NCBI RefSeq assembly: GCF_000473325.1
Contig: NZ_AXBI01000020.1
Location: 372,001-436,000, forward strand
Direction: 5' to 3'
Source: Leisingera caerulea DSM 24564
GTDB lineage: Bacteria > Pseudomonadota > Alphaproteobacteria > Rhodobacterales > Rhodobacteraceae
DNA: 64,000 nt
Of this stretch, positions 1-64,000 are shown one piece after another. The position numbers and the translations under genes were made by a program. The notes under the pieces are model-generated. The model searched no databases and was not told where the DNA came from. It saw nothing but the letters and a program-made list of their open reading frames with translations. Position 1 is the stretch's first letter, and each line of letters opens with the position of its first letter.

Positions 1-424
1 TGATGCGGTCAGGAATTCGCAAAACCGCATCCCTATGGCCGCAGAGGCGCAGCGCCTCGATGAAGAGACCGGCACTGGCGGCACCATCGACGTCATAGTC
101 CGACCAGACACCGATCCTCTGTTTGTCCCGGATTGCCTGGGCGACCCGTTTGGCCCCCTTCTCCATGTCCTGCATGGCAAACGGATCCGGCATGGTGTCC
201 TTGATCAGCGTTTTGACATAGTCCGGGAATTCCCCCGCATCCATGCCGCGCACCGCCAGGATCTTTGCAAGAAGCGGGTTTGCCCCTGCATTCTTCAATG
301 TCACCGTCTTCGCTGCCGGAACTTCGGGCAATTCCCATACCCGGCCTTTGAACGACGATATCTGCTCTGCAGTCTCAGCTGGGGGCTCATCCTGACCCGC
401 CTGGGTCTCAGCGACATTTGCCAT
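1..424 (-). CDS. RecJ-like DHH exonuclease, partial (N-terminal part only)
   Basis: The reading frame starts at an ATG at 424, behind a GAGG ribosome site, and runs off the left edge after 141 codons. Residues 104-120 read IGVWSDYDVDGAASAGL, matching motif I (DYDVDG) of RecJ-type DHH phosphoesterases, which degrade single-stranded DNA 5'-3' in recombination and repair. The preceding stretch (residues 79-99, starting MPDPFAMQDMEKG) also fits RecJ N termini. It is divergent from the HD-domain gene at 595. The family call is well supported. The missing C-terminal part prevents a check of the DHH and DHHA1 motifs. It may be an accessory plasmid copy, because the motif flank is unusual (VWSDYD where VFGDYD is common). 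Confidence 0.75.
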   Translation of the reverse strand, partial: MANVAETQAGQDEPPAETAEQISSFKGRVWELPEVPAAKTVTLKNAGANPLLAKILAVRGMDAGEFPDYVKTLIKDTMPDPFAMQDMEKGAKRVAQAIRDKQRIGVWSDYDVDGAASAGLFIEALRLCGHRDAVLRIPDRI

Positions 425-500
425 CAGGGCCTCATAAATTTGCGAAATAGCTTTCCGCACAATCCCGCATCCGGCGGGGTCAGTAAAGGGATATTGTTAT

Positions 501-544
501 TTTTTCGCATATTCTGTTGCCATCATTTAGTTTTTCGCCAATAT
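501..544. promoter_or_regulatory. TTTTCGCA / TGCGAAAA motif, two copies between divergent genes
   Basis: The divergent recJ-like/HD intergenic region holds TTTTTCGCATATT at 501-513 and a variant TTTTTCGCC at 531-539. On the minus strand the first reads TATGCGAAAAA toward the recJ-like start. This octamer recurs in front of many genes in the window; binding function is inferred. Confidence 0.4.
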
Positions 545-594
545 ATAGACGACCCGCCCCGCGATTGGAAAACAAGAAGACAGGATGCAATGCC

Positions 595-1263
595 ATGGAT
601 GGTGGGAACATCAATTACGAACATGCTGAGCGGCAGGTGAATGACCGCTGCATCGAACTGGTTGATGGCAACCTGTTCGATCCGCTGGCGCCGGATCCGT
701 CCCTGATGACGCTCGAAGTCATCGCGGCCGCCCTGGCCAATAACACCCGGTTTGCAGGTCAAGCAAAGAGCTTCTACTCGATCGCACAGCATTCGGTTCT
801 CGTGGGCGCTCTTTCCCCGCAGGACATGGCTGCGCAGCGCTGCGCGCTCCTGCATGACGCGGATGAGTGTTTTGGCCTCCCGGATCTTCCGACGCCGGTG
901 AAGCCGCATATGCCTGATTACGTGGCTGCTCAAAAGAGGATCGGCGCGGCTGTGGATGGCAGGTATGGCATCTCAGAGGATGATCATAAGAGGACCAAGC
1001 CCGCTGACAGGCAGGCTCTCTTGATCGAAAAGCACGCACTGAAAAACCCGCGGAATGCCGGCTACTGGAATATCTGGTCAGCAGGGGTCGAAATGCCGTC
1101 ATGGGTCCGCATTGACCCGTTGCCGCCAGAGGCGTCCATGGAGCTGATCCTGTCAGCAATGGATCGTGTCTTCGAAATGGATCTGCCGATTTCAGCCGAA
1201 TGGCTCAGCTCTCTGGATGGCTTCGATGTTGATCCAGAATTCGAGCCAACGCCGATGGCTTAG
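595..1263 (+). CDS. HD-domain phosphohydrolase-like protein
   Basis: A 222-residue protein. His66 (in SIAQHSVLVG) and the His87-Asp88 pair (in LLHDADECFG) fit the metal-binding HD superfamily of the compact YfbR/phage type, which hydrolyse nucleotides or other phosphomonoesters. The substrate cannot be told from sequence. The ATG at 595 was chosen because AGGA lies nine bases upstream; the frame is open further upstream, but no better ribosome site is seen. It ends just before a bidirectional hairpin terminator shared with the convergent GapR-like gene. Confidence 0.7.
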   Translation: MDGGNINYEHAERQVNDRCIELVDGNLFDPLAPDPSLMTLEVIAAALANNTRFAGQAKSFYSIAQHSVLVGALSPQDMAAQRCALLHDADECFGLPDLPTPVKPHMPDYVAAQKRIGAAVDGRYGISEDDHKRTKPADRQALLIEKHALKNPRNAGYWNIWSAGVEMPSWVRIDPLPPEASMELILSAMDRVFEMDLPISAEWLSSLDGFDVDPEFEPTPMA

Positions 1264-1290
1264 GTGCGCCGGGGCTCCAGGAAGACAAGA

Positions 1291-1320
1291 AAGGGCGGCT
1301 GAGCCGCCCTTCTGTTTTTT
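1291..1320. terminator. Bidirectional rho-independent terminator
   Basis: A perfect 9-bp stem (AAGGGCGGC 1291-1299 with GCCGCCCTT 1303-1311) is followed by CTG and six T residues on the plus strand, ending the HD gene. The minus strand can serve the convergent GapR-like gene, whose stop lies at 1319. Confidence 0.85.
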
Positions 1321-1561
1321 ACTCCACGCCGCCGGCGCGCTTGTAGGCGTCCAGAAGGAACTCCTTCTCATCGCGCTTGTCCTTGTCCTCGCGCTTCATC
1401 TTGACGACTTTCTCGACCAGCGCGGCATCCAGACCGGCGCCCTTGCACTCGGCCTTCCATTCCTTTTTGCGGCCCGCCAGCTCTTCCGCCTCATCCAGAA
1501 GGCCCGCACAGCGATCCATATGGGAGCGGATCAGTTCTTCGGAAACGTTGGGGTCGCTCAT
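1319..1561 (-). CDS. GapR-like (DUF2312) nucleoid-associated protein
   Basis: An 80-residue, highly charged helical protein resembling the GapR/DUF2312 family: an N-terminal coiled coil, then ECKGAGLDAALVEKVVKMK and a C-terminal EKEFLLDAYKRAGG. Caulobacter GapR binds AT-rich overtwisted DNA and supports topoisomerases during replication. This copy is shorter and divergent. The start at 1561 has AGGAG six bases upstream; the frame upstream of it looks non-coding. The TGCGAAAA motif lies about 115 bp upstream (1677-1684). A role in plasmid DNA organisation is inferred. Confidence 0.75.
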   Translation of the reverse strand: MSDPNVSEELIRSHMDRCAGLLDEAEELAGRKKEWKAECKGAGLDAALVEKVVKMKREDKDKRDEKEFLLDAYKRAGGVE

Positions 1562-1676
1562 ATCAATCTCCTGTTCTTCTGAGCTCGGCAGCAATCGCCT
1601 TCGGTGTTGAGTGCCACCAGGCATGTGCGCAATGTCCGCTTCAGCCTGGCAGCGCCTCAAGCGAGGCTGCATCATA

Positions 1677-1684
1677 TTTTCGCA
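1677..1684 (-). promoter_or_regulatory. TGCGAAAA motif upstream of the GapR-like gene
   Basis: The minus strand reads TTATGCGAAAATATG, about 115 bp before the ATG. It is one of the recurring gene-directed octamers. No clear -35/-10 pair was seen around it. Confidence 0.4.
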
Positions 1685-1698
1685 TAATAGCCAGCGCC

Positions 1699-2034
1699 TC
1701 AGGCGAACGGCAGCGGCTTCTGAGCGTTATCCACATTCCTCGCGCGCAGCGCCTGGACCCGCTCCACTTTGGCCATATCCCCGCGCAGACGGGCGACATG
1801 CTCGACAGGCCCGTACCGGTCCGTCTGAACCGCGCCGGCCGCGAGTGCCCGGGCCTTCATGGTCAGGGAAACATCGAAATGCACCCAGCTTGCCTTGGGC
1901 GGCTGCTGCAGCCATTTCCTGCTCATTCCAATCTCGTCTGCCATCGCCAACAGCTCATCCAAGCTGTCCGCCCACATGTGGCACATGATCATGCCGCGGT
2001 ATGGGTGGCGCGCTGTATCAACATAGACCGCCAT
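1699..2034 (-). CDS. DUF4031 domain protein
   Basis: A 111-residue protein beginning MAVYVDTARHPYRGMIMCH, the typical N terminus of DUF4031 (M-x-VYVD...GR...H), with MWADSLDELLAMADEIG after it. The family is common on phages and plasmids and its function is unknown. The start at 2034 overlaps the end of the upstream gene by 17 bases and is preceded by a G-rich site (GGGAGGG), which suggests translational coupling. Confidence 0.7.
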   Translation of the reverse strand: MAVYVDTARHPYRGMIMCHMWADSLDELLAMADEIGMSRKWLQQPPKASWVHFDVSLTMKARALAAGAVQTDRYGPVEHVARLRGDMAKVERVQALRARNVDNAQKPLPFA

Positions 2035-2584
2035 GATCAGCGCCCTCCCCTTCCGGCAGCTCGTCAAACACCGAAAACTCTTCGATGTACTCTTCAAAGA
2101 GGCAGTTCCCCGACAAACGCAGCGTGACGCCGCTCGGCAGCTCAGCCTGCAGGGCTGTGAGGACGCTGCTTGCGCAGCCGGAGCTTCCATCACGGGTCGC
2201 CCAGGCGCCGGAGACAATCACCTCCTGAGCGTCCAGCAACTTCCCGGCCGCGGCCAAGGCGGCAGCCTCCTGGTCGGCGTGCTGGAGCCCGAATCCGCCG
2301 GCCCGCCCTTCCCAGCCGGGATATGGCGCCTCCCCGCTATCGCACCCCCAAACCCGCGCCGCGAGCATGCTGCGGGCCGCCGCGGTTTCCAGCTTCGCGG
2401 CTATTGCGCGTGTGAGGCCGGAAGGGACCCGCTCGGAGAATGCACCATCGATCACAATCAGGCCGTCAGCCGCCTCGATATCCTCGAAGATCCCTCCGAT
2501 CACCTCGGCAAGCTTCCAGTCCGCGACCTCGGCGCTGCCGGACACAAAGACCGATCCCGGATGGACCAGCACCAGGACTTTCAT
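2018..2584 (-). CDS. Hypothetical protein
   Basis: A 188-residue acidic alpha/beta-looking protein beginning MKVLVLVHPGSVFVSG. Hydrophobic beta-like strands include ADGLIVIDGAFS and AQEVIVSGAWATRDGSSGCA. No family is recognised. The start overlaps the stop of the preceding gene as ATGA (2581-2584), and the DUF4031 gene overlaps its end, so 3252-1699 is one co-translated unit. Confidence 0.6.
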   Translation of the reverse strand: MKVLVLVHPGSVFVSGSAEVADWKLAEVIGGIFEDIEAADGLIVIDGAFSERVPSGLTRAIAAKLETAAARSMLAARVWGCDSGEAPYPGWEGRAGGFGLQHADQEAAALAAAGKLLDAQEVIVSGAWATRDGSSGCASSVLTALQAELPSGVTLRLSGNCLFEEYIEEFSVFDELPEGEGADHGGLC

Positions 2585-3252
2585 GGCTCCATTTCCGGTT
2601 CATAGTCTGAGTGGCAGTGGTCCGGCTCGATTTCGTCCACCAGGCTGGCATCTTCCATGATGGGCTCCAAGGCCCGCTCGCGATCCAGCTCGGCCTGCAG
2701 GTATTCAGTGAAGGGCGCCCAGGCATGGCGGCAGAAAGCGCGGAACTTGGGGTTCTCGCTGAACTGAACGGGATTCCCGCAATCCTTCAGAAACGCATGT
2801 GTCATTGCGTAATGGACCAGCGAGCTCACCTGCTGATCCTCGGGCTCATCAGGCTTGTACTGGTAGTGCTCACGAAGGGTCATGCGGATTTCATTGGCAA
2901 CGGCGACACTGATCTCGCCCTCCGCCCGCATCTCATTGACCGAACCGCGGACCACACTGAGCGTTTTACGGAAATCCGTCTTCCGCGTGTTGAAGCCGAA
3001 CAGCTTCGAGCCGATGTAATCGCTTCCGATATCCGCCAGCCACTCCCGCCAGTCGGACTCTCCGCAGTTCGGAAAATGCGCGGTGCCTTTGCCCCAGGGT
3101 GTCATGACGGAAAGCTCGATTGCGGTGTTTTCTGCGCCCAGGTGATCCACCCAGGACTTATGCTTCACAATAAAGCTGGACCGGCGGATGCGGTGCTCAA
3201 ATACTTCGAAACCGCTTTCCTCAACACTATTTTTCGCAGTCCTTGGTGCCAC
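2581..3252 (-). CDS. Hypothetical protein
   Basis: A 223-residue protein starting at GTG 3252, with GAGG eight bases upstream. It is mixed charged, contains several Trp residues, and has a very acidic C terminus (EIEPDHCHSDYEPEMEP). No domain is recognised. It is the first gene of a three-gene coupled run. A TTTTCGCA octamer overlaps its 5' coding end (3231-3238) and another lies upstream (3360-3367). Confidence 0.6.
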   Translation of the reverse strand: MAPRTAKNSVEESGFEVFEHRIRRSSFIVKHKSWVDHLGAENTAIELSVMTPWGKGTAHFPNCGESDWREWLADIGSDYIGSKLFGFNTRKTDFRKTLSVVRGSVNEMRAEGEISVAVANEIRMTLREHYQYKPDEPEDQQVSSLVHYAMTHAFLKDCGNPVQFSENPKFRAFCRHAWAPFTEYLQAELDRERALEPIMEDASLVDEIEPDHCHSDYEPEMEP

Positions 3253-3359
3253 TGTTTGACCCTCAATACTTCACATTGCTGCTGCGGAATTCCGAGATCT
3301 TAGGCTGGCTCCGCGAACGGGAAATGCAGCCCTGGCACGGGCTGCACTGGCGACTTTCT

Positions 3360-3367
3360 TTTTCGCA
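3360..3367 (-). promoter_or_regulatory. TGCGAAAA motif upstream of the three-gene run
   Basis: The minus strand reads ATTGCGAAAAAG, 108 bp before the GTG at 3252 and just past the stop of the gene at 3369. The 116-bp gap around it shows no other gene. Confidence 0.4.
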
Positions 3368-3368
3368 A

Positions 3369-4478
3369 TTACACCGCGAAGGAGATCTCTTCCTCGACCT
3401 CGTTGAGCCAGCGCTCTTCGCGCTCCGAGCGGATCGCGTTGAGCTCCCAGGCCACATCATAGGACCGGCAGCTGCGGCTGAGGTCTTTGTCCAGCACACG
3501 CACGGTCGTCCAGAGATTGAGAAGGTCTTCGGTTGCGAGGTTTTTGAGCTTCGTGTTCAGCTCCCGGAAGCTGCCGAAGCTCATATCCTGCCCGCCAAAG
3601 GCGGACAGCATCAGGTACCGGTCATCCGGACCGCCGAACTTCAGATCGCAAGCGGCGCTTTCACCGAGATCGAGCACGTTAAAACCGTCGCTCGTATAGG
3701 GCGCCATCGCCCGCTGCACCGCATCCGACAGGATTTCGGGCTCATCACGCATTGCGCGCCGCCAGCGCGTATCGAGCTGCGCGCTGAGATCCTGGCCGCC
3801 ATCGATATGACCGCTGCTGTCCCATTTGAAGTCCATCCCGATATCCCAGGACAGCATGCGGCCTGCATCTGCTTCCTGGGACTGGCGGATCATCAGATCC
3901 TTGATCATGCCGTCGCGGCTGACCTTTGGCAGGTTGTATTCGCCGGTCTCATGAAGCGTTTTCACAAATTCGCTGCGCTCGTCGACCTCTTCCATGTGCC
4001 GCAGGCCCAATTGAACCTGATTGCCGATCGACCCGCAGTCCGGCTGGGAAGCAGCCTGATCCAGATCGGGCGAACCGGCGCGATAGGTCTTCTGGGAGCG
4101 GCAGAAACTGACGAAGGACTGCCAGTCCATTTCGCGGATCTCAGCAAGCAGCTTGCGCTGTTCACGCGACGCGCCTTTCAGGCCCGATGCCTGCTGCAGG
4201 CATGAATCTGCCACAATGCGCCAGTTATCATTGTCGATGACCGCGATGCCATTGCGTCCCAGGTCCAGGTTTTCCTGCTCATTTGCCTTGTATCCCAAGG
4301 CGATCAGAACAGTGAACGACCGCGGAACCTCCCCTTCCCCTTCAAAGAACAGATGGTGCTTAAGCCCGCCCTCATGCAGGAACTGGCCTGTCCGCTGAAT
4401 ATCGCGGTAGCGAAGGGAGGGCGGCAGCGCCCCTGCTTCACGGGATTGATCAAGGGATGCGGGGGTGTGGGCGTTCAT
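3369..4478 (-). CDS. Hypothetical protein (369 residues)
   Basis: The frame is open from 4607, but the ATG at 4478 is preceded by GGAG at six-base spacing and begins a normal-looking protein (MNAHTPASLDQ). The body is soluble and charged. It includes YRDIQRTGQFLHEGGLKHHL near the N terminus and a C-terminal helical segment ending NEVEEEISFAV. No family is recognised and no signal peptide or membrane segment is seen. It is transcribed away from the tmRNA gene. Confidence 0.6.
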   Translation of the reverse strand: MNAHTPASLDQSREAGALPPSLRYRDIQRTGQFLHEGGLKHHLFFEGEGEVPRSFTVLIALGYKANEQENLDLGRNGIAVIDNDNWRIVADSCLQQASGLKGASREQRKLLAEIREMDWQSFVSFCRSQKTYRAGSPDLDQAASQPDCGSIGNQVQLGLRHMEEVDERSEFVKTLHETGEYNLPKVSRDGMIKDLMIRQSQEADAGRMLSWDIGMDFKWDSSGHIDGGQDLSAQLDTRWRRAMRDEPEILSDAVQRAMAPYTSDGFNVLDLGESAACDLKFGGPDDRYLMLSAFGGQDMSFGSFRELNTKLKNLATEDLLNLWTTVRVLDKDLSRSCRSYDVAWELNAIRSEREERWLNEVEEEISFAV

Positions 4479-4557
4479 GTTGCTCTCCAATCTCTTGCAC
4501 TTGCCTGCGCCTGCTGACCAGCAAGCTATGACACCAGGCTGAAAATGAGTCGTCATT

Positions 4558-4565
4558 TTTTCGCA
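4558..4565 (-). promoter_or_regulatory. TGCGAAAA motif
   Basis: The minus strand reads AATGCGAAAAAATGACG, about 80 bp before the ATG at 4478. Related but weaker copies (TTTTGCGAAATT at 4615-4626, TATGCGAATT at 4661-4670) lie between this gene and the tmRNA gene. Confidence 0.4.
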
Positions 4566-4692
4566 TTTCTGATTTCCGCATTGCACTGAAAGGCACCTCA
4601 GGGTCAAGCGGCTATTTTGCGAAATTCTTTATTTTTTCACTCTTGCGCCTCTCGTGAGAATATGCGAATTTCCTTCCTGTCAGCATGCTGAC

Positions 4693-4757
4693 TATGAGCA
4701 TAAACGCGCTCGGAATAGACGTTCAGGACTGGGGGGCGGTACCCCACAGCTCCACCA
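4693..4757 (+). ncRNA. tmRNA acceptor piece
   Basis: It ends with genome-encoded CCA at 4755-4757. The T arm is TGGGG (4730-4734), loop GGCGGTA (4735-4741) and CCCCA (4742-4746). The loop lacks the usual TTCRA sequence, which is odd. GACGTTCA (4718-4725) can form the P2 helix with TGGCGTT of the coding piece, with one bulged T. The 5' boundary is uncertain. Confidence 0.85.
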
Positions 4758-4758
4758 T

Positions 4759-4845
4759 ATCCAGACCAGTGAGGTCGGCCGCGGGAAAACAGTAGGACAC
4801 CCCAAGCCGTAAAGGAGCCTCAAGCCGAAGCAAGGGGGTCTGGAT
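4759..4845 (+). repeat. Inverted repeat closing the excised tmRNA loop
   Basis: ATCCAGACC (4759-4767) is perfectly complementary to GGTCTGGAT (4837-4845). It stacks onto the acceptor stem of the precursor and holds the two pieces together before processing. The interior of the loop shows no other feature. Confidence 0.85.
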
Positions 4846-4850
4846 TTGAT

Positions 4851-5040
4851 GGGGCTGAAACAGGATCGACTGGCGTTCAAAGGGGTAAGCTTTGCTTCGG
4901 TGAGGAACCACCGTTATCGGTCCAACGAGTACAACTGCAAACGCAAACCGTGCTCCCGCACTCGCCCTGGCTGCCTGAGGCAGCCGGCGCAAGCGGAACC
5001 TAAGCCCTGACGGATAGCACCGTCAGGCGGGGCCTCAGGG
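4851..5040 (+). ncRNA. tmRNA coding (mRNA-like) piece
   Basis: It starts GGGGCTGAAACAGGATCGAC, like other tmRNA 5' ends. It contains a small CGGTG/CACCG hairpin that fits pseudoknot 1, the tag codons, and helix GGCTGCC-TGA-GGCAGCC (4969-4985) with the stop codon in the loop. A strong hairpin CCTGACGG/CCGTCAGG follows near 5006-5027. The 3' end is approximate. Confidence 0.85.
4937..4978 (+). other. tmRNA proteolysis-tag reading frame
   Basis: GCA AAC GCA AAC CGT GCT CCC GCA CTC GCC CTG GCT GCC TGA encodes ANANRAPALALAA. The hydrophobic LAA end is the classic degron recognised by ClpXP. Alphaproteobacterial tags usually begin AND; here the third residue is Ala instead of Asp. Confidence 0.9.
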
Positions 5041-5118
5041 AGCCTGGCAACAGAATCCCTGGATACTCCCGCGACAATCCTCAACAAGAATATCCAGCCA
5101 CCGGCTGAACTCCACATT

Positions 5119-5733
5119 TTGAATACGAAGCACATACCAGAAAACAATGCTCCTCCGGTTTCTTTCCGGACCTTCCATGACCGGACTTTGGCGGTCTTCT
5201 CCCCCTCCCCTCTTCCACATCATGAGCCGGACTTCGTGTCTGGCTCCGGATCCGCCTATTGGGACATGGCGCAAGGCGTCATTCGCTGCTCGGATCATTG
5301 GGCCGGGCACAACGGCTGCACAGGCCAGGCCTCTTGTGTCTGGAGCTATTCCGGCATCATTGACCAGGGCGCCTGGGCTACGGGATATTGCGCCTATGGC
5401 GATTTCCATTCCCGGGTGGCGCTTCCGATCTTCCACGCCATAACCGCTGAAGACACAGCGGCGGCTGATCTGCTCCATTCCGCGGGAGGCGCCCTGCCCT
5501 ACCCGGATTGGCTTGCCTCTGGGCTCGATGTGCCCCCTTGGGCACAAAGGGTGTTCCCCGGCCCCGCGCTGATCCCGCCTGCGGCTCGCGCATTATTCCG
5601 CCAGACCCCTGGGCTGCGGCACGCGGTCAGCGCCGACCCAAACCGGATCGGCCGTATTCGCGAGGGCGCAGCGCGGATCAAAATCGGATCGAGGTTAAGC
5701 CTGCCTGAAGATCTTTCAGAGATGTCCACATAG
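5119..5733 (+). CDS. Hypothetical protein, probable TTG start
   Basis: The frame is open from about 5011 with no ATG or GTG, so the first usable codon is the TTG at 5119, giving 204 residues. The central part (residues about 40-80) is rich in Trp, Cys, Gly and His (YWDMAQGVIRCSDHWAGHNG, then CTGQASCVWSY) and looks like a small structured domain, perhaps metal-binding. No family is recognised. The opposite-strand frame at 5035-5547 is judged a shadow. Start and function are uncertain. Confidence 0.5.
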   Translation: MNTKHIPENNAPPVSFRTFHDRTLAVFSPSPLPHHEPDFVSGSGSAYWDMAQGVIRCSDHWAGHNGCTGQASCVWSYSGIIDQGAWATGYCAYGDFHSRVALPIFHAITAEDTAAADLLHSAGGALPYPDWLASGLDVPPWAQRVFPGPALIPPAARALFRQTPGLRHAVSADPNRIGRIREGAARIKIGSRLSLPEDLSEMST

Positions 5734-5839
5734 ATCCGCCGCCGACGCCCTTTTACCTGCCCGTTACTCTTCTTCGCAGCTCTATATTCAAGACTGATCC
5801 GCCCCTTCGGCGGGCGACACTCGTTTGATGAGCTGCCCC

Positions 5840-6307
5840 ATGAAGAAACTTGCAGTCCTGACGCTGAGCCTTTCATCATTGCTTGGCTCCCCTGCCCTCG
5901 GGAATTACGGAACCCATGAGGTTTCTGGCAACGTAATGATTGTCGGTAACGACAATGGCGGCCTGGTTTATGACCGGATCCGGGAGGTTAAGCGCCTGAT
6001 CGCGGACAAGATCGAGATCCGCGTCACCGGGCGGCATTGCTACTCCTCCTGCACCCTCTATCTCCGCAGCCCTTACACTTGTGTCGCCCCTTACACCAAG
6101 TTCGGGTTTCATGGCCCTAGCCTGAGCGGCAAACCATTGGAGCCGGAAGCCGCGGACATGTGGCGCCAGGCGATTGCAGCCCACTACCCTGCCCCGCTTG
6201 CGAAGTGGTATTTATCCGGCCCCGCCGAACTTCTGGTCAGGCACAGAGTCATCCTCGGCAGGAACCTGGAGGAACATGGGATCAAAATTTGCGACAATCA
6301 GAATTAG
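5840..6307 (+). CDS. Periplasmic protein, ClpP/crotonase-like fold (COG3904-type), tentative
   Basis: A 155-residue protein with a signal peptide (MKKLAVLTLSLSSLLGSPALG). It then has a pattern typical of COG3904-like proteins: a region resembling the oxyanion-hole strand (GNDNGGLVYDRIREVKRLI), a Cys-Ser segment CYSSCTLYL and FGFHGPS. In active ClpP proteins a Ser sits in the position of SSC and a His in FHG, but activity is not shown. Other in-frame starts exist at 5828 (ATG) and 5825 (TTG); 5840 was chosen because it gives a canonical signal peptide. Confidence 0.55.
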   Translation: MKKLAVLTLSLSSLLGSPALGNYGTHEVSGNVMIVGNDNGGLVYDRIREVKRLIADKIEIRVTGRHCYSSCTLYLRSPYTCVAPYTKFGFHGPSLSGKPLEPEAADMWRQAIAAHYPAPLAKWYLSGPAELLVRHRVILGRNLEEHGIKICDNQN

Positions 6308-6348
6308 CCTATCGTTTCGCATGGACCCGGCCAGCCTTTCAGGTTACT

Positions 6349-6356
6349 TTTTCGCA
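6349..6356. promoter_or_regulatory. TTTTCGCA motif
   Basis: TTTTTCGCAAAAC lies 24 bp before the ATG at 6380. Unlike most copies, it reads TTTTCGCA toward the gene, although the flanking AAAA makes it nearly symmetric. A weaker TTTGCGAATAA (6776-6786) overlaps the end of that gene, before the nuclease gene. Confidence 0.35.
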
Positions 6357-6379
6357 AAACTCTGAGCAGCGGAGAAGAC

Positions 6380-6790
6380 ATGCCCGAGCATTCGATCAGG
6401 CCCTGGGCGGCCTTCCTCATGGCAGTGAAGATCGAGACCGCCCCTGCCCCGCTCCTCTATCCGGCTATGCTTGAACTGCAGGAGATGCTGCAGCCGGTTA
6501 TTGCAAGCAACCGCAGGTTTCTCGCCTCATTGGCACCGGTCCTTCAGCTGAGCGGTGAAGCAGCAGATACCGAAGGTGTTCTGGAGACCGCCAGGATGGC
6601 TATCCGCTTTGAAGCGGCGGCAACGGATGCCGCCCGGAAGATTGCCAAGAGCAGCCCGCTGGATGAGACAGCCTTAAGAGAGGCCGCACAGGCCGCACAA
6701 TACCTCGGCCACCTGGCGCTGCTCTTGAAACAAGAGACGGCACAGGTCCAGCAGGATCATTCTGCAGCACACAGATTTGCGAATAACTGA
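6380..6790 (+). CDS. Hypothetical helical protein
   Basis: A 136-residue, mostly alpha-helical, Ala/Leu-rich protein (for example MLELQEMLQPVIASNRRFL) with no signal peptide or membrane span. No family is recognised. It ends just before the secreted nuclease gene, so co-transcription is likely. Confidence 0.5.
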   Translation: MPEHSIRPWAAFLMAVKIETAPAPLLYPAMLELQEMLQPVIASNRRFLASLAPVLQLSGEAADTEGVLETARMAIRFEAAATDAARKIAKSSPLDETALREAAQAAQYLGHLALLLKQETAQVQQDHSAAHRFANN

Positions 6791-6803
6791 AATGACGGAA
6801 GCC

Positions 6804-7868
6804 ATGACAACTCTGAACCGTATCTTCGGCGCAGCTATCGCCGCCACTCTTGCAACCGCGGCCGCACCTGCCCTCTCGGACACATATGTTGCCAGCTGGA
6901 ACGTCAAGCACCTGGGCTGGGACAATGGGAAGGACATCCGGGCAGTTGCCGAGGTTGCGGCGGCTTTTGATCTGATTGCGCTCCAGGAGGTCATGTCTCT
7001 TGACGGGCTTGAGAAGCTGGAATGGGAATTGGAACAGCGGACCGGTGCCGAGTGGCAAACCATGGCTTCCGAGGCCATCGGCCGGGGCAGCTATCGGGAG
7101 CACTATGCCTTCGCCTGGCGAACGGATGAGGTCGAATGGGTTGATGGTGCGGTCGTCTACATTGACGACCGTGACGCCTTCGCCCGGGAGCCCTTCTCAA
7201 TGCGCTTTGAAACCGCGGAGGGCTATCGCTTCGTCATGGCCTCTGCGCACCTGATCTACGGCGACAGTGTCGCAGAGCGCGAGCGGGAAGCCCGCGCACT
7301 CGACAGCTATCACGCCTGGCTCGAGGAGAGCTTCGCGGGCACTCCGATCTATATCGCGGGCGATTTCAATTTACCCCCTGTCAACGCGGCATGGAATGCC
7401 CTGGGCCAGGATACTGCGCCCTTGATCACCGAAGGCGCAACCACCCTTTCGCCTGTCAACGGTCGCTTCGCGAATCTCTACGACAACATCTGGGCACCGG
7501 CCGGTATCGAGATCCCCGTTGCCTCGGCGGGCATTTTCAACTTTCCGGCTGAGCTGGGCATCACCCATGAGATCGCGCGGGGAACGGTGTCAGACCATGC
7601 TCCCGTCTGGATGCTGATCGACCCGGATACCTATCATGTCGTGCTGTCTCCTCACGCAGCGTCTCATGATGTGTCGAGCGCCACGGGCGCCTATCAGTTT
7701 GATGAACCGCGAACCGGCGGAGATGTCCGGGGCAACCGCAACTCGATGATCTACCACATTGAGGGCTGCCCGGGTTTCGACAAGATGTCCGAGAAGAACA
7801 TTGTCCATTTCGCGAGTCAGGAGTTGGCCATTTCGGCCGGCTTCCGCATGGCGCGGAACTGCTCCTGA
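6804..7868 (+). CDS. Secreted endonuclease/exonuclease/phosphatase-family protein with C-terminal Cys/His motif
   Basis: A 354-residue protein. The start at 6804 has GGAAG upstream and yields a Sec signal peptide (MTTLNRIFGAAIAATLATAA...ALS). EEP-fold motifs in order are SWNVKHLGW, ALQEV (catalytic Glu), SAHLIYGDS, AGDFNLPP and VSDHAPV (the catalytic Asp-His pair). These enzymes cut DNA or phosphodiesters with Mg2+. The C-terminal 50 residues carry GNRNSMIYHIEGCPGFD followed by FASQELAISAGFRMARNC. This is a small domain found at the ends of some secreted nucleases, with a conserved Cys-His set. Export implies action on extracellular or periplasmic nucleic acid. Confidence 0.8.
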   Translation: MTTLNRIFGAAIAATLATAAAPALSDTYVASWNVKHLGWDNGKDIRAVAEVAAAFDLIALQEVMSLDGLEKLEWELEQRTGAEWQTMASEAIGRGSYREHYAFAWRTDEVEWVDGAVVYIDDRDAFAREPFSMRFETAEGYRFVMASAHLIYGDSVAEREREARALDSYHAWLEESFAGTPIYIAGDFNLPPVNAAWNALGQDTAPLITEGATTLSPVNGRFANLYDNIWAPAGIEIPVASAGIFNFPAELGITHEIARGTVSDHAPVWMLIDPDTYHVVLSPHAASHDVSSATGAYQFDEPRTGGDVRGNRNSMIYHIEGCPGFDKMSEKNIVHFASQELAISAGFRMARNCS

Positions 7869-7944
7869 TCTGCGTTCGGCGCGGTCTCGGCAGAACGCCG
7901 GCATCCTGATTTGGAGGCGACCTGCACGCCGCTTTGCAGAACCT

Positions 7945-9039
7945 GATTTACCGCGGTAAATCGGCGAGCATGATCAGGATGCCTCTGGGGTGCATTGCTG
8001 CAAGCGCTTTGCTTCAGCGGTCGATTTACCGCGGTAAATCGTCGGCCATCGTCAGGATGGCTCTCGAGGTCATTGCGGAAAGCCCTTCGCCTCTGCGGTC
8101 AGTTTACCGGGGTAAATCGGCCAGCAGCATCATGGTGCCGCCCGCAGGCTCACAATGGATGCGAGCATCTTGCATGACCGATTTACCGCGGTAAATCGGG
8201 TGATCATGACCAGGACTCCCTTGGGGTTCACTCTTGAAAGTCCTTCGCCTCTAGGGCCGATTTACCGGGGCAAATCGGCCGCCACGATCATGGTACCAAC
8301 CGCTGGTTCACTATGGATGCGTACGGCTGGCATGATCGATTTACCGCGGTAAATCGTCGGCCATCATCAGGATGGATCTGGGGGTCATTGCGGAAAGCCC
8401 TTCGCCGCTGCTGGTCGATTTACCGGGGTAAATCGGGTGACCGTGAACAGGATGCTTTTGGAGTTCATTGCCTGAAGCCGACTGCAGGGAATATGGCAGC
8501 GACCGCAGGCTTGCAAAGGATAACAACGGCGGGCAAACCCAATTTACCGCGGTAAATCGCCAAGCGCGATCAGGATGCCCGTGTAGTTATTGGTGCAAGT
8601 CGTTCTCTTCTGGCTCTTCTGCGGTTGGCTTGCCTGGGCAAAAAACCACTTCCAATACCATGGTGACGCACGCGGACCCGCTACATCTGCCAACGGTTCG
8701 CATGATCGATTTACCGCGGTAAATCGGGTGGTCCATCACCATGCGCTCAGGCACCAATGCCCGCGGTTCCGCGTGCGGAAGGTCGTTGCCATACTGCATC
8801 GATCACTTTGAGCGCAGGGGTTGCGATCCGTGTATCCCATCGATGACCGCCGGCAGGTTAGATCTGACCTTCGCAGGCGCAGGACGATGCACGCAGCCGC
8901 AGCATGGAAACCGCAGCGCATGATATCGGAAGGGCTCCCGGGTTCCCAGGAGCTGGCAACATGCTTGGCTGATCTCGTACCGTCTCTTCTCATGGCTTGC
9001 TCCATAGAGTGCTTAGAGCCTGATTTACCGCGGTTTCAA
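7945..9039. repeat. parS-like palindrome array with about 79-bp period
   Basis: Ten copies or near copies of GATTTACCGCGGTAAATC lie at 7945, 8023, 8101 (AG start, GGGG centre), 8180, 8259 (GGGGC), 8338, 8417 (GGGG), 8541 (A start), 8708 and 9022 (right half decayed). A badly decayed copy near 8626 (CTTGCCTGGGCAAAA) restores the spacing. Spacing is 78-79 bp for the first seven. The stretches between palindromes are themselves related and fall into two types: A, with ATCAGGATG and GAAAGCCCTTCGCC; and B, with ATCATGGT and GGTTCACTATGGATGCG. They alternate to give a 157-158-bp higher-order unit. In RepABC plasmids such palindromes are the RepB-bound centromere. No gene is supported across 7869-9053. 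Confidence 0.88.
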
Positions 9040-9053
9040 GAACGCGGTGATAC

Positions 9054-10247
9054 CTACGCAGCAGGCCGGACAAGACCGCCAGCAATCGCTTCTCCTCTTT
9101 CATAGTTTCTGAGCAAGGAGCGTAGATAGGCTTCAGGGCGTGCGATCTGAGCGATGTTGCGACCAAGGTAATTGAGCAGGAGGATCATCTTGGCTGGACC
9201 GAGGAGTTGTATGGCTGGCAGAACGGTCATCTGTCCAAGTCCAAGAAATCCAGAAAAATCCATTAATACCCTGGCGAGTTGGTGCTCGCTGTTTGGAGGT
9301 TCAGGGAAATACTCCCTGATGATCGAAGCATTGCTCCAGGCATTGGCGATCGATAGGCCCGTCTTCGAATGCTGAGGCCTATTATTTTTTTCTTTTGGTT
9401 CAGACTCTATGTGCCGGACAGTTTGACCGTCATCGCCGGTGGTTTTGTCCGGTGAAACCGCGGTTTGCCCTGAAGTTACGGAGGGGTAATCAGGCAGGCT
9501 AGCGGAAGCCGTGCCGATGTTGTCGGCCGCTGCTGAGCGCGGGGAGGGACCTGCGCCTGCAGGCTCAGTCTCCGGCCCGGGAACGGCCGCTTCGAGCGAC
9601 ACGATCTCCTCCTCGAGCTCGCGCATCTCCTGAGGGCAGGGCGCCTTGCGACGGAGCGTGCGGCGCAGGCGAACACGCATGTTCTCGATTGACTGGGGCA
9701 GGGGGGCGCCAACCGATGCAAAGGCGCGTGTAAGCGCCGCAAACCGCGCGCTGATCTCATTGCGGAGGTTGCGAAGGGCGAGGCGGCTGGCAACCTGTTC
9801 TTCATGCATATCGAGAAGCTCGTAGACGCGGTTGAGCAGAGGAGCGAGATCAATCCCGTATGCCGAAACGATCCGGCCCTCGCGGTCACGCTCTGGAAAG
9901 CGGCGGCCATTGGCGCTGAGCTTGCGGTTGATGAGACCGGCCGCTTCAAGGCGCGCTTCCCCACGGCGGAAGCGGCGCTCGTCCATGCCGCAGGCCCTGG
10001 TGAGGATCTCGGAGACGCTCATGAACGAGACATTCAATCCCATAGGATCCAGCGGTCCATGGGGCAGGACGGACAGGTGGGCCCGCAAGACCAGGATGTC
10101 CCTGTCATTCAATCCGAGGCGTTGCCGAAGCTCTGTGACCAGAGACAACAGCTCCCAACGGTCGAACTTGTGTCGACCGCCTTCATAAACCCGGCATACC
10201 TCTAAGGTTTGCCGGCGCGGCTGAGCCGCGGGCATTGATGTGTGCAT
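9054..10247 (-). CDS. repC: RepC replication initiator
   Basis: A 397-residue protein. The N-terminal half matches the RepC (RP-C) family: RWELLSLVTELRQRLGL, LPHGPLDPMGLNVSFMSV and the signature NGRRFPERDREGRIVSAYG. The middle is a helical segment and a variable linker. RepC initiates replication at an origin that lies inside repC in this plasmid class. It is encoded last in the operon, after a gap carrying the antisense RNA. A second possible ATG is at 10235; neither has a strong ribosome site, as expected for a gene held low by countertranscript control. Confidence 0.9.
   Translation of the reverse strand: MHTSMPAAQPRRQTLEVCRVYEGGRHKFDRWELLSLVTELRQRLGLNDRDILVLRAHLSVLPHGPLDPMGLNVSFMSVSEILTRACGMDERRFRRGEARLEAAGLINRKLSANGRRFPERDREGRIVSAYGIDLAPLLNRVYELLDMHEEQVASRLALRNLRNEISARFAALTRAFASVGAPLPQSIENMRVRLRRTLRRKAPCPQEMRELEEEIVSLEAAVPGPETEPAGAGPSPRSAAADNIGTASASLPDYPSVTSGQTAVSPDKTTGDDGQTVRHIESEPKEKNNRPQHSKTGLSIANAWSNASIIREYFPEPPNSEHQLARVLMDFSGFLGLGQMTVLPAIQLLGPAKMILLLNYLGRNIAQIARPEAYLRSLLRNYERGEAIAGGLVRPAA
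9377..9402. other. AT-rich stretch inside repC, candidate oriV
   Basis: CCTATTATTTTTTTCTTTTG stands out in otherwise GC-rich coding sequence. In RepABC plasmids the origin lies in an AT-rich part of repC, so this is the best candidate for the melting region. No DnaA boxes were identified by eye. Confidence 0.45.
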
Positions 10248-10294
10248 TCTGCATTTCAGACGGCAAAAAAAGACCGTTCACCGAGGGACCGGTG

Positions 10295-10323
10295 TTGAAT
10301 GCTTATCGAAAAGACGCTAGAAA
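10295..10323 (+). promoter_or_regulatory. Promoter of the antisense RNA
   Basis: TTGAAT (10295-10300), a 17-bp spacer, then TAGAAA (10318-10323): a good sigma-70 match on the strand opposite repABC. A start near 10330 would give a transcript of about 55 nt to the terminator at 10346-10385. Confidence 0.6.
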
Positions 10324-10329
10324 GGCTTT

Positions 10330-10385
10330 GCTACAAGACCAAACGAGGCTCTTCGAAACTTCGGTTTCGGGGGGCCTTTTTCTTT
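10330..10385 (+). ncRNA. Countertranscribed RNA between repB and repC
   Basis: RepABC plasmids carry a short antisense RNA opposite the repB-repC gap that blocks repC expression and sets copy number and incompatibility. Here a promoter is followed by a 14-bp hairpin (10346-10359 with 10364-10377) with an ultrastable cTTCGg loop and a T run. Several stem pairs are G-T, which work only in RNA made from this strand. That fixes the direction as opposite to repABC. Confidence 0.8.
10346..10385 (+). terminator. Rho-independent terminator of the antisense RNA
   Basis: The stem starts AGGCTCTTCGAAAC, the loop is TTCG, and the other arm is GTTTCGGGGGGCCT, followed by TTTCTTTT. All 14 pairs form if G-U is allowed. 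Confidence 0.88.
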
Positions 10386-10441
10386 TGCTCGGGTGTCTGC
10401 TCCTATTTTACGTGTGCCTGCTTCAGTATTGTTGTTGGTTC

Positions 10442-10459
10442 GATTTACCGCGGTAAATC
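10442..10459. repeat. parS-like palindrome between repB and repC
   Basis: A perfect GATTTACCGCGGTAAATC, 26 bp past the repB stop and upstream of repC. This is a second location for the same site that makes up the array beyond repC. It could let RepB binding influence repC expression. Confidence 0.85.
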
Positions 10460-10485
10460 GAACGTTATTGTTATTTATCAGATAC

Positions 10486-11457
10486 TTATGCTCCTCCTTT
10501 ACTCTGACTTTCTTCGTGTTCCCTGATCACCGCATCGATGCGTTCAGCTAGACGATCGAGAAGGGCAGGGGGGGTGGACTTCTTGGTCTTGATCACAATC
10601 TGATTGTCCTTGCGGACCGTTGTGACGTTCCCACCCATGTAGGCGCGCTGTGCATCCGTCTTAGCGGGCTTGGCTGGCGCCTTACGCTTGCCGCCAGCCT
10701 GAACCGATTTCAGCAGGTTTTGGAACCGCTCAACACTGTCCTCGATCTCGATATCGATGAGCGACAGCGCCGCGGACGGTGTGATCTTGTGGGTTTCCAT
10801 CCCGGTGATCAGCTTGTCCCACTGGCGGCGTCCGACACCCCTGGCGGGACCGATGGCGACAACCAGGTCTTCCCCTAGGGTGGTGTATGCCTTGACCATA
10901 AAGTTGATGAGCGTGCGCGAAACATTGAGGAACTCCGCGATGTCCTTCTGCTCATAGCCAGCCTCTAATCCCTGGGCCGCAGCGCGGGCGCGCTCGATGT
11001 AGCTGGTCTCAAGACGGGCGGAATTCTCGATGCCCTGGGCAACGAAGGCTTCGCGGTCGTCCATCTTGGACACGAAGGCCTTGATGCGAGGCATCCCCAG
11101 ACGCCGCGTGGCTGCGAGACGCCGACGCCCTACGACGATCTCATAGGGCTGATCACCGGTGATGGCGCGGACCAGGATAGGGATCTGCTGACCATTCTCC
11201 CGTATGCTGTCCATCAGGCTTTGGAGGTCTTCATTGATGTCGATGCGATCGCGGATCTTGCTGTCGGCGATCTGGTTGACGGCAATCTCCTGATATGTCC
11301 GGTCGGCACCGCCCTGGGTCGCCGCTTTGATGTACTTGTCGCTGGCGGCACCGCCCTTGATGATCGGTTTCCGGCGCGGAGCTATCGGCGCCCGGCTGGT
11401 TCCGGTTTCGGTTTTTTCATCTGGAGTCTTGGGTGCATCGAATACTGGTCGTGCCAT
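10486..11457 (-). CDS. repB: RepB (ParB-family) centromere-binding protein
   Basis: A 323-residue protein. The ParB N-terminal domain is clear: ILVRAITGDQPYEIVVGRRR (GRRR in place of the usual GERR), then MPRIKAFVSKMDDREA and IENSARLETSYIERA. A helix-turn-helix region follows (YEQKDIAEFLNVSRTLINF). It should bind the GATTTACCGCGGTAAATC sites and partner RepA in segregation. The start overlaps the repA stop as ATGA at 11454-11459, so the two are translationally coupled. Confidence 0.9.
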   Translation of the reverse strand: MARPVFDAPKTPDEKTETGTSRAPIAPRRKPIIKGGAASDKYIKAATQGGADRTYQEIAVNQIADSKIRDRIDINEDLQSLMDSIRENGQQIPILVRAITGDQPYEIVVGRRRLAATRRLGMPRIKAFVSKMDDREAFVAQGIENSARLETSYIERARAAAQGLEAGYEQKDIAEFLNVSRTLINFMVKAYTTLGEDLVVAIGPARGVGRRQWDKLITGMETHKITPSAALSLIDIEIEDSVERFQNLLKSVQAGGKRKAPAKPAKTDAQRAYMGGNVTTVRKDNQIVIKTKKSTPPALLDRLAERIDAVIREHEESQSKGGA

Positions 11458-12674
11458 CAGGAGACCTCATTTTTGTCGGCAATCCGCCCACGGCTGATCA
11501 TGACCTCTTCCTCGATCTCCATGGCGATCCCGTGCAGGCTCTCAAGGATCCTGTCGTAGGTCTTCCGGGTGAAGCTGGAAGGGTCAACCTCGAGCAGGGG
11601 GTTCATCGTGTTCCCGGCATCGGCAATCGCCGTCGATGCGAGGAAGTCCATGTTGAGCATGGATGTCCCCAGCGTGTTGCGCAGGAAGGATGCCAGTCCG
11701 AGCTGAGCCGGGTCGCTCGGAGAATATCGGGTCAGCAGGATGCGGATGAAGTCGAAACGCTTGTTCGGATCAACCTCCTCGATGCTCCGAAGGGTGCTGG
11801 AGGCAAGGTCGAGGAACTTCACAAGGCTGACCACGTCCAGCATGCCCGCCGAGAGCGGGATCAGCATGGAGTTGGACGCATAGAGCGCCGCGATCACGCA
11901 GAAACTCATATGAGGCGGGGTGTCGAAGATCACCACGTCATAGGCATCCTCGACAAGGCTCAGGGCTTCCGAGATCCGCGAGTAGAAGGGAACGCCTTGA
12001 GCCGCCGCGCTCGCGGTCTCGTACTCGAACTCGGTCAAGGCGATCGAGCCCGGGATGATGTCGATGTTCGGGAAGTAGGTCGCCTGGATTGCATCGGTGA
12101 TCGGCACGCGCAACTCGCCGTCACCCTCTTCCTCGTAGCGCAGGACGTCATAGATCGAGGGCAGGCCGTCGAGGTCGGCCTGAATGTCGAAGAGGTCCGA
12201 GCAGCTCGCTTGCGGATCGAGGTCGACCACAAGCACCTTGAAGCCTCGGACGGCCAGAAACTGTGACAGGTTTGCGGCGGTGGAGGTCTTGGAGACCCCG
12301 CCTTTCAGGTTGTAAATCAATAGCTTAGAGGTGTGTTCGCCCTCAAGCTTGCCCGGAAACATCTCGGGCGTGATCTTCCCGGCCTCGTAGAGGCGGGCCT
12401 GAATCTCGTGGATCTCATCCAGCGAGAAGGTGCGCCGGTTGCCGGGCTCCATGATACCCTCCGGCAACCCCTCGATTGTTTTGAGGTGGTGCCTTAGAGT
12501 GTTGTAATTCATGCGGAAGGCGAGGTCGGCCATCTCGCGAATCGTGAAACGGCGCAGGCCCTTTTCCGATTTGCGCGTGTCGGGCGCGAGAAGACGGCTC
12601 AACTGCGTCTTCAGGGCGACATCCAGCGCTTCACTGAACGAATTCAGTGTTTCAGAGCCCAGTAGGTCTCTCAT
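11457..12674 (-). CDS. repA: RepA (ParA-family) partition ATPase
   Basis: A 405-residue protein from the ATG at 12674, which has AGGA nine bases upstream; an in-frame ATG at 12818 has no ribosome site and would exceed the usual family length. The deviant Walker A at about residues 124-131 is KGGVSKTS. It keeps the ParA signature lysine but has Ser where Gly is usual. Other motifs are VLVVDLDPQASCSDLF (Walker A') and YDVVIFDTPPHMSF (Walker B). An N-terminal winged-helix-like part (RRFTIREMADLAF...) fits the autorepressor role of RepA on the repABC promoter. Confidence 0.9.
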   Translation of the reverse strand: MRDLLGSETLNSFSEALDVALKTQLSRLLAPDTRKSEKGLRRFTIREMADLAFRMNYNTLRHHLKTIEGLPEGIMEPGNRRTFSLDEIHEIQARLYEAGKITPEMFPGKLEGEHTSKLLIYNLKGGVSKTSTAANLSQFLAVRGFKVLVVDLDPQASCSDLFDIQADLDGLPSIYDVLRYEEEGDGELRVPITDAIQATYFPNIDIIPGSIALTEFEYETASAAAQGVPFYSRISEALSLVEDAYDVVIFDTPPHMSFCVIAALYASNSMLIPLSAGMLDVVSLVKFLDLASSTLRSIEEVDPNKRFDFIRILLTRYSPSDPAQLGLASFLRNTLGTSMLNMDFLASTAIADAGNTMNPLLEVDPSSFTRKTYDRILESLHGIAMEIEEEVMISRGRIADKNEVS

Positions 12675-13131
12675 GCTGCTCAATCCTCGGTTATTCTTTT
12701 GCTTGGACCCTACATCAATAAAACCGCGTGGGTCTATAGAAAGCTGACGAGAATAGGGAATATCGGCGAAGGCATTATCCAGTGATGAACGGGCCGCGCC
12801 TTGGTAATTTGTTTTCATTCAATGACTTATCGGCATCGCAGCCCTGAAACGGCAGGGACTGAATTGCCTGGAATTGGCCCGCCTCAGGGGGCATCGACGC
12901 AATTCAGCCTGCAAAATCAAGGCATGTCGATTCTTGGCGGACCATTAAATGCCCTGCAAGAAGCGGCGTGACCCGGAGAGGTTGAGAAGATGATTCCTGC
13001 CACCCGCGGACCATGACTGCCAACCAGGAAGGGGCGCTGCCGGGCGCCCCTTTTACCGGTGCAGACGCGGGGCGTCATTCAACGTCTGGTCATTGCGCCG
13101 TGGAGGGGCAGGGGCATCAGGATCCTCAGGA
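12675..13131. promoter_or_regulatory. repA upstream region and terminator
   Basis: About 450 bp without a supported gene. It should contain the repABC promoter, although no convincing -35/-10 was picked out. A hairpin AAGGGGCGC/GCGCCCCTT (13029-13052) followed by TTTT sits near the end of the neighbouring minus-strand gene. Confidence 0.35.
13029..13054. terminator. Hairpin terminator
   Basis: A 9-bp perfect stem with loop TGCCGG and four T residues on the plus strand. The minus-strand side has a poorer T run, so it probably acts on both strands only weakly. Confidence 0.55.
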
Positions 13132-13782
13132 TCACCCTGGGAGGGGCGTTTCGGCCGCAGACTCTGCAGCTTTCTCCGGGATGTCCAGCGAACTGCCCTG
13201 GAACCCCTCCCATTGCGAGAGCTCGGAACGGTCGATGATCGAAACGTCGACCTCCCACGGCATCGGGTCATCCTCATCCATTCGGTGAACCAGAACGGTT
13301 TCGTAGTCTTCAGGGTTTGGCCAGGCGGGATCCGGGATGATCCCATCAAAATCATCCGGATCTGCCTGGAGCTCCAGGATGACGGCGCGGGTCAGCTCGC
13401 CATCCCAACCGCCGGATTTGGCATAGGCGTAGGCATCAGGGAGATTGTCGTAGACATAGACCCCAAAGCCATCATCTCCCCAGCCGCCCTGAAAGCCGAT
13501 TTCGATGATGTTCTCAGCCGACTCCGGCGAGGTCACATGGTAGTAGGGCCGTTTTGACAGGCGGGCCCGCTCTTCAGCTTCCCGGGCCGCTTTGTCCCTG
13601 ACGATGTTATCCTCGACACCCTGCCGGTAACCCTTCTCCCATTCTTCTGCATAAGATTCTGCGTTCCAGGCAGCCTTCCGGCCGTTTTTCCACGGGTTGA
13701 ACATCGCTTCTTCGTCCGCGGTCACGACGCCGTAGGCTTCCGCCTGAGCGCGGCCTTGCCGGTGTGGGGAGAGCTTCGTCAT
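13132..13782 (-). CDS. Hypothetical protein, possible ADP-ribosyltransferase fold
   Basis: A 217-residue protein starting at 13782 (MTKLSPHRQGRAQ); the frame is open further upstream, but that part reads as non-coding. Residues about 80-150 read PYYHVTSPESAENIIEIGFQ, then GDDGFGVYVYDNLPDAYAYA. This is the H/Y-T-S, helix, G-x-GVY, helix arrangement of ART-like domains that use NAD+. The N-terminal half is charged and helical. The fold call rests on pattern only; a catalytic Glu is not assigned. A TGCGAAAA site lies 67 bp upstream. Confidence 0.5.
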   Translation of the reverse strand: MTKLSPHRQGRAQAEAYGVVTADEEAMFNPWKNGRKAAWNAESYAEEWEKGYRQGVEDNIVRDKAAREAEERARLSKRPYYHVTSPESAENIIEIGFQGGWGDDGFGVYVYDNLPDAYAYAKSGGWDGELTRAVILELQADPDDFDGIIPDPAWPNPEDYETVLVHRMDEDDPMPWEVDVSIIDRSELSQWEGFQGSSLDIPEKAAESAAETPLPG

Positions 13783-13848
13783 ATCAGGTGCTCGATCATG
13801 GTTGCGATGGGAGCTATTGGGGGAGGGAGCCCCGCGCCCTCGGTCTGT

Positions 13849-13856
13849 TTTTCGCA
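13849..13856 (-). promoter_or_regulatory. TGCGAAAA motif
   Basis: The minus strand reads CTATGCGAAAAACAG, 67 bp before the ATG at 13782. Confidence 0.4.
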
Positions 13857-13891
13857 TAGTGGCATGCGGGATTGTACCGCTCAAGAGAAAC

Positions 13892-14035
13892 TGTCTGTTA
13901 CAGGATGAAATCGTAGGCATCCTGAGCGCGAGCCGTAAAGCTTTCAAGGAGCGCATCCTGTGTATCCGCAAGTGGAGCACGTGCAGGAATGCTCGGCATG
14001 CAGTTTCAATCGCGCACAAGCACAGCTTGATTTTG
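13892..14035 (+). pseudogene. Decayed LuxR-type HTH fragment
   Basis: Translated in one plus frame, this stretch gives DEIVGILSASRKAFKERI, then IRKW and RNARHAVSIAHKHSLI. That parallels the C-terminal HTH of the intact LuxR gene at 16883 (EEIARQMNTSREAIKKRI, RNATHVVSIALSHSLI). The autoinducer domain and first HTH helix are gone and the frame runs into unrelated sequence. It is a relic of a paralogous regulator. The rest of 13786-14316 shows no gene. Confidence 0.6.
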
Positions 14036-14316
14036 GCAATTTCAAGGCGAGCGTCCCCTTTTGGGTACACCCACCAAATTTGGCTGGATGTAACAGTTTT
14101 GTGTCGCTATCTGGCTCTCGTTCTCGCGTATTTGCGAGTCGATTATTAACAAGAGCATCCAAGCTCGAGATGCCGGGCCACAAGGGGCCAGCCATGCGTA
14201 TTGCTAGCCATGCCTGACTTAGTCACTCCGGTGAGAATCGTGCCGCGTGAGACGCCGGAGTCCAGGAAATCTGGGCCGGCCACGAGACGCCAAGAAGAGA
14301 GAAGGATAGAAAACCT

Positions 14317-14868
14317 ATGTTTGATCTTCCCGCTGAGCAGAGCTTCCGTCCCGAGCTTGATTTGGCCACCGACAGCGGCGTGATCCGCTTTGGCCCCCTG
14401 AAAGCAAGCTGCGCAGGGGAAATCCGCGCGCTTATGCAAGAGTTCGGGCTTTCCACGGGCGGAGATCAGGATCTGCGGATCGAGAGCGCGGGTCACGATG
14501 CTGTCTTCCTGATTGCGGCAGGGGAGGGCGTGACCGGCTATTTCCTCGAAGAGTTCGGGATCGAGGCGGCGATCGAAAGCGTTGACGCCCTTGTACTGCG
14601 TTGCTGTGCAATTGGCGCGCCAGTCTCAATCCGGGGGCATTACTTCCCCGATGATGAGACCCGGATCGCAACCTTGATGACCGCTGTTCACGACGGCGCC
14701 CATGTCACCTGGTGCCATGTGCGCGCCCGCATCCGCGGCGGGGAGATCCTGCGGCTGGAGGGAGCTGAAGGACAACGCGGGTTCCCCATGGTTTCCTGCA
14801 GCCCTCGCCCTCTCACCCCGGCTTTGAGGGCCGATACAGAGCATCTGCACGGCCGTGTTACGGCCTGA
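14317..14868 (+). CDS. Hypothetical protein
   Basis: A 183-residue soluble protein with AAGGA ten bases before the ATG. Mixed alpha/beta composition with two adjacent Cys (LVLRCCAIGAP) and a repeated His pattern (HDGAHVTWCHVRARIRGGE). No family is recognised. A hairpin CCAGGCCC/GGGCCTGG (14879-14898) lies between its end and the convergent gene. Confidence 0.5.
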   Translation: MFDLPAEQSFRPELDLATDSGVIRFGPLKASCAGEIRALMQEFGLSTGGDQDLRIESAGHDAVFLIAAGEGVTGYFLEEFGIEAAIESVDALVLRCCAIGAPVSIRGHYFPDDETRIATLMTAVHDGAHVTWCHVRARIRGGEILRLEGAEGQRGFPMVSCSPRPLTPALRADTEHLHGRVTA

Positions 14869-14878
14869 CCCCCATTGA

Positions 14879-14898
14879 CCAGGCCCAGCAGGGCCTGG
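14879..14898. terminator. Hairpin between convergent genes
   Basis: A perfect 8-bp stem with an AGCA loop, positioned between stops at 14868 and 14907. No T run follows, so it may be a weak terminator or only an mRNA end structure. Confidence 0.4.
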
Positions 14899-14906
14899 CT
14901 GACGTC

Positions 14907-15299
14907 TCAGCCGCTGAATACGGCTTCGCAGTGCCTCATGAGGATGGGGGTGTCCCTCATCTCCGGCGTGACCGTGAGCACACCGGAGATGCTGCCAGGA
15001 AGAACCAGGTCAATACGCCAGCTGACCGATCCGGTGTTGTCGAGCGTGCAGCTAAGCGTGGACCTGCCGTTTACACGCGTCCGCCAGGAAACAACGGCGC
15101 CATCCTCGAGGTTTGCGGCTGCTCGGCGGGGCAGGGGGGCAGGCAGCGGCCCAAGCGCCTCAATGGCCTGCTGAACAGCGGTTTCAACATGACCTTCATG
15201 CTGGCCCGCACCACCCCCCGAAGGTCCGCGGATCAGAAAAACGCCACCGAGCGCGATCCCAAGGAATGCTGCCATGACGCACAGCGTGGATGCTTTCAT
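14907..15299 (-). CDS. Membrane-anchored hypothetical protein
   Basis: A 130-residue protein with an N-terminal hydrophobic segment (LCVMAAFLGIALGGVFLI) that can anchor it or act as a signal, then a periplasmic-type domain. GGAGG lies eight bases upstream of the ATG. No family is recognised. It follows the YidD-like gene closely and is probably in the same operon. Confidence 0.55.
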   Translation of the reverse strand: MKASTLCVMAAFLGIALGGVFLIRGPSGGGAGQHEGHVETAVQQAIEALGPLPAPLPRRAAANLEDGAVVSWRTRVNGRSTLSCTLDNTGSVSWRIDLVLPGSISGVLTVTPEMRDTPILMRHCEAVFSG

Positions 15300-15326
15300 T
15301 TTGTAGCTCCTCCCTGCTTCAAGGGG

Positions 15327-15737
15327 TTAAAACCCGTCGCAGCCGCAAGCACATCCATCACATCCTTTGCAGGTCGCAGAACATCCGTCATCACAGGACG
15401 GGCTTTGCGCCTTTCCGAGGCGAGGAACATCACCGCAACCGTCTGTGATGTCGGGCAGCAGGGGATCGCAGTCGCACGTCGCCGCTTCATTGCGGCACCC
15501 TCGTCCCGGCTTTCTGCGCCGCTGCCGGATACCTTCAGCGGCAGTGGAGCAATCTTTGAAGCGCTGCCTGATCAGGGGCATAGCCCCGAAAAACCCAATC
15601 TCGCGGATTTTCTCTTTCGCAAAGCCTGAACAGCCGGGGCCGCCATTGGCAACGCGGTAGGCGCAGGAATAGCCTTTGCGAGGGGAAATGAAGGTCTGAT
15701 AGAACCAGATGCCGGCCAGAGAGAGCTTGGAAATCAT
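15327..15737 (-). CDS. YidD-like protein with Cys-rich tail
   Basis: A 136-residue protein. Its first 60 residues resemble YidD membrane-insertion factors: LAGIWFYQTFISPRKGYSC, then GGPGCSGFAKEKI, where YidD has FYQ-FISP...C-F-P-TCS-YA. YidD helps YidC insert inner-membrane proteins. The C-terminal third is unusual, with about a dozen Cys (CDCDPLLPD, then CSATCKGCDGCACGCDGF). The start at 15737 overlaps the upstream stop as ATGA and has GGAGG seven bases upstream. A lone plasmid YidD-like gene with a Cys-rich tail could instead be an unrelated small secreted-protein factor. Confidence 0.65.
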   Translation of the reverse strand: MISKLSLAGIWFYQTFISPRKGYSCAYRVANGGPGCSGFAKEKIREIGFFGAMPLIRQRFKDCSTAAEGIRQRRRKPGRGCRNEAATCDCDPLLPDITDGCGDVPRLGKAQSPSCDDGCSATCKGCDGCACGCDGF

Positions 15738-16438
15738 TGACCGTCCTCCAAGGACGCAGTCGCCTGCTCGATTACATCTGGGAGAAACAGCTCCACTTCC
15801 GTCACGATGCACTCTGCAACATTCTTTTTCGCACGTCTGCCCCGCCACTTCCAGATTCCGGAACCGTATTTGGCCACTAGATAGCCAGCTGTGAGGGCCA
15901 TAAGCCCACCCAGGAAAAGCGCCAAAGACCGAGACTCGGTGATTTCAAACATGTACGCCATCGAACAGCCGTAAATCACAGCTGCAATAACGGCGACCAC
16001 CACATGACCCCCGAAATCACCATCAAGTGGCATATGCCCAGCTTCGATTTTTTCAAGACAAATAGCGGAAACATCCGGTGCTTCGACATCAAGATAGGCG
16101 GCCGGACCACTGATCCGACTGTCCGTCAGGGCATAGAAGCCACGCGCTTGAACACCAAATCGGGTCTGCTGGAAGACCACGCACGCCCGGCCTGCAAACA
16201 GCTCGGCTACGGCACCCTTGTGAAGGAACAGCGCCTGTTCCAAGTGATACGTCTCGGCTGGCGTGAACTTCAGCAGCCGGCCTGAGATCTTGCGTTCTTC
16301 AATGAGCCCCTCAGGCACTGCAATAAGATCCCTGACACGGGTTACAGGAACAGCTGTGGCGGTTTCCCGGCTGCTGGGTTCCAAGATGTGCAGAGGCTCG
16401 TTGTGATCAACGAGCGGCGGCTTTTTCAAATCGACCAT
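15734..16438 (-). CDS. Hypothetical membrane protein
   Basis: A 234-residue protein with two adjacent membrane segments near residues 144-165 (HVVVAVIAAVIYGCSMAYMF) and 171-192 (ALFLGGLMALTAGYLVAKYG). A soluble N-terminal part of about 140 residues and an acidic C terminus flank them. No family is recognised. It is translationally coupled to the YidD-like gene. A TGCGAAAA site lies 20 bp upstream. Confidence 0.55.
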   Translation of the reverse strand: MVDLKKPPLVDHNEPLHILEPSSRETATAVPVTRVRDLIAVPEGLIEERKISGRLLKFTPAETYHLEQALFLHKGAVAELFAGRACVVFQQTRFGVQARGFYALTDSRISGPAAYLDVEAPDVSAICLEKIEAGHMPLDGDFGGHVVVAVIAAVIYGCSMAYMFEITESRSLALFLGGLMALTAGYLVAKYGSGIWKWRGRRAKKNVAECIVTEVELFLPDVIEQATASLEDGQ

Positions 16439-16457
16439 TGGAAATATCCATTATCTA

Positions 16458-16465
16458 TTTTCGCA
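16458..16465 (-). promoter_or_regulatory. TGCGAAAA motif
   Basis: The minus strand reads TATTTGCGAAAATAG, 20 bp before the ATG at 16438, close enough to overlap a promoter or ribosome site. Confidence 0.4.
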
Positions 16466-16534
16466 AATATTCTGACAGGCTGCGGTGGGGTTTGCAATTT
16501 AAAAACGCCCTGGCTTAACAGGCCCCGGGTTTGG

Positions 16535-16604
16535 GCCCGGTCCAGCAGCATCTTCACCGAGGAGGCGGGCGCACAAAGCACTCTTAGAGTGAATTTCCCC
16601 TGCG
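16535..16604. pseudogene. Remnant of the serine recombinase gene (internally deleted)
   Basis: Bases 16535-16568 are identical over 34 bp to 17711-17744 near the 3' end of the recombinase gene. A short match (16589-16604, 15 of 16 bases to 18260-18275) follows in the same order. This looks like a duplicated, internally deleted copy. The rest of 16439-16882 has no supported gene and is AT-richer just upstream of the LuxR gene. Confidence 0.6.
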
Positions 16605-16882
16605 ACTATATGTATATCTGATATGCATCTATTGCATGGGCTGAGCGAACCCCCTGTGTTCGTTGGTGATATCATTCAAACAGAGCGCGATAAGGCACCT
16701 CCGCGAAGTTGACAAAATCGAACACTGACGCCATTCCACATGTCCCACTATGGGTACACTACCGTCCCATTAAGCTTAAATTATCAAGCAACTTGGCCGG
16801 GTCTTGAGCAGCATACAAACGTGTGGTCTGGTCCGGGCTTGGCTTGAATCATCTGCCAGGACTGCGGCAAGGACGACCAAAG

Positions 16883-17539
16883 ATGTTCAAGGACAACCCT
16901 TTCGACTATATCGAGGACTTCGAAAAAATCGAAAGCGAGCTCCATGAAATCGGACCTACAGGCTACGCCCTGGTCCTGCATGGGCATGCATGGAAGACGA
17001 AGTTCTTCTACACCACCTATCCCGACGAGTGGATCGCGATATATGACCAGAACAACCTTGTAACAGTTGATCCGGTCTTTCTTTGGGCCTTGGGCAATGT
17101 TGGGGTAACCAGATGGAGTGAGATGGGTGTACGCAAAACGGTGGCTGCCGATTACGTCATGACAAGGGCATCTGACCACGGCCTGTCCTTTGGTGCGTCC
17201 GCAGCTGCCAAGAGCAAGCATCTCAACAATAAAAAATGCATGCTGTCCCTTGCACGGGAAGATCGGGAACTCACCGACGAGGAACTTTGCCGGTTGCAGG
17301 AAATTCTTGAATACATCGTCGAAGTACATGACGGCCGGATGGGCCTGTCAGACTTAGACATACATACAATCCAAGCACTTTGCTGGGGGAACTCCCAGGA
17401 AGAAATCGCAAGGCAGATGAACACTTCTAGAGAGGCGATCAAGAAGCGGATAGAGCGGATCAGGAAGAAGCTTGGCGCACGCAACGCGACACATGTGGTG
17501 TCGATTGCGCTTTCGCACAGCCTGATCGATGTGAAATAG
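16883..17539 (+). CDS. LuxR-family transcriptional regulator (solo)
   Basis: A 218-residue protein starting at 16883, with GGA nine bases upstream; a GTG at 16823 is a weaker alternative. The N-terminal half has the autoinducer-binding pattern (FFYTTYPDEWIAIYDQNN, then VTVDPVFLWAL) with the usual W, Y, D and P positions. The C-terminal LuxR HTH is complete (SDLDIHTIQALCWGNSQEEI, then NTSREAIKKRI and LGARNATHVVSIAL). Such proteins bind acyl-homoserine lactones or similar ligands. No luxI-type synthase is present in the window, so it is a solo here. Confidence 0.85.
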   Translation: MFKDNPFDYIEDFEKIESELHEIGPTGYALVLHGHAWKTKFFYTTYPDEWIAIYDQNNLVTVDPVFLWALGNVGVTRWSEMGVRKTVAADYVMTRASDHGLSFGASAAAKSKHLNNKKCMLSLAREDRELTDEELCRLQEILEYIVEVHDGRMGLSDLDIHTIQALCWGNSQEEIARQMNTSREAIKKRIERIRKKLGARNATHVVSIALSHSLIDVK

Positions 17540-17652
17540 GGCGTATTTGTATTGGACGTCCCTATTTGGATGCCTCTTGCAACAAGCTATCCATTGTGGA
17601 TCTTTCTAGCGGTTTGCACGAAGGCTGGAGCACACTTTTGCGGTTGATTCCG

Positions 17653-18573
17653 TTACCGCCGGCTCACGTGGATATGGTCACAGCTATTTTCCAAGAGCCC
17701 GCGGTTCCTCGCCCGGTCCAGCAGCATCTTCACCGAGGAGGCGGACCATTTCGACCGGCCGCGCGGTGTGCGCTCATGCATGGCTTCCAGCCGGTCAGCG
17801 ATCTGAGCGAGCGTCATGTCCGGCGCGGCGCCCGCGATACCGGCGATAATCGCCAGAAGCCGGTCATCCGTATCCTTGCGGGGCGCGCGCTCCAGAACCG
17901 CAGGCTCCATCAGACCCTCCCGCACAAAACGCCTGACGGCGCGCTTCAGCCGCTCGATAGACCATTTCCGGGCATCGGCTGGCAGCTTCGCGTTGATGAT
18001 GCGTGTCACGTCTTCCCAAGGCATATCGGGCCGCAGCCTGCGAACCTCGGGAACCCATTGGCTGGCGCTGCGCTCCAGCTTGGTGAAATGCGCCTGGTCC
18101 CGGGCGTCCCGGACCTTGCGGATGGCTTCGGGATCCTGGGACCGCAAGCCGGGGTTGCCGCCGATGCGGCCTTCGGACCGCGCCGAGCGCAATCCGGACA
18201 GGGTCCGCTCCCGGATAAGGGCCCGCTCAAGCTCAGCGGCCGCCCCAAGCACCTGCAGGGTGAACTTCCCCTGCGGGCTGGAGGTGTCGACCGGATCGCG
18301 GAGCGATTTGAAATGCGCCCCCTTGGCTTCAAGGCCCTCGATCACTTCAAGCAGATGGGAAAGGGATCGAGCCAGGCGGTCCAGCCGGACAACAACCAGC
18401 GTGTCGCCCGCTTTCAAGCTGTCGCACAGATGGCGCAGGGCAGGGCGCTCGCGGCTGCCGCCGGAGCCATGCTCCTCATGGACTTCGGTGCAACCGGCCG
18501 CGCGCAGCTCCTGCACCTGGGCGGCATTGGACTGCTCGTCCGTCGAGACCCTTGCGTAGCCGATCAGGGGCAT
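17653..18573 (-). CDS. Serine recombinase (resolvase/invertase family)
   Basis: A 306-residue protein from the ATG at 18573 (GGAG five bases upstream). The catalytic domain is clear: IGYARVSTDEQ with the nucleophile Ser, and VVVRLDRLARSLSHL with the conserved arginines. A resolvase-type middle follows (LQVLGAAAELERALIRERT). The tail is longer than in Tn3 resolvases, with RIINAKLP and AASSVKMLL-like helices. It probably resolves plasmid multimers or mediates inversion. It overlaps the upstream gene by 10 bp and is the last gene of a four-gene run. No res site was identified. Confidence 0.85.
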   Translation of the reverse strand: MPLIGYARVSTDEQSNAAQVQELRAAGCTEVHEEHGSGGSRERPALRHLCDSLKAGDTLVVVRLDRLARSLSHLLEVIEGLEAKGAHFKSLRDPVDTSSPQGKFTLQVLGAAAELERALIRERTLSGLRSARSEGRIGGNPGLRSQDPEAIRKVRDARDQAHFTKLERSASQWVPEVRRLRPDMPWEDVTRIINAKLPADARKWSIERLKRAVRRFVREGLMEPAVLERAPRKDTDDRLLAIIAGIAGAAPDMTLAQIADRLEAMHERTPRGRSKWSASSVKMLLDRARNRGLLENSCDHIHVSRR

Positions 18574-19079
18574 AGCAGCTCCGCTTCGTTCAATCCCGGC
18601 GATAGGGCAGGGAGCAAACGGGCGGCGGCCTGGCGCGGGAGCAGCACGGCCGCCCTGATGGAAACGGACCCCTGCCACACTTCCACGATCGTCTCCCAGG
18701 CCTCCCGGATCTCATCCCGGCAGCCGGGCTCATCCACGGCTTCCTTGAAAGACGTGAAGATGCTGGCCACCTCACGGGCCCTGAGCCGGACGGCTCCGTC
18801 CGGCAGCTCCCGGCCGGCCCAGCCCGCCACGAGATCAGGGATGATGGTCTCAGGATCGATGCGGGCCTGATCCTCAAGCCAAAGTCGGTCGAAAAGAGAC
18901 CGGCCTTGCGGGGTCAGGTACCAGCAGTCATCCTGCAGTTTGCGCTTGCCGCCCTGGTTGGGCTTGGCGAGGCCGCGGGCTTTGAGCAGGTTCAGCGCGG
19001 AAGGGGACAGCTCGTTGAGAGGGGCCATGCCCTCATTCTCGCCGACCCACATCAGCGCGGCAGTTTCTTTCGGCCCCAT
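18564..19079 (-). CDS. Hypothetical protein, winged-helix-like N terminus
   Basis: A 171-residue protein. The first 65 residues (LSPSALNLLKARGLAKPN, then DDCWYLTPQGRSLFDRLW) look like a small winged-helix domain. The rest is helical. GGAGG lies upstream of the ATG. It sits one base after the previous gene and overlaps the recombinase start, so it may be a partner or regulator of the recombinase. Confidence 0.55.
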   Translation of the reverse strand: MGPKETAALMWVGENEGMAPLNELSPSALNLLKARGLAKPNQGGKRKLQDDCWYLTPQGRSLFDRLWLEDQARIDPETIIPDLVAGWAGRELPDGAVRLRAREVASIFTSFKEAVDEPGCRDEIREAWETIVEVWQGSVSIRAAVLLPRQAAARLLPALSPGLNEAELLCP

Positions 19080-19080
19080 G

Positions 19081-19386
19081 TCACGCCGCCTCCATTTCGT
19101 TTTCCGGGATGATCAGCGGGTCATAGACGGCCAGCTTTGCCTTCGCTGCCTGAATGTCCGCGAGGATCAGGCGCTCGAGTTCCTGCTCAGAATAGCTGAT
19201 GGCGGCCTCTTCGGAACCCAGCCCGGATTTGCTGCGCTCATTGACCACCGCGAACCACTTCCCGTCCAGCACCGAACGGAAGATCCGCGCTTCATTCCCG
19301 CCCGGCAGCAGCACGCGGCGGCTGGTCGGGTTGGGGTCGTCGATCTTCGACCAGGAGAAGGTCAGATTGAGTTTGACGGGTGTCAT
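19081..19386 (-). CDS. Hypothetical protein
   Basis: A 101-residue protein (MTPVKLNLTFSWSKIDDPN...), with GGA seven bases upstream. A beta-rich N-terminal half is followed by an acidic helix (SYSEQELERLILADIQAAKA). No family is recognised. It is part of the recombinase operon. Confidence 0.55.
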   Translation of the reverse strand: MTPVKLNLTFSWSKIDDPNPTSRRVLLPGGNEARIFRSVLDGKWFAVVNERSKSGLGSEEAAISYSEQELERLILADIQAAKAKLAVYDPLIIPENEMEAA

Positions 19387-19413
19387 CTTGCGTCCTTCAG
19401 TGGAGCGGCGGGC

Positions 19414-19629
19414 CTAAGCCCATTCGCCGGGATAGTGTTCTGTGCCCCACCAGCGCCGACCGCGCTGGCGGTTGTTTGTCGGGTTGCTCTTGAGCAGGCC
19501 CGCGCGCTCCGCCTTACGAAGCGCCTCCAGCTTGTTGCCGCCGGTCAGGCGCGTCACATCGGCTGACGTCATGCCCCGGCTCTTCTCGGCGGCGATCATC
19601 TCGGCGAGGTCTTCAGGGCTTGAAATCAT
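19414..19629 (-). CDS. Small hypothetical protein, possible HTH
   Basis: A 71-residue protein (MISSPEDLAEMIAAEKSRGM...) with GAGG about eight bases upstream. The segment SADVTRLTGGNKLEALRKAE could be a helix-turn-helix, and the basic tail carries RRWWGTEHYPG. It is first in the recombinase run unless the frame at 19613-19825 is also coding. Confidence 0.5.
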   Translation of the reverse strand: MISSPEDLAEMIAAEKSRGMTSADVTRLTGGNKLEALRKAERAGLLKSNPTNNRQRGRRWWGTEHYPGEWA

Positions 19630-19825
19630 CGCTTGCGTCCTCCTGGCCCGGCTGCGCCTCTCTGTTTTTCGCATATTGGCAGAGGCGCGCGGCAAATTCA
19701 ATATCATAAGTCATTTTCAACCGGTCGTTTGTAAACGCCTGCAAAGGCGGATCTCTCTCGCCGGCCTGAGGCACGGCTGGCGCCCGTTCGGGCGATGAGC
19801 CCAATGAAATAAGGCTGTCAGGCAT
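19613..19825 (-). CDS. Possible small protein overlapping the next gene
   Basis: A 70-residue frame from the ATG at 19825 (MPDSLISLGSSPERAP) to 19613, overlapping the next start by 17 bp as coupled genes do. The C terminus (MTYDIEFAARLCQYAKNREA) looks protein-like. No ribosome site is visible and no family is recognised. It also contains the TATGCGAAAAA motif (19666-19673), so this stretch may be regulatory instead. Confidence 0.3.
   Translation of the reverse strand: MPDSLISLGSSPERAPAVPQAGERDPPLQAFTNDRLKMTYDIEFAARLCQYAKNREAQPGQEDASDDFKP
19666..19673 (-). promoter_or_regulatory. TGCGAAAA motif
   Basis: The minus strand reads AATATGCGAAAAACAG, about 37 bp before the ATG at 19629. Confidence 0.4.
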
Positions 19826-20003
19826 ATGGGGCGCTTGGGCCGAGGCGTCATCGGGATTTTGACCACCCGTCCGGCAGGGGAGGGCGGCCCGCTGCCGTTT
19901 GATATGCCCTGAAATTCGATGGGCCAATGGAATGAAATATTGATTTACGTTCCATAAGAGCGGATAACCAACACAAATAATTGAAATAAATTAGTGAGGA
20001 TAG

Positions 20004-21191
20004 ATGGCCGCCGGGAGCCCTTTCGATCTGGTTTTAGCCGCCGAAGTCAGGGCTTCCCGCATCGAGGGCCACCTGGCGGCGGATCCGGTGATTGCTGCGC
20101 AGTGGCGCAGCGAGGCCGCGGTGGCCGAAGCGGCCGCATCGATTGGACTGGAGGATCTGCGCCTGTCGGAAACCGATCTCCTCGTGCGGGTCAGTGAAAA
20201 CCCGGAAACCCACGCGGATGTCAGGGCGATCGAGGATGCGCTTTCGGTGCTGCGGTTTTTGCGGGCGCCGGGCGACCCGGCCAATGAGCCGCTGTCGGTG
20301 CTCGACCGGATCGCCAGGCTCTCAGCGCGTGCAGAGACCTATGAGCCGCTGCCGGAGGTGGATGACGAGATGGTGCAGGTGTTTGCGCGGTGCCGCGGCC
20401 GCGCGCCTCTGCTGGAAGCCATCCGCGCCAGTGCCCACTATGCGGCGCTGACCGAACGGCGCAGCCCGGTTGCGGAGCGGCTGGTGTTTGCGGCCGCCGA
20501 GCATTTGTCGCGCAGCCGTGTTCTTGGCGGTGCATCACGGTCCCGCCACATGGATGATCCGCTGCGGGGCCTCGGCGGGCGCGTCGATGCATCCTGGGTC
20601 ATCCTGCCCTCGCTTGCGCTGACGCGGATGCGGTTCCGGATCTGGTCACCGCTGAATCCCAAAGCGGTTCAGGAATTGCTTCAGGGGATCGGGGGCATCC
20701 TCGACCAGGAGCTGGGCCGGGTGATCACCATTCGGGCGTGGCGGGAAAAGGCCGCCATGGCCGCGCGGGGCAAGAGCCGCCGCTCCCGCTTGCCGGATGC
20801 GGTAGATGCCTTCGGCATTGAACCGGTCATGACCTCGCAGGCGCTGGCGGACCGCCTGGGCATCACGCAGCGCGGCGCGATCAAACTGCTCGGGGAGCTG
20901 GTCGAGCAAGGGCTTCTCGTCGAGATGACGCGCCGGCGTTCGGCCCGGATATGGGCCACCCCGGGTCTGGCCGCATTGCTGGGCAGGCGCGCGGAGCCTG
21001 CCGGACGTGCGGCGCCCGCAGCAGGTATTGCGGCCCGCGGCAGTCCTGGCCTGCCTCAAGCGGGGCAGAGCAGGGCCGGGGAGGCGCGCCGCATCAAAGA
21101 GGAGAACAAGGCCGCGGTGGAAAGAGCGCTTGCGGACTTCGATGCGGTGCTGGAACAGGTCGATGGAATTCTGGGCAAGCGCGGCGGGTAA
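20004..21191 (+). CDS. Plasmid-type DNA-binding protein (DUF1612 / RHE_PE00001-like)
   Basis: A 395-residue protein with GAGG six bases before the ATG and an AT-rich promoter region upstream. It resembles a family frequent on rhizobial and roseobacter plasmids: a helical N-terminal domain, RVDASWVILPSLALTRMRF in the middle, and a winged-helix part (MTSQALADRLGITQRGAIKL, then LVEQGLLVEMTRRRSARIW). A charged coiled tail ends the protein. The molecular role of the family is unknown; DNA binding is inferred. The upstream region holds an inverted repeat ATGGAA...TTCCAT (19927-19955) that could be its operator. Confidence 0.6.
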   Translation: MAAGSPFDLVLAAEVRASRIEGHLAADPVIAAQWRSEAAVAEAAASIGLEDLRLSETDLLVRVSENPETHADVRAIEDALSVLRFLRAPGDPANEPLSVLDRIARLSARAETYEPLPEVDDEMVQVFARCRGRAPLLEAIRASAHYAALTERRSPVAERLVFAAAEHLSRSRVLGGASRSRHMDDPLRGLGGRVDASWVILPSLALTRMRFRIWSPLNPKAVQELLQGIGGILDQELGRVITIRAWREKAAMAARGKSRRSRLPDAVDAFGIEPVMTSQALADRLGITQRGAIKLLGELVEQGLLVEMTRRRSARIWATPGLAALLGRRAEPAGRAAPAAGIAARGSPGLPQAGQSRAGEARRIKEENKAAVERALADFDAVLEQVDGILGKRGG

Positions 21192-21201
21192 GCTTCCGGC
21201 G

Positions 21202-21208
21202 CTCTGAG
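21202..21208. repeat. Left copy of the IS21-type target duplication
   Basis: CTCTGAG directly before the left terminal TGT of the IS. The identical CTCTGAG follows the right end at 23680-23686. Confidence 0.8.
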
Positions 21209-21335
21209 TGTCAATGAGCGTTCAAAACTGACCCGGTTTCAGCGTTTGAATTTGACCCACCCCTTGTGGCGCAAAGGCCCCAGGCGGGCCGCCCTCATAT
21301 AGCGAGTCCGTCTGGGGCCTTTGCTTGCGCGACGT

Positions 21336-22067
21336 TTATGTTTTTCTGCGTCGCTTGCTCTGTGCGAACCGGTATGACGTGTTGCCTGTCTCGATGATTG
21401 CGCAGTGATGGGTTACGCGATCCAGAAGCGCCGTTGTCATCTTGGCGTCACCGAAGACCGAGACCCATTCGCCGAACTCCAGGTTCGTCGTGATGATGAC
21501 ACTGGTCTTCTCATAGAGCTTGCTGATCAGATGGAACAGCAACGCGCCGCCGGACTTGGGGAACGGGATGTAACCCAGCTCGTCGATGATGACGCAGTCC
21601 AGGGCCGAGAGCTGCCGGATGATCTTCCCGGCATTGCCCTCGGCCTGTTCCTTGATCAGGGCGTTGATCAGGTCGACGGCGTTGAAGAAGCGCGCCTTCT
21701 TGCCGTTGCTGATCAGGGTGGTTCCAAGCGCGATGGCGATGTGGGTTTTGCCGGTGCCGGTTCCGCCCACCAGGATGAGATTGTGTGCCTCTTCTGTGAA
21801 CTGGCCTGAGCAGAACGGCTCGATCTGGGGCTGGGTGACGGCGGCCGCGCTGTAATCGAAGGTGGCGAAGTCCTTGTGGTGGGGGAACTTCGCAATCCTC
21901 ATTTGATACTGGATGGAGCGCACCCGCCGCTCTACAGTCTCAGCGTCGATCAGTTGCTTTATCGCTGTGGTCAGACTTGGTGGCTTGCGCGCGGACAGCA
22001 AATCATGGGCGCAAGCTGCCATCCCGTGCAACCTCAGGGCGGTCAGTTGGTCGATGAGGGCGTTCAT
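21336..22067 (-). CDS. istB: IstB helper ATPase
   Basis: A 243-residue AAA+ protein with Walker A GGTGTGKT (residues 101-108) and Walker [13 protein letters not shown], followed by the IstB-typical [19 protein letters not shown]. It assists the IstA transposase. Its ATG overlaps the istA stop. Confidence 0.95.
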
Positions 22068-23563
22068 GCGGCAGCCTCCTCAGCCGAGCACAGCGCCTCA
22101 TAGCGCTTGCAATCGGCCTCGGGCCGCAAGGTCAGCTGCGGATAGGTATAGGCGTCGCTGAGCGGCGTGATAACCGGCTCCACCAACTGGTTAATCAGGT
22201 TGATGATGGCGGGCAGGCGCAGGGTGTTTTGTTCCACCGCCAGTTCGCAAGCCGTCTCGACCACCTCGATCCCGTGATCCTGGGCCAGCAGAAGCAGATC
22301 GACGAACTCCCGATCCCCGCCTTTGCCGGCCATGTAGTGCTCCCTGATCCGATGCATGGCCCCAGGCAGTTGCCAGTCCACAAAGGGGGCGCCGTCGCGC
22401 AGGGCGCCGAGCTTGCGATCCAGCAGCGGCACGTAGTGCCAAGGTTCAAAATAGCTGACATTGCGGGTGAAGCGACGCTTGTGCTCGGCGATGACATCCT
22501 GGCCCGACACCAGCACGATCCGGCCTGCATAGGCGCGCAGCGACACATGTTGCCCCGCGAACCGGGACGGCACACTGTAGCGATTGCTGGCATATTGAAC
22601 CAGGCAGGTGGAGCGAACACGAACGGTCTTTTCCACGTATCCGTCAAATGCTCGCCCCAGAGGGCGCAGTTCGGCGCGTTCGTCTTCGAACAGCTCTGCA
22701 ATCGTGCGATCCGATTGCTCGGGATGGGGCCGGTTTGCCAGCTCTTCACAGCGCAGGCGCAGCCAATCGTTCAGCGCATCGAGATCATCAAAGGCAGGTT
22801 TGGGCGCAAACAACCGGCCGCGCAAAAACTGGACCTGGTTCTCGACCTGTCCCTTCTCCCAGCCCGCAGCCGGGGTGCAGGCCACCGGCTCCATCACGTA
22901 ATGGTTCATCAAGGCCAGGAACCGGGGATGGAATATCCGGTCCTTCGAGCGCGAGACGTAGGTCACCATGGTCTTGGGGTTGTCGATGATCACCCGGCGT
23001 GGAACCCCGTCATAGAAAGACAGCGCCCGCGCAAAGGCATCCAGCACCATCTCCTGGGCTTCGCCGGGATAGGCCACGACAAAGGGTTTGCGGCTGTGGC
23101 ACAGGCGGAAATGGGCAACCTTCACCTTCTGCTCGATACCGCCCAGGACAACCCGTTCTTCGCTCCAGTCAAATTGCAGCGCATCGCCTGCCGCAAAATG
23201 CAGCGGGATAAAGGCCTCGCCCGAACCGGCACCGGCCCGCTTCAGATCGCGGACAAATCGCTGAACTGGCGAATAGGAACCGGTGTAGCCTTCCACCACG
23301 AGCTGCTCATAGAGCTTCTGGGCCGTCCGCCGCTCCCGGCGTGGTCGCTTCTGGTCCTGATCGAACAGCTCCTGAAGCCGAAGATCAAACCCGTTGCACA
23401 GTTTGTGCCGAACCGGCGGGGCCTGGCGCTGGTAGCTCGGCGGGCTCTCATCCTTCAGATACTTCTTGATCGTGTTCCGCGATAATCCCGTCGCCCGCGC
23501 AACAGACCGGATGCTGCGTCCCTCAACCAATACCCATCGTCGGATCTTCGACACGCTTTCCAT
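22064..23563 (-). CDS. istA: IstA transposase (DDE)
   Basis: A 499-residue protein from the ATG at 23563 ([10 protein letters not shown]); the upstream in-frame extension reads through the inverted repeat and is ignored. It has an N-terminal HTH ([20 protein letters not shown]) and a DDE core: [20 protein letters not shown] and [16 protein letters not shown]. It catalyses cut-and-paste or circle-mediated transposition. Confidence 0.95.
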
Positions 23564-23679
23564 CAGTAACACCTGCTCTTTCCTCCGCACTTTTAGTGCG
23601 GATGTTAACGAAAACAGGTGGGTCAATTTTACTCGCTCATAACCCACCAAAGTGGGTCAATTTTGCACGCCGATTCACA

Positions 23680-23686
23680 CTCTGAG
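23680..23686. repeat. Right copy of the IS21-type target duplication
   Basis: CTCTGAG immediately after the right terminal ACA, identical to 21202-21208. Confidence 0.8.
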
Positions 23687-23689
23687 CGA

Positions 23690-24934
23690 TTACGTCGAGG
23701 GTGCCTCGAAGTCATATCGGTTCAATGCCTCATCCAGAGCTGGCAGGCTTCTGGCAAAAAGGGCAGCAAGCTTCATCCGAATAGTGTCCACCGTATCCTG
23801 GTCCAGGCCATCTGAAATGATCTTCTCCACCTGGCGCTTGCTCAACAGGGGAATGCTGAACATGGTTGTGTACCTGTTCGCAAGAGATCGCGCTTTCTTG
23901 AACCCCTCCAGCTCAACACTGTCCAAGGCGCCATAGATCGCTTGGCGGGCCTCAGCCTGGCCGGGGCCGATCGCGATCTTGACCGTCGCGCCGTCTTCGC
24001 CGGCGAGAACTTCGAGCAGCAGAATCCTATTTGTGGGAGTCCAGCCGTCGCCTTTGTGCATAACCTCCATCCGATCCCAGTTTGGGATGGCAAAGTACAC
24101 CCAGTTGGAGCGAATGCTGTCCACGTCGATGGTCAATTCGCTGCCGCCCTCTTTGAGGTGCCTGTTCATGACTTCAAGAGCTTCTGCGTCGGTCAGGGCC
24201 TTCAGGAGATCTTGGGCCGGGTTCGGCTTTCTGGCCAAGAGAAACTCCAGCGCGTTTTTATGTTGCGCCCAAATCTTTTGAGCGAGTTCATCAAGGACGG
24301 GGTCTTCCAAGTATCTTCTCCTCAGCATCTGAATGTATGATGAAAGCATGATGCGCGCTGTGGGGTGGCCGATTTCCTTCCTCACAACGACATCCAAATT
24401 CTCCAAGAGATCTGCGAAACCAACATCGATCCACTCCTTGGCACTAGAAGCATCTTGCCTCACGGTCAGGAAGAAAAAGAAATGCCGTGCCGCGGGCCAG
24501 GTTTCTTCAACAATTTTCCGGTAGCGATCGAGTTGGCCTGTGCTTTCCCCGGCTTCGACCTTCAGCTCAATCGCGAAGACGATTTCAGGGCTCGTGGCGG
24601 TTTTGGGAAGCCTCAGCAGCAAGTCTATGTTCCGCCACTCCCTCATAACCTCGATCCCTCCAAGGTCGGAGAGATGCAGGCGCAACAACAGTTCCGGCTC
24701 ACCTGCCGACCCGAGCAGGGTTTCAAGGAGCGCGCGGGTGCAGGCGTCATCGAAACCATGCGGGCGGGTTGGGTCGATGATATCGGCTAGGAAGTTGGAA
24801 TGACGGATCTCCATCCTCGCAACGGACAGCGCCTCAAAAGGACAGTAGACGTCGAGGCTGTTGGTGAGCCCGAGGAAATCCTCTGACTTCATGATCAGTG
24901 CGGACAAGTCTGCTGCTTCAATCGTCTTATTCAC
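23690..24934 (-). CDS. PD-(D/E)XK nuclease superfamily protein
   Basis: A 414-residue protein from a GTG at 24934 with AGGAGG six bases upstream. Residues about 100-127 carry the nuclease core: REWRNIDLLLRL (Asp104) and EIVFAIELKVEAGES (Glu123, Lys125), followed by GQLDRYRKIV. This arrangement fits the PDDEXK_4 group, often found in mobile DNA and defence contexts. The helical C-terminal half may bind DNA. Its last codons end 11 bp from the IS, so it is intact. Confidence 0.75.
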   Translation of the reverse strand: MNKTIEAADLSALIMKSEDFLGLTNSLDVYCPFEALSVARMEIRHSNFLADIIDPTRPHGFDDACTRALLETLLGSAGEPELLLRLHLSDLGGIEVMREWRNIDLLLRLPKTATSPEIVFAIELKVEAGESTGQLDRYRKIVEETWPAARHFFFFLTVRQDASSAKEWIDVGFADLLENLDVVVRKEIGHPTARIMLSSYIQMLRRRYLEDPVLDELAQKIWAQHKNALEFLLARKPNPAQDLLKALTDAEALEVMNRHLKEGGSELTIDVDSIRSNWVYFAIPNWDRMEVMHKGDGWTPTNRILLLEVLAGEDGATVKIAIGPGQAEARQAIYGALDSVELEGFKKARSLANRYTTMFSIPLLSKRQVEKIISDGLDQDTVDTIRMKLAALFARSLPALDEALNRYDFEAPST

Positions 24935-25016
24935 GCGGCGCCTCCTATCGGGCTAGCGATGTCGCATGGCGAGCATTTCGGATTTGTGAACCCTCCCCCT
25001 GAAAGAAGGGGCGCGG

Positions 25017-25415
25017 CTAGTTTTGCTCAAGCAGGTTCTGATAGCGTCTCAGGAGGAGCGGAATGCCGGTTTGCCGCCACCAGCCGAGAGATACCATCCC
25101 GCTCGACATCCCTCCATGTGCAAACATCGAGACCGTGGGATCCGTTGATGCCTTATCGATATCGGCGCCGGTCATCTCGCGGAAATGCGTCTTGATACGG
25201 TTCTCGAACGATGGTTCTTCTTCAGGTTCCTCTTCCAGGCGCTCGTAGTTCATTTGCGCTGCCAGCGCGCTCCACAGGTAGGGATCGCCTCGCAATCCCC
25301 AGCTGCTGGGCATGGGAAAGAAGAGATCGCTGAGTGTCAGTGATGCATTGCCGTTTCGGGCCTCTTGAAGCTCTTTTTTAAATTCTGGGGAGTGTCTGAA
25401 ATTTTTGGTGGCCAT
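25017..25415 (-). CDS. Hypothetical protein
   Basis: A 132-residue protein (MATKNFRHSPEFKKELQE...). The C terminus has a striking pattern, MFAHGGMSSGMVSLGWWRQT then IPLLLRRYQ, after an acidic middle. No family is recognised. It lies upstream of the PD-(D/E)XK gene on the same strand with an 82-bp gap. Confidence 0.5.
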   Translation of the reverse strand: MATKNFRHSPEFKKELQEARNGNASLTLSDLFFPMPSSWGLRGDPYLWSALAAQMNYERLEEEPEEEPSFENRIKTHFREMTGADIDKASTDPTVSMFAHGGMSSGMVSLGWWRQTGIPLLLRRYQNLLEQN

Positions 25416-25487
25416 TCTTGTGCTTCCTGGTCGGGCCCAATCGCGCTTGCTCCGGCTCTTGAATTGCTGCCGTCCAAATGCGGACCC

Positions 25488-25721
25488 TCATGAAGTCGGC
25501 CGTTTGCCGATCGCGTAAACAGCAATCCTGACGCGGCCTTCGCGGGAGAGATTGACCCGTCCGGGCCAGAACTTCAAGCTGCGAAAGGCTTCGGATTTGA
25601 GCGTTCTCCTGGCCGAAGCTCGAAAATTCGCGCGACGTAACAGTTCGCCATGAAGCTGCCCTTCCTGGCACCTCTTGAAATACGCAATGTCAAGTGTCAC
25701 ATTGATCGCGACAGTTGTCAT
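25488..25721 (-). CDS. Possible small protein
   Basis: A 77-residue basic frame (MTTVAINVTLDIAYFKRC...) whose start lies head to head with the Xre antitoxin gene. GGA lies upstream. Composition is not clearly coding and no family is recognised. Confidence 0.3.
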   Translation of the reverse strand: MTTVAINVTLDIAYFKRCQEGQLHGELLRRANFRASARRTLKSEAFRSLKFWPGRVNLSREGRVRIAVYAIGKRPTS

Positions 25722-25732
25722 GGAGATTTCCT

Positions 25733-26239
25733 ATGATCGCATCTAGCGGAACGAATGAGCCGAAAGATTCGCGTATCCCGCACGATCTTCAGAATGAAGC
25801 GATGCGCGCCTTCGATTTGCTGGGCGGTTGGAAGGTTATGCATCGACGCGTTCGCAGCTCCCTCGACGCGCACGATCTGATTGTCGAGGGTTTGCCCTCC
25901 CGCGCGCTCTTGCACCTCGTTGACGGGGTGCATGTCTTGTCGACGGGTGACGTGCTCAACAAGGCAATTGGCATGAGCCTGCGAACTCTTCAGAGGCGTA
26001 AGGCGGAAGCCTCGGGCAAGACGCTCTCGATGGAGCAAAGCAGCCGCGCCTGGCGTTTCGCCGAAATCTTTGCTCAGGCCACGGATGTGCTGGGCGGTCA
26101 GCAGGCCGCCGAAGCGTGGCTTCTTGAGCCTGCGATCGGTCTCGACAATCGAAGGCCTATCGATCTTCTTGCCACGGCTGCCGGGGCCGAGGCGGTTGAG
26201 GACTACCTCACGCGGATGGAGTATGGGGTGTACACGTGA
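25733..26239 (+). CDS. Xre/MbcA/ParS-type antitoxin (DUF2384)
   Basis: A 168-residue protein from the ATG at 25733. It has the typical C-terminal toxin-binding part of RES antitoxins: SRAWRFAEIFAQATDVLG, then QAAEAWLLEPAIGLDNRRP and PIDLLAT. The N-terminal part is an Xre-like DNA-binding region (AIGMSLRTLQRRKAEA). It should neutralise the RES toxin encoded next and autoregulate. The stop overlaps the toxin start. Confidence 0.88.
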   Translation: MIASSGTNEPKDSRIPHDLQNEAMRAFDLLGGWKVMHRRVRSSLDAHDLIVEGLPSRALLHLVDGVHVLSTGDVLNKAIGMSLRTLQRRKAEASGKTLSMEQSSRAWRFAEIFAQATDVLGGQQAAEAWLLEPAIGLDNRRPIDLLATAAGAEAVEDYLTRMEYGVYT

Positions 26240-26733
26240 CACCGCTCCCGCCGCCGCTTGGTAGCGGTCATACCCGTCTTTGGCGCCTTGACCAGGAGCG
26301 GCATGCGGGCAGTTGGGATTCCGGCGAGGGATCCTATCGTGTCGGCGGGCGGTGGAACTCAAGAGGGGTGCGCGCCGTCTATGCCTCCATCGATCCATCC
26401 ACTGCGATCATGGAGGTGGCGGTTCATAAGGGGTTCAAGGTGCTGGATACCGCTCGGCATGTGCTGACGTCAGCCCGCGTTATCGACACCTCGGATGTGC
26501 ATGTGCTGCATCCTGGTGATGTGCCAAACGCGCATTGGCTTATCCCGGGCTCACATGGGCCTGGTCAGCAGGCGTTTGGTGACCACCTGATGAAAGAGCA
26601 TATCTTCGTTCTGGTTCCATCAACGGTTTCCAAGCACAGCTGGAACCTGATTTTTGATGCAGATCGGGCGAAGGGCCATTTCGATGATGTCACACAAGAA
26701 GCATTCGCGCTGGATCCGCGCCTTCATCGATAA
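26236..26733 (+). CDS. RES-domain toxin (NAD+-degrading type)
   Basis: A 165-residue protein starting at a GTG that overlaps the antitoxin stop (GTGA). RES motifs are visible: GGRWNSRG with Arg39, YASIDPSTAIMEVAVH with Tyr49 and Glu60, and a late PSTVSKHSWN segment. RES toxins deplete NAD+ by phosphorolysis or hydrolysis and arrest growth. Together with the antitoxin it forms a plasmid stabilisation module. Confidence 0.88.
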   Translation: MTPLPPPLGSGHTRLWRLDQERHAGSWDSGEGSYRVGGRWNSRGVRAVYASIDPSTAIMEVAVHKGFKVLDTARHVLTSARVIDTSDVHVLHPGDVPNAHWLIPGSHGPGQQAFGDHLMKEHIFVLVPSTVSKHSWNLIFDADRAKGHFDDVTQEAFALDPRLHR

Positions 26734-26776
26734 AAGGCCGAATGCGAAGTGTTGATCGCAACCGGCGATGACTCTT

Positions 26777-26784
26777 TGCGAAAA
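26777..26784 (+). promoter_or_regulatory. TGCGAAAA motif
   Basis: CTTTGCGAAAAATCAAG lies 66 bp before the subtilase ATG, with a weaker ATATTCGCAAACT at 26828-26840. Confidence 0.4.
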
Positions 26785-26849
26785 ATCAAGTGCAATACGT
26801 TGCCGCTTCGGGTATTTTCGCTCTCGAATATTCGCAAACTGGAGCCGCC

Positions 26850-29051
26850 ATGACCGCCCGCGCCCTTCTTCTGATTTCGGTAGCCCTGCTCAGCGCCTGC
26901 AAGGGCGGTTCTGATGAAACCGCCGCCGGAGGGGTCGACATCGGTCCGCCCCCGGCGCCGGACGTCGGCGACGGCAGCTGGACGCGCGGCTTCGTCGAGA
27001 GCTTTGACGCCGACAAGGTGCAGGCCGTGCGCAGCCTGGCAGGCTTCATTGCCAACAATGTGGCGTACCGGTTCCGGATCGATGGGCATCCGGAATTTTC
27101 CGAGACCCGGACGGTCAGGTCGAACGCGCTGCAGGCGGCCAGGCTCGACTACGCGCTGTCCACCGGGCTTACCGGCGCGGGGCAGGTCGTGGCCATGGTC
27201 GATGATGGCATCTTCGCCGGACACGAGCAGTTCCGCGGAAAGTCGATCGCCATTGAAGGCAGCACCGGGTCGGGCGAGCACGGGACAGCAGTTGCCTCCG
27301 TAATTGCCGGGACCGGCCAGGGCGGCGGCGCTCTGGGTTTTGCGCCGGCAGCCGACCTTTATGTCGGCACGATGGATTTCAGCCAGATGGTTGATTGGCG
27401 CCAGCAGGCAGGTTTTCTCAAGGGGGCGAAGGCGGCCGGTGCGATTGCGATCAACAATTCCTGGTCGATCGACTACGATCTCGGTCAAGGCCCCTCCCGC
27501 GACCTGTTCGCGGGAAGCGCGGGGCAGGAGTATATCGCGGCGCTCCGCGACTATGCGAAAAACGGTATCGTGATCTTTTCCATGCAGAATGAATACGACG
27601 CCACCCATGCTCATGCGATGGCGGCATTGCCGCTGTCTTATCCCGACCTCGAGGAGAGCTTCCTGACGGCTGTGAATGCCATTCCTGAATTTGATGACGA
27701 CCGGATCATCTCTGCGACCCGGATCTCTGCCGGATGCATGGAGACCGGCCGGTACTGCCTGACCGGCAATGGCCAGATCCTGACGGCGAAGAATGGCGGT
27801 GCGGACAGCTATGGCATCTCCACCGGGACCAGCTTTGTGGCCCCGCAGGTGGCCGGCTCCATGGCTCTGCTGGCTGAGGCGTTTCCGGATCTCACGCCGC
27901 AACAGCTCCGGGCGCGTCTTCTGGTGACCGCGGACAACAGCTGGTTCCAGTCCACAGGCGAAGTCGATTTTGCAGACGGCATCAGCCACGGCTACAACAG
28001 CGAATTCGGACACGGCTTCATCAACCTCCGGGATGCGCTTCTGCCAATCGGATCTACGGGCATCCCCATGGGTGCCGGCAGCGGAGCGGACATGCTTGCC
28101 CTGGGGCGTGCGGCGGTCGCAGCCAGCCCGATGAGCGGCAAGGCGGTTACGGCGTCTCTCTCCTCAGCATCGGTCGTGGCGATCGACGTGCTCGATGGGG
28201 TCTTCACCCTGCGGGCAGACGCGGTTGCCGCAGATGCGGGGCGCATCAATTTGAACGAGTACCGGCTGGCCTCGTTCATGGCGCCCGATTTCCAGCGGTC
28301 GCGGGAGGCAAAGAACAAAGGGCTCCGTTCCGGCGGGACCTACTTCGCAGGCTCGGGCATGGCAAACGCGCCTGACGCCCTCAGCCTTGCCGGTATCTCC
28401 GATCATCCCGTTCTGGCCAATGACCGATCTGTCATCAGCCTCCTGACCGACGGGGACGGCTCGTTCGGCTTGGATTATCTGAAAGGCTTCGAGCTTCCCA
28501 ATGGCAGCTTCGAGCTGGGCTTTACGGCCTTGCAGGAGCGCGGCTCCGTCATGGGAATGACCGTCCCCGGCCATGAGGCATCAATCTCAGGAAGCACGAT
28601 TGAAATCGGTGCCTCTGTTTCAAGGCGGATCGCCGATAGGGCAGGGTTCCGCTTTGAAGGCCGCTATGGTCTGGCAGAAGGCAACGGCGCAGGTCTGGTC
28701 GGGGGATTTGAGGGGCTTGCCTATGATGAGCTCAGCGTAGCCATGGATCTGGCTGACATTGTATCGGCCGGGGATGTCGTATCGCTCTCGGCCACCCGGC
28801 CCGCGGGATTTTCTGGCGGCCATGTTGATATGCGGCTGCCGGTCGCCGCAGCTGCAGGATCCGTGACCTTCGCGCAAATGGAGGCAGATGTGTCTTCCAG
28901 CAGCCGCCAGCTCGATCTGGCGATCGAATATGCGGCCCCTGCAGGACGGCGAGGTGAATTGCGTCTCGCTGCGGTTTCCACATTCAACGCAGGCCACGTC
29001 GCGGGCGAAAGCGATCAAGCCATTCTGGTCGGCTTCAGCACCCGGTTCTGA
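26850..29051 (+). CDS. Subtilisin-like (S8) serine protease, lipoprotein with autotransporter-like C terminus
   Basis: A 733-residue protein with GGAG five bases before the ATG. It has a lipoprotein signal with lipobox LLSAC (Cys17). The S8 catalytic triad is present: Asp118 in VVAMVDDGIF, His144 in GEHGTAVAS and Ser328 in GTSFVAPQVAG. The last 300 residues are beta-rich with alternating polarity and end in ILVGFSTRF. The terminal Phe is typical of outer-membrane barrels, so an autotransporter-like layout is likely, though the barrel is shorter than usual. It is probably surface-exposed. No flagellar link is evident beyond position. Confidence 0.8.
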   Translation: MTARALLLISVALLSACKGGSDETAAGGVDIGPPPAPDVGDGSWTRGFVESFDADKVQAVRSLAGFIANNVAYRFRIDGHPEFSETRTVRSNALQAARLDYALSTGLTGAGQVVAMVDDGIFAGHEQFRGKSIAIEGSTGSGEHGTAVASVIAGTGQGGGALGFAPAADLYVGTMDFSQMVDWRQQAGFLKGAKAAGAIAINNSWSIDYDLGQGPSRDLFAGSAGQEYIAALRDYAKNGIVIFSMQNEYDATHAHAMAALPLSYPDLEESFLTAVNAIPEFDDDRIISATRISAGCMETGRYCLTGNGQILTAKNGGADSYGISTGTSFVAPQVAGSMALLAEAFPDLTPQQLRARLLVTADNSWFQSTGEVDFADGISHGYNSEFGHGFINLRDALLPIGSTGIPMGAGSGADMLALGRAAVAASPMSGKAVTASLSSASVVAIDVLDGVFTLRADAVAADAGRINLNEYRLASFMAPDFQRSREAKNKGLRSGGTYFAGSGMANAPDALSLAGISDHPVLANDRSVISLLTDGDGSFGLDYLKGFELPNGSFELGFTALQERGSVMGMTVPGHEASISGSTIEIGASVSRRIADRAGFRFEGRYGLAEGNGAGLVGGFEGLAYDELSVAMDLADIVSAGDVVSLSATRPAGFSGGHVDMRLPVAAAAGSVTFAQMEADVSSSSRQLDLAIEYAAPAGRRGELRLAAVSTFNAGHVAGESDQAILVGFSTRF

Positions 29052-29060
29052 ACGCGCAAC

Positions 29061-29081
29061 GCCGGCCGCACCGCGGCCGGC
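29061..29081. terminator. GC-rich hairpin between convergent genes
   Basis: GCCGGCCGC, loop ACC, GCGGCCGGC: a perfect 9-bp stem between the subtilase stop (29051) and the FtcR-like stop (29094). No T run. Confidence 0.5.
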
Positions 29082-29093
29082 GGATCGGGCGGG

Positions 29094-29789
29094 CTATTCT
29101 ACCGCCTCAGCGAGAGAGTAGCCGCGGCCGTTGTGGGTACGGATCCAGCTGCCCGCGCCTGGTGCGCTCGCCCCCAGTTTCCGGCGCAGCTTGCAGATAT
29201 GAACATCCAGCGCCTTCATATAGGGCTGGTATTCAGCGAAAGCGTAAAGCGCGTCAAAGAGCGTCTCCCTTCGCACGACCTTGCCAATGTTCAAGGCCAG
29301 GTTCTTCAGGATGGCGTTCTCGCTGGCGGAGAGGCGAACCGTTTCTCCGTTCATATCCGGATCCCTGCCGTCCAGGTAAACCGTCAGGTTCCCGGTTCGA
29401 ACCTCCGGAGTTCGCAGATTGAACTGCTTGCGAGAGATCGCGCGGAGGCGGGCAGCGACCTCGGCCGGCTCACAGGCACCCCCGACGACATCATCCGCTC
29501 CAGCATCAAGCGTGCGCGCGACGGCTTCGCCCGAAAGACCATCCTGCAGAATGAGCAATGGGCTCATGGTCCCGGCAGAACGCAAATTGCGCACATTGCG
29601 CGCAGCATCCGCATTCGGCGCCAGGCCAAGGATGATGGGCAGCAAGCCGGACGCGTTCTCATCCAAACCCGCGGCTCCGCTGCGGATTGCAGCCTCCGGC
29701 AAGACGGCGGGCAGGAACCCTTCAGATTTTAGCGCGCCCATTAGCCGCGTCAGCCGGGCCTGGACCGGGTCATGCAAAATTACACGCAT
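29094..29789 (-). CDS. FtcR-like orphan response regulator of flagellar genes
   Basis: A 231-residue OmpR/PhoB-type protein with AAGGA before the ATG. The receiver half is degenerate: the strand that should carry the phospho-acceptor Asp reads LLPIILGLAPN, with no Asp. The C-terminal winged helix is intact (SASENAILKNLALNIGKVV, then LDVHICKLRRKLG and IRTHNGRGYSL). Length and lack of the Asp match FtcR, the orphan regulator that controls flagellar genes in Brucella and Sinorhizobium. It is divergent from flgI, with a TGCGAAAA site in between. Confidence 0.75.
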   Translation of the reverse strand: MRVILHDPVQARLTRLMGALKSEGFLPAVLPEAAIRSGAAGLDENASGLLPIILGLAPNADAARNVRNLRSAGTMSPLLILQDGLSGEAVARTLDAGADDVVGGACEPAEVAARLRAISRKQFNLRTPEVRTGNLTVYLDGRDPDMNGETVRLSASENAILKNLALNIGKVVRRETLFDALYAFAEYQPYMKALDVHICKLRRKLGASAPGAGSWIRTHNGRGYSLAEAVE

Positions 29790-29808
29790 CGGGCATCCTT
29801 CTGGAACT

Positions 29809-29816
29809 TGCGAAAA
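29809..29816 (+). promoter_or_regulatory. TGCGAAAA motif between the FtcR-like gene and flgI
   Basis: CTTGCGAAAAATCATG lies 20 bp upstream of the FtcR-like ATG and 146 bp upstream of flgI. It points toward flgI. A single regulator could act on both directions from here. Confidence 0.4.
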
Positions 29817-29961
29817 ATCATGAATAGGTTACAGTGCCCGGCTGTAAGGGTTCAATGCAGGGCGCGATACCGGGGGACGGTTGTCCACAATTTGGCACCG
29901 GGACTGACCGGCGGTCGATGCCTTGCCGCGAACTGAAGATTCCCCGCACTGCGGGAGCCAA

Positions 29962-31071
29962 ATGGATGCTGAATTGATGCTCAAAAGACTTCTTCTTGCC
30001 TTGTCGATTGTCCTGACAGCCGGGGCAGGGCAGGCTGAGGTCCGCCTGAAGGATATCGTGAATTTCGAGGGTGTCCGCTCGAACCAGCTGATCGGCTACG
30101 GTCTGGTCGTTGGCCTGGACGGAACCGGCGACAGTATGCGCAATTCGCCGTTTACGCGAAAATCAATCGAAGGGATGCTTTCCCGGCTTGGCGTTGGCAA
30201 CCTGAGCGGCGAAGACCTCAACACCAAGAATGCCGCCGCGGTCATGGTGACTGCGGAATTGCCCCCTTATGCGCGCCGGGGCAGTGAAATCGACGTCAGC
30301 ATCTCATCCCTGGGGGATGCAAGTTCACTGCGGGGCGGCACCCTTCTGGTCACCCCGCTCTCCGGGGCCGATGGCGAGATCTATGCGGTGGGCCAGGGTC
30401 CGCTTGCTGTTGGGGGCTACAACGTGCAAGGCGCGGCCGCCGAGGTCACGAATGGCGTACCAACAGTGGCTCGGATCGAAAACGGCGCCACCGTCGAGAA
30501 GGAGGTCGGCTTTGATCTGCGGCAGATGGACAGCATCCGGCTCGCGCTGCGGAACCCTGATTTCACAACTGCGGTCCGCATCAAGGATGTGATCAACGAT
30601 GTCTCCGGCGTTGCCAAAGCGGTCACACTGGATCCTGGCACCGTCGAAGTGCGTCTCGCGGCCAAGGCGGATATTCCGGAAATGCTGGCCATGATCGAAA
30701 ACCTGACCGTTGAGCCTGACTCTCCGGCCAAAGTTGTGATCGACGCCAAATCCGGAACGATCGTCATCGGGTCGGACGTGCGCATCGACGAGGTTGCGAT
30801 CAGCCAGGGCGGGCTTACGGTCAGTGTTACGGAAAGCGCGGCGGTCAGTCAGCCTGCGCCGATCACCATCGGTGAAACCGTGATTGTTCCGGCGACTGAT
30901 ATCGAGGTTCAGCAGAAGGCTTCAGGTTTTGCCGTGGTAGGCGGCCAGGTCAGCTTGCGGCAGCTGGTCGACGGCCTGAATGATATCGGCATCGGCGCAC
31001 AGGAGATCATCTCCATCCTGCAAGCGATCAAGGCGGCGGGCGCCCTGCATGCCGAGTTGGAGATCATCTGA
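29962..31071 (+). CDS. flgI: FlgI, flagellar P-ring protein
   Basis: A 369-residue protein from the ATG at 29962 (GGGAG five bases upstream) with a Sec signal peptide (LKRLLLALSIVLTAGAGQA). Strong FlgI motifs: GYGLVVGLDGTGD, LPPYARRGSEIDVSISSLGD and LVTPLSGADGEIYAVGQGP. It assembles in the periplasm around the rod. It is the first gene of flgI - rod-binding - FlgN-like, with overlapping junctions. Confidence 0.95.
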   Translation: MDAELMLKRLLLALSIVLTAGAGQAEVRLKDIVNFEGVRSNQLIGYGLVVGLDGTGDSMRNSPFTRKSIEGMLSRLGVGNLSGEDLNTKNAAAVMVTAELPPYARRGSEIDVSISSLGDASSLRGGTLLVTPLSGADGEIYAVGQGPLAVGGYNVQGAAAEVTNGVPTVARIENGATVEKEVGFDLRQMDSIRLALRNPDFTTAVRIKDVINDVSGVAKAVTLDPGTVEVRLAAKADIPEMLAMIENLTVEPDSPAKVVIDAKSGTIVIGSDVRIDEVAISQGGLTVSVTESAAVSQPAPITIGETVIVPATDIEVQQKASGFAVVGGQVSLRQLVDGLNDIGIGAQEIISILQAIKAAGALHAELEII

Positions 31072-31352
31072 TGGACGCGAAGATTTCTGCTCCCGCCAGC
31101 GCCACGCCTTTCGTTGAAGTGACCCGCAGCCGGGATCCGGCAGCTGTGGCGGCTACCGAGTTCGAGGCCGCGTACTTGGGATCGGTGTTCTCAAATATGC
31201 TCGAACATGCCTTGCCCAATCCGGCGGGCGGACATGGAGAGGAAATGTTTCGCGGCGTGCTTGCCAGCGCGCTTGCTCAGGAAGTCGCAGAGGCGGGCGG
31301 CATCGGCATTGCCGGTTCGATTGAAGCCCGGATCAAGGAGTATACGAAATGA
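31071..31352 (+). CDS. Rod-binding (FlgJ N-domain-like) protein
   Basis: A 93-residue protein. AATEFEAAYLGSVFSNMLEH and the GGHGEEMFRGVLASALAQEV segment match the rod-capping domain of FlgJ. The muramidase domain is absent, as is common in alphaproteobacteria. It overlaps the flgI stop by one base. Confidence 0.85.
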   Translation: MDAKISAPASATPFVEVTRSRDPAAVAATEFEAAYLGSVFSNMLEHALPNPAGGHGEEMFRGVLASALAQEVAEAGGIGIAGSIEARIKEYTK

Positions 31353-31864
31353 TCGGCGTCCCGCCCGCATCGGCGCTTTCCCGCCTCGGCCTGCGCCTCA
31401 GTGAGCGCAAAGCGCGCCAGGGCTCCGGCACATCCGGCCTGACGCAGGAAGATGAGGCGAACCTTGAAGATTTTGAGACGATTGTCTCGAACATGATTGA
31501 ATTCCTGCGAAAAGAGCAGGATGCGCTGGCCGCGAATGACATCGGCCGCGTCGCCTCATACTTTGAGGAGAAGGTCAAACTTCTGGAAGCGATTGAACGC
31601 CGCCAGCCGGTTGTCGAACCCTTCCTGACGGCGGATGTGCCAGTCGCCGTTCAGCTTCGCAACCTCATCAAGGAACTCTCCGAGCAGATTGCCACCAATG
31701 AACGGCTCTTGCGGGGGATGGCCGAAGCCTCACGCACGATCGTCAATGAGATCGAGCACCTGCGCAACCGCCAGAGCCTGAAAGGGGTCTACGACAAATC
31801 CGGCCAGCTCCGCGGGGATGTCTCCGTCCAGCCGGCGGCGAAAGGCTTTGAAAAGAAATACTGA
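31349..31864 (+). CDS. FlgN-like flagellar chaperone
   Basis: A 171-residue, nearly all-helical protein. It contains NLEDFETIVSNMIEFLRKEQ, VKLLEAIERRQPVVEPFL and a long C-terminal coiled coil. This pattern and its place between flgI and the flagellins fit FlgN, which escorts hook-junction proteins FlgK and FlgL. The start overlaps the upstream stop as ATGA. Confidence 0.75.
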   Translation: MIGVPPASALSRLGLRLSERKARQGSGTSGLTQEDEANLEDFETIVSNMIEFLRKEQDALAANDIGRVASYFEEKVKLLEAIERRQPVVEPFLTADVPVAVQLRNLIKELSEQIATNERLLRGMAEASRTIVNEIEHLRNRQSLKGVYDKSGQLRGDVSVQPAAKGFEKKY

Positions 31865-31877
31865 GCGCGCAGCAATC

Positions 31878-31885
31878 TGCGAAAA
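31878..31885 (+). promoter_or_regulatory. TGCGAAAA motif in the flagellin-1 leader
   Basis: TGCGAAAATGGAAACC lies 120 bp before the ATG and is followed by TGGAAACC. The second flagellin gene has the same element at 121 bp, although the leaders in between have diverged. Confidence 0.5.
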
Positions 31886-31997
31886 TGGAAACCATTTGGA
31901 AACCTGACCCACGCTTCCCCTTCTTGTCCGGGTGATGCCCGGCAGCCGGAGAGAATGACCGGCGAGCTGAAGCAAGAAGCAAAGGATCGAGATCCAG

Positions 31998-32942
31998 ATG
32001 ACCTCCATCAACACAAACTCCTCCGCAATGAATGCCCTGCAGGCTCTGCGTGAAGTCAACAACGACCTGTCGACCACGCAGGACCGCATTTCGTCCGGCC
32101 TGAAGGTCGGTTCGGCCAAAGACAGCGCGGCCTACTTCCAGATCTCTGAGACCATGAAGGGCGACAGCTCGGCGTACTCCTCGATCAACGAAGGTCTGAC
32201 CCTGACCAAGAACTCGGTCGCGACCGCGCGCCTGGGCGCCGAAACCATCCAGGACCTGTCTCAGCAGTTCCTCGACAAAGTGGCCTTTGCGCAGGGCGCA
32301 ACCGGTGGCCATGCCGAAATCGAGAACGATCTGAATGAGCTGGTCAAGCAGATGGAAACCACCCTCAGCCAGTCGACTTTCAACGGCGACGATATGCTGG
32401 GCGCGGGCACCTATGGCACTGCTGACATCACCGCGGCCGTTGTCGACAACACCGACGGCAGCTTCACCTCCGTGTCGACCAACGCCAATGCCACCGTCGG
32501 CGTGACCCGTGACGTTGTGACCGGCATCAGCCGTGCGGGCGGCGCCTATGCCACCACGGATATCCAGGTCGGCACCTATGACATGGCGAAGCTGGTGACG
32601 GACTTCAAAGCTCTGGCGACCAACTTCGAAACAAACGCGACTGATCCCACCAACGGCGCCGCCTTCCTGGCGGGCGCCCTGGCCTCGACCGAAAGCGTCG
32701 TGGACAATGTGACTGACATTGCCACCAAGCTCGGCCAGTCCGAAAAGTCGATCGAGAACCAGCAGACCTTCCTGAACAAGCTGACCGACAATATCGACAG
32801 CGGCGTCGGCGCCATGATCGATGCGGACATGGAAGAAGAGGCGGCACGCCTCAAGGCGCTGCAGACCCAGCAGCAGCTGGCCACGCAGTCCCTGTCGATC
32901 GCCAACCAGGCGCCGGGCAACGTCATGAGCCTGTTCCAGTAA
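31998..32942 (+). CDS. fliC: Flagellin 1
   Basis: A 314-residue protein. The N-terminal D0/D1 region is MTSINTNSSAMNALQALREV and TTQDRISSGLKVGSAKDSAA. The C terminus is complete (MEEEAARLKALQTQQQLATQ, ending PGNVMSLFQ). The variable centre is short, typical of roseobacter flagellins. It is nearly identical to flagellin 2 outside residues about 137-165 and 200-235. The ribosome site AAGGAT lies unusually far upstream. A strong terminator follows. Confidence 0.95.
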   Translation: MTSINTNSSAMNALQALREVNNDLSTTQDRISSGLKVGSAKDSAAYFQISETMKGDSSAYSSINEGLTLTKNSVATARLGAETIQDLSQQFLDKVAFAQGATGGHAEIENDLNELVKQMETTLSQSTFNGDDMLGAGTYGTADITAAVVDNTDGSFTSVSTNANATVGVTRDVVTGISRAGGAYATTDIQVGTYDMAKLVTDFKALATNFETNATDPTNGAAFLAGALASTESVVDNVTDIATKLGQSEKSIENQQTFLNKLTDNIDSGVGAMIDADMEEEAARLKALQTQQQLATQSLSIANQAPGNVMSLFQ

Positions 32943-32971
32943 TCACTGGTCCGCCTCGCGGAAAATCCCTG

Positions 32972-33004
32972 ACCCGGTCTTGGGAAACCAAGGCCGGGTT
33001 TTCT
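32972..33004 (+). terminator. Rho-independent terminator of flagellin 1
   Basis: A 12-bp stem (ACCCGGTCTTGG / CCAAGGCCGGGT) with a GAAA loop, then TTTTCT. Confidence 0.92.
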
Positions 33005-33026
33005 AGTTGGCGGCATGTCTGTGTAA

Positions 33027-33272
33027 CTAAAACTTGCTCTCGGGATCAAAGTCGCAATGCTTTGCCGTCCGCGCCGCCCAATAGCTGCGCCCCTGTTGCG
33101 TGCCACCCCAATCATAATTGTAAAGGGCATTGCCACAGTTGAACCCATGGTTCGCGATGTAGGCATGCCTTAGATTGTCGCCGCTGGCCTCGGAATAAGC
33201 AAGGATTGCGACACTTACAGCGATCACGAAACCAATCGCCGCGAAATAGAGCTTGAACAGTGTATCAATCAT
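33027..33272 (-). CDS. Small membrane protein
   Basis: An 81-residue protein: an N-terminal membrane helix (LYFAAIGFVIAVSVAILAYS) then a small domain with two Cys (HGFNCGNALYNYDW and AKHCDFDPE). The start overlaps the stop of the next small gene upstream as ATGA, which argues that both are real. No family is recognised. It is encoded opposite to the flagellins. Confidence 0.6.
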   Translation of the reverse strand: MIDTLFKLYFAAIGFVIAVSVAILAYSEASGDNLRHAYIANHGFNCGNALYNYDWGGTQQGRSYWAARTAKHCDFDPESKF

Positions 33273-33421
33273 CCAAAGTCACTCGTTTCTTTCGCGGCTA
33301 GAGCCAGCATGCCAGTGGTATCCCTCAATTCACATTCAGTTCGGGCTTCACCAGATGGGAAAGCTAGGGCCTCAACCTGTTGCGCTAGCTGACGGTCTTG
33401 GAAGCTATTTTGTCCGAGCAT
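33269..33421 (-). CDS. Tiny protein coupled to the small membrane protein
   Basis: A 50-residue protein starting at 33421 with a strong GGAGG at seven-base spacing. It begins MLGQNSFQDRQLAQQVEALA and continues ARTECELRDTTGMLALAAKE. No family is recognised. With the coupled gene downstream it makes a two-gene unit inserted between flagellins 1 and 2. Confidence 0.55.
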   Translation of the reverse strand: MLGQNSFQDRQLAQQVEALAFPSGEARTECELRDTTGMLALAAKETSDFG

Positions 33422-33578
33422 GTTGATTCCTCCAAATTCTCTTTGAGTGCGTACTGTAAGATCAAGGCCGGAGTGGGGCGGGATGTGGCAGAACAAGCTG
33501 GTCTTCCTGCGCCGCATATATTGCAAAGGTCTATCCTCACATATGGTCATTTCTATTTTCAGGCCGCTTGTGTGATTT

Positions 33579-33586
33579 TGCGAAAA
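33579..33586 (+). promoter_or_regulatory. TGCGAAAA motif in the flagellin-2 leader
   Basis: TTTTGCGAAAACGGAAACC lies 121 bp before the ATG, followed by TGGAAACC, conserved with the flagellin-1 leader. Confidence 0.5.
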
Positions 33587-33699
33587 CGGAAACCTGATGG
33601 AAACCTTGGCTTCCCTTCTTCTTTTTGACCGGGCGCTGCCCGGGCGCCGGAAGAACCACCGGTGAGCTGAAGCAAGAACGCATAAGGATTGAAATCCAG

Positions 33700-34638
33700 A
33701 TGACCTCGATCAACACCAACTCCTCCGCAATGAACGCGCTGCAGGCGCTGCGTGAAGTCAACAGCGAACTGTCGACCACACAGGACCGCATCTCATCCGG
33801 CCTGAAGGTCGGCTCGGCCAAAGACAGCGCGGCCTACTTCCAGATCTCCGAGACCATGAAGGGCGACAGCTCCGCCTACTCCTCGATCAACGAGGGCCTG
33901 ACCCTGACGAAGAACTCGGTTGCCACCGCACGCCTGGGCGCCGAAACCATCCAGGACCTGTCCCAGCAGTTCCTCGACAAAGTGGCCTTTGCGCAGGGCG
34001 CGACCGGCGGCCATGCCGAAATCGAGAACGATCTGAATGAGCTGGTCAAGCAGATGGAAACCACCCTGAGCCAGTCGACCTTCAACGGTGATGACATGCT
34101 GGGTGCTGGCTCCTATGCGGCTGGCAGCGTGGCCGGCGCGGCGGTCAACGGCGCGACCGGTGTTCTGACCTTGGGTGCGAACGGTGATGCCACTGTCGGG
34201 GTGACCCGTGATGTCGTGACCGGCATCAGCCGCGCTGGCGGCGCCTATGCCACCACCGACATCCAGGTCGGCACCTATGATATGGCCGAGCTGGTCGACG
34301 GCTTCAAAACCCTGGCAACCGGCTTTGCGGCCAACGCAACCGCGGCGACCGGCGCAGCCTTCCTGTCCGGCGCTCTGACCGCCACTGAGGGTGTCGTGGA
34401 CAGCGTGACCGACATCGCGACCAAGCTGGGTCAGTCCGAAAAGTCGATCGAGAACCAGCAGACCTTCCTGAACAAGCTGACCGACAACATCGACAGCGGC
34501 GTTGGCGCCATGATCGATGCGGACATGGAAGAAGAGGCGGCCCGCCTGAAGGCGCTGCAGACCCAGCAGCAGCTGGCGACCCAGTCCCTGTCGATCGCCA
34601 ACCAGGCGCCGGGCAACGTCATGAGCCTGTTCCAGTAA
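33700..34638 (+). CDS. fliC: Flagellin 2
   Basis: A 312-residue paralogue of flagellin 1 with the same N and C termini (MTSINTNSSAMNALQALREV and PGNVMSLFQ). The differences cluster in the central segment, where it has SYAAGSVAGAAVNGATGVL, as expected for a surface-exposed domain. An upstream in-frame start at 33625 lies in the leader and is rejected. A terminator follows at 34662. Confidence 0.95.
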   Translation: MTSINTNSSAMNALQALREVNSELSTTQDRISSGLKVGSAKDSAAYFQISETMKGDSSAYSSINEGLTLTKNSVATARLGAETIQDLSQQFLDKVAFAQGATGGHAEIENDLNELVKQMETTLSQSTFNGDDMLGAGSYAAGSVAGAAVNGATGVLTLGANGDATVGVTRDVVTGISRAGGAYATTDIQVGTYDMAELVDGFKTLATGFAANATAATGAAFLSGALTATEGVVDSVTDIATKLGQSEKSIENQQTFLNKLTDNIDSGVGAMIDADMEEEAARLKALQTQQQLATQSLSIANQAPGNVMSLFQ

Positions 34639-34661
34639 GCGCAGGCTTGACTTGAAGACGG

Positions 34662-34694
34662 AAAGCCCGACCCGCACAGGGCCGGGCTTTTTTT
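34662..34694 (+). terminator. Rho-independent terminator of flagellin 2
   Basis: AAAGCCCGACCC pairs with GGGCCGGGCTTT (one mismatch), loop GCACA, followed by a run of T. Confidence 0.9.
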
Positions 34695-34725
34695 GATCCC
34701 AGACCCTCCACCAGAAGGTGATATC

Positions 34726-35121
34726 ATGAGCCTCGCAGCCTACAAAAAGACCCTCAAGACAACTGAGACGCCGCGCGCAATGGAGCGCCGGATCCTCAAC
34801 CAGATTAACGCACGCCTCCTGGCGCAACAGGAGGAATATGACACGGCGGCCGAGGGAGGCCCGCGCCTGGGCATTCTCGCAGGCACTCTGCGGCAGGCGG
34901 TGCATGACAATCTGCGCCTTTGGCTTGCCTACAAAGCCGATCTGTCAAACCCGAACAATGCGCTTCCCGAGGAGATGCGGGCGAACCTGCTGTCCCTGGC
35001 GATCTATGTCGAGAACCAGACCGGCCTGATCATGAAGGGCCGCGGAACGATCAAAGCGCTGATCGATGTGAACAAGCCGATCATCGATGCGCTGACGGGT
35101 AAAAGCGCGGAGGCGGTCTGA
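34726..35121 (+). CDS. flaF: FlaF, flagellin assembly/translation regulator
   Basis: A 131-residue protein (MSLAAYKKTLKTTETPRAME...) with AAGGTGA before the ATG. Typical FlaF features: ERRILNQINARLLAQQ, LRQAVHDNLRLWLAYKADLS and LPEEMRANLLSLAIYVENQT. In Caulobacter FlaF promotes flagellin secretion and opposes FlbT. It is coupled to flbT. Confidence 0.92.
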   Translation: MSLAAYKKTLKTTETPRAMERRILNQINARLLAQQEEYDTAAEGGPRLGILAGTLRQAVHDNLRLWLAYKADLSNPNNALPEEMRANLLSLAIYVENQTGLIMKGRGTIKALIDVNKPIIDALTGKSAEAV

Positions 35122-35543
35122 TGGGCCTGGTATTGAAGGTGAAAGCCGGAGACCGGCTGGTCATCAATGGCGCGGTGCTGCGCAATATCGGCAAGAGCCA
35201 GATGGTGGTGGAAGTCGAGAACCGCTCTGACGTTCTGCGCGGTGAGGAAATCCTGGGTGAAGCCGGGGCCTGCACGCCGGTGCGCCGGCTTTGCCACATG
35301 ATCCAGCTGGCAATGGTGAGCCGGGAGGGGCGCGGGAAAATCCTGCCGCGCATTCATGCGGCCTTCGAAGATCTTTCTGAGATCATGGCCAAGAGCCACG
35401 GCAGCGTCTTGAGCGAGGCTCTCACCAAGGTGGGCGAGGACAATTTCTATGCCGCATACCGGCTGCTGCTGCCGGTCATCAAATACGAGGATGAGCTGCT
35501 GGCAATTGCGGCTCGGACCGACCAGGAAGGAAGTGGGTCATGA
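35121..35543 (+). CDS. flbT: FlbT, flagellin mRNA-level repressor
   Basis: A 140-residue protein (MGLVLKVKAGDRLVINGAVL...), with VENRSDVLRGEEIL and the C-terminal DNFYAAYRLLLPVIKYEDEL. FlbT binds flagellin mRNA and limits its translation until the hook is complete. The ATG overlaps the flaF stop, and its own stop overlaps the DUF1217 gene. Confidence 0.93.
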   Translation: MGLVLKVKAGDRLVINGAVLRNIGKSQMVVEVENRSDVLRGEEILGEAGACTPVRRLCHMIQLAMVSREGRGKILPRIHAAFEDLSEIMAKSHGSVLSEALTKVGEDNFYAAYRLLLPVIKYEDELLAIAARTDQEGSGS

Positions 35544-36349
35544 TTTCAACGAGCGGCCTGTCGCCATTGGCCGGCATCAGCCTGGTGCGCGAAAACCGGG
35601 AAGTGTTCGAGGCGGACATTCAGCGTGATCCGACGTCCAAACGGGAGATTGAAGCCTTCCGGGAACGCATCAGCGGGATCCAGACGGTTGATGAGCTGGC
35701 GGAAGATTACCAGGTCTTCAGCTTCGTGATGAAGGCGTTCGGTCTGGAGGAGGAGACCTACGCAAAGGCGAAGATGAAGCAAATCATGACCTCGGACCCG
35801 GATGACAAGGGCTCTCTGGTCAAGCGCCTTTCGGATGCAAAATACGACAGTCTGAACGAGGAAATGGGGTTCTCGGCCGATGGTATCGCCGGGGACAATT
35901 TCAGTGACCCGGACTGGATCGATTCAATGGTCGAGCGCTACACCGACCAGCGCCTGATTGACACCCAGTCCGAGGAGAATGAGCATGTCGGGCTGGCGCT
36001 GACATTCGAGCAGAAGATCTCCGGCATGACCAGCTGGTACAAGGTGCTGGCGGACGAGGAGATGAACGACTTCTTTATGACCGCGTTCGGGCTTCCGGAT
36101 ACGGCGGCAAACGCCAGCATTGATGCCCGCAAGGCCATGTTCGAAAAGCGGATGCCGATCGAAGATCTGCAAAAGCCGGAAGTCCAGGAGAAGCTGATCC
36201 GCCAGTTCTCCGCCTTTGCCGATGTGATCAAGAGCCAGGAGACCCAGAACGCCGCGGTCACCCTGTTGAGCAGCGGCTCCGGGAGCTTCAACCAGGTCAC
36301 GATCGACATCGACATGATCCAGGGCTTCTCCGCATCGCGGTACCTCTGA
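35540..36349 (+). CDS. DUF1217 flagellar protein
   Basis: A 269-residue protein matching the DUF1217 family found in alphaproteobacterial flagellar clusters: REIEAFRERISGIQTVDELA, DYQVFSFVMKAFGLEEET and DPDDKGSLVKRLSD, with a second related half (AFGLPDTAANASIDARKAMF). The family looks like a duplicated helical module, and its exact role is not settled. It is co-transcribed with flaF-flbT. Confidence 0.85.
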   Translation: MISTSGLSPLAGISLVRENREVFEADIQRDPTSKREIEAFRERISGIQTVDELAEDYQVFSFVMKAFGLEEETYAKAKMKQIMTSDPDDKGSLVKRLSDAKYDSLNEEMGFSADGIAGDNFSDPDWIDSMVERYTDQRLIDTQSEENEHVGLALTFEQKISGMTSWYKVLADEEMNDFFMTAFGLPDTAANASIDARKAMFEKRMPIEDLQKPEVQEKLIRQFSAFADVIKSQETQNAAVTLLSSGSGSFNQVTIDIDMIQGFSASRYL

Positions 36350-36426
36350 CCGGAAGCGGCCGGACGCTTGGTCCGATGCGCACGCGCTAGCGGTGAGGCT
36401 GGCGTCCATCTGCAATCAGTAGCTGC

Positions 36427-36451
36427 AACCTGGCTCTTCCCGAGCCGGGTT
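36427..36451 (+). terminator. Terminator-like hairpin after the DUF1217 gene
   Basis: AACCTGGCTC pairs with GAGCCGGGTT (one G-T), loop TTCCC. Only a weak T tract follows. Confidence 0.5.
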
Positions 36452-36477
36452 CATCCGCATATTGTGCGCCCTGAGGC

Positions 36478-37239
36478 ATGCGGTGCGGGAATGATTGCGT
36501 GGGCACAAAGAGACATCTTGAGCGGATTGAACGCGATCTGACCGGCATTGCCGCCGCAATCACCCAGGTGACCGGGCGCCGCGGGCGGCATGCTGGGCGG
36601 ATTGCGCAGATCGCAACCGGCAAGGCTGCCGGGGCCGCCGCGATCGGCGGGGTCATGATGTTCATCACCGCCTTCGGAAGTGCCTCGACGGGCACCGCCA
36701 TCGGCGCGCTCAGCGGCGCGGCCGCAACCTCTGCCAAGCTCTATTTCATCGGCTCTCTGTTCGGCCTGGGGGCGGCCGCCGGCGCGGTTATCCTGCCGGC
36801 CGCCGGGGCTGTCCTGGGGCTCATCGCGGTCTTCTTCCTCCGCAGAGCCGTGCTGGGCCGCCCGCGCAAGATCGAGGCGATGGAAGAGTTCGAGGTAAGG
36901 GCGCTCTATGCCAGTTTGCAGCTGGCAGAGGCGGCGAAGGCCACGCTTGCAAGAGAGGGCACGGAGCCGTCCAGCGACGAGCTTAGGATCTATGCCCTCG
37001 AGGGGCTGTCCCCGTTATGCGATCTGATTGCCATCCGGCTTCAATCGCCCGCCAGCGGCACAGAAAAGGAGAAGCGATGCCAATCTTTCGGAGAAACCCT
37101 GGCCCTGTTGCCGCGGTGGAAACTGCGGCGGCACCATCGGCGCCTGTCGCGCCGGGCCGCGAAACTGGGGCGCCGCCGCGGTCAGATCGGTCTTCCCGCC
37201 TGGCTTCCGTGGTTATCGCGGTCACGTTTCAGCGGCTGA
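36478..37239 (+). CDS. Glycine-zipper membrane protein
   Basis: A 253-residue frame. Residues about 45-125 form a Gly/Ala-rich hydrophobic block with zipper spacing (AAGAAAIGGVMMFITAFG, YFIGSLFGLGAAAGAVIL, AAGAVLGLIAVFFL). A cytoplasmic-type helix follows. From about residue 200 the sequence turns Arg-rich and overlaps the next gene by 163 bp in another frame. So either the overlap is real or the true end was altered by a frameshift. A GTG at 36499 is an alternative start. It is not a known flagellar gene. Confidence 0.55.
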   Translation: MRCGNDCVGTKRHLERIERDLTGIAAAITQVTGRRGRHAGRIAQIATGKAAGAAAIGGVMMFITAFGSASTGTAIGALSGAAATSAKLYFIGSLFGLGAAAGAVILPAAGAVLGLIAVFFLRRAVLGRPRKIEAMEEFEVRALYASLQLAEAAKATLAREGTEPSSDELRIYALEGLSPLCDLIAIRLQSPASGTEKEKRCQSFGETLALLPRWKLRRHHRRLSRRAAKLGRRRGQIGLPAWLPWLSRSRFSG

Positions 37240-37907
37240 TTGAAGACGCCTCGCAGGTCTGGTCTTTCGAAGAGGATCTGGTGCTGCAGGCGTTGCGCAG
37301 ATCGACCCGCAGCCTCAGCGATGCGAGCCCTCAGGAGATCTCCGACTACCTCTCAGGCATGACGCCGGAGCAGCTGCAAGGCGTCGCCTCAAACGTGAAA
37401 GGCATCTATCATGAGCTGCTTTTCGTGGAGGCGGAGAACGCGGATTGGGATGAGGTCTCGGCCCAAGTCAAGGAGCTGACAAATCATCCTGGAGGAGACG
37501 TCGAGTTCATCATGGATGGCCAAACCGTTGGCGAGGTCCAGCTTAAAGCGGTGACCTCTCAGGCCGATGTGATGGAGCACCTGGCCCGCTATCCGGGCAT
37601 CGATATCCGAGTGACGGACGAGGTGGCGTCTGCAATGCCCGGCATTACCAGCTCCGGGTTCTCCAACAGCGATCTTACGCGCACCGTCGGAGACAGGCTT
37701 GCGGAGCTGCAAGGGGAAGGCGCGCTCGATGAGATCGGCGACGGGCTTGCCACGTCGGCCCTTGTCAGCTCGGCTATCATTGCTGGCCGCGTCGTGCGGG
37801 GCAAAGACCTGTCCGGCTCCCAGATGAGATCCATTCTGGCCGATGCGGGTGTCGGCGCGGCGACGGCGGCGGTCCTGGACGTGCTGCTGTTCCCCCTGAC
37901 CAGCTGA
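37077..37907 (+). CDS. Hypothetical protein, possible restriction-like (E-x-Q-x-K) domain
   Basis: A 276-residue protein from the ATG at 37077, with AAGGAG upstream. The middle reads DVEFIMDGQTVGEVQLKAVT, then DVMEHLARYPGIDIRVTDEV. This acidic-strand, E-x-Q-x-K pattern is seen in some PD-(D/E)XK-fold toxin and phage proteins. The C terminus is Gly/Ala-rich and hydrophobic. It pairs with the glycine-zipper gene as a two-gene module inside the flagellar locus. The fold call is tentative. Confidence 0.5.
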   Translation: MPIFRRNPGPVAAVETAAAPSAPVAPGRETGAPPRSDRSSRLASVVIAVTFQRLIEDASQVWSFEEDLVLQALRRSTRSLSDASPQEISDYLSGMTPEQLQGVASNVKGIYHELLFVEAENADWDEVSAQVKELTNHPGGDVEFIMDGQTVGEVQLKAVTSQADVMEHLARYPGIDIRVTDEVASAMPGITSSGFSNSDLTRTVGDRLAELQGEGALDEIGDGLATSALVSSAIIAGRVVRGKDLSGSQMRSILADAGVGAATAAVLDVLLFPLTS

Positions 37908-37934
37908 GCGGATGCCGCGGCCTATTCCGGCGTG

Positions 37935-38198
37935 TCATGCGGCGAGGGCAAGCGGGAATGGGCAGGATGCCTGAATATGGTCCGCGACCATTTTGACACT
38001 CTGATCAGACAAGCCCATCTCTGCCACAAATGCTTTCTGAAGATCCGGGGCGACCTCAGAGAAGAAGGAGAACACCGGCCCCATCACTGCGCCCGCGGCT
38101 TCAATGCTGCTAATGCCCACAGCAAGCTGATGCGCGGAAACATTCGCGCTATACGGCGCGTTCACGGTGCCCAGGATTTTCGACGCTGAGGGCGTCAT
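37935..38198 (-). CDS. Hypothetical protein
   Basis: An 87-residue protein (MTPSASKILGTVNAPYSANV...) with a Gly/Ala-rich helical centre (AVGISSIEAAGAVMGPVFSF) and an acidic helix. No family is recognised. It is convergent with the two-gene module and lies downstream of fliG. The 228 bp between it and fliG hold a small CCCCCTAAAGGGGG hairpin (38365-38378) and nothing else seen. Confidence 0.5.
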   Translation of the reverse strand: MTPSASKILGTVNAPYSANVSAHQLAVGISSIEAAGAVMGPVFSFFSEVAPDLQKAFVAEMGLSDQSVKMVADHIQASCPFPLALAA

Positions 38199-38426
38199 GT
38201 CTGTTCTCTCTCACTTCAGGATGCCACGCAGGTGACAAATCGTCATGATTATAACACCGCCCAGGTCATAACGGTCAATAACGGGCAGCATCAGGCAGTA
38301 TCGGAAAATGGACAGTAACGAAAACCCGTTAACTGACCTCCACCGCACCCCGCAACAGTCAATCCCCCTAAAGGGGGAATGAGCCCCGCACTACAGCAGG
38401 GTCTCAAGCCATCATTCAGTTGCGTT

Positions 38427-39443
38427 TCAGTCCTCGATCAGCTCATCTTCATTGCTGGGCAGGCGGATGACCTCCTGCCGGGCGAGGTCGTTGGTGATGT
38501 CGATGAGCGACGCCTGGGCTTCCCGGGTTTCGCGGGCGAGGACCGCGCCCATCTCCTTCATTTCGGTTTCCAGCATCTCCCGCATGCGCTGGGTCAGGGC
38601 GGACATGAACGCATCGCGTACCTCTGCCTTGGCGCCGCGAAGAGCGAGGGCAAGCGTGTTGCCCTCCGCCATGCGCATGATGCGCTGCAGGGCCGCGCCA
38701 TCCAGTTTGACCATGTCGTCGAAGGTGAACATCTTCTTCTTGATCGCTTCCAGTTCTTCCGGAATGCGGCTCTCCAGCTCACTGGAAAGGCCCTCGAAGG
38801 CGTTGGCGTCCATCTTGTTGAACATGTCCGCAAGGCGCTGATGCGGGTCGACGTTGGACTTGCGGGTTGCCGCGCTCAGGAAGTCGCTCGCAATCACCGC
38901 CTCAAGGTTTTCGACCACGTTGCGCGAAAGCGTTCCGAGGCCCACCATCCGCATGGTGATCTCGCCCATCCGCTCAGGCCCGAACAGCGGGAGAACACGG
39001 GCTGAAACGGCCGGCTTCATCTTGGAGAGGATGGCCGCAATGGTCTGATCATGCTCGCCCGCCAGCCAGGTTGCAATCGTTTGCTCATTGACCGCCGCAA
39101 AGGCATCCCAGACATTCTGCCCGTGAGCCGGTGAGCGCAGATCTCCCAGAATCTCCGAAATGGCGTCGTCGCTCATGATGCCGGAAAGCATCCTTTCGGC
39201 AACCTGCACAGAGCCCTCGACACCGGCGCCGCCGGAGACCGTTTTGGAGAACTCGCGAATGACCGCATCAACCGTTGCTGCCGGAATGGTGCCGAGCCGG
39301 GACATGGCCTGGATGACGGACTGGATTTCGGTGCGGGACATTTTCTTCATCATGGCCGACCCGCGCTCCTCACCGATGCAGAGAAACAGGACGGCCGCTT
39401 TTTCAACGCCGGACAGCGGGATATCATCAAGGGCAATTGGCAT
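38427..39443 (-). CDS. fliG: FliG, flagellar motor switch protein
   Basis: A 338-residue protein with N, middle and C domains: SGVEKAAVLFLCIGEERGSA, then LAGEHDQTIAAILSKMKP, then FTFDDMVKLDGAALQRIMRM. FliG links the MS-ring to torque generation. The middle-domain motif reads EHDQ where EHPQ is nearly universal. The charged C-terminal helix that meets MotA is present. It is last in the minus-strand fliF-fliH-fliN-fliP-fliG run. Confidence 0.95.
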   Translation of the reverse strand: MPIALDDIPLSGVEKAAVLFLCIGEERGSAMMKKMSRTEIQSVIQAMSRLGTIPAATVDAVIREFSKTVSGGAGVEGSVQVAERMLSGIMSDDAISEILGDLRSPAHGQNVWDAFAAVNEQTIATWLAGEHDQTIAAILSKMKPAVSARVLPLFGPERMGEITMRMVGLGTLSRNVVENLEAVIASDFLSAATRKSNVDPHQRLADMFNKMDANAFEGLSSELESRIPEELEAIKKKMFTFDDMVKLDGAALQRIMRMAEGNTLALALRGAKAEVRDAFMSALTQRMREMLETEMKEMGAVLARETREAQASLIDITNDLARQEVIRLPSNEDELIED

Positions 39444-39482
39444 AAATTCAGAACTCCGGGAATTCAGTCAGTGCGGCCGCGC

Positions 39483-40337
39483 TTAACCGGCCGCGTAGGA
39501 TTGGATCAGCGAACCGGCAAGCCGGTACCAGCCGTCGATGGCGACAAAGAAAATCACCTTGAACGGCAGCGAAATCATCACCGGCGAAAGCATCATCATA
39601 CCGGCGCCCATCAGGATGGCAGAGACGATCAGGTCGATCGCCAGGAAGGGGACAAAGATCAGGAATCCGATCGTGAAGGCGCGCCTCAATTCGGAGATCA
39701 TGAAAGAGGGCACCAGGACCGCCCAAGACACTTCCGAACGGTCCGCCGGAAGTGCCGCAGCACCGTCGCCAGCAACTTGGTCAACCGTTCCTGTGGCCGC
39801 GTTCTGGCTGGCAAAACCCTGGAAGAGCGCGAGATCCTTGTCCCGTGTGTTCTTGACCATGAAGCCATGGAAGGGCTCCGCAATCCGCTCAACCGCCTGC
39901 TCTTCCGTGATCGACCCTTCAATCAGCGGGGCCAGGCCGTTATTCCAGCTGTCCTGGAACACGGGCTGCATGACAAAGAACGTCAGGAACAGCGAGAGCG
40001 AGGTAATGACCATGTTCGGCGGAGACTGGTTCAGCCCCAGCGCCATGCGCAGGATCGAGAGAACGATCACAAAGCGTGTGAATGACGTCATGACGATCAG
40101 CAGGCCGGGCGCGACCGACAGGATTGTCAGCAGCCCGAACATCTGCAGCAGGCGGCCGGAAAGCTCCCCGCTTCCATCGGCCTCCCCGCTCAGCGCCCCC
40201 GACAGCTCGCCAATCATCGAGCCGACCCCTGCCTGCTGTGCATCAGCAGAGGCAGCGCCAAAGGCAAGCGCGAGCCAGGCCAGAAGGCCCAGCGACACGA
40301 TCCTGCGGTAGCTGAAAGTGATGGCGCTCAGGGCCAT
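39483..40337 (-). CDS. fliP: FliP, flagellar export gate protein
   Basis: A 284-residue protein. It has an N-terminal signal segment, then SVAPGLLIVMTSFTRFVIVL, GLNQSPPNMVITSLSLFLTF and the C-terminal VLVPSFMISELRRAFTIGFL. All are diagnostic of FliP, a core subunit of the export gate. The ATG at 40337 overlaps the fliN stop as ATGA. Confidence 0.96.
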   Translation of the reverse strand: MALSAITFSYRRIVSLGLLAWLALAFGAASADAQQAGVGSMIGELSGALSGEADGSGELSGRLLQMFGLLTILSVAPGLLIVMTSFTRFVIVLSILRMALGLNQSPPNMVITSLSLFLTFFVMQPVFQDSWNNGLAPLIEGSITEEQAVERIAEPFHGFMVKNTRDKDLALFQGFASQNAATGTVDQVAGDGAAALPADRSEVSWAVLVPSFMISELRRAFTIGFLIFVPFLAIDLIVSAILMGAGMMMLSPVMISLPFKVIFFVAIDGWYRLAGSLIQSYAAG

Positions 40338-40669
40338 CACCGCATCTCCGGAACATGGTCTTTGACGATTTCGGTGAGAGTGATGCCCAGGCCGTCTTCG
40401 CCGACTTTGACCAGGTCACCGCGGGCCACAAGCCGGTCATTGATCATGACCTCCAGCGGCTGGCCGATGCGCTTGTCGAGCTCAACCACAGAGCCGCGGG
40501 ACAGTGACAGCAGCTGCGCGACCGGCAGACGCGTCTGGCCAAGCACGACCTGCACGTCGAGCGAGACATTCATCATCGCATTCACGCTGTGACCGGCCCC
40601 GTCGGGCGCGCGTTTCTCAATTTCAGCAGCTGCAATGTCTTTCAGGAGGCTGTGAGTTTCGTCTGTCAT
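40337..40669 (-). CDS. fliN: FliN, C-ring switch protein
   Basis: A 110-residue protein from the ATG at 40669 (MTDETHSLLKDI). The SPOA domain is clear: NVSLDVQVVLGQTRLPVAQL, SRGSVVELDKRIGQPLEVMI and RGDLVKVGEDGLGITLTEI. It forms the base of the C-ring with FliM and docks FliH. Confidence 0.95.
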   Translation of the reverse strand: MTDETHSLLKDIAAAEIEKRAPDGAGHSVNAMMNVSLDVQVVLGQTRLPVAQLLSLSRGSVVELDKRIGQPLEVMINDRLVARGDLVKVGEDGLGITLTEIVKDHVPEMR

Positions 40670-40694
40670 ATCAATCTTCCAGGATGTCTCGTTT

Positions 40695-41318
40695 TCAGGA
40701 TTTGGGTGTCGAAAGCAGGGCAAGGATCTCCCCGCACAATTTCTCGAAGTCGTACTCGGAGCGGCCGTTCTTCCAGCTCGCGCAAGCCGAGGTTCCGCCA
40801 AGGGCCGGGTCTTCAATGACCTTGAGATCGACCTCGACCCCTTCCGGGCGGACAATCCTGTCCGCCACCTCGCCAAGGCCCGGCGGGACCCGGACCTCCA
40901 GCCAAGGGCTTCCCAGCGCGCGCCGGGATACATGGGCAAGTTCGGTCATCAGCCTGTCCCGGCCAAATTCGCGTGCGAATTCTGGGAACAGTTTTTCGCA
41001 AAACTCCCGCATGAAGCCGGTCATTTCATCTTCAAGGAGCGCGCAATAGGCGGCCTGTTCTTCGGTCAGGCGGCTGATCTCGGGAACAAGCTGCTCGGCT
41101 ACGGCCGTCTGGCGCTGCTCTATGCTCTGCAGCATTTGAGCTTCACCCGCTTTGCGGCCGTCTTCATAGGCCGCTTCCCTGGCGGCCGCGACCGCTTCCG
41201 CCAGGGCCGCATCCAGCTCCTCGCGCGTGTAGCTTTCGATCCGCTCAACGGCCTGCTCGGCCTCGGCGCGATTTTCCTCTTCGAAATCGGCAAGCTGCAG
41301 AATGCTCCGGACAGTCAT
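40695..41318 (-). CDS. fliH: FliH-like export ATPase regulator
   Basis: A 207-residue protein. An Ala/Glu-rich coiled coil at residues about 10-80 is followed by a V-ATPase E-subunit-like domain, ending FEKLCGEILALLSTPKS. Position between fliF and fliN fits FliH, which binds FliI and FliN. The ATG at 41318 was chosen over an upstream TTG. Confidence 0.82.
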   Translation of the reverse strand: MTVRSILQLADFEEENRAEAEQAVERIESYTREELDAALAEAVAAAREAAYEDGRKAGEAQMLQSIEQRQTAVAEQLVPEISRLTEEQAAYCALLEDEMTGFMREFCEKLFPEFAREFGRDRLMTELAHVSRRALGSPWLEVRVPPGLGEVADRIVRPEGVEVDLKVIEDPALGGTSACASWKNGRSEYDFEKLCGEILALLSTPKS

Positions 41319-41320
41319 GA

Positions 41321-42973
41321 TCAACCCTTCTGATTGATCCAGCCGCGGATGGTGCGCAGCGAGCTGTCCGGGTCCGTTTCGATCAGCTTGTTCAGCTCAT
41401 CGATCTGGCGGCGCATAACATTGCCGGAAACAGAAGCAATCGACATGTATTCTTCCTCGTTTTCCGGATCCTGAGCAGCTGCATCGGGCGCGTCCTGGCC
41501 GTCTTCCGCGCCAGCTTCGCCTTCCTCACCGCCTTCGGGCGTGTCCTCATCCGCTGCGCCATCCGCAGCAGCCGCATTCTCTTTGGCGTCTTCCTGATCC
41601 CTCTCGGCATTCAGGTTGAGGGCGCGCATAAGCGGGCGCACGCCAAAGAGCAGCAGCAGGCCGACGACCGCGATTGCGGACAGCGATCTGAGAATGGCCC
41701 CGAAATTCATAGCGAGGATGTCCATGAACCCGCTGCCGGCGGTCGCCGCCTGAGAAGGATCCCCGGCCGCGAACTGCAGGCTTTCAACCGTGACCTTGTC
41801 GCCGCGATCCTCATTGATACCGGCAGCCGAATGCGCCAGAGCGGACAGGCGGCTGATGTCCTCAGGAGTGCGCTCCGAGTAGGTGCCGTCCGGCCCCCAG
41901 GTGCCGTTGACGACCACCGCGACCGTCAGCCGCTTGATCTCTCCGGGTTCGCGAATGGTTTCAGATCGCGTGTTGCCAATCTCAAAGACGGACTCGTCCC
42001 GGCTGGATGTGCTCCGCTCTGTCCGGCCTCCGGCGCCGCCGCCGTTATCGATGCCAGGAAGATTATTCGCAACGTCGATGGTGTCCCGGCTGCCGTCTGA
42101 GCTTTCCGACTGACCAGTAACCGAGATCGTGGAGCGGGGGACCTGCTGGTCGGGATCGAAGCTTTCCTGCACCACGACTTCGCGAGCCGTATTGAGGTCA
42201 GCGGTCACGCGGACCCTGACGTTTTCCGCGCCGACATGGGCCGCGAGGATGCTTTCCACGTTCCGGCGCAAACGGTCTTCGATTTCGGTCCGGGCGGAAT
42301 TCAGGCCGGTGCCTTCGGTGATATCCTCTTCGCTCAGGATCGCCTGACCCGAGCCATCGAGAATTGTCACCCTGTCGGGCGACAGACGCGGCACCGCCGC
42401 GGCAACCAGGCTGCGGATTGCAAGAGCCTGGCTGCGCTCGAGCGGCGCGGTGCGGCGGGCGTGGATTACAACAGAGGAGGACGGCTCAGGGCGCTCCTGG
42501 GAGAAGGTTTCCCGGTCCGGCAGCACGAGATGAACACGCGCGCTTTCAACATTGCTGATCGTCTCAATCGAGCGCGCCAGTTCACCTTCCAGAGCCCGCA
42601 GCCGGTTGATCTGCTGCAGGAAGCTGTTCATGCCAAGGCCACCGCCCTGATCAAACAGCTCCCAGCCCAGATTGCCTTCGGGAGGAAGACCGGCCTGGGC
42701 CAGGGACATGCGGGCCCGCGCAATATCCCCTTCGGGAAGCGACAGCATGGTTCCGTCACTGGACACGCGCGGGGAGAACCCGGCCTGTTCTAGCTGGGCA
42801 AGCATGCGGGAAGCATCAGAGGCCGTCGCATCCATGACGAGCGGCCGGTACTTGGGCGCCATAGCGACACTCAAGCCGATGACGAGGGCGGCGGTAAGGC
42901 CGACAGCCGTCGACCCCAGGAGGATGAGGCGCTTGCGCCCCAGCCCCTTCATGTTCTCAATGAAGTTGTTCAC
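41321..42973 (-). CDS. fliF: FliF, flagellar MS-ring protein
   Basis: About 550 residues from the GTG at 42973 (alternatives are GTG 43006 and ATG 42952). N-terminal membrane helix LILLGSTAVGLTAALVIGLS, then ring-building motifs GNLGWELFDQGGGLGMNSF, SIETISNVESARVHLVLPDR and RRTAPLERSQALAIRSLVAA. A second membrane helix precedes an acidic linker and the C-terminal FliG-binding tail (TIRGWINQKG). Repeated TGCGAAAA-type elements lie just upstream of the start. Confidence 0.94.
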   Translation of the reverse strand: MNNFIENMKGLGRKRLILLGSTAVGLTAALVIGLSVAMAPKYRPLVMDATASDASRMLAQLEQAGFSPRVSSDGTMLSLPEGDIARARMSLAQAGLPPEGNLGWELFDQGGGLGMNSFLQQINRLRALEGELARSIETISNVESARVHLVLPDRETFSQERPEPSSSVVIHARRTAPLERSQALAIRSLVAAAVPRLSPDRVTILDGSGQAILSEEDITEGTGLNSARTEIEDRLRRNVESILAAHVGAENVRVRVTADLNTAREVVVQESFDPDQQVPRSTISVTGQSESSDGSRDTIDVANNLPGIDNGGGAGGRTERSTSSRDESVFEIGNTRSETIREPGEIKRLTVAVVVNGTWGPDGTYSERTPEDISRLSALAHSAAGINEDRGDKVTVESLQFAAGDPSQAATAGSGFMDILAMNFGAILRSLSAIAVVGLLLLFGVRPLMRALNLNAERDQEDAKENAAAADGAADEDTPEGGEEGEAGAEDGQDAPDAAAQDPENEEEYMSIASVSGNVMRRQIDELNKLIETDPDSSLRTIRGWINQKG

Positions 42974-43008
42974 GTGATTGCTGGCTTGTCCGGTGTGGGT
43001 GGTCACTT

Positions 43009-43126
43009 TGCGAATTTGCGAAAACACTAAGCCGTAAGCCGAGAGGCCACAAGATTTATTTTCGCATATCCACCGGCTCTGCAATCTTCCCTTTGGGGGC
43101 AAGGTGCTGTAGGTTCTGTGCGAAAA
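43009..43126. promoter_or_regulatory. Cluster of TGCGAAAA motifs between fliF and fliL
   Basis: Between the divergent fliF and fliL genes lie TGCGAATTTGCGAAAA (43009-43024), TTTTCGCATA (43059-43068) and TGCGAAAAAG (43119-43128). This is the densest grouping in the window: three exact octamers and one partial in about 120 bp, pointing both ways. Confidence 0.5.
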
Positions 43127-43151
43127 AGTAATGCACCGGAGAAGCCTGTTC

Positions 43152-43661
43152 ATGACCAACACTGTGCCGGACGCTGGTAAGGGCGGCCGAAACATGAAAC
43201 TGATTGCCCTGATGTTCCTGCTGACTTTCGCTCTTGGAGGAGGGGCGGGCATCTATTCGTACTCCGCCTTCGGCCCGGGATTCCAGGCTGATGCCGAGAA
43301 TGCGAAAAAAGAAGATGAAAGCGAGGCGCCCCTCGAGAAGAAGAGCCTGGAGATTGGGCGCATCACGATGACCTTGCAGGATGGCCTCGGCGGCAAGCCG
43401 CGTCACCTGCTGATCAATCCCATCGTCGTGATTGAAGCGGCCGGGGATGAGCTGGCGGAGGACGACAAGGATCCGGCCGCGGCATTGAAGCCGGTGCTGC
43501 GGGACAGCTTTGTCGAATACCTGTCCCAGCTCACAGTGCGGGAAGTCTCCGGCAGCGCCGGGATGAGCCTCGTGCGAAAAGAGCTGGCGCGCCGCGCCTC
43601 CGCACACCTGGAGAACGAAACCGTAACCGGCGTTCTCTTCCAGGATTTCGTCATTCAATAA
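43152..43661 (+). CDS. fliL: FliL, stator-associated basal-body protein
   Basis: A 169-residue protein from the ATG at 43152 (GGAG ten bases upstream; ATG 43131 is an alternative). One membrane helix (LIALMFLLTFALGGGAGIYS), then a periplasmic SPFH-like domain (LEIGRITMTLQDGLG, LLINPIVVIEAAGDE). It ends in the FliL-type VTGVLFQDFVIQ. It supports stator engagement. Confidence 0.85.
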   Translation: MTNTVPDAGKGGRNMKLIALMFLLTFALGGGAGIYSYSAFGPGFQADAENAKKEDESEAPLEKKSLEIGRITMTLQDGLGGKPRHLLINPIVVIEAAGDELAEDDKDPAAALKPVLRDSFVEYLSQLTVREVSGSAGMSLVRKELARRASAHLENETVTGVLFQDFVIQ

Positions 43662-43672
43662 CAGGCCAAGTC

Positions 43673-44662
43673 ATGCAAGAAACAATTTCCGATGTCCTGA
43701 CGGCGCCTGCCGGATCGACGCGCTCTGTTGAGGAAGAGCTCATTTCGCAGGCGTCAGCCGGGGTGGCCGATCTGCCCATGCTGGACATCATCTTCTCCAG
43801 GATGGCCATCTCGCTGGTGTCAACGTTCAAGACCAAGGCCGCGTTCCTGTGCGACATCACCTTTGACGAGGTTCAGTATCACAACTGGGAAGACATCGTG
43901 GCCGGTGTCGACAGGCATGGGATCTGCGCAAACGTCGAGGTCCGCCCGTGGGGCGGCACCATGGCTGTGGTTCTGGATTGTGATCTGATCTTCTCTGCAC
44001 TGGAGATTCAACTCGGCGGCAAGCCGCGTCCCGGGTCCGCGCCCAAGCGGCCGGTTTCCGTCATTGAGCGGCAGATCGCCCGCGATCTGATCGACATGAT
44101 CCTCGCCGATCTGTCCGGCAATATTTCACGCCTGACCGAAGCGGAATTCATTGTCGACACCCTTGAAGTCCCCCAGCAGATGCCCGCCTTGCACGGCGGC
44201 AAAACGCCTTGCGCCGTTGCCCGCATGTCGGTCGATATCGGAGGCTGCAAGGGCACCTTTTCCGTCATCATCCCGATGATCACGCTCGAACCGGTGCAGG
44301 ACAAGCTGTCGAAGATGTTCTTCGGGGACAAGCTTGGCGGCGACCTGTCCTGGCGTGAGCACATCCTGCGCAAGATCAATGGCTCCAATGTCCAGGTCAA
44401 GGCGCAGGTGCATCAGCTGGCGGTGCCGCTGGTCGACATCCTTCAATGGGAGCCCGGCACAACGATTGATCTGGGCGTGTCGGATGACAAGGAGATCTCG
44501 CTCATCTGCTCGGGTATTCCGGTCATGTTCGGCTACGCCGGCAAGAGCAAAGGCGGCCGCATCGGCTTCCGCGTGATGCGGGAAGTCGATGATGCGGATC
44601 TGGATGCAGAGCAAGCTGAAGAGCTGGGCATTGCCAGGGGTGACGGGGAGGCGGCGCAATGA
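43673..44662 (+). CDS. fliM: FliM, C-ring switch protein
   Basis: A 329-residue protein: a CheC-like middle domain (LPMLDIIFSRMAISLVSTF, then VSVIERQIARDLIDMILADL) and a C-terminal SPOA domain (VHQLAVPLVDILQWEPGTTI). The N-terminal CheY-binding peptide (EIDALL-type) is not recognisable (MQETISDVLTAP), so switching control may differ from the standard scheme. Confidence 0.93.
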   Translation: MQETISDVLTAPAGSTRSVEEELISQASAGVADLPMLDIIFSRMAISLVSTFKTKAAFLCDITFDEVQYHNWEDIVAGVDRHGICANVEVRPWGGTMAVVLDCDLIFSALEIQLGGKPRPGSAPKRPVSVIERQIARDLIDMILADLSGNISRLTEAEFIVDTLEVPQQMPALHGGKTPCAVARMSVDIGGCKGTFSVIIPMITLEPVQDKLSKMFFGDKLGGDLSWREHILRKINGSNVQVKAQVHQLAVPLVDILQWEPGTTIDLGVSDDKEISLICSGIPVMFGYAGKSKGGRIGFRVMREVDDADLDAEQAEELGIARGDGEAAQ

Positions 44663-44934
44663 CGTTTGACATGATCATCGACATCTTCATCCTCGGTGCG
44701 CTGTTTTTGCTCGCCGGGTATATCTTCACCCTGAAGCGGAAGATCACAATCCTTCACCAGGCACTGCTTGAGGCGGAGCCGGTCTTCAAGGCCTATGAGG
44801 GCGCGATCGACAGCCATTCCGCAAGCCTTTCCGGCTTCCGTGCAGACCTTGATCAGCAGCAGGCCGACAGCCGTGAGGAGGAAGACCTCCCGGGGGTTTT
44901 CTACGCGAAATTCGGCGGGGAGGGGAAACGGTAA
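44659..44934 (+). CDS. Small membrane protein of the motor operon (DUF6468/PflI-like, tentative)
   Basis: A 91-residue protein: one N-terminal membrane helix (IIDIFILGALFLLAGYIFTL) followed by a charged coiled-coil helix. This layout and the place between fliM and the MotE-like gene resemble the DUF6468/PflI proteins of alphaproteobacterial flagellar operons. The match is by pattern only. Both junctions overlap neighbouring genes. Confidence 0.5.
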   Translation: MTFDMIIDIFILGALFLLAGYIFTLKRKITILHQALLEAEPVFKAYEGAIDSHSASLSGFRADLDQQQADSREEEDLPGVFYAKFGGEGKR

Positions 44935-45557
44935 TGGCGCGATTGCTGAATGCAGCGGTGCTGGGCCTTGCTGGCCTGGCCGCCGCAAAGGGGGGTGCCC
45001 TCTATGATGCTCTGGGGCCGCTGATGCCTCAGCCCGCCTACGCTGCCTCGGAGGAGAGCGGCGAAGATGAGACCGGCCCGGCCGAAGGGGAGACCGCGGT
45101 GAATGCGGCTGGCCCGGCAGCTTCCGGTGGCCTGTCCGAGCTGCTGATCGGCATCGAGGCGGAACGGGCCGAGCTCGGCAGCTGGCGGGATGAGCTGGCG
45201 CAGAAGGAGGCCGAAATCGCGCTGGCGAAAAGTGCTCTGGACGCGCAGGCTGAACAGATGGAAGCGCTCAAGCAGGAACTTGAGCATCTCCTGAGCCGCT
45301 CCGCGCGGGAGAACACCGAAGATGTTTCGCGCCTGGTCGGGATCTACAAGGCGATGAAGCCGGTACAGGCCGCTGCCATCATGAATGATGCGGATATCGA
45401 AGTGTCCGTCCTGGTGCTGTCGGCAATGGCGCCGCGCAGTTCCGGACCGATCATTGCGCTCATGGAGCCGGTGCGGGCCCGGGCGATTTCCAAGATCATC
45501 CTCGAACGCTCACGCCTTCCGGGGGATCAGAAGCTGGTGAACCTGCGCCTGAACTAA
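44934..45557 (+). CDS. MotE-like periplasmic motility protein
   Basis: A 207-residue protein: N-terminal signal/anchor (LLNAAVLGLAGLAAAKGGAL), low-complexity Glu/Ala segment, coiled coil (ERAELGSWRDELAQKEAEIA...), then an MgtE-N-like domain (LVGIYKAMKPVQAAAIMNDA, ALMEPVRARAISKIILERSR). This is the MotE layout; Sinorhizobium MotE is the chaperone of the stator-associated protein MotC. Confidence 0.8.
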   Translation: MARLLNAAVLGLAGLAAAKGGALYDALGPLMPQPAYAASEESGEDETGPAEGETAVNAAGPAASGGLSELLIGIEAERAELGSWRDELAQKEAEIALAKSALDAQAEQMEALKQELEHLLSRSARENTEDVSRLVGIYKAMKPVQAAAIMNDADIEVSVLVLSAMAPRSSGPIIALMEPVRARAISKIILERSRLPGDQKLVNLRLN

Positions 45558-45637
45558 GCGGCATCGAGGCGGTCCTGATGGGCCGCCTCATTTCTTTGAG
45601 GGCCGGGCAGCCTGTCCAGGAGCCGCCAGCCGCGGGC

Positions 45638-47290
45638 TTATGCCAGCCGTGCGATCGCGGCCGTGAATGGCCCTTCCGGGATCCGGTCCGGGGCAAAGCT
45701 CTCCGCCGAGGCCCGTCCCCAGCGCTCATGCCAATCGGCCAGTTCCGGAATTTCACGGCCGGAGACCAGGAAGCCGTTTGGCAGATAGGGGTAGGCGATG
45801 TTGCCGTCGGAGAAGGCGTTGTCCTTCTTGCGGAACATGAAATGATACGGGCGGAAGCCGGCCGGGTGCTGCAGCCCCGCGGCGCCCGCGAGCTCGCCGA
45901 GGGCCAGCATCGTATTGCGATGGTAGCGCGCGACCCGATCAGACTTGTCGCCCACATCGATTGCCTTGAAGCGGGCCGGGTCCTGGGTTGCGATGCCAAC
46001 CGGGCATTTGTTCGTGTGGCATGCCTGGGCCTGAATGCAGCCGATGGCAAACATGTAGCCGCGGGCCGAGTTGCACCAGTCCGCCCCCAGCGCCAGGGCT
46101 CGGGCAATATGGAAGCCGGAGGTGATCTTTCCCGCAGCTCCGAGCTTGACCCGCTCCCGCAGCCCGGCGCCCCGCAGGGTGTTGTGAACGAACGTCAGCC
46201 CCTCCAGCATCGGCATTCCGACCCGGTTGGCAAATTCAAGCGGCGCGGCACCGGTGCCGCCCTCGCTGCCATCCACCACGATGAAATCGGGCACCACGCC
46301 CGTTTCGAGCATCGCCTTGACCATGCACATGAACTCCCGGCGGTGGCCGATGCACAATTTGAAGCCGACCGGCTTACCGCCTGAGAGGCTGCGCAGCTGG
46401 GCGATGAACTCCATCATGCCGCGCGGGGTGGAAAAGCTGGGATGCGCGGCCGGCGAAATGCAATCCTGCCCCATCGGGATGCCCCGCGCCTCGGCAATTT
46501 CCGGTGTGATCTTTGCCGCGGGCAGCATGCCGCCATGTCCGGGCTTGGCACCCTGGCTCAGCTTCAGCTCGATCATCTTGACCTGCGGGTTCGCAGCTTG
46601 CTCGCTGAACTTCTCCGGAGAGAATGACCCGTCATCATTGCGGCAGCCGAAATAGCCGGACGCGACCTGGTAGATCAGATCGCCGCCGCCCGCGCGGTGG
46701 TGGCGGGAGATTGATCCCTCGCCGGTGTCATGGGCAAAACCGCCCTTCCTGGCGCCGGTGTTCAGCGCCAGGATCGCGTTCTTCGACAGGGATCCGAAGC
46801 TCATCGCGGAGATGTTGAACAGGGACGCCGAGTAGGGCCGGCGGCAATCAGGCCCGCCGATGGTGACGCGGAAATCGCTGTCTTGGATGTCGACCGGAGC
46901 GGCCGAGTGGGTGATCCAGCCATAGCCGGAGCCATAGACATTCTCAGTGGTGCCGAAAGGCCGCTTGTCTTCGACGCCTTTAGCGCGCTGATATACCAGG
47001 GCCCGTGCCTCGCGAGAGAACGGCACCTCTTCGCGGTCGCCTTCCAGCATATACTGGCGGATCTCTGGCCGGATGGATTCCAGAAGGAAACGCATGTGAC
47101 CCATGATCGGGTAGTTGCGAAGAACCGCATGGCGCCTTTGGACAAGATCCCTCAGGCCCAAAGCGGTCAAGCCGCCCGTCACCGCGGCGACCGGCAGCCA
47201 GGCGCTGCTAGCAGCATAGGCGGCTGTGGAGCTGGCGAGTGCGGCGAAACCGCTCAAAGCGAGAGGGAGGAGGCGAGCAGGAAGGGCCAT
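45638..47290 (-). CDS. FMN-binding glutamate-synthase-domain protein
   Basis: A 550-residue protein. An N-terminal hydrophobic region is followed by a glutamate-synthase alpha-subunit-type FMN domain: FNISAMSFGSLSKNAILAL, KLSQGAKPGHGGMLPAAKI, DFIVVDGSEGGTGAAPLEF, and a Cys cluster (CIQAQACHTNKCPVG) suited to an Fe-S centre. The amidotransferase domain is absent. Such proteins are oxidoreductases of uncertain substrate. It has no known flagellar role and is flanked by the MotE-like gene (convergent) and the flhB side. Confidence 0.85.
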   Translation of the reverse strand: MALPARLLPLALSGFAALASSTAAYAASSAWLPVAAVTGGLTALGLRDLVQRRHAVLRNYPIMGHMRFLLESIRPEIRQYMLEGDREEVPFSREARALVYQRAKGVEDKRPFGTTENVYGSGYGWITHSAAPVDIQDSDFRVTIGGPDCRRPYSASLFNISAMSFGSLSKNAILALNTGARKGGFAHDTGEGSISRHHRAGGGDLIYQVASGYFGCRNDDGSFSPEKFSEQAANPQVKMIELKLSQGAKPGHGGMLPAAKITPEIAEARGIPMGQDCISPAAHPSFSTPRGMMEFIAQLRSLSGGKPVGFKLCIGHRREFMCMVKAMLETGVVPDFIVVDGSEGGTGAAPLEFANRVGMPMLEGLTFVHNTLRGAGLRERVKLGAAGKITSGFHIARALALGADWCNSARGYMFAIGCIQAQACHTNKCPVGIATQDPARFKAIDVGDKSDRVARYHRNTMLALGELAGAAGLQHPAGFRPYHFMFRKKDNAFSDGNIAYPYLPNGFLVSGREIPELADWHERWGRASAESFAPDRIPEGPFTAAIARLA

Positions 47291-47457
47291 GACGGTCACA
47301 CCGGTCTAAAATGCTGTACTGTCTGGCATATTGGACGGAAGCCTCCTGTCCACAAGGAGATTTGGGCGTAATCCACGGCTTTATCGCAAACATCTTCAAG
47401 CGTCCCAACTCTCGCTGACGCGTACTCTACGCCTGAAACTCAGGCGAGATTGGCTCT

Positions 47458-48126
47458 CTACTCAACGGGAACAAAGCCTAATTCAAGCAATTCATTGTTC
47501 GGGTCAGCCTGCCTGGGTTTATCCGCTGCACGATCCCGGTGGTCCGAAAGGGTCTCGTGATCGCGGACGTCATCGGGGGCGGCAATGCCCAGCTCCCGTA
47601 GCTCATCAGGAGAGAACAACTTTTGGCCGAGAGCCGGAACCGCCGAGACTTGATCGTCATTCAAACCGGTTAAGACAAGGCATTCCTTCTTGAAGGTATC
47701 GACGCTGATGCCGCTGCTGTCGCCAATGGTCTGAGACATGATGACGCCGCCGGTTTCCAGGTCCACAGTGAAGATCTCGGATATCTGCTGCGGCTTGGAG
47801 TGGATGATCACGTAACTCTTCTGGTAGTAGCCCTGCCCCTTCTGGGAGCTGTGTATCACTGATCCCAGTGTGATGGTCTCCTCGCCAATCAGGTTAGGTC
47901 CAAACTCTACTAAGACAGGATCCCCTTGCTCCGCTGGGGTCTTCAGCGTCATGATGACTAAGGGGTAAGTGATGCCGTTCTCCCCTCCTGATCCGCGAAA
48001 GCTCGTCCTGTGTCCCTCCCAGCGCCCGGCGTCGCATTGAACGATCGTGGTGTCTGGTGAGGCAGAGATGGAAGAAATCGGAAGCAGGGCAAGAATAATA
48101 CCCGATACGAGCTGCCGAATTGGCAT
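47458..48126 (-). CDS. Secreted hypothetical protein
   Basis: A 222-residue protein with a signal peptide (PIRQLVSGIILALLPISSIS) and a beta-rich domain (YQKSYVIIHSKPQQISEIFT, LETGGVIMSQTIGDSSG). AGGGA lies eight bases upstream of the ATG at 48126. It starts 12 bp after flhB and may be co-transcribed with it. Codon choice looks less GC-rich than the flagellar genes. The 167 bp before the FMN gene show nothing. Confidence 0.55.
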   Translation of the reverse strand: MPIRQLVSGIILALLPISSISASPDTTIVQCDAGRWEGHRTSFRGSGGENGITYPLVIMTLKTPAEQGDPVLVEFGPNLIGEETITLGSVIHSSQKGQGYYQKSYVIIHSKPQQISEIFTVDLETGGVIMSQTIGDSSGISVDTFKKECLVLTGLNDDQVSAVPALGQKLFSPDELRELGIAAPDDVRDHETLSDHRDRAADKPRQADPNNELLELGFVPVE

Positions 48127-48137
48127 GCACAATTCCC

Positions 48138-49271
48138 TTACTGTTCATCCTCGATTGTTCGCAGGCTGGCCCCGCTGGGCAGTTTCCGGCGAATCTTGCG
48201 GCGCAGATCGAACACGAATGCCACAAGCTGCGCAACCTCCGCCCAATGCGCTTCCGGGATCGCCTGGTCCACCTCGCAGGCAGCATGCAGCGCCCTGGCC
48301 AGCGCGCGGCTCTCAATGACCGGCACATCGTGCTGATAGGCGAGTTGGCGGATGTTTCCCGCGATCAGGTCGACGCCCTTGGCCACGCAGACCGGCGCCG
48401 GGTCCAGCCCGCGCTCATATTTCAGCGCAACCGCATAATGCGTCGGGTTGGTCACCACCAGCGTTGCCTGCGGTACCGCCTTCTGCATGCGCTGGCGGGC
48501 CCGCTGGCGGCGGATCATGTCTCGTTTGCCCTTGATGTGCGGATCGCCTTCGGTGTCCTTGTGCTCGTCCTTGATCTCCTTGAGGGACATGCGCTGCTTT
48601 TTCATGTGGCTGTACCGCTTCCACCCGATATCAGCCATCGTCACCGGGATCATGAGGATCGTGATCCAGGCAAGCATGCGCGTGGCTTGCGATGAAATGG
48701 CGGACGGAAGGTATTCCGGGATCATGACCGCGCCGGGCAGGAGCGAGCTGATCACCCCGTAGGCCACCGTCGCGGCCAATGCCCCGACGAGGATCAGCTT
48801 GATGAAGCTCTTTGCGAACTCAACGAGGTTATTCACTCCGGCAAGCCGCTTGATACCTGCCATCGGCGAGATCTTGTTGGGCTTTGGGGTGATGCGCTCC
48901 TTGGACACCACAAACGGCCCCTGGAGGGCGCCGGACACGGCCGCCGCGGTCAGCAGGATCCCCAGAACCCCGGCGGCAATCATCGACACCTGGTACACCG
49001 GCGCCGCAAGTGCGCCCCTCAGGTCTTGGAATGCGGTTTCGCCGGAACTGGTGTCGATCGTGCCTGCAAGGTCAAACAGAGACCCCAGAGCGCTGGCGGC
49101 ATCGGCTGCGTGCCGTGGCAGATACAGGCCCGCACAGGCCAGGAGCGCGCCGTAGATGAACAGGTGCCCGACTTCCTTTGAGGTCGGGACGTCGCCCTTT
49201 TCCCGGGCCTTCTTGAGCTTGCGCTCTGTTGGCTCTTCCGACTTGGAGCTGTCATCGTCAGTCTGGGACAT
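48138..49271 (-). CDS. flhB: FlhB, export specificity switch
   Basis: A 377-residue protein starting EEPTERKLKKAREKGDVPTS (after MSQTDDDSSKS). It has four membrane helices and the autocleavage motif NPTH in LVVTNPTHYAVALKYE. It ends in the FlhB cytoplasmic domain (IPEAHWAEVAQLVAFVFDLR). It switches export from rod/hook to filament substrates. Confidence 0.96.
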   Translation of the reverse strand: MSQTDDDSSKSEEPTERKLKKAREKGDVPTSKEVGHLFIYGALLACAGLYLPRHAADAASALGSLFDLAGTIDTSSGETAFQDLRGALAAPVYQVSMIAAGVLGILLTAAAVSGALQGPFVVSKERITPKPNKISPMAGIKRLAGVNNLVEFAKSFIKLILVGALAATVAYGVISSLLPGAVMIPEYLPSAISSQATRMLAWITILMIPVTMADIGWKRYSHMKKQRMSLKEIKDEHKDTEGDPHIKGKRDMIRRQRARQRMQKAVPQATLVVTNPTHYAVALKYERGLDPAPVCVAKGVDLIAGNIRQLAYQHDVPVIESRALARALHAACEVDQAIPEAHWAEVAQLVAFVFDLRRKIRRKLPSGASLRTIEDEQ

Positions 49272-49273
49272 GA

Positions 49274-50035
49274 TCAGCGCACCAAGGTTTCAAACCAGAG
49301 CGACAGCTGCTCGTTCTGGTAGGTCAGAATTGCCGGCACCGCCAGGGCCAGGAGGGCAAGCCCGGCGACAATCAGGCCCGGTCCGGCCACGAAAAACACC
49401 TGCATCGCAGGCATCACCCGGTTGGCCAGGCCCATGCCGAGATTAAGCAGCAGGCTGAGCACATAGAACGGCGCGCCCACGGCGGCGGCGATGTAGAATG
49501 CAGAGGCGCCGATGCGGGCGATCTGGCTTGCCATATCTCCGATCATGACCTGGCCGGGGGGCAGGATCGCATATGAGCGCATCAGCCCGGTCAGGATGAC
49601 ATGGTGCGTATTGGTCAGAAAGATACAGGCCACCGCCCCGAAGGTGAGCAGCGTGGAAATCGTCGATCCGCTCTCAGGGCTGCCCTGATTGGGTGTCAGC
49701 GAGTTGCTCAGGCCCGCGGCAAATCCGATCTGGGCGCCAAGCACGTGGAAGGCCGCCATGAAGAGCCTGGCGCCGGTCCCGATGAACACGCCGATCAGCG
49801 CCTCAAGCCCCAGCAGGAGTGCGAAGAGGGTGACGTCTTCCGGCACCTTTGGCGCTGGAAGTGCAGGCATCAGGCCAAGCGCGAGCGCGATCCCGAAGGA
49901 AATCTTTGCCCGCGGCGGGATATGGGTGTCGCCAAAGCCGGGCAGCAGAAGGGTCGCAGTGCCGATGCGCGCATAGACCAGCGCCACCATAAGGACCCAT
50001 TCCTCTGTCAGCTGAGCAATGAACGTGCCGCCCAT
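49274..50035 (-). CDS. fliR: FliR, export gate protein
   Basis: A 253-residue integral membrane protein. TATLLLPGFGDTHIPPRAKI, FHVLGAQIGFAAGLSNSLTP and GAPFYVLSLLLNLGMGLANR are FliR signatures. It sits two bases from flhB and one base from flhA. Confidence 0.94.
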   Translation of the reverse strand: MGGTFIAQLTEEWVLMVALVYARIGTATLLLPGFGDTHIPPRAKISFGIALALGLMPALPAPKVPEDVTLFALLLGLEALIGVFIGTGARLFMAAFHVLGAQIGFAAGLSNSLTPNQGSPESGSTISTLLTFGAVACIFLTNTHHVILTGLMRSYAILPPGQVMIGDMASQIARIGASAFYIAAAVGAPFYVLSLLLNLGMGLANRVMPAMQVFFVAGPGLIVAGLALLALAVPAILTYQNEQLSLWFETLVR

Positions 50036-50036
50036 G

Positions 50037-52136
50037 TCACTCCCCGATCTGGGCGACGGTTTTCATTTTGCTCTTCCAGTGGATCTCGGAAAAGGAAAGG
50101 ATCGGCGTCATCGGAGCAATACGCTCAAGCATCGACCGGATGATCGGCCGGTATTCAGGGCTGACAACCAAGGCAGGCCATTCATCCCGGGCCGCGTAGC
50201 CCTGCAGCACGCCGCGGGCCGCCCGGCCGAATTCCTGCACCTTCGCCGGGGACATGGTGCAGATGGTGTCATCGCCCTGGATCTTGACCGAGCTTGCGAA
50301 TTCCTGTTCCCACTGGCTGCCGAGGGTAACGGTCTGGATGAAACCGTCGCTTCCCTCCAGGGACTTGCAAATCTGGGCTGAGAGGGCCTTGCGGACATGC
50401 TCCGCAACCAAAGTGGCATTCGTCGAGATGACAGCCGCTTCAGCGATGGATTCCGCAATCAGCGGCGTATTCTGAATGGAAATGCGTTCCGACAGCAGTT
50501 TCCGCAGGATATTGCGCAGCAGGATCACCGGCGACGGGCATGAGATATCCTGGATCAGTTTGCGGTAGGCAGGCTCAAGCCCGTTCATCACCTCGCGTGC
50601 GGCGCCATAGGTCATCATTTCTGGCATGTTTTCCTTCAGCGCCTCAGTGAGGTGCGTGACGATGACACTCTCGGGATCGACAACGGTGAAGCCGGCGGCT
50701 TCCGCGTCCGGCGCTGACCCGGAGTCGATCCAGATCGCAGGCAAACCGAACGTGGGCTCTTTCACCCGCTCGCCCGGCAGGTCTGTCGCCTCGCCTGCGG
50801 GATCAATCACGAGCCTGCCGCCAGGGCGCAGCTCCCCGGTGGCGACCTCAACGCCCTGAACGTTGATCCGGTAGGCTTTGGTGCTGGCAAGCTCGCCGTC
50901 CTTGATGCGCACCGGCGGCAGGACAAACCCGTATTCCTTCTGGAACATCTCGCGCAGGCTCTTGATCTTCCCCGGCAATGCGGCGTCATCGCTGTTGAGC
51001 ATGACGATGAGGCTCCGGGCCATTTCCAGGGTCACTGTATCAATACCCGAGGATTGCTCTGGTTCGGCCTGGGATTTCTTCTCAGCCAGAGCCTTCTCCG
51101 CATCAGCCTTTTGCTGCTCGTTTTGCTGCGCATCCCGTGAAAAAACGCCCACCGCGGCCAGCACCGCGGCAACCGCGGTGAACAGCAGGAAGGGGAAGCC
51201 CGGCAGAAGCCCCATGACGAAAATCAGGCCGCTTGCCACGAACACCGCCTTCGGACTTGCCGAAAGCTGCTTGGTCACAGCTTCATTGGCGGCGCCTTCG
51301 GTGGCGCCCTTGGTCACGATGATGCCCGCGGCGATAGAAACGATCAGGGCCGGGATCTGAGTGACCAGACCATCGCCGATTGTGAGGACGGTGAAATTGT
51401 GGAGCGCATCGCCGATGTCCATGCCGTGGCGGGTGATGCCGATCAGGATGCCGCCAACGACGTTGATCAGCGTAATGATGATACCGGCAACCGCATCGCC
51501 GCGGACAAACTTGGCCGCACCGTCCATGGCGCCAAAGAAGCCGCTTTCATCCTCAACCTCTTTGCGCCGCCGGCGCGCTTCAACCTCGTCAATCATGCCT
51601 GCTCCAAGGTCGGCATCGATTGCCATCTGCTTGCCGGGCATTGCGTCCAGCGAGAAGCGGGCGGAAACCTCAGCGATACGCGTCGACCCCTTGGTGATGA
51701 CGATGAAGTTGATCGCAACAAGGATACAGAACATGACCGTGCCGATCACATAGTCGCCTCCGACCACAAAATCGGCGATCCCCTGGATCACGTTACCCGC
51801 GGCATCAGTGCCGGTCTGACCTTCAGACAGAATGAGGCGGGACGAGGCAACGTTGAGCGAGAGCCGCATCATCGTCACAACAAGCAGCAGGGTGGGAAAG
51901 CTGCTGAATTCGAGCGGCTTGCGGACCCACAGGGCAACCATCAGGACCAGTACGGATACCGACATGGACAAGGCCAGGCCAATATCAAGGAGGATGGCAG
52001 GGAGCGGCACAAAGAGGATGGCCAGCACCGCACATACCGCAATCGCAAATGAGACATCGCGATGCCGGGACATGATCCCGAGGCGCGCGGATAGAATGTC
52101 AAGAACAGCCGACTTCTGTCGTTCTGCTTGTGCCAT
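50037..52136 (-). CDS. flhA: FlhA, export gate ring protein
   Basis: A 699-residue protein. The N-terminal half has membrane helices and the FHIPEP-type signature region (FSLDAMPGKQMAIDADLGAG, then EVEARRRRKEVEDESGFFGA). The cytoplasmic half includes FGLPAIWIDSG and SVIVTHLTEALKENMPEMMT. It binds export chaperones and substrates. It is followed by fliR and flhB. Confidence 0.97.
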   Translation of the reverse strand: MAQAERQKSAVLDILSARLGIMSRHRDVSFAIAVCAVLAILFVPLPAILLDIGLALSMSVSVLVLMVALWVRKPLEFSSFPTLLLVVTMMRLSLNVASSRLILSEGQTGTDAAGNVIQGIADFVVGGDYVIGTVMFCILVAINFIVITKGSTRIAEVSARFSLDAMPGKQMAIDADLGAGMIDEVEARRRRKEVEDESGFFGAMDGAAKFVRGDAVAGIIITLINVVGGILIGITRHGMDIGDALHNFTVLTIGDGLVTQIPALIVSIAAGIIVTKGATEGAANEAVTKQLSASPKAVFVASGLIFVMGLLPGFPFLLFTAVAAVLAAVGVFSRDAQQNEQQKADAEKALAEKKSQAEPEQSSGIDTVTLEMARSLIVMLNSDDAALPGKIKSLREMFQKEYGFVLPPVRIKDGELASTKAYRINVQGVEVATGELRPGGRLVIDPAGEATDLPGERVKEPTFGLPAIWIDSGSAPDAEAAGFTVVDPESVIVTHLTEALKENMPEMMTYGAAREVMNGLEPAYRKLIQDISCPSPVILLRNILRKLLSERISIQNTPLIAESIAEAAVISTNATLVAEHVRKALSAQICKSLEGSDGFIQTVTLGSQWEQEFASSVKIQGDDTICTMSPAKVQEFGRAARGVLQGYAARDEWPALVVSPEYRPIIRSMLERIAPMTPILSFSEIHWKSKMKTVAQIGE

Positions 52137-52151
52137 GGGCGGAGCTCCTGA

Positions 52152-52670
52152 TTACTGACCGGTGCGGGACGGGGAAATTTCGTATCCGGGGATCAGCGGG
52201 GCAGGCGCGCCGCGCTGATATCCGGTTTCTGATGCGGCGGCCTCGCGCTTTGCCGGCCGTGCGGCGGGCGGCGCTGCGAGACGGCGTGTATAGCGCCGCT
52301 TGCCCGGATTGGCCCGGACAGGCGCATCGAGCGGGTTCATCTTGGCCCTCATTGGCGCGGCGGTTCCGGCTGGCTGGCTTGCCTCCGGCTGGATGCGCCT
52401 TTGCGCCGCCATCGCCTGGGCCGGCAGGGCCGCATCCGGCCCCAGCCGCTTCAGCTCTTCAAGGCTCGGCATGGCATGCCCGTATGGCCCATCCAGAGAC
52501 GGAACCTGCTGCAGGCGCGCCTGAACCGGTTGCTGGCTGGCAGCGGGCGGCGCGCTCTCTGCCTGTGAGGCAGGCTCCTGGAACGCAAACAGACCGCCGA
52601 AGCCTTCGGCGGCACCGAGGCCGGGGAGAGACACGGCCATGAGAGCGGCGCAGATCAATGATTTTCGCAT
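52152..52670 (-). CDS. Secreted Pro/Ala-rich hypothetical protein
   Basis: A 172-residue protein with a signal peptide (MRKSLICAALMAVSLPGLGA) and a low-complexity body rich in Ala, Pro, Gln and Arg. No family is recognised. It lies between fliQ and flhA with close spacing on both sides, so it is probably expressed with the export genes. A periplasmic flagellar accessory role is only inferred. The TGCGAAAA string at its start is coding. Confidence 0.55.
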   Translation of the reverse strand: MRKSLICAALMAVSLPGLGAAEGFGGLFAFQEPASQAESAPPAASQQPVQARLQQVPSLDGPYGHAMPSLEELKRLGPDAALPAQAMAAQRRIQPEASQPAGTAAPMRAKMNPLDAPVRANPGKRRYTRRLAAPPAARPAKREAAASETGYQRGAPAPLIPGYEISPSRTGQ

Positions 52671-52672
52671 CT

Positions 52673-52942
52673 TCAGAGGCCGCCGCTTACGATGAGATCG
52701 AAGGACTGATCGGTAAGCTTGGTGAGAGCCGAGTAGATCAAGGGCAAGCAGAGGACAATCGTCACAAAGATTGCGGCAATCTTTGGCACGAAGGTCAGTG
52801 TCATCTCCTGAACGGAGGTCAGGGCCTGGAACAGGGCGATCCCCAGCCCGACCGCCATGGCAACTGCCAGGACAGGGCCTGAGGCCACCAGGATCGTCCA
52901 GATGGCCTCAGTGATGACATGATGAATATCCTCTGCGCGCAT
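52673..52942 (-). CDS. fliQ: FliQ, export gate protein
   Basis: An 89-residue protein with two membrane helices. GPVLAVAMAVGLGIALFQAL, TSVQEMTLTFVPKIAAIFV and the C-terminal FDLIVSGGL are typical of FliQ. Confidence 0.95.
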   Translation of the reverse strand: MRAEDIHHVITEAIWTILVASGPVLAVAMAVGLGIALFQALTSVQEMTLTFVPKIAAIFVTIVLCLPLIYSALTKLTDQSFDLIVSGGL

Positions 52943-52943
52943 G

Positions 52944-53255
52944 TCAGACGGTCATCCGCAGGACTTCCTGGTAGGCGCCGACGACCTTGTCACGCACGGC
53001 GACAGCGGTGTCCAATGCCGCCTCCATCGCCATGGTCGCCTGAACAACCTCCTGAGTGGACATCTTGCCCTGCAGCCCGGCGACCGCAGCACTATCACCG
53101 GCCCGGACAGTCTCCACCGTGTCGCGCAGAGTGTCCTCAAGCATTGCGGAGAAGCTGGGACCTTCGGCGGCGGCCGCAGCTGGCACCGGGGCCGCTGGTA
53201 CGGACTGGCCCGCCTTGTAGGCGCGCAGGGCGCCATTGGAAAACATGCTATCCAT
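52944..53255 (-). CDS. fliE: FliE, basal-body/rod junction protein
   Basis: A 103-residue protein. The C-terminal FliE motif is clear (MSTQEVVQATMAMEAALDTA, then VAVRDKVVGAYQEVLRMTV). It links the MS-ring to the rod. Confidence 0.92.
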   Translation of the reverse strand: MDSMFSNGALRAYKAGQSVPAAPVPAAAAAEGPSFSAMLEDTLRDTVETVRAGDSAAVAGLQGKMSTQEVVQATMAMEAALDTAVAVRDKVVGAYQEVLRMTV

Positions 53256-53267
53256 GAGAGATCCTTC

Positions 53268-53678
53268 TTAAAAATCCAGCATATCGGTTGTCATCCGGCG
53301 CATTTCACGGCTGGTCGCGATCATGTTGAGGCTGGCCTCGTAGCTGCGGGCGGCCTCACGCATGTTGGCCATCTCGACAAGGGGCTCGACGTTCGGGCGC
53401 TCGATGTAGCCCTGCTCATCGGCGAGGGGATGGGAGGGGTCATACTGCAGCCGCATGGGCGACGGGTCATCCGACACTGCCGCAACCTCTACGAGGTTCG
53501 CACCGGTTTCCCGGTCGAGGACGCTGCCGAATGTCACCACCTTGCGGCGGTAGGTATCTGACCCTGGCGCGCCGGCGGTATCCGCGTTCGCCATGTTCTC
53601 GGAGATGATGCGCAGGCGCTCGGACTGCGCTTGCAGGGCGGATCCGGCTGTGCGGGCTACAGCGCTGAGATTGTCCAT
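53268..53678 (-). CDS. flgC: FlgC, proximal rod protein
   Basis: A 136-residue protein: AVARTAGSALQAQSERLRII, SENMANADTAG (flagellar rod motif), then YDPSHPLADEQGYIERPNVE and the C-terminal MREAARSYEASLNMIATSRE. Confidence 0.95.
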   Translation of the reverse strand: MDNLSAVARTAGSALQAQSERLRIISENMANADTAGAPGSDTYRRKVVTFGSVLDRETGANLVEVAAVSDDPSPMRLQYDPSHPLADEQGYIERPNVEPLVEMANMREAARSYEASLNMIATSREMRRMTTDMLDF

Positions 53679-53688
53679 GGGCGGCTCC

Positions 53689-54027
53689 TTACTTCCCGTT
53701 GACCGTGGCGATCATCTGGTGGGCTTTGCTGTAGAGCTTGGAAGCGAGGCGGTATTGGCCGGAGACCGATGCCGCGAGAATGGACTGCTCCTCGAGGATC
53801 ACGCCGTTGCCGTCCAGGGAACGGCCCCATTCGCTTTTCGCATAATCCACGGAAACGGCGCTTCCAGGCGCTTTGCCCAGATAATCGTCGAAACTCTCGA
53901 CATCCCGGGCGTTGTAGCCGGGGGTGTCCGCATTGGCGATGTTTTCTGCAATGACCTTCTGCCGTTCGGCAAGCCAGGTCATCCTCTGGCTTGCTGTCTG
54001 CAGCCAGGAAGTCGGCGTATCGGCCAT
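53689..54027 (-). CDS. flgB: FlgB, proximal rod protein
   Basis: A 112-residue protein with the rod motif AERQKVIAENIANADTPGYN and a C-terminal helix (YRLASKLYSKAHQMIATVNG). It is first gene of flgB-flgC-fliE-fliQ-(secreted protein)-flhA-fliR-flhB, divergent from fliI. Confidence 0.95.
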   Translation of the reverse strand: MADTPTSWLQTASQRMTWLAERQKVIAENIANADTPGYNARDVESFDDYLGKAPGSAVSVDYAKSEWGRSLDGNGVILEEQSILAASVSGQYRLASKLYSKAHQMIATVNGK

Positions 54028-54036
54028 GTTTGTCCT

Positions 54037-54044
54037 TGCGAAAA
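54037..54044 (+). promoter_or_regulatory. TGCGAAAA motif between flgB and fliI
   Basis: CTTGCGAAAAATCTAATC lies 10 bp before the flgB ATG and 54 bp before the fliI ATG, pointing toward fliI. Confidence 0.4.
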
Positions 54045-54097
54045 ATCTAATCAGGAGTTTTTATACACCGGCTCGATCCCGGAATGGAACCCTGCTT

Positions 54098-55477
54098 ATG
54101 GAACGACCAACAAAATTTTCGCAAATGCGCAGCAGCCTGCGCAAGCTGTCCGGTCCTGCTGTCAGCGGCAAGGTGACCAGCGTTGGAGGTCTTGGCCTGA
54201 CCGCATCCGGACTCGGCGAAACTGCGAAAATCGGTGATGCGGCGCTTGTTGCTGGCCGGATCCGGGCGGAGATTGTGGCAACGAGCCCTGAGGGCATCCG
54301 GCTGCTGCCGTTCGGGACCTGGGATGGCATTGGCCGCGGCGACCAGGTTGAGCTGCAGCCGGGCGGCGGGGATATCTTCCCCGGCTCGGAATGGATCGGG
54401 CGGGTCGTTGATGCTTTCGGTGAACCTCTCGACGGGATTGCGCTGCCGGATGGCCCCTGTGCATATCCGCTGCGCAGCGCGCCGCCTGAAGCATTTGACC
54501 GGCGGGTCATGGGTGCAAAGCTGGAGACCGGCATTCGGGCGATCGACATCTTCACGCCGATCTGCCGCGGACAGCGCCTGGGCATCTTCGCCGGTTCCGG
54601 CGTTGGCAAATCCACCCTCATGGCCATGCTCGCCCGGCAAACGAATGCCGATGTGATCGTGATGGGCCTGATCGGGGAGCGCGGCCGGGAAGTTCAGGAC
54701 TTCATCACCCGCGATCTGGGCCCGGAAGGCATGGCGCGCTCATGCATCGTTGTGGCCACATCGGATCAGCCGCCGCTGATGCGCCGCCAGGCGGCATTGA
54801 CGGCGACATCCATTGCGGAGTTCTACCGCGATCAGGGTAAGCAGGTGCTGCTGATGCTCGACAGCGTAACCCGCTTCGCGACCGCGCAGCGTGAAATCGG
54901 GCTGGCTGCGGGAGAGCCGCCGGCGACCCGCGGCTACACGCCAACCGTCTTCACCGAGCTGCCACGCCTCCTTGAAAGGTCCGGGCCGGGCTCGGTGCGA
55001 AAGGGGGGCGGGGACATCACCGCGCTCTATACCGTGCTGGTGGATGGCGACAATATGAATGAGCCGGTCGCTGATACGGTGCGCGGCATCCTTGACGGGC
55101 ATGTCGTGCTGGACCGCAAGATTGCGGAGAACGGCAGATACCCTGCCATCAACGTCGCAAAGTCCGTTTCACGGTCGCTGCCCGGATGCCATGTGCCGAT
55201 CGAGCGCGCGATCATGAATGCCGCGCGCCGCGCGCTGGCGCGTCATGCGGATGTTGAGGATCTCGCCCGGATCGGCGCTTACCGTGCCGGTTCTGATCCG
55301 GCAACAGATGCGGCAATCCGCTTTGCCAGCCTGGCGGATGACTTTCTGGGGCAAGGGACCCGGGATCCGCAGAGCAGCGAGGAAGCCTTCGCGGTCCTGT
55401 ACGGCCTCCTGGCGGATGCGGGTGTTGAGGTCGAGCTTCCGGAACAGGTCAATCCGGCGGCTGCGGCGGCCGGATAG
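54098..55477 (+). CDS. fliI: FliI, flagellar export ATPase
   Basis: A 459-residue protein from the ATG at 54098. Walker A AGSGVGKST (residues 165-173), LIGERGREVQDF and LLMLDSVTRFATAQREIGLA (Walker B region) identify FliI; DADNMNEPVADTVRG-like text near the C terminus is typical. The frame upstream to 53924 overlaps flgB and is ignored. It powers substrate unfolding for export. Confidence 0.96.
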   Translation: MERPTKFSQMRSSLRKLSGPAVSGKVTSVGGLGLTASGLGETAKIGDAALVAGRIRAEIVATSPEGIRLLPFGTWDGIGRGDQVELQPGGGDIFPGSEWIGRVVDAFGEPLDGIALPDGPCAYPLRSAPPEAFDRRVMGAKLETGIRAIDIFTPICRGQRLGIFAGSGVGKSTLMAMLARQTNADVIVMGLIGERGREVQDFITRDLGPEGMARSCIVVATSDQPPLMRRQAALTATSIAEFYRDQGKQVLLMLDSVTRFATAQREIGLAAGEPPATRGYTPTVFTELPRLLERSGPGSVRKGGGDITALYTVLVDGDNMNEPVADTVRGILDGHVVLDRKIAENGRYPAINVAKSVSRSLPGCHVPIERAIMNAARRALARHADVEDLARIGAYRAGSDPATDAAIRFASLADDFLGQGTRDPQSSEEAFAVLYGLLADAGVEVELPEQVNPAAAAAG

Positions 55478-55481
55478 GGGC

Positions 55482-55904
55482 CTAGAGGTATGCGGCCGGG
55501 CGCCGGAGCAGAACCATTTCGTCAGCATCGGCCTGAGCGGCTTCCTGCTCTGCTTCCGCCTGGACGGCCTTGATGCTGCCGTCAAGCTGTTCAGCGCTGC
55601 GCAGTTCCCGGTAGGCGTTCAGCACCTTGTCACGCTGGACGCCGATTTTGTTTTCAGCATCAGCGATCAGGCCGGACAGGCGCTGGTTTTCCTGGCGGAC
55701 CGCATTCAGGAAGCGGCCCCGGTATGGCATCGCCTCGATCATGGTGACCGAGGCGCCAGCGCGCCTGCTTTCCTCCAAGGCCGACCGTTCCCGGGTGAGC
55801 CTGTCAGCTTCGTCCTGCATGGATGACAGCACAACGGATTGCGCCTCCATTTCCTGCTTATGGAGGCGCGCGAGGAGGGCATATGTCTTCTTGCGGTCTG
55901 CCAT
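55482..55904 (-). CDS. FliJ-like coiled-coil protein
   Basis: A 140-residue, almost entirely coiled-coil protein (MADRKKTYALLARLHKQEME, then LTRERSALEESRRAG and FLNAVRQENQRLSGLIADAE). Size, composition and place beside fliI fit FliJ, the central stalk of the export ATPase. Sequence identity is too low to be certain. It overlaps the motA stop by one base. Confidence 0.65.
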   Translation of the reverse strand: MADRKKTYALLARLHKQEMEAQSVVLSSMQDEADRLTRERSALEESRRAGASVTMIEAMPYRGRFLNAVRQENQRLSGLIADAENKIGVQRDKVLNAYRELRSAEQLDGSIKAVQAEAEQEAAQADADEMVLLRRPAAYL

Positions 55905-56770
55905 CAGCCGCGGGCGATGGTGCGCTGCAGCTCGTCGACCTCGTTGAAGGTGGGGCGCAACCGTTCAGGGATGTTGCCCCGGCCGATTTCCACACACATG
56001 TTCGGCGGATGCTGCTGCGTCATGGCGACCACGATGTCGCGGATGACTTTGGAGAAGGTGTAATCCGTCTCCTCGATCGCCTTGATGCGCTCAGCCACGG
56101 GCTGCACGACGCAATAGGCCAGGAAAACCCCGAGGAAGGTGCCGACCAGCGCGCCGCCGATCATCACGCCCAGAACCTCTGGCGGCTTGTCGACGGACGA
56201 CATCGTTTTGATCACGCCAAGGACCGCGGCTACGATACCGATCGCCGGCAGGCCATCTGCCATCGATGTGATGGCGTGACCGGCAATCATCCGTTCCTCC
56301 AGGTTGGTTTCGATCCGCTTTTCGATCACATCTTCCATCTGGTGGGGGTTGTCGAAATTCAGCGTCACCATCCGGAAAGCGTCGCAGATCAGCAGCGTGG
56401 TGGAGGTGTCTTTCAGGATCTTCGGATATTTGCCGAAGATCGAAGAGCTTTGCGGGTTCTCGATGTGCTGCTCCATATCCACGGGTGAGGCAGTACGCTG
56501 CATCCGGGTAAGCTCAAACAGAAGCATCAGCAGGTCACGGTAGTCTTTTGCGTTCCAGCGCGGGCCGGTAAAGGCACGCTTCAGACCGCCAGCGGTCAGT
56601 TTGAGGCTGGCCATGTCACTGGACACGATCAGCGCTCCGATAGATGCCCCTGCGATCATCATTCCCTCGAAAGGAAGCGCATGCAAAAGAACGTCAAAGT
56701 TGCCGCCCGACAGCGTGAAGCCGCCGAACACAAGCCCGAGCACAACGAGCAGCCCCAAGGGGATCAGCAT
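55904..56770 (-). CDS. motA: MotA, stator proton-channel subunit
   Basis: A 288-residue protein from the ATG at 56770 (GGAG nine bases upstream). Four membrane segments: LIPLGLLVVLGLVFGGFTLS, PFEGMMIAGASIGALIVSS, GLPAIGIVAAVLGVIKTMSS and LVGTFLGVFLAYCVVQPVAE. The large cytoplasmic loop carries the charged residues that contact FliG. motB is not in the window. Confidence 0.94.
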   Translation of the reverse strand: MLIPLGLLVVLGLVFGGFTLSGGNFDVLLHALPFEGMMIAGASIGALIVSSDMASLKLTAGGLKRAFTGPRWNAKDYRDLLMLLFELTRMQRTASPVDMEQHIENPQSSSIFGKYPKILKDTSTTLLICDAFRMVTLNFDNPHQMEDVIEKRIETNLEERMIAGHAITSMADGLPAIGIVAAVLGVIKTMSSVDKPPEVLGVMIGGALVGTFLGVFLAYCVVQPVAERIKAIEETDYTFSKVIRDIVVAMTQQHPPNMCVEIGRGNIPERLRPTFNEVDELQRTIARG

Positions 56771-56819
56771 GGTGGTAGTCTCCAAAATCTCAATTGCGAG
56801 GAACATACTTCAATTCAGT

Positions 56820-56873
56820 TTTTCGCAAAAGATGGAGCTTGCAGAAATATGTGATTACAAATAGATTTTCGCA
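56820..56873 (-). promoter_or_regulatory. Two TGCGAAAA motifs between motA and its divergent neighbour
   Basis: TTTTTCGCAAAAG (octamer 56820-56827) and ATTTTCGCATATT (octamer 56866-56873). Both read TGCGAAAA toward motA, 50 and 96 bp before its ATG. The second is 31 bp from the TTG start of the gene at 56904. Confidence 0.45.
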
Positions 56874-56903
56874 TATTACACAGGATACCTTGGAGACAGT
56901 CAG

Positions 56904-57857
56904 TTGGAGCTCTTGCCGCAGACATCGTTCATCAGAATTTTCGAACGGTCCGAGTTCGGGGCGCACCCCGACTGGCCTGCCGACATCGGCTTGGCATATG
57001 CCGTCCGGCACGGCGAGCCGGACCGGATTTATCCGTGGCACGAGAGCGAAAGCGTCGAGGACGTCCTGGCCCGCCTTGGCAGCAGCGGGGAGCAGGATTT
57101 CAGCGCAATCGGCGTCCACCCTGCCACAGAGGGGTTCCCGCCAGCCGCTCACAACTTCGCGGGCGACCAGGCGCTGCTGCACGATATCGAAGCCCGGATC
57201 GCGGCAAATGACGACCTGCTGGATGAGGCTGACAATTTCGCGGTCAATTTTCGCTTTGCGCGTGACATGGGTATCAGCTTCCCCGTCGCCCCTGACGCCC
57301 CGGAGACGGAACAGGAAACCGCGGAGGAAGCAGCTCCGGAAAATCCGGAAACCACCGCCACGGCCGAGGCTCAAGGCTACGTCCCCTATCTGGAGCGCCA
57401 GGCGCTCCCCGGTGGCATGTCTGAGGCCGCATTCGAGCTGCCAGAGAATGGGGATGCGCTGTTGCGGTTCCCGGGCGGCGGAGCTGAGGCCGAGTGCCCC
57501 TCCAGTGAGATCCTGGTGCGTTCGGACGGAACCGGATTTGCCCTGCCGCTTGGCCTTGTTGCGCCGGAGGGCGTCCTGGCCTCTTGCATCCGGTTGCCGC
57601 GGGATATCGTTTGCGGCCGCCTGGCCGGATCCGGCGCCCCGGCCGAACCGGTGGTGTCCATCACGGGCGAGCGTGTGTCCTTCGTGTTCGCCGCACGCGC
57701 TCCGGTGCGCGCCAAGCCCAACAGGAGCATGCTGCTGATGGCTGGCTATGTCCTGCTGACGCTATCCTTCTTCTGGGCCTGGGCTATCGATGAGTTGAAG
57801 GAAGCTCAGGAACCCGGCAGCACCGTGAGCGCGCTGCGCAGCGAGCTGTTTAAGTAA
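56904..57857 (+). CDS. Hypothetical tail-anchored protein, TTG start
   Basis: A 317-residue protein from a TTG with GGAG eight bases upstream; no usable ATG or GTG occurs nearby. The N-terminal half is soluble and acidic (RLGSSGEQDFSAIGVHPATE). A Glu/Thr-rich linker spans residues about 130-155, then a beta-rich part and a single C-terminal membrane helix (MLLMAGYVLLTLSFFWAWAI). Divergent from motA and near motif copies, so a motility link is possible. No family is recognised. Confidence 0.55.
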   Translation: MELLPQTSFIRIFERSEFGAHPDWPADIGLAYAVRHGEPDRIYPWHESESVEDVLARLGSSGEQDFSAIGVHPATEGFPPAAHNFAGDQALLHDIEARIAANDDLLDEADNFAVNFRFARDMGISFPVAPDAPETEQETAEEAAPENPETTATAEAQGYVPYLERQALPGGMSEAAFELPENGDALLRFPGGGAEAECPSSEILVRSDGTGFALPLGLVAPEGVLASCIRLPRDIVCGRLAGSGAPAEPVVSITGERVSFVFAARAPVRAKPNRSMLLMAGYVLLTLSFFWAWAIDELKEAQEPGSTVSALRSELFK

Positions 57858-58036
57858 AAGGTGCCGGTCCCGAAACTGAACCCCGAAGAGGCCTATCACC
57901 ACAATTCGGGATGTTGATTATTGTCAATCAGGCAAGCGGGTTTTGAAGAGCAAAATGAATAAAGGGCGTGGGGTGCGTTTTGACTGCCCTTGTTTGTTGT
58001 GCTTTACTTAACGGCGTGTTTTTGTGGGGTTGGCCA

Positions 58037-59152
58037 ATGGTGTGTGTCAGGGGTTTCGCTTTCGTTGGTGTTACATGTGCCTTAATCGGAAGCATGGGGC
58101 TGGCTGGAAATGAGCGAACGGTTACGGTTGTGTCTTGGGGAGGGCCAGACACCAAATTGCGCTGCGACAAGATTCTTGACGTTGGCGTCGGCAAGCTTTG
58201 CACTGCGAACTCGCTTATTTTCGAAAACCATCGGGTGAGCTTGACTATGAGGGTGCCTCTTGGAAGCAGTCCAAATGCCGTGGTCAAGATAAAAGACGAT
58301 TGCAAAGCTGCCGCCACAGTCGCGGGCATACTCGAGGCCATCTTATCCGGGAAACTCTCGTCATCAACAGCTTCAACTGTGGTGGAGGCCTTTGAAATCT
58401 GCGTCGAGGGGCATGAGTTATATCACAATGCGATCAAAAATGGGGCCGAACTCATTGTAAGGCATGAGGCCAGCTTTGACTCACTAAGCAATCAGTCAAA
58501 CCGAGCTTCCGAAGCTGTTGTCAGTTGCACGGTAAGGGCATCTGAGGGAGTTCGGATCTTGGACAGAAATGGTTGGGGTCCAGGCGTTGTAATTGCGGCC
58601 GACAACGGTTTTATTTACTGGATCTCAGGTGATAGCTTATTTCGTTCAAGGTATGATGGAACGCTGGTCGCTGAAGAAATTGACCGCGGAGGATGGAAAG
58701 GTGTGACATCCATATCCGTGGAAAATGATGTTGTATACTGGATCAGAGATGGCGATATTTTTTATGGAAACCTAGCAGCGAAAGCGCAGGCTAAGATCTT
58801 GGATCGGGGCGGCTGGCACCAGAACACCAAGTTCTCAGTGGATGGTGGTATGATCTATTGGCTGGATCAGAAGGGATATCTCCATGTCAGTGAACTGTCT
58901 CAGCCTTTAAAGGCAGTGCAGTTGAATGAGCAAAACTACTCCGACATAGATGGTCTATCTGCCAGTGCTGGTAACATTTTCTGGCAAATGGGGGGCGACC
59001 TTATTCAGCGAGGCGCATGTTTTGAGGAGGAGCCGTCTGTGGTGAATCGGGGCGGCTTTGAAGGTGGTGTATCCGTTGCAGTTGACGATGGCATGCTTTT
59101 CTGGACAGCTAAAAACAACTTGTATTCCATTCCCCTAGAGCCTTCTAACTGA
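58037..59152 (+). CDS. Secreted beta-propeller-like protein
   Basis: A 371-residue protein from the ATG at 58037, which gives a signal peptide (GFAFVGVTCALIGSMGLAG); a GTG at 57968 is the longer alternative. The C-terminal 220 residues carry four or five repeats of about 40 residues: ILDRNGWG...FIYWISGDSLFR, IDRGGWKGVTSISVENDVVY, ILDRGGWH...MIYWLDQKG and VNRGGFEGGVSVAVDDG. This resembles YWTD-type propeller blades. Base composition is visibly more AT-rich than the flagellar genes, which suggests recent acquisition. Its job is unknown. Confidence 0.6.
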   Translation: MVCVRGFAFVGVTCALIGSMGLAGNERTVTVVSWGGPDTKLRCDKILDVGVGKLCTANSLIFENHRVSLTMRVPLGSSPNAVVKIKDDCKAAATVAGILEAILSGKLSSSTASTVVEAFEICVEGHELYHNAIKNGAELIVRHEASFDSLSNQSNRASEAVVSCTVRASEGVRILDRNGWGPGVVIAADNGFIYWISGDSLFRSRYDGTLVAEEIDRGGWKGVTSISVENDVVYWIRDGDIFYGNLAAKAQAKILDRGGWHQNTKFSVDGGMIYWLDQKGYLHVSELSQPLKAVQLNEQNYSDIDGLSASAGNIFWQMGGDLIQRGACFEEEPSVVNRGGFEGGVSVAVDDGMLFWTAKNNLYSIPLEPSN

Positions 59153-59185
59153 CCAGTGTTGAGAGCTAGGCCCGTTCCCAAAATG

Positions 59186-59210
59186 AACGCCCCGCACAAG
59201 CGGGGCGTTT
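59186..59210. terminator. Bidirectional hairpin terminator
   Basis: AACGCCCCGC, loop ACAA, GCGGGGCGTT, then T. It lies between the propeller-like gene and the convergent flgL. Confidence 0.8.
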
Positions 59211-59230
59211 CCATAATCAGGGCCTGCGGA

Positions 59231-60130
59231 TCAGAGGTAGTTCAGCAGGCTCATGCCGGAGATCCTCGAGGTCACCTGGTAGCTGACCTCGAGCTGGTTC
59301 ATCAGCTGCTTGAGGCGCAGGGCGGTTTCTTCCGGCTCCGCTACCTCAACATCCGCCACCGCATTGTTGTAGATCTTCAGGAGCGACGCCTGGTCGGTGA
59401 TCTTGTTCTCCAGAATGGCTTGGTTGTTGCCGAGATCCGCGGCCAAGGAGGTCATGCCGGTGATGCCCTGGTTCATCAGGCCGGTGACGTTGTCACGCAG
59501 GATCTCGAAGTCCGTGTCCGAGAGCGCGTCGAGGTTGGTCGACAGGACAGTGTTGAGCGCATCAAAGACATCCGTGATGGCCGGATCATCAGCGCGGATG
59601 CCATAATTGAGGTCCGTGGTGCCATCGATCCGGGCTGAAAGCTTGCCGGTGGTGTCGCCGAGGTAGGTCACGCCGGTCCCCGCGGCATTGATTTCCAATG
59701 GCTTCTGGCCGGTCTCCAGACCCGAGAACAGGAACTCACCGCCGTAGGTCGTGTTGAGGGCGGACACCATCCGGTGAAGGGTATCCTCGGCCTGCTGGCG
59801 GTATTCTGAACGGTTCATCGAGGTGATCTCGCCGGCAAGGGAAAGGTCCTGGAAGTCCCGGGCCACCGCCGTCGCATTCGACAGGGTGTCATAGGCGGTC
59901 TCCAGTTTGCCCTCCAGGAGCTTGTTGGAGGTCTGGAAGGATTCCGTGCTGGCCATCAGGGAACGCATTTTCAGGCTCTGCGTGGCGGAGCCCGGGTTTT
60001 CCGCGTAGACATCCTTTTTGAAGCCGGTTGACGACTCCATGGTAAGTTTGGCCAGTTCCTCGTTCTGGCGGGCAATGATCAGCCGCATGTTGTTGGACTG
60101 CTGGGTGGTCGAGATTGTCGAGATCGTCAT
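59231..60130 (-). CDS. flgL: FlgL, hook-filament junction protein
   Basis: A 299-residue flagellin-like protein: STTQQSNNMRLIIARQNEEL at the N terminus, ALNTTYGGEFLFSGLETGQK in the middle (FSG-T motif of FlgL), and the C-terminal LRLKQLMNQLEVSYQVTSRI. It forms a run with flgK and flgE. Confidence 0.93.
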   Translation of the reverse strand: MTISTISTTQQSNNMRLIIARQNEELAKLTMESSTGFKKDVYAENPGSATQSLKMRSLMASTESFQTSNKLLEGKLETAYDTLSNATAVARDFQDLSLAGEITSMNRSEYRQQAEDTLHRMVSALNTTYGGEFLFSGLETGQKPLEINAAGTGVTYLGDTTGKLSARIDGTTDLNYGIRADDPAITDVFDALNTVLSTNLDALSDTDFEILRDNVTGLMNQGITGMTSLAADLGNNQAILENKITDQASLLKIYNNAVADVEVAEPEETALRLKQLMNQLEVSYQVTSRISGMSLLNYL

Positions 60131-60143
60131 CGGGTGTCCTTTA

Positions 60144-61541
60144 TCAGAAGGCCTGGAGGAGGGTGTCCATCATTTCGCTGATGGACGTCATGACGCGCGC
60201 ATTGGCGCGGTAGCTTTGTTCGACCACCAGGAGCTTCTGCATCTCGTCGTCGATATTCACCCCTTCGAAATTCGCCCGGGAGGCGGAGATCGTTTCGCCC
60301 GCCGACTTTGCGGTCAGCGTGGAGGCTTCCGCATTGGCGCGCAGGGATTGCTGCTGGGACACCAGCGCGGGGGCCATGTCCGACAGGGTCAGCGTGTCCC
60401 CGAGCCCGGCCGGATCCACGGTGATCGTCTGGCCAAAGGCATCGAGCATCGCTGTGACGAAGGAGGCGTCACCAGAGGGTGTCGTGGCGATGCCGCCGCT
60501 CTGCAGGAGGCTTGGGTCACCACCCACGGTGCTGTCCGCTTCGGCATTCACCGTTATCCGGCCAGCCAGGCCGCTGATGGCGGTCGCATCGAATGCCGCG
60601 CCGGCATCCGTGAAAAGGCCCGTGCCGCCGGTGCCGAAGGGGTTTGCGGTTTCCATTCCGGTAATCAGGGCGCCAGCCAGAGCATCCAGCTGCTCCGAAA
60701 GTTTCGGAAGGTGGCCGGTCTTCAGACCAAACAGTCCGCCGAGGCTGCCCTGAGAAATGCCGCGGCCGTTTGAGCCGGGGGTGATATCGACGTTCCCCGC
60801 CGAGAGTGTTCCGGCGATCGGATCATAGGTGATGGCTGCCGATTTCCTGCCCACCACCAGCTCGGTCCCGGATCCGGTGTAGACATTGACCGCGCCATCA
60901 TCCGAGGTGACCGTCTGGATGTCCATGTAGCCCGACACGTCGTTCAGGAGCTGGTCCAGCTTGTCGCGGTATTCCGCCTGAGCGGACGAACCGGCATCGG
61001 ACCGCAGGATTTTCTGGTTGAGGATCGCGATGTTTTCCAGCGCCTCGTTAGCGCTGGCAACGTCATAGCGGATATTGCGCTCGACTTCCTGGCCGATGTC
61101 GGAAAGCGTTCCGGAAAGGCTGTTCAGCCCTTCCGCCAGCTTTTTGGCCTTAGTGACGGCCTGGATCTGCGAGGCTTCTTCGCCCGGCATTGCCGACAGG
61201 CTCACAATGGCATCATGAAACTCTGCCATCATCGCCGCAGGGGATGTTTCATCGCGCGGCTGGCCGAGGAAATCGGTGTAGGCCTTGAGCCCATCCGAAA
61301 CGGTCGCGTTATGCGCAATCTTCGACCCGTTGGTCCGGTCAAGCCGCTGCAACAGGCTGTCGACGCTGCGCTCGACAGAGGTGACCTGAACGCCGCCGGT
61401 AGCGGTCGTTTCCAGCTCAGCCCATTTGCGGCTGACGCCTTCGGTCTTGGAATTGGCGATATTGCGCGAGATGAGGTCGGTCTGCTGCGCGGCCACGGTG
61501 AGGCCGGACCGCGCAATGTTCAATGCAGAAGAAAGTCCCAT
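60144..61541 (-). CDS. flgK: FlgK, hook-filament junction protein
   Basis: A 465-residue protein. The N-terminal motif SSALNIARSGLTVAAQQTDL and ISRNIANSKTEGVSR, a central SGSEL-type segment (YTGSGTELVVGRKSAAITYD), and the C-terminal FEGVNIDDEMQKLLVVEQSY are diagnostic. It is shorter than enteric FlgK. Confidence 0.95.
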   Translation of the reverse strand: MGLSSALNIARSGLTVAAQQTDLISRNIANSKTEGVSRKWAELETTATGGVQVTSVERSVDSLLQRLDRTNGSKIAHNATVSDGLKAYTDFLGQPRDETSPAAMMAEFHDAIVSLSAMPGEEASQIQAVTKAKKLAEGLNSLSGTLSDIGQEVERNIRYDVASANEALENIAILNQKILRSDAGSSAQAEYRDKLDQLLNDVSGYMDIQTVTSDDGAVNVYTGSGTELVVGRKSAAITYDPIAGTLSAGNVDITPGSNGRGISQGSLGGLFGLKTGHLPKLSEQLDALAGALITGMETANPFGTGGTGLFTDAGAAFDATAISGLAGRITVNAEADSTVGGDPSLLQSGGIATTPSGDASFVTAMLDAFGQTITVDPAGLGDTLTLSDMAPALVSQQQSLRANAEASTLTAKSAGETISASRANFEGVNIDDEMQKLLVVEQSYRANARVMTSISEMMDTLLQAF

Positions 61542-61553
61542 TTCAGATTACCT

Positions 61554-62843
61554 TCAGCGTTTGAGGTTGTTCACTTCCTGCAGCATCTCATCAGAGGTCG
61601 TGATGATTTTCGCATTCGAGGAATAGGCCCGCTGAACCTGGATCAGGTCAGTCATCTCCTGCGCGATGTCCACATTGGAGGCTTCGGTTGCGCCGGACTC
61701 AACGGTGCCCGCGCCGGAGCCGGCAACGTTCATGACCGCATCACCAGACCCCAGCGTCAGCGTGTAAGCATTCCCGGTCACAGCGTCCATCGCCGCGGGA
61801 TTGTCCACGGTCGCGACCGGGATCTGATAGAGGGAGCGGCGCTTGCCGTTGTCGAAGACCCCGACAATATTGCCTTCCTTGTCGATCTCGGTTTTCTCAA
61901 GAGCGGCCGTCGAGGAGCCGTCCACGGTGATCTTCTGGGGCTCATAGTCGCCGTCGAACTGGGTGATCCCGTCATGGCTGCCCACTGCGCCCAGGGCGAT
62001 GTCCAGGACCTGAGGCGCGGTGCCATTGTTGACGGTGATGGTCATGTTGCCGTTTGCGTCGACCGCAAAGGCGGCAGGCGCCGCGAGGCCGGGATCCGCG
62101 GTGAAGGCATAGGATGCTGGTGCGCCGGCCGTGGGGCCTGAATCCGAGAAGGTTACATCGACCGTGCCATAGACGGTGCCGTCACTGCCGGCGACCTCAA
62201 CGCTCCAGGCGTTGTCGACAGCGGTGTCAGGCGTCCAGGAGAAGGTCAGGCCTTCCTGTTCACCCAGCGCGGTGAAGTAGGTCATGCTGGAGATGAAGGG
62301 GTCCTGGGCAACGCCCGTGCCGGTGAGGCTCGAAGGGAGGTTGCCGCTGATCGACCCCGCGGCGGAGGCTTCAGCCGTCAGCGAGGCCGCGCCCGCCTTC
62401 ACGGCGCCCAGCGAATTGAACGTGTTGCGGTCAACGCCCGGGATGCTGCCGGTGTCATCGTAGGAATAGCCCGCCAGGTAGTAGCCGGCGGAGTTCACGA
62501 GGTAGCCGTTCTTGTCGACTTCGAATGAGCCTGCCCGGGTCAGCATGAAATTGGACTGGTCAGTGCTGTTGGGATCCTTCATGACCACGAAGAAGCCGTC
62601 GCCATCAATGGCCAGATCGGTGGCTGAGCTCGAGGAGATAATCGGGCCGCCGGTCTCGACATCCTTACGGCTGACGCCGCTCACGGAACCGGAATCCCCG
62701 ACGACCTGGCTGACCATCTGCGTGAAGCTCCGCTTGTAGCCGATGGTGCCGGAGTTCGCGATATTGCTGGAGATATTGGCGACGGCCTTGGAGTTGACCC
62801 TGAGGCCTGCCACACCTGCCTGCATTGCGTTCTGGATGGACAT
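61554..62843 (-). CDS. flgE: FlgE, flagellar hook protein
   Basis: A 429-residue protein: SIQNAMQAGVAGLRVNSKAV and SSNIANSGTIGYKRSFTQMV at the N terminus, DLAIDGDGFFVVMKDPNSTD, and the C-terminal EMTDLIQVQRAYSSNAKIIT. The 62-bp gap upstream shows no clear promoter, so it is probably read through from the next gene. Confidence 0.96.
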   Translation of the reverse strand: MSIQNAMQAGVAGLRVNSKAVANISSNIANSGTIGYKRSFTQMVSQVVGDSGSVSGVSRKDVETGGPIISSSSATDLAIDGDGFFVVMKDPNSTDQSNFMLTRAGSFEVDKNGYLVNSAGYYLAGYSYDDTGSIPGVDRNTFNSLGAVKAGAASLTAEASAAGSISGNLPSSLTGTGVAQDPFISSMTYFTALGEQEGLTFSWTPDTAVDNAWSVEVAGSDGTVYGTVDVTFSDSGPTAGAPASYAFTADPGLAAPAAFAVDANGNMTITVNNGTAPQVLDIALGAVGSHDGITQFDGDYEPQKITVDGSSTAALEKTEIDKEGNIVGVFDNGKRRSLYQIPVATVDNPAAMDAVTGNAYTLTLGSGDAVMNVAGSGAGTVESGATEASNVDIAQEMTDLIQVQRAYSSNAKIITTSDEMLQEVNNLKR

Positions 62844-62905
62844 GTAGTGTTCCCTTTCGGAGTAGTCTGGCAGATTTGCGCCTGCCGGGTTCTTGCGAGT
62901 GGTTG

Positions 62906-64000
62906 TCAGTTCTGCGCGGTCAGCGCGGTTGCGGCATCGAGAGAGGTGCCAGCGCTTCGCAGGATGTGTTGCGCCGTGCCCGTTGAGAGGGGCGTGATCG
63001 GCGGCGGGTCCGCGGCCCTCATTCCGGCGAGCTGCTCAACATGACCGCGCTTCGCCGAAGGGACACCTTCAAGGTACTCTTCAACTGCGGTCTGGCCCTG
63101 CTCAGCGGCCAGGCGGGTTGCGGCGATGCCCTCCGGGGCAGGAAGGCGTCCGGCAGACTTCATGGCAGCCAGGGCCATGGTATCCCGCCCTTCACGAAGC
63201 GCGCTGCGGGCGATTTCCAGTGAAATAAGTTCGGCGCTTTCGCCGCGCGCATCAGGCACGCCGCCGGCCTCCAGGACCACTTTGGCGTAGTCGGCATCCA
63301 GGCTGGCCACCCGGCGGTCCGGCCGCAGCCGCAGAAGACCGAGAGCCGCCCCGGGGGTACCTTGGCGCACAAGCCGTTTTGCCTGCTCAAGAACCAGACG
63401 GTCAAAGAGGTTCGGAGCAATCTGATCCCGCTCACTGGCCAGCAGGCTGTCCCAGATGTCCGTGAACTCTGCGCGTGCCGCCACGGTCAGTCCTGCGGCT
63501 TCAAGGCGGTGCGCAAGGGCGCCGCGCACTGCTGCGCGCTCCGTGTGAGCCGCCATGTAAGGCTCAATCCGCCGCACGGTCGCCACCGCTTCGCTGATCC
63601 CCATGGCCTCGAGGGCTATCGCATCCCCAAGGAGGTTCAGGATGACCTTGATGCGCCGCTCCGCCAGCTCCGCTTCCGGGGTGCCAGGATGATCGGCCTC
63701 AATGAGCGCCATTGTCATGACGGCGGTCTCCGCATCCCCGAGGTCTTCCGAAACCCGTGCAAGCTGCGCCCGCATTTTCAGCGCAAGACTGTCGCCCCGC
63801 CACTTTGGCAGCCCCTCTGCCAGAAGGTCCCTGACCCGTTCATGAACGGACCGCTCGGAGTTTTGCAGGGCCAGTTCGGCCAGCTCGATCCGCGCCTCTG
63901 CGGCTGCGCGGTCCTGATGCTCTGCCGCCCAGGCAAAGAAGTCGAAGGCCATCTGCTGCTGACCTTCCGCGCGCGCCAGCTGGCCGCGCATGAGGAGCAT
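62906..64000 (-). CDS. Helical-repeat (TPR/MotC-like) motility protein, partial at 5' end
   Basis: At least 364 residues, open to the right edge, so the true start lies outside the window. It is an all-helical, Ala/Leu/Glu/Arg-rich protein with TPR-like pairs (FDFFAWAAEHQDRAAAEARI, LARVSEDLGDAETAVMTMAL, LLRLRPDRRVASLDADYAKV). Position directly upstream of flgE, and the presence of a MotE-like gene elsewhere in the locus, would fit a MotC-like stator protein. The family assignment is tentative. Confidence 0.55.
   Translation of the reverse strand: MLLMRGQLARAEGQQQMAFDFFAWAAEHQDRAAAEARIELAELALQNSERSVHERVRDLLAEGLPKWRGDSLALKMRAQLARVSEDLGDAETAVMTMALIEADHPGTPEAELAERRIKVILNLLGDAIALEAMGISEAVATVRRIEPYMAAHTERAAVRGALAHRLEAAGLTVAARAEFTDIWDSLLASERDQIAPNLFDRLVLEQAKRLVRQGTPGAALGLLRLRPDRRVASLDADYAKVVLEAGGVPDARGESAELISLEIARSALREGRDTMALAAMKSAGRLPAPEGIAATRLAAEQGQTAVEEYLEGVPSAKRGHVEQLAGMRAADPPPITPLSTGTAQHILRSAGTSLDAATALTAQN

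Follow-up and report, generated by a model that had tools for sequence, protein, structure and literature searches.

A second, intact permuted tmRNA gene on a repABC replicon of Leisingera caerulea, probably part of a plasmid-borne translation kit

Introduction

Ribosome rescue is usually taken to be a housekeeping function encoded in one copy. Some genomes exhibit a second or third ssrA gene, which is sometimes plasmid-borne, and smpB has been reported on chromosomes save for two copies on plasmid pOAD2 (PMC4131195). In Bifidobacterium breve, plasmid pMP7017 has 20 tRNA genes, of which the 17 with high transcription correspond to 12 amino acids, as well as a tmRNA that is also highly transcribed; SmpB does not occur in that text, and pCPAA3 of Curtobacterium is also named there as a tmRNA-bearing plasmid (PMC10832533). 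For the megaplasmid pMPPla107, 38 tRNA loci were reported, in an article that is silent on smpB (PMC4105467). Huge phages carry tmRNA and SmpB, and some large putative plasmids have analogous suites (PMC7162821). An antidefence role has been suggested for tRNA array units (PMC5966550, PMC12803027). Among the titles and abstracts listed from open-licence PubMed Central, none deals with a two-piece tmRNA carried by a plasmid that also encodes a SmpB of its own. The occurrence of tmRNAs and tRNA arrays on plasmids is already known; the two-piece tmRNA accompanied by its own SmpB is the new variant.

The genome of L. caerulea comprises 5,344,419 bases in nine contigs. The window, which is the whole stretch of 64,000 nucleotides analysed here, corresponds to C5:372001-436000 and lies on the 564,457-bp RepC-11 scaffold C5 (scaffold 2).

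Results

A permuted tmRNA gene beside repABC

With regard to the plus strand of the window, positions 4662-5069 were identified by ARAGORN as a circularly permuted tmRNA gene encoding the tag ANANRAPALALAA, followed by a stop codon. The Rfam model alpha_tmRNA (RF01849) matched 4639-5065 on the same strand with 233.9 bits (gathering cut-off 50, E-value 1.4e-66) over 355 of 355 model positions, and tmRNA_permuted (RF04321) matched 4696-4978 with 141.9 bits against a cut-off of 47. The gene comprises the following parts.

4662..5069, + strand: ssrA, permuted two-piece tmRNA (ARAGORN; Rfam bounds 4639-5065)
4696..4757, + strand: acceptor piece, with the long-stem 5' strand, T stem-loop, acceptor 3' strand, discriminator A and encoded CCA (sequence, Rfam)
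4730-4734/4742-4746, + strand: T stem (read from the sequence)
4735..4741, + strand: T loop GGCGGTA (equal to the RF01849 consensus, identical in the chromosomal copy)
4747-4753, + strand: acceptor 3' strand (read from the sequence)
4754 and 4755-4757, + strand: discriminator A and encoded CCA (read from the sequence)
4758..4850, + strand: intervening segment of 93 nt between the two pieces (sequence, Rfam)
4851-4857, + strand: acceptor 5' strand GGGGCTG, third pair G-U (read from the sequence)
4851..5069, + strand: coding piece, with the acceptor 5' strand, D-loop-like segment, long-stem 3' strand, tag frame and 3' pseudoknot region (sequence, Rfam, ARAGORN)
4937-4975, + strand: tag frame ANANRAPALALAA, with stop TGA at 4976-4978 (ARAGORN)

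In the gene, the acceptor end precedes the coding piece and is separated from it by an intervening segment, which is the arrangement of a permuted-type gene. The acceptor piece ends at 4757, and its coordinate 4696 is a predicted start rather than the mapped 5' end of the mature piece. As in known permuted tmRNAs, the segment 4758-4850 would be expected to be removed by tRNA-processing enzymes. The pairing of the tRNA-like domain and of the long stem is preserved, 34 of the 35 modelled RF01849 pairs being standard and one containing a gap. Both the identity and the intactness of the gene are firm.

The first-pass annotation had placed a permuted two-piece tmRNA gene next to a repABC module at 4679-5040, an interval that lies inside the real gene but is a little short at both ends, and had named a poor covariance score as grounds for abandoning the idea. 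The alpha_tmRNA score is well above the gathering cut-off, repC is about 4 kb away, and the structural parts that had been named, such as the acceptor end, the start of the coding piece and the tag frame, are present. The T loop, which had been regarded as unusual, is the consensus one and is also found in the chromosomal copy.

In the region 4400-5300, no sigma-70-type promoter was matched (0 against 0.4 expected), by a consensus which fits alphaproteobacterial promoters poorly, and no plus-strand terminator match was found around the gene. An exact 32-base T-arm pattern matched six viral contigs and 99 stretches of genome contigs. None of the 80 listed matches named a Rhodobacteraceae genus, and since most records are labelled just Alphaproteobacteria, proteobacterium or Rickettsiales, these matches say little about origin.

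The replicon features discussed below are as follows, the coordinates being those of the window unless preceded by C5.

517-1260: match to phage deoxyribonucleoside 5' monophosphate phosphatase (phrog_318, 1.5e-41)
6777-7868: Exo_endo_phos gene (profile match), among the few matches flanking ssrA
7947..8723: eight partition-site-like palindromes TTTACCGCGGTAAA, six exact and two with one mismatch (pattern search)
9054..10247, - strand: repC, replication initiator (Pfam RP-C N-terminal 1.5e-31; RepC-11 type according to PMC3910702)
10444-10457: ninth TTTACCGCGGTAAA palindrome, exact, between repC and repB
10486..11457, - strand: repB, ParB-like partition protein (Pfam ParB N-terminal 6.2e-14)
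11457..12818, - strand: repA, ParA-like ATPase (Pfam AAA_31 8e-34)
C5:186316-186439: SAM-I/IV riboswitch (48.7 bits against a gathering cut-off of 41.1)

The nine TTTACCGCGGTAAA matches compare with 0.00 expected by chance; eight lie between ssrA and repC, and the seven exact copies are the only exact ones on the 564-kb replicon. A role as partition anchor is described for such palindromes in the 2013 genome paper (PMC3910702), which, in its accessible text, lists no VirB4/VirD4 for scaffold C5 and mentions neither tmRNA nor smpB on it. The published GC content of C5 is 60%, versus 64% for the two other large scaffolds (PMC3910702); our computed values are 60.4% for C5 and 61.2% for the fetched stretches of scaffolds C7 and C8. 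Possible signs of mobility on C5 are repABC and one DotH/IcmK-type secretion match, and the scaffold is probably a free megaplasmid.

The chromosomal ssrA and the rarity of second copies

Scaffold C7, which is the DnaA chromosome, has its own ssrA with a higher score (302.5 bits) and the tag ANDNRAPVALAA, so the window gene is a second tmRNA with a tag of its own. This was one of two alternatives offered by the first-pass annotation; the other, a sole copy rendering the replicon essential, is ruled out by the C7 gene. Likewise, an identical chromosomal copy had been expected in the case of a recent duplication. The cores of the two genes (the two pieces without the intervening segment) are just 71.6% identical and, among the 35 comparable RF01849 pairs, 23 are the same, nine are changed on both sides with pairing kept, one is changed on one side, one is non-standard in the chromosomal copy and standard in the window copy, and one contains a gap. 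A recent duplicate is therefore excluded by the core identity and the nine two-sided changes, and these compensated pairs are best read as the trace of long selection on the structure of an old, constrained copy.

Within the genus, 20 of 21 genomes exhibit an ssrA match, and a second full-length match is found in L. caerulea only; the second match of genome G009 is a 159-base fragment. In the family sample, which was searched with stricter filters able to lose weak matches, 387 of 395 genomes match and seven have two matches. Three of these seven (G432, G244 and L. caerulea, which is listed as G000) have a second match that covers almost the full length, whereas in the other four it is a fragment of 21.8 to 63.1 bits. 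The G244 pair, whose members lie 6 kb apart and share a tag (that of the second copy also being read by ARAGORN at a relaxed threshold), looks like an integration duplicate. A second, divergent ssrA is observed in G432 (G432:C5:51723-52172), with the tag ANTNAAPVALAA as read by eye; this genome has just one SmpB match. In G009, G298, G033 and G228, the intact chromosomal ssrA has a fragment about 1-7 kb away, as left by islands integrating into ssrA, and in G281 a fragment lies 1.5 Mb from the intact gene. Matches to the ssrA coding piece at 76-77% are also seen in five Paracoccus records that were deposited as plasmids and measure 1.46-2.24 Mb. In a tmRNA tree of 39 rows, from which 10 rows whose two pieces were not separable by rule had been dropped, the window copy is placed at an unresolved fork.

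The proteolysis tag

Residue 3 of the tag is alanine in the window copy (ANAN instead of ANDN). The corresponding residue is aspartate in 33 of 34 ARAGORN-read tags from ssrA loci of the L. caerulea genome and its relatives, a count based on fetched, mostly best-scoring loci, from which L005 and L036 (no ARAGORN call) and the gut and termite genome contigs, whose tags mostly start with AANDN and align differently, were left out. The third residue had rightly been singled out as unusual. It is threonine in the second copy of G432 (by eye) and in the phages DSS3_MAL1 and MD18, whose ssrA genes are near-identical (96.6% over the core), and glutamate in phage RpAliso. A GOLLD RNA (160.5 bits) lies beside the ssrA and tRNA genes of DSS3_MAL1. 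The aspartate kept in Sinorhizobium phage Phosso (by eye), in five of six IMG/VR contigs sharing the T arm (L047-L049, L051 and L052; L050 gave no ARAGORN call) and in the second copy of G244 speaks against a general rule of an altered residue 3. The LAA end of the tag is kept in the window copy. A weaker adaptor hand-over of the Ala3 tag to ClpXP would be a guess.

A second SmpB on the same replicon

Two smpB genes are found in the genome with PF01668, and the C7 gene scores 184.6 bits. The C5 gene (C5:199551-199982, 180.3 bits against a cut-off of 27) is an open frame without stops, lies on the same replicon as the window ssrA at a distance of about 177 kb, and encodes a protein that agrees with the chromosomal SmpB at 102 of 147 aligned positions (69%). 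In the family sample, 391 of 395 genomes match the C5 SmpB, with more than one match in L. caerulea and G138 only, the latter being an 870-contig draft. No relative was found in a viral-contig scan with the same protein.

A tree of 70 rows (39 of 119 other listed proteins, 29 SmpB loci of other genomes and the two own proteins) places the C5 SmpB in a group of 12 rows with a support of 95/78, a little short of the threshold at which the program regards a group as firmly supported. This group contains neither the own chromosomal SmpB nor any of the 29 loci from other genomes. Near the C5 smpB are two rare genes, C5:196398-197249 with 12 proteins found and C5:203827-205257 with 23. They have homologues on contigs of the same sizes as those of the SmpB group, namely 535,398 bp (Paracoccus sp. 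ME4), 40,706 bp, 35,467 bp (Roseivivax halodurans JCM 10272) and 8,888 bp. Contigs of equal size are presumably the very contigs that carry the SmpB group members. A contig of Epibacterium sp. DP7N7-1, 519,115 bp in size, likewise has a homologue of each gene. For C5:196398-197249, a candidate in the search for the RNA ligase or class II synthetase gene described below, neither a Pfam domain in the 12 listed homologues nor a solved relative was found. We infer that the window tmRNA pairs with the plasmid SmpB rather than with the chromosomal one.

The tRNA set and gene content of the replicon

ARAGORN called 35 tRNA genes on C5, low-threshold calls being excluded as noise, and 34 of them end in CCA; the His(ATG) call, which does not, is doubtful. 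By anticodon, these tRNAs cover 20 amino acids. A total of 31, the doubtful His(ATG) call among them, are located within C5:246645-254725, a dense cluster added to the chromosomal set, as is typical of tRNA array units; the window ssrA is outside this array, at a distance of about 122 kb. In the stretches of C7 and C8 retrieved around RF00005 matches, on scaffolds with gap runs of N, 47 tRNAs were called, and 29 of the 33 C5 anticodon types recur in that set. The C5 tRNAs are 66-96% identical to the best chromosomal tRNA of the same anticodon; for 29 of the 31 that have such a counterpart the range is 66-87%, the other two being at 93% and 96%. C5 has tRNAs for Ile, Tyr and Ala(TGC), and the 47 calls on the C7 and C8 stretches include none of these three. 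The Ile and Ala(TGC) species are normally encoded in rRNA operons. An uninformative tyrosine-tRNA pattern matched nothing in the L. caerulea genome and in 0 of 21 genomes of the genus. By eye, a clear initiator is not recognisable in either C5 Met tRNA. The set provides roughly a single tRNA for each anticodon that is needed and is not directed at rare codons. Codon usage is near-equal, with a GC3 of 0.727 for 418 called replicon genes versus 0.742 for 41 long frames of the chromosomal stretches, and the largest shift in the share of any codon is 0.10.

Gene calling on C5 with a simple script gave 538 frames, 25 of which cross stretch borders; 466 of the remaining frames have at least 110 residues, and the sets scanned (56 + 145 + 145) hold 346 of these. 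The tRNA array includes a gene for a cyclic-phosphate processing receiver (cRec) and is followed by HNH (weak), YqeY and R2K ATP-grasp genes and, farther on, by nucleotidyltransferase-like and Sir2 genes. An association of cRec domains with conflict systems linked to cyclic phosphates and NAD has been described, and R2K proteins are predicted peptide ligases in jumbo phages (PMC7824862). Near the C5 smpB are two genes for IrrE-type peptidases, an RNase H gene and a gene for TrpRS II (C5:190011-191054), and a GluRS-like gene adjoins two tRNA-Glu genes. Among 56 chosen C5 proteins, one RNA_lig_T4_1 match (7.9e-30) and one tRNA-synt_2b match were obtained at the level of protein families, and no gene for an RNA ligase or class II synthetase was recovered by comparison with solved structures. 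Of the candidate genes for these functions, one proved to be DNA polymerase IV and another a PIF1 helicase.

Other listed families include ribonucleotide reductase, thymidylate synthase, DNA ligase, primase and clamp loader, as well as a ter cluster, Csy3, the DotH/IcmK secretion protein and flagellar export genes. The defence models GajB, DrmD and AbiEii are also matched. Capsid, portal and terminase do not appear among the best 25 of 64 and best 25 of 89 families, an absence that means little. In four C5 stretches (80,000 bases), the SAM-I/IV riboswitch is the only non-tRNA RNA family.

Translation genes on other large plasmids

A tblastn search with the C5 SmpB returned 65 plasmid records, all below 60% identity. 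Nine records not resembling mislabelled chromosomes were picked, and eight of them were searched for tmRNA. A standard tmRNA above the cut-off was found in four of the eight (pMPPla107, FeN3W, pPL1 and Priestia p2_CACC119). The permuted form, searched in five of the eight plasmids and in two phages, was above the cut-off in three of these seven, namely the Variovorax plasmid and both phages. The Sphingomonas plasmid has neither form, and no tmRNA was found on the Sulfurovum and Acinetobacter plasmids, which were searched for the standard form only. In total, smpB, ssrA and tRNA genes occur together on five of the eight plasmids, the order rnr-smpB-ssrA on the Priestia plasmid looking chromosomal. 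Within pieces of 20 kb or less picked around weak tRNA-like matches, ARAGORN counted 49 tRNAs on pMPPla107, 41 on FeN3W, 18 on pPL1, 40 on the Variovorax plasmid and 41 on the Priestia plasmid. The combination of tRNA genes with ssrA and smpB is thus found repeatedly on large plasmids.

Discussion

The window ssrA is intact and its pairing constrained, and its replicon also carries a second smpB, a tRNA set and the protein families described above. The second smpB and the tRNA set for 20 amino acids, both outside the window, change the likeliest purpose of the gene. In our opinion, it is probably an intact second ssrA within a supplementary translation-maintenance kit of a 0.56-Mb repABC megaplasmid, which would have its own trans-translation pair. 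The membership of ssrA in a translation kit is well supported, because the components are located on one replicon and the same set is present on other large plasmids. The first-pass interpretation, stripped of the unusual T loop and of the notion of an only copy, fits this picture with its permuted tmRNA beside repABC, its own tag and its unusual third residue.

In such a kit, the ssrA transcript would presumably be expressed, cut by tRNA-processing enzymes and kept as two paired pieces. Alanine would be loaded on the tmRNA, which has the G-U third acceptor pair, and SmpB and EF-Tu would deliver it to ribosomes stalled without a stop codon, where the tag ANANRAPALALAA would be appended to the nascent protein as in ordinary trans-translation. 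The kit as a whole (tRNAs, tRNA-charging and RNA-repair genes, tmRNA and SmpB) might sustain translation for the benefit of the replicon when tRNAs or mRNAs are cleaved or when the host supply is short. Protection against cut tRNAs and mRNAs is suggested by the neighbouring families and by what has been proposed for tRNA arrays (PMC12803027, PMC7824862), and the putative RNA-repair part rests on family matches. Several observations speak against the kit: neither a sigma-70-type promoter nor a plus-strand terminator was matched around the window ssrA, ssrA and smpB are about 177 kb apart on C5, whereas they form adjacent pairs on five other plasmids, and the Ile, Tyr and Ala(TGC) tRNAs not found on C7 and C8 make a housekeeping share conceivable.

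The latter tRNAs could also indicate that C5 is a chromid or integrated plasmid holding essential translation genes moved from the chromosome, a view among the 2013 readings to which the close computed GC contents of C5 and the C7 and C8 stretches, and the rRNA and tRNA genes on a possible chromid of 575 kb in another Leisingera genome (PMC12424358), lend some weight. We consider it unlikely: most anticodon types of C5 (29 of 33) recur on C7 or C8, C7 has its own ssrA and smpB, so that C5 is the sole carrier of neither, 29 of the 31 counterpart tRNAs have best identities of only 66-87% (93% and 96% for the other two), and the published GC contents differ (PMC3910702). Moreover, the apparent gap in the chromosomal set concerns scaffolds with runs of N and includes Ile and Ala(TGC) tRNAs, normally found in rRNA operons. 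The tRNA cluster of scaffold 2 is poor evidence for a chromosome because, when the published genome is reread, it is mostly an added, divergent set. A set that is added could merely match a differing codon usage of the replicon, as argued for pMP7017 with its 20 tRNA genes and tmRNA (PMC10832533). On C5, however, GC3 and codon shares are almost those of the chromosomal stretches and roughly one tRNA is provided per needed anticodon, without aim at rare codons; a codon-usage supplement also offers no reason for tmRNA and SmpB, and we regard it as quite unlikely here.

Another view is that the gene has no role and was left by a phage or island using ssrA as an integration site. Such a passenger is made conceivable by the known targeting of ssrA by islands (PMC4131195), the ssrA fragments of related genomes and the divergent ssrA of three phages that infect, or are near-identical to phages of, Phaeobacter or Ruegeria. 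Yet a selfish or decaying passenger would hardly be full length with helices preserved through nine two-sided changes, an open tag with a stop and an encoded CCA, nor would it be accompanied on its replicon by another intact smpB, which renders this view very improbable. The same three phages, together with the window copy and the second copy of G432, depart from the aspartate of 33 of 34 tags, which could be explained if the tmRNA and SmpB of the plasmid act in competition with those of the host and the change of Asp3 to Ala weakens adaptor-assisted degradation. This decoy function seems improbable to us, as two of the three phages are near-identical, aspartate is kept in the second copy of G244, in the viral contigs L047-L049, L051 and L052 and in Phosso (by eye), the LAA end is retained, and the need of the adaptor for residue 3 in these bacteria is a guess.

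Beyond the preferred translation-maintenance kit, a more specific picture is possible but tentative. A lineage of Rhodobacterales replicons of about 0.5 Mb might carry a private translation-protection system, composed of tRNAs for 20 amino acids, tRNA repair and charging enzymes, a divergent SmpB-tmRNA pair and an altered tag, against host defences or rival toxins that cut tRNAs and mRNAs; the gammaproteobacterial and betaproteobacterial megaplasmids would then have converged on, or share, the same kit. More generally, the presence of a full set of tRNAs and of a complete trans-translation pair on a plasmid-type replicon suggests that mobile elements come with translation insurance of their own. 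The two pairs also form a natural system for examining whether each SmpB is matched to its tmRNA and whether proteins with plasmid-encoded tags take a different route.

Comparison with known systems

The window gene shares its gene order, helices, T loop, CCA, G-U third acceptor pair and LAA end with chromosomal alphaproteobacterial ssrA (RF01849). In contrast to the chromosomal gene, it is located on a repABC replicon, is additional, and exhibits 71.6% core identity, an ANAN tag and a longer intervening segment. pMP7017 is likewise a plasmid with a tRNA array and a tmRNA; its tmRNA is single-chain, whereas C5 has a two-piece tmRNA, its own SmpB and tRNAs for 20 amino acids. The huge phages with tRNAs, tmRNA and SmpB (PMC7162821, PMC7824862) resemble C5 in their translation genes, cRec, R2K and RNA repair, but C5 has repABC and a DotH/IcmK-type secretion match. 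The mycobacterial tRNA array units (PMC5966550, PMC12803027) are dense plasmid or phage arrays, some with a tmRNA, and the C5 array is similarly dense; C5 differs in being alphaproteobacterial, in its permuted tmRNA, in the location of ssrA about 122 kb outside the array and in its second smpB. The large plasmids pMPPla107, that of Pseudomonas FeN3W, pPL1 of P. silesiensis and plasmid 2 of Variovorax SRS16 carry many tRNAs, ssrA and smpB, as C5 does, and the tmRNA of the Variovorax plasmid is permuted like that of C5. On these plasmids, ssrA and smpB lie within 1 kb of each other, whereas on C5 they are separated by 177 kb.
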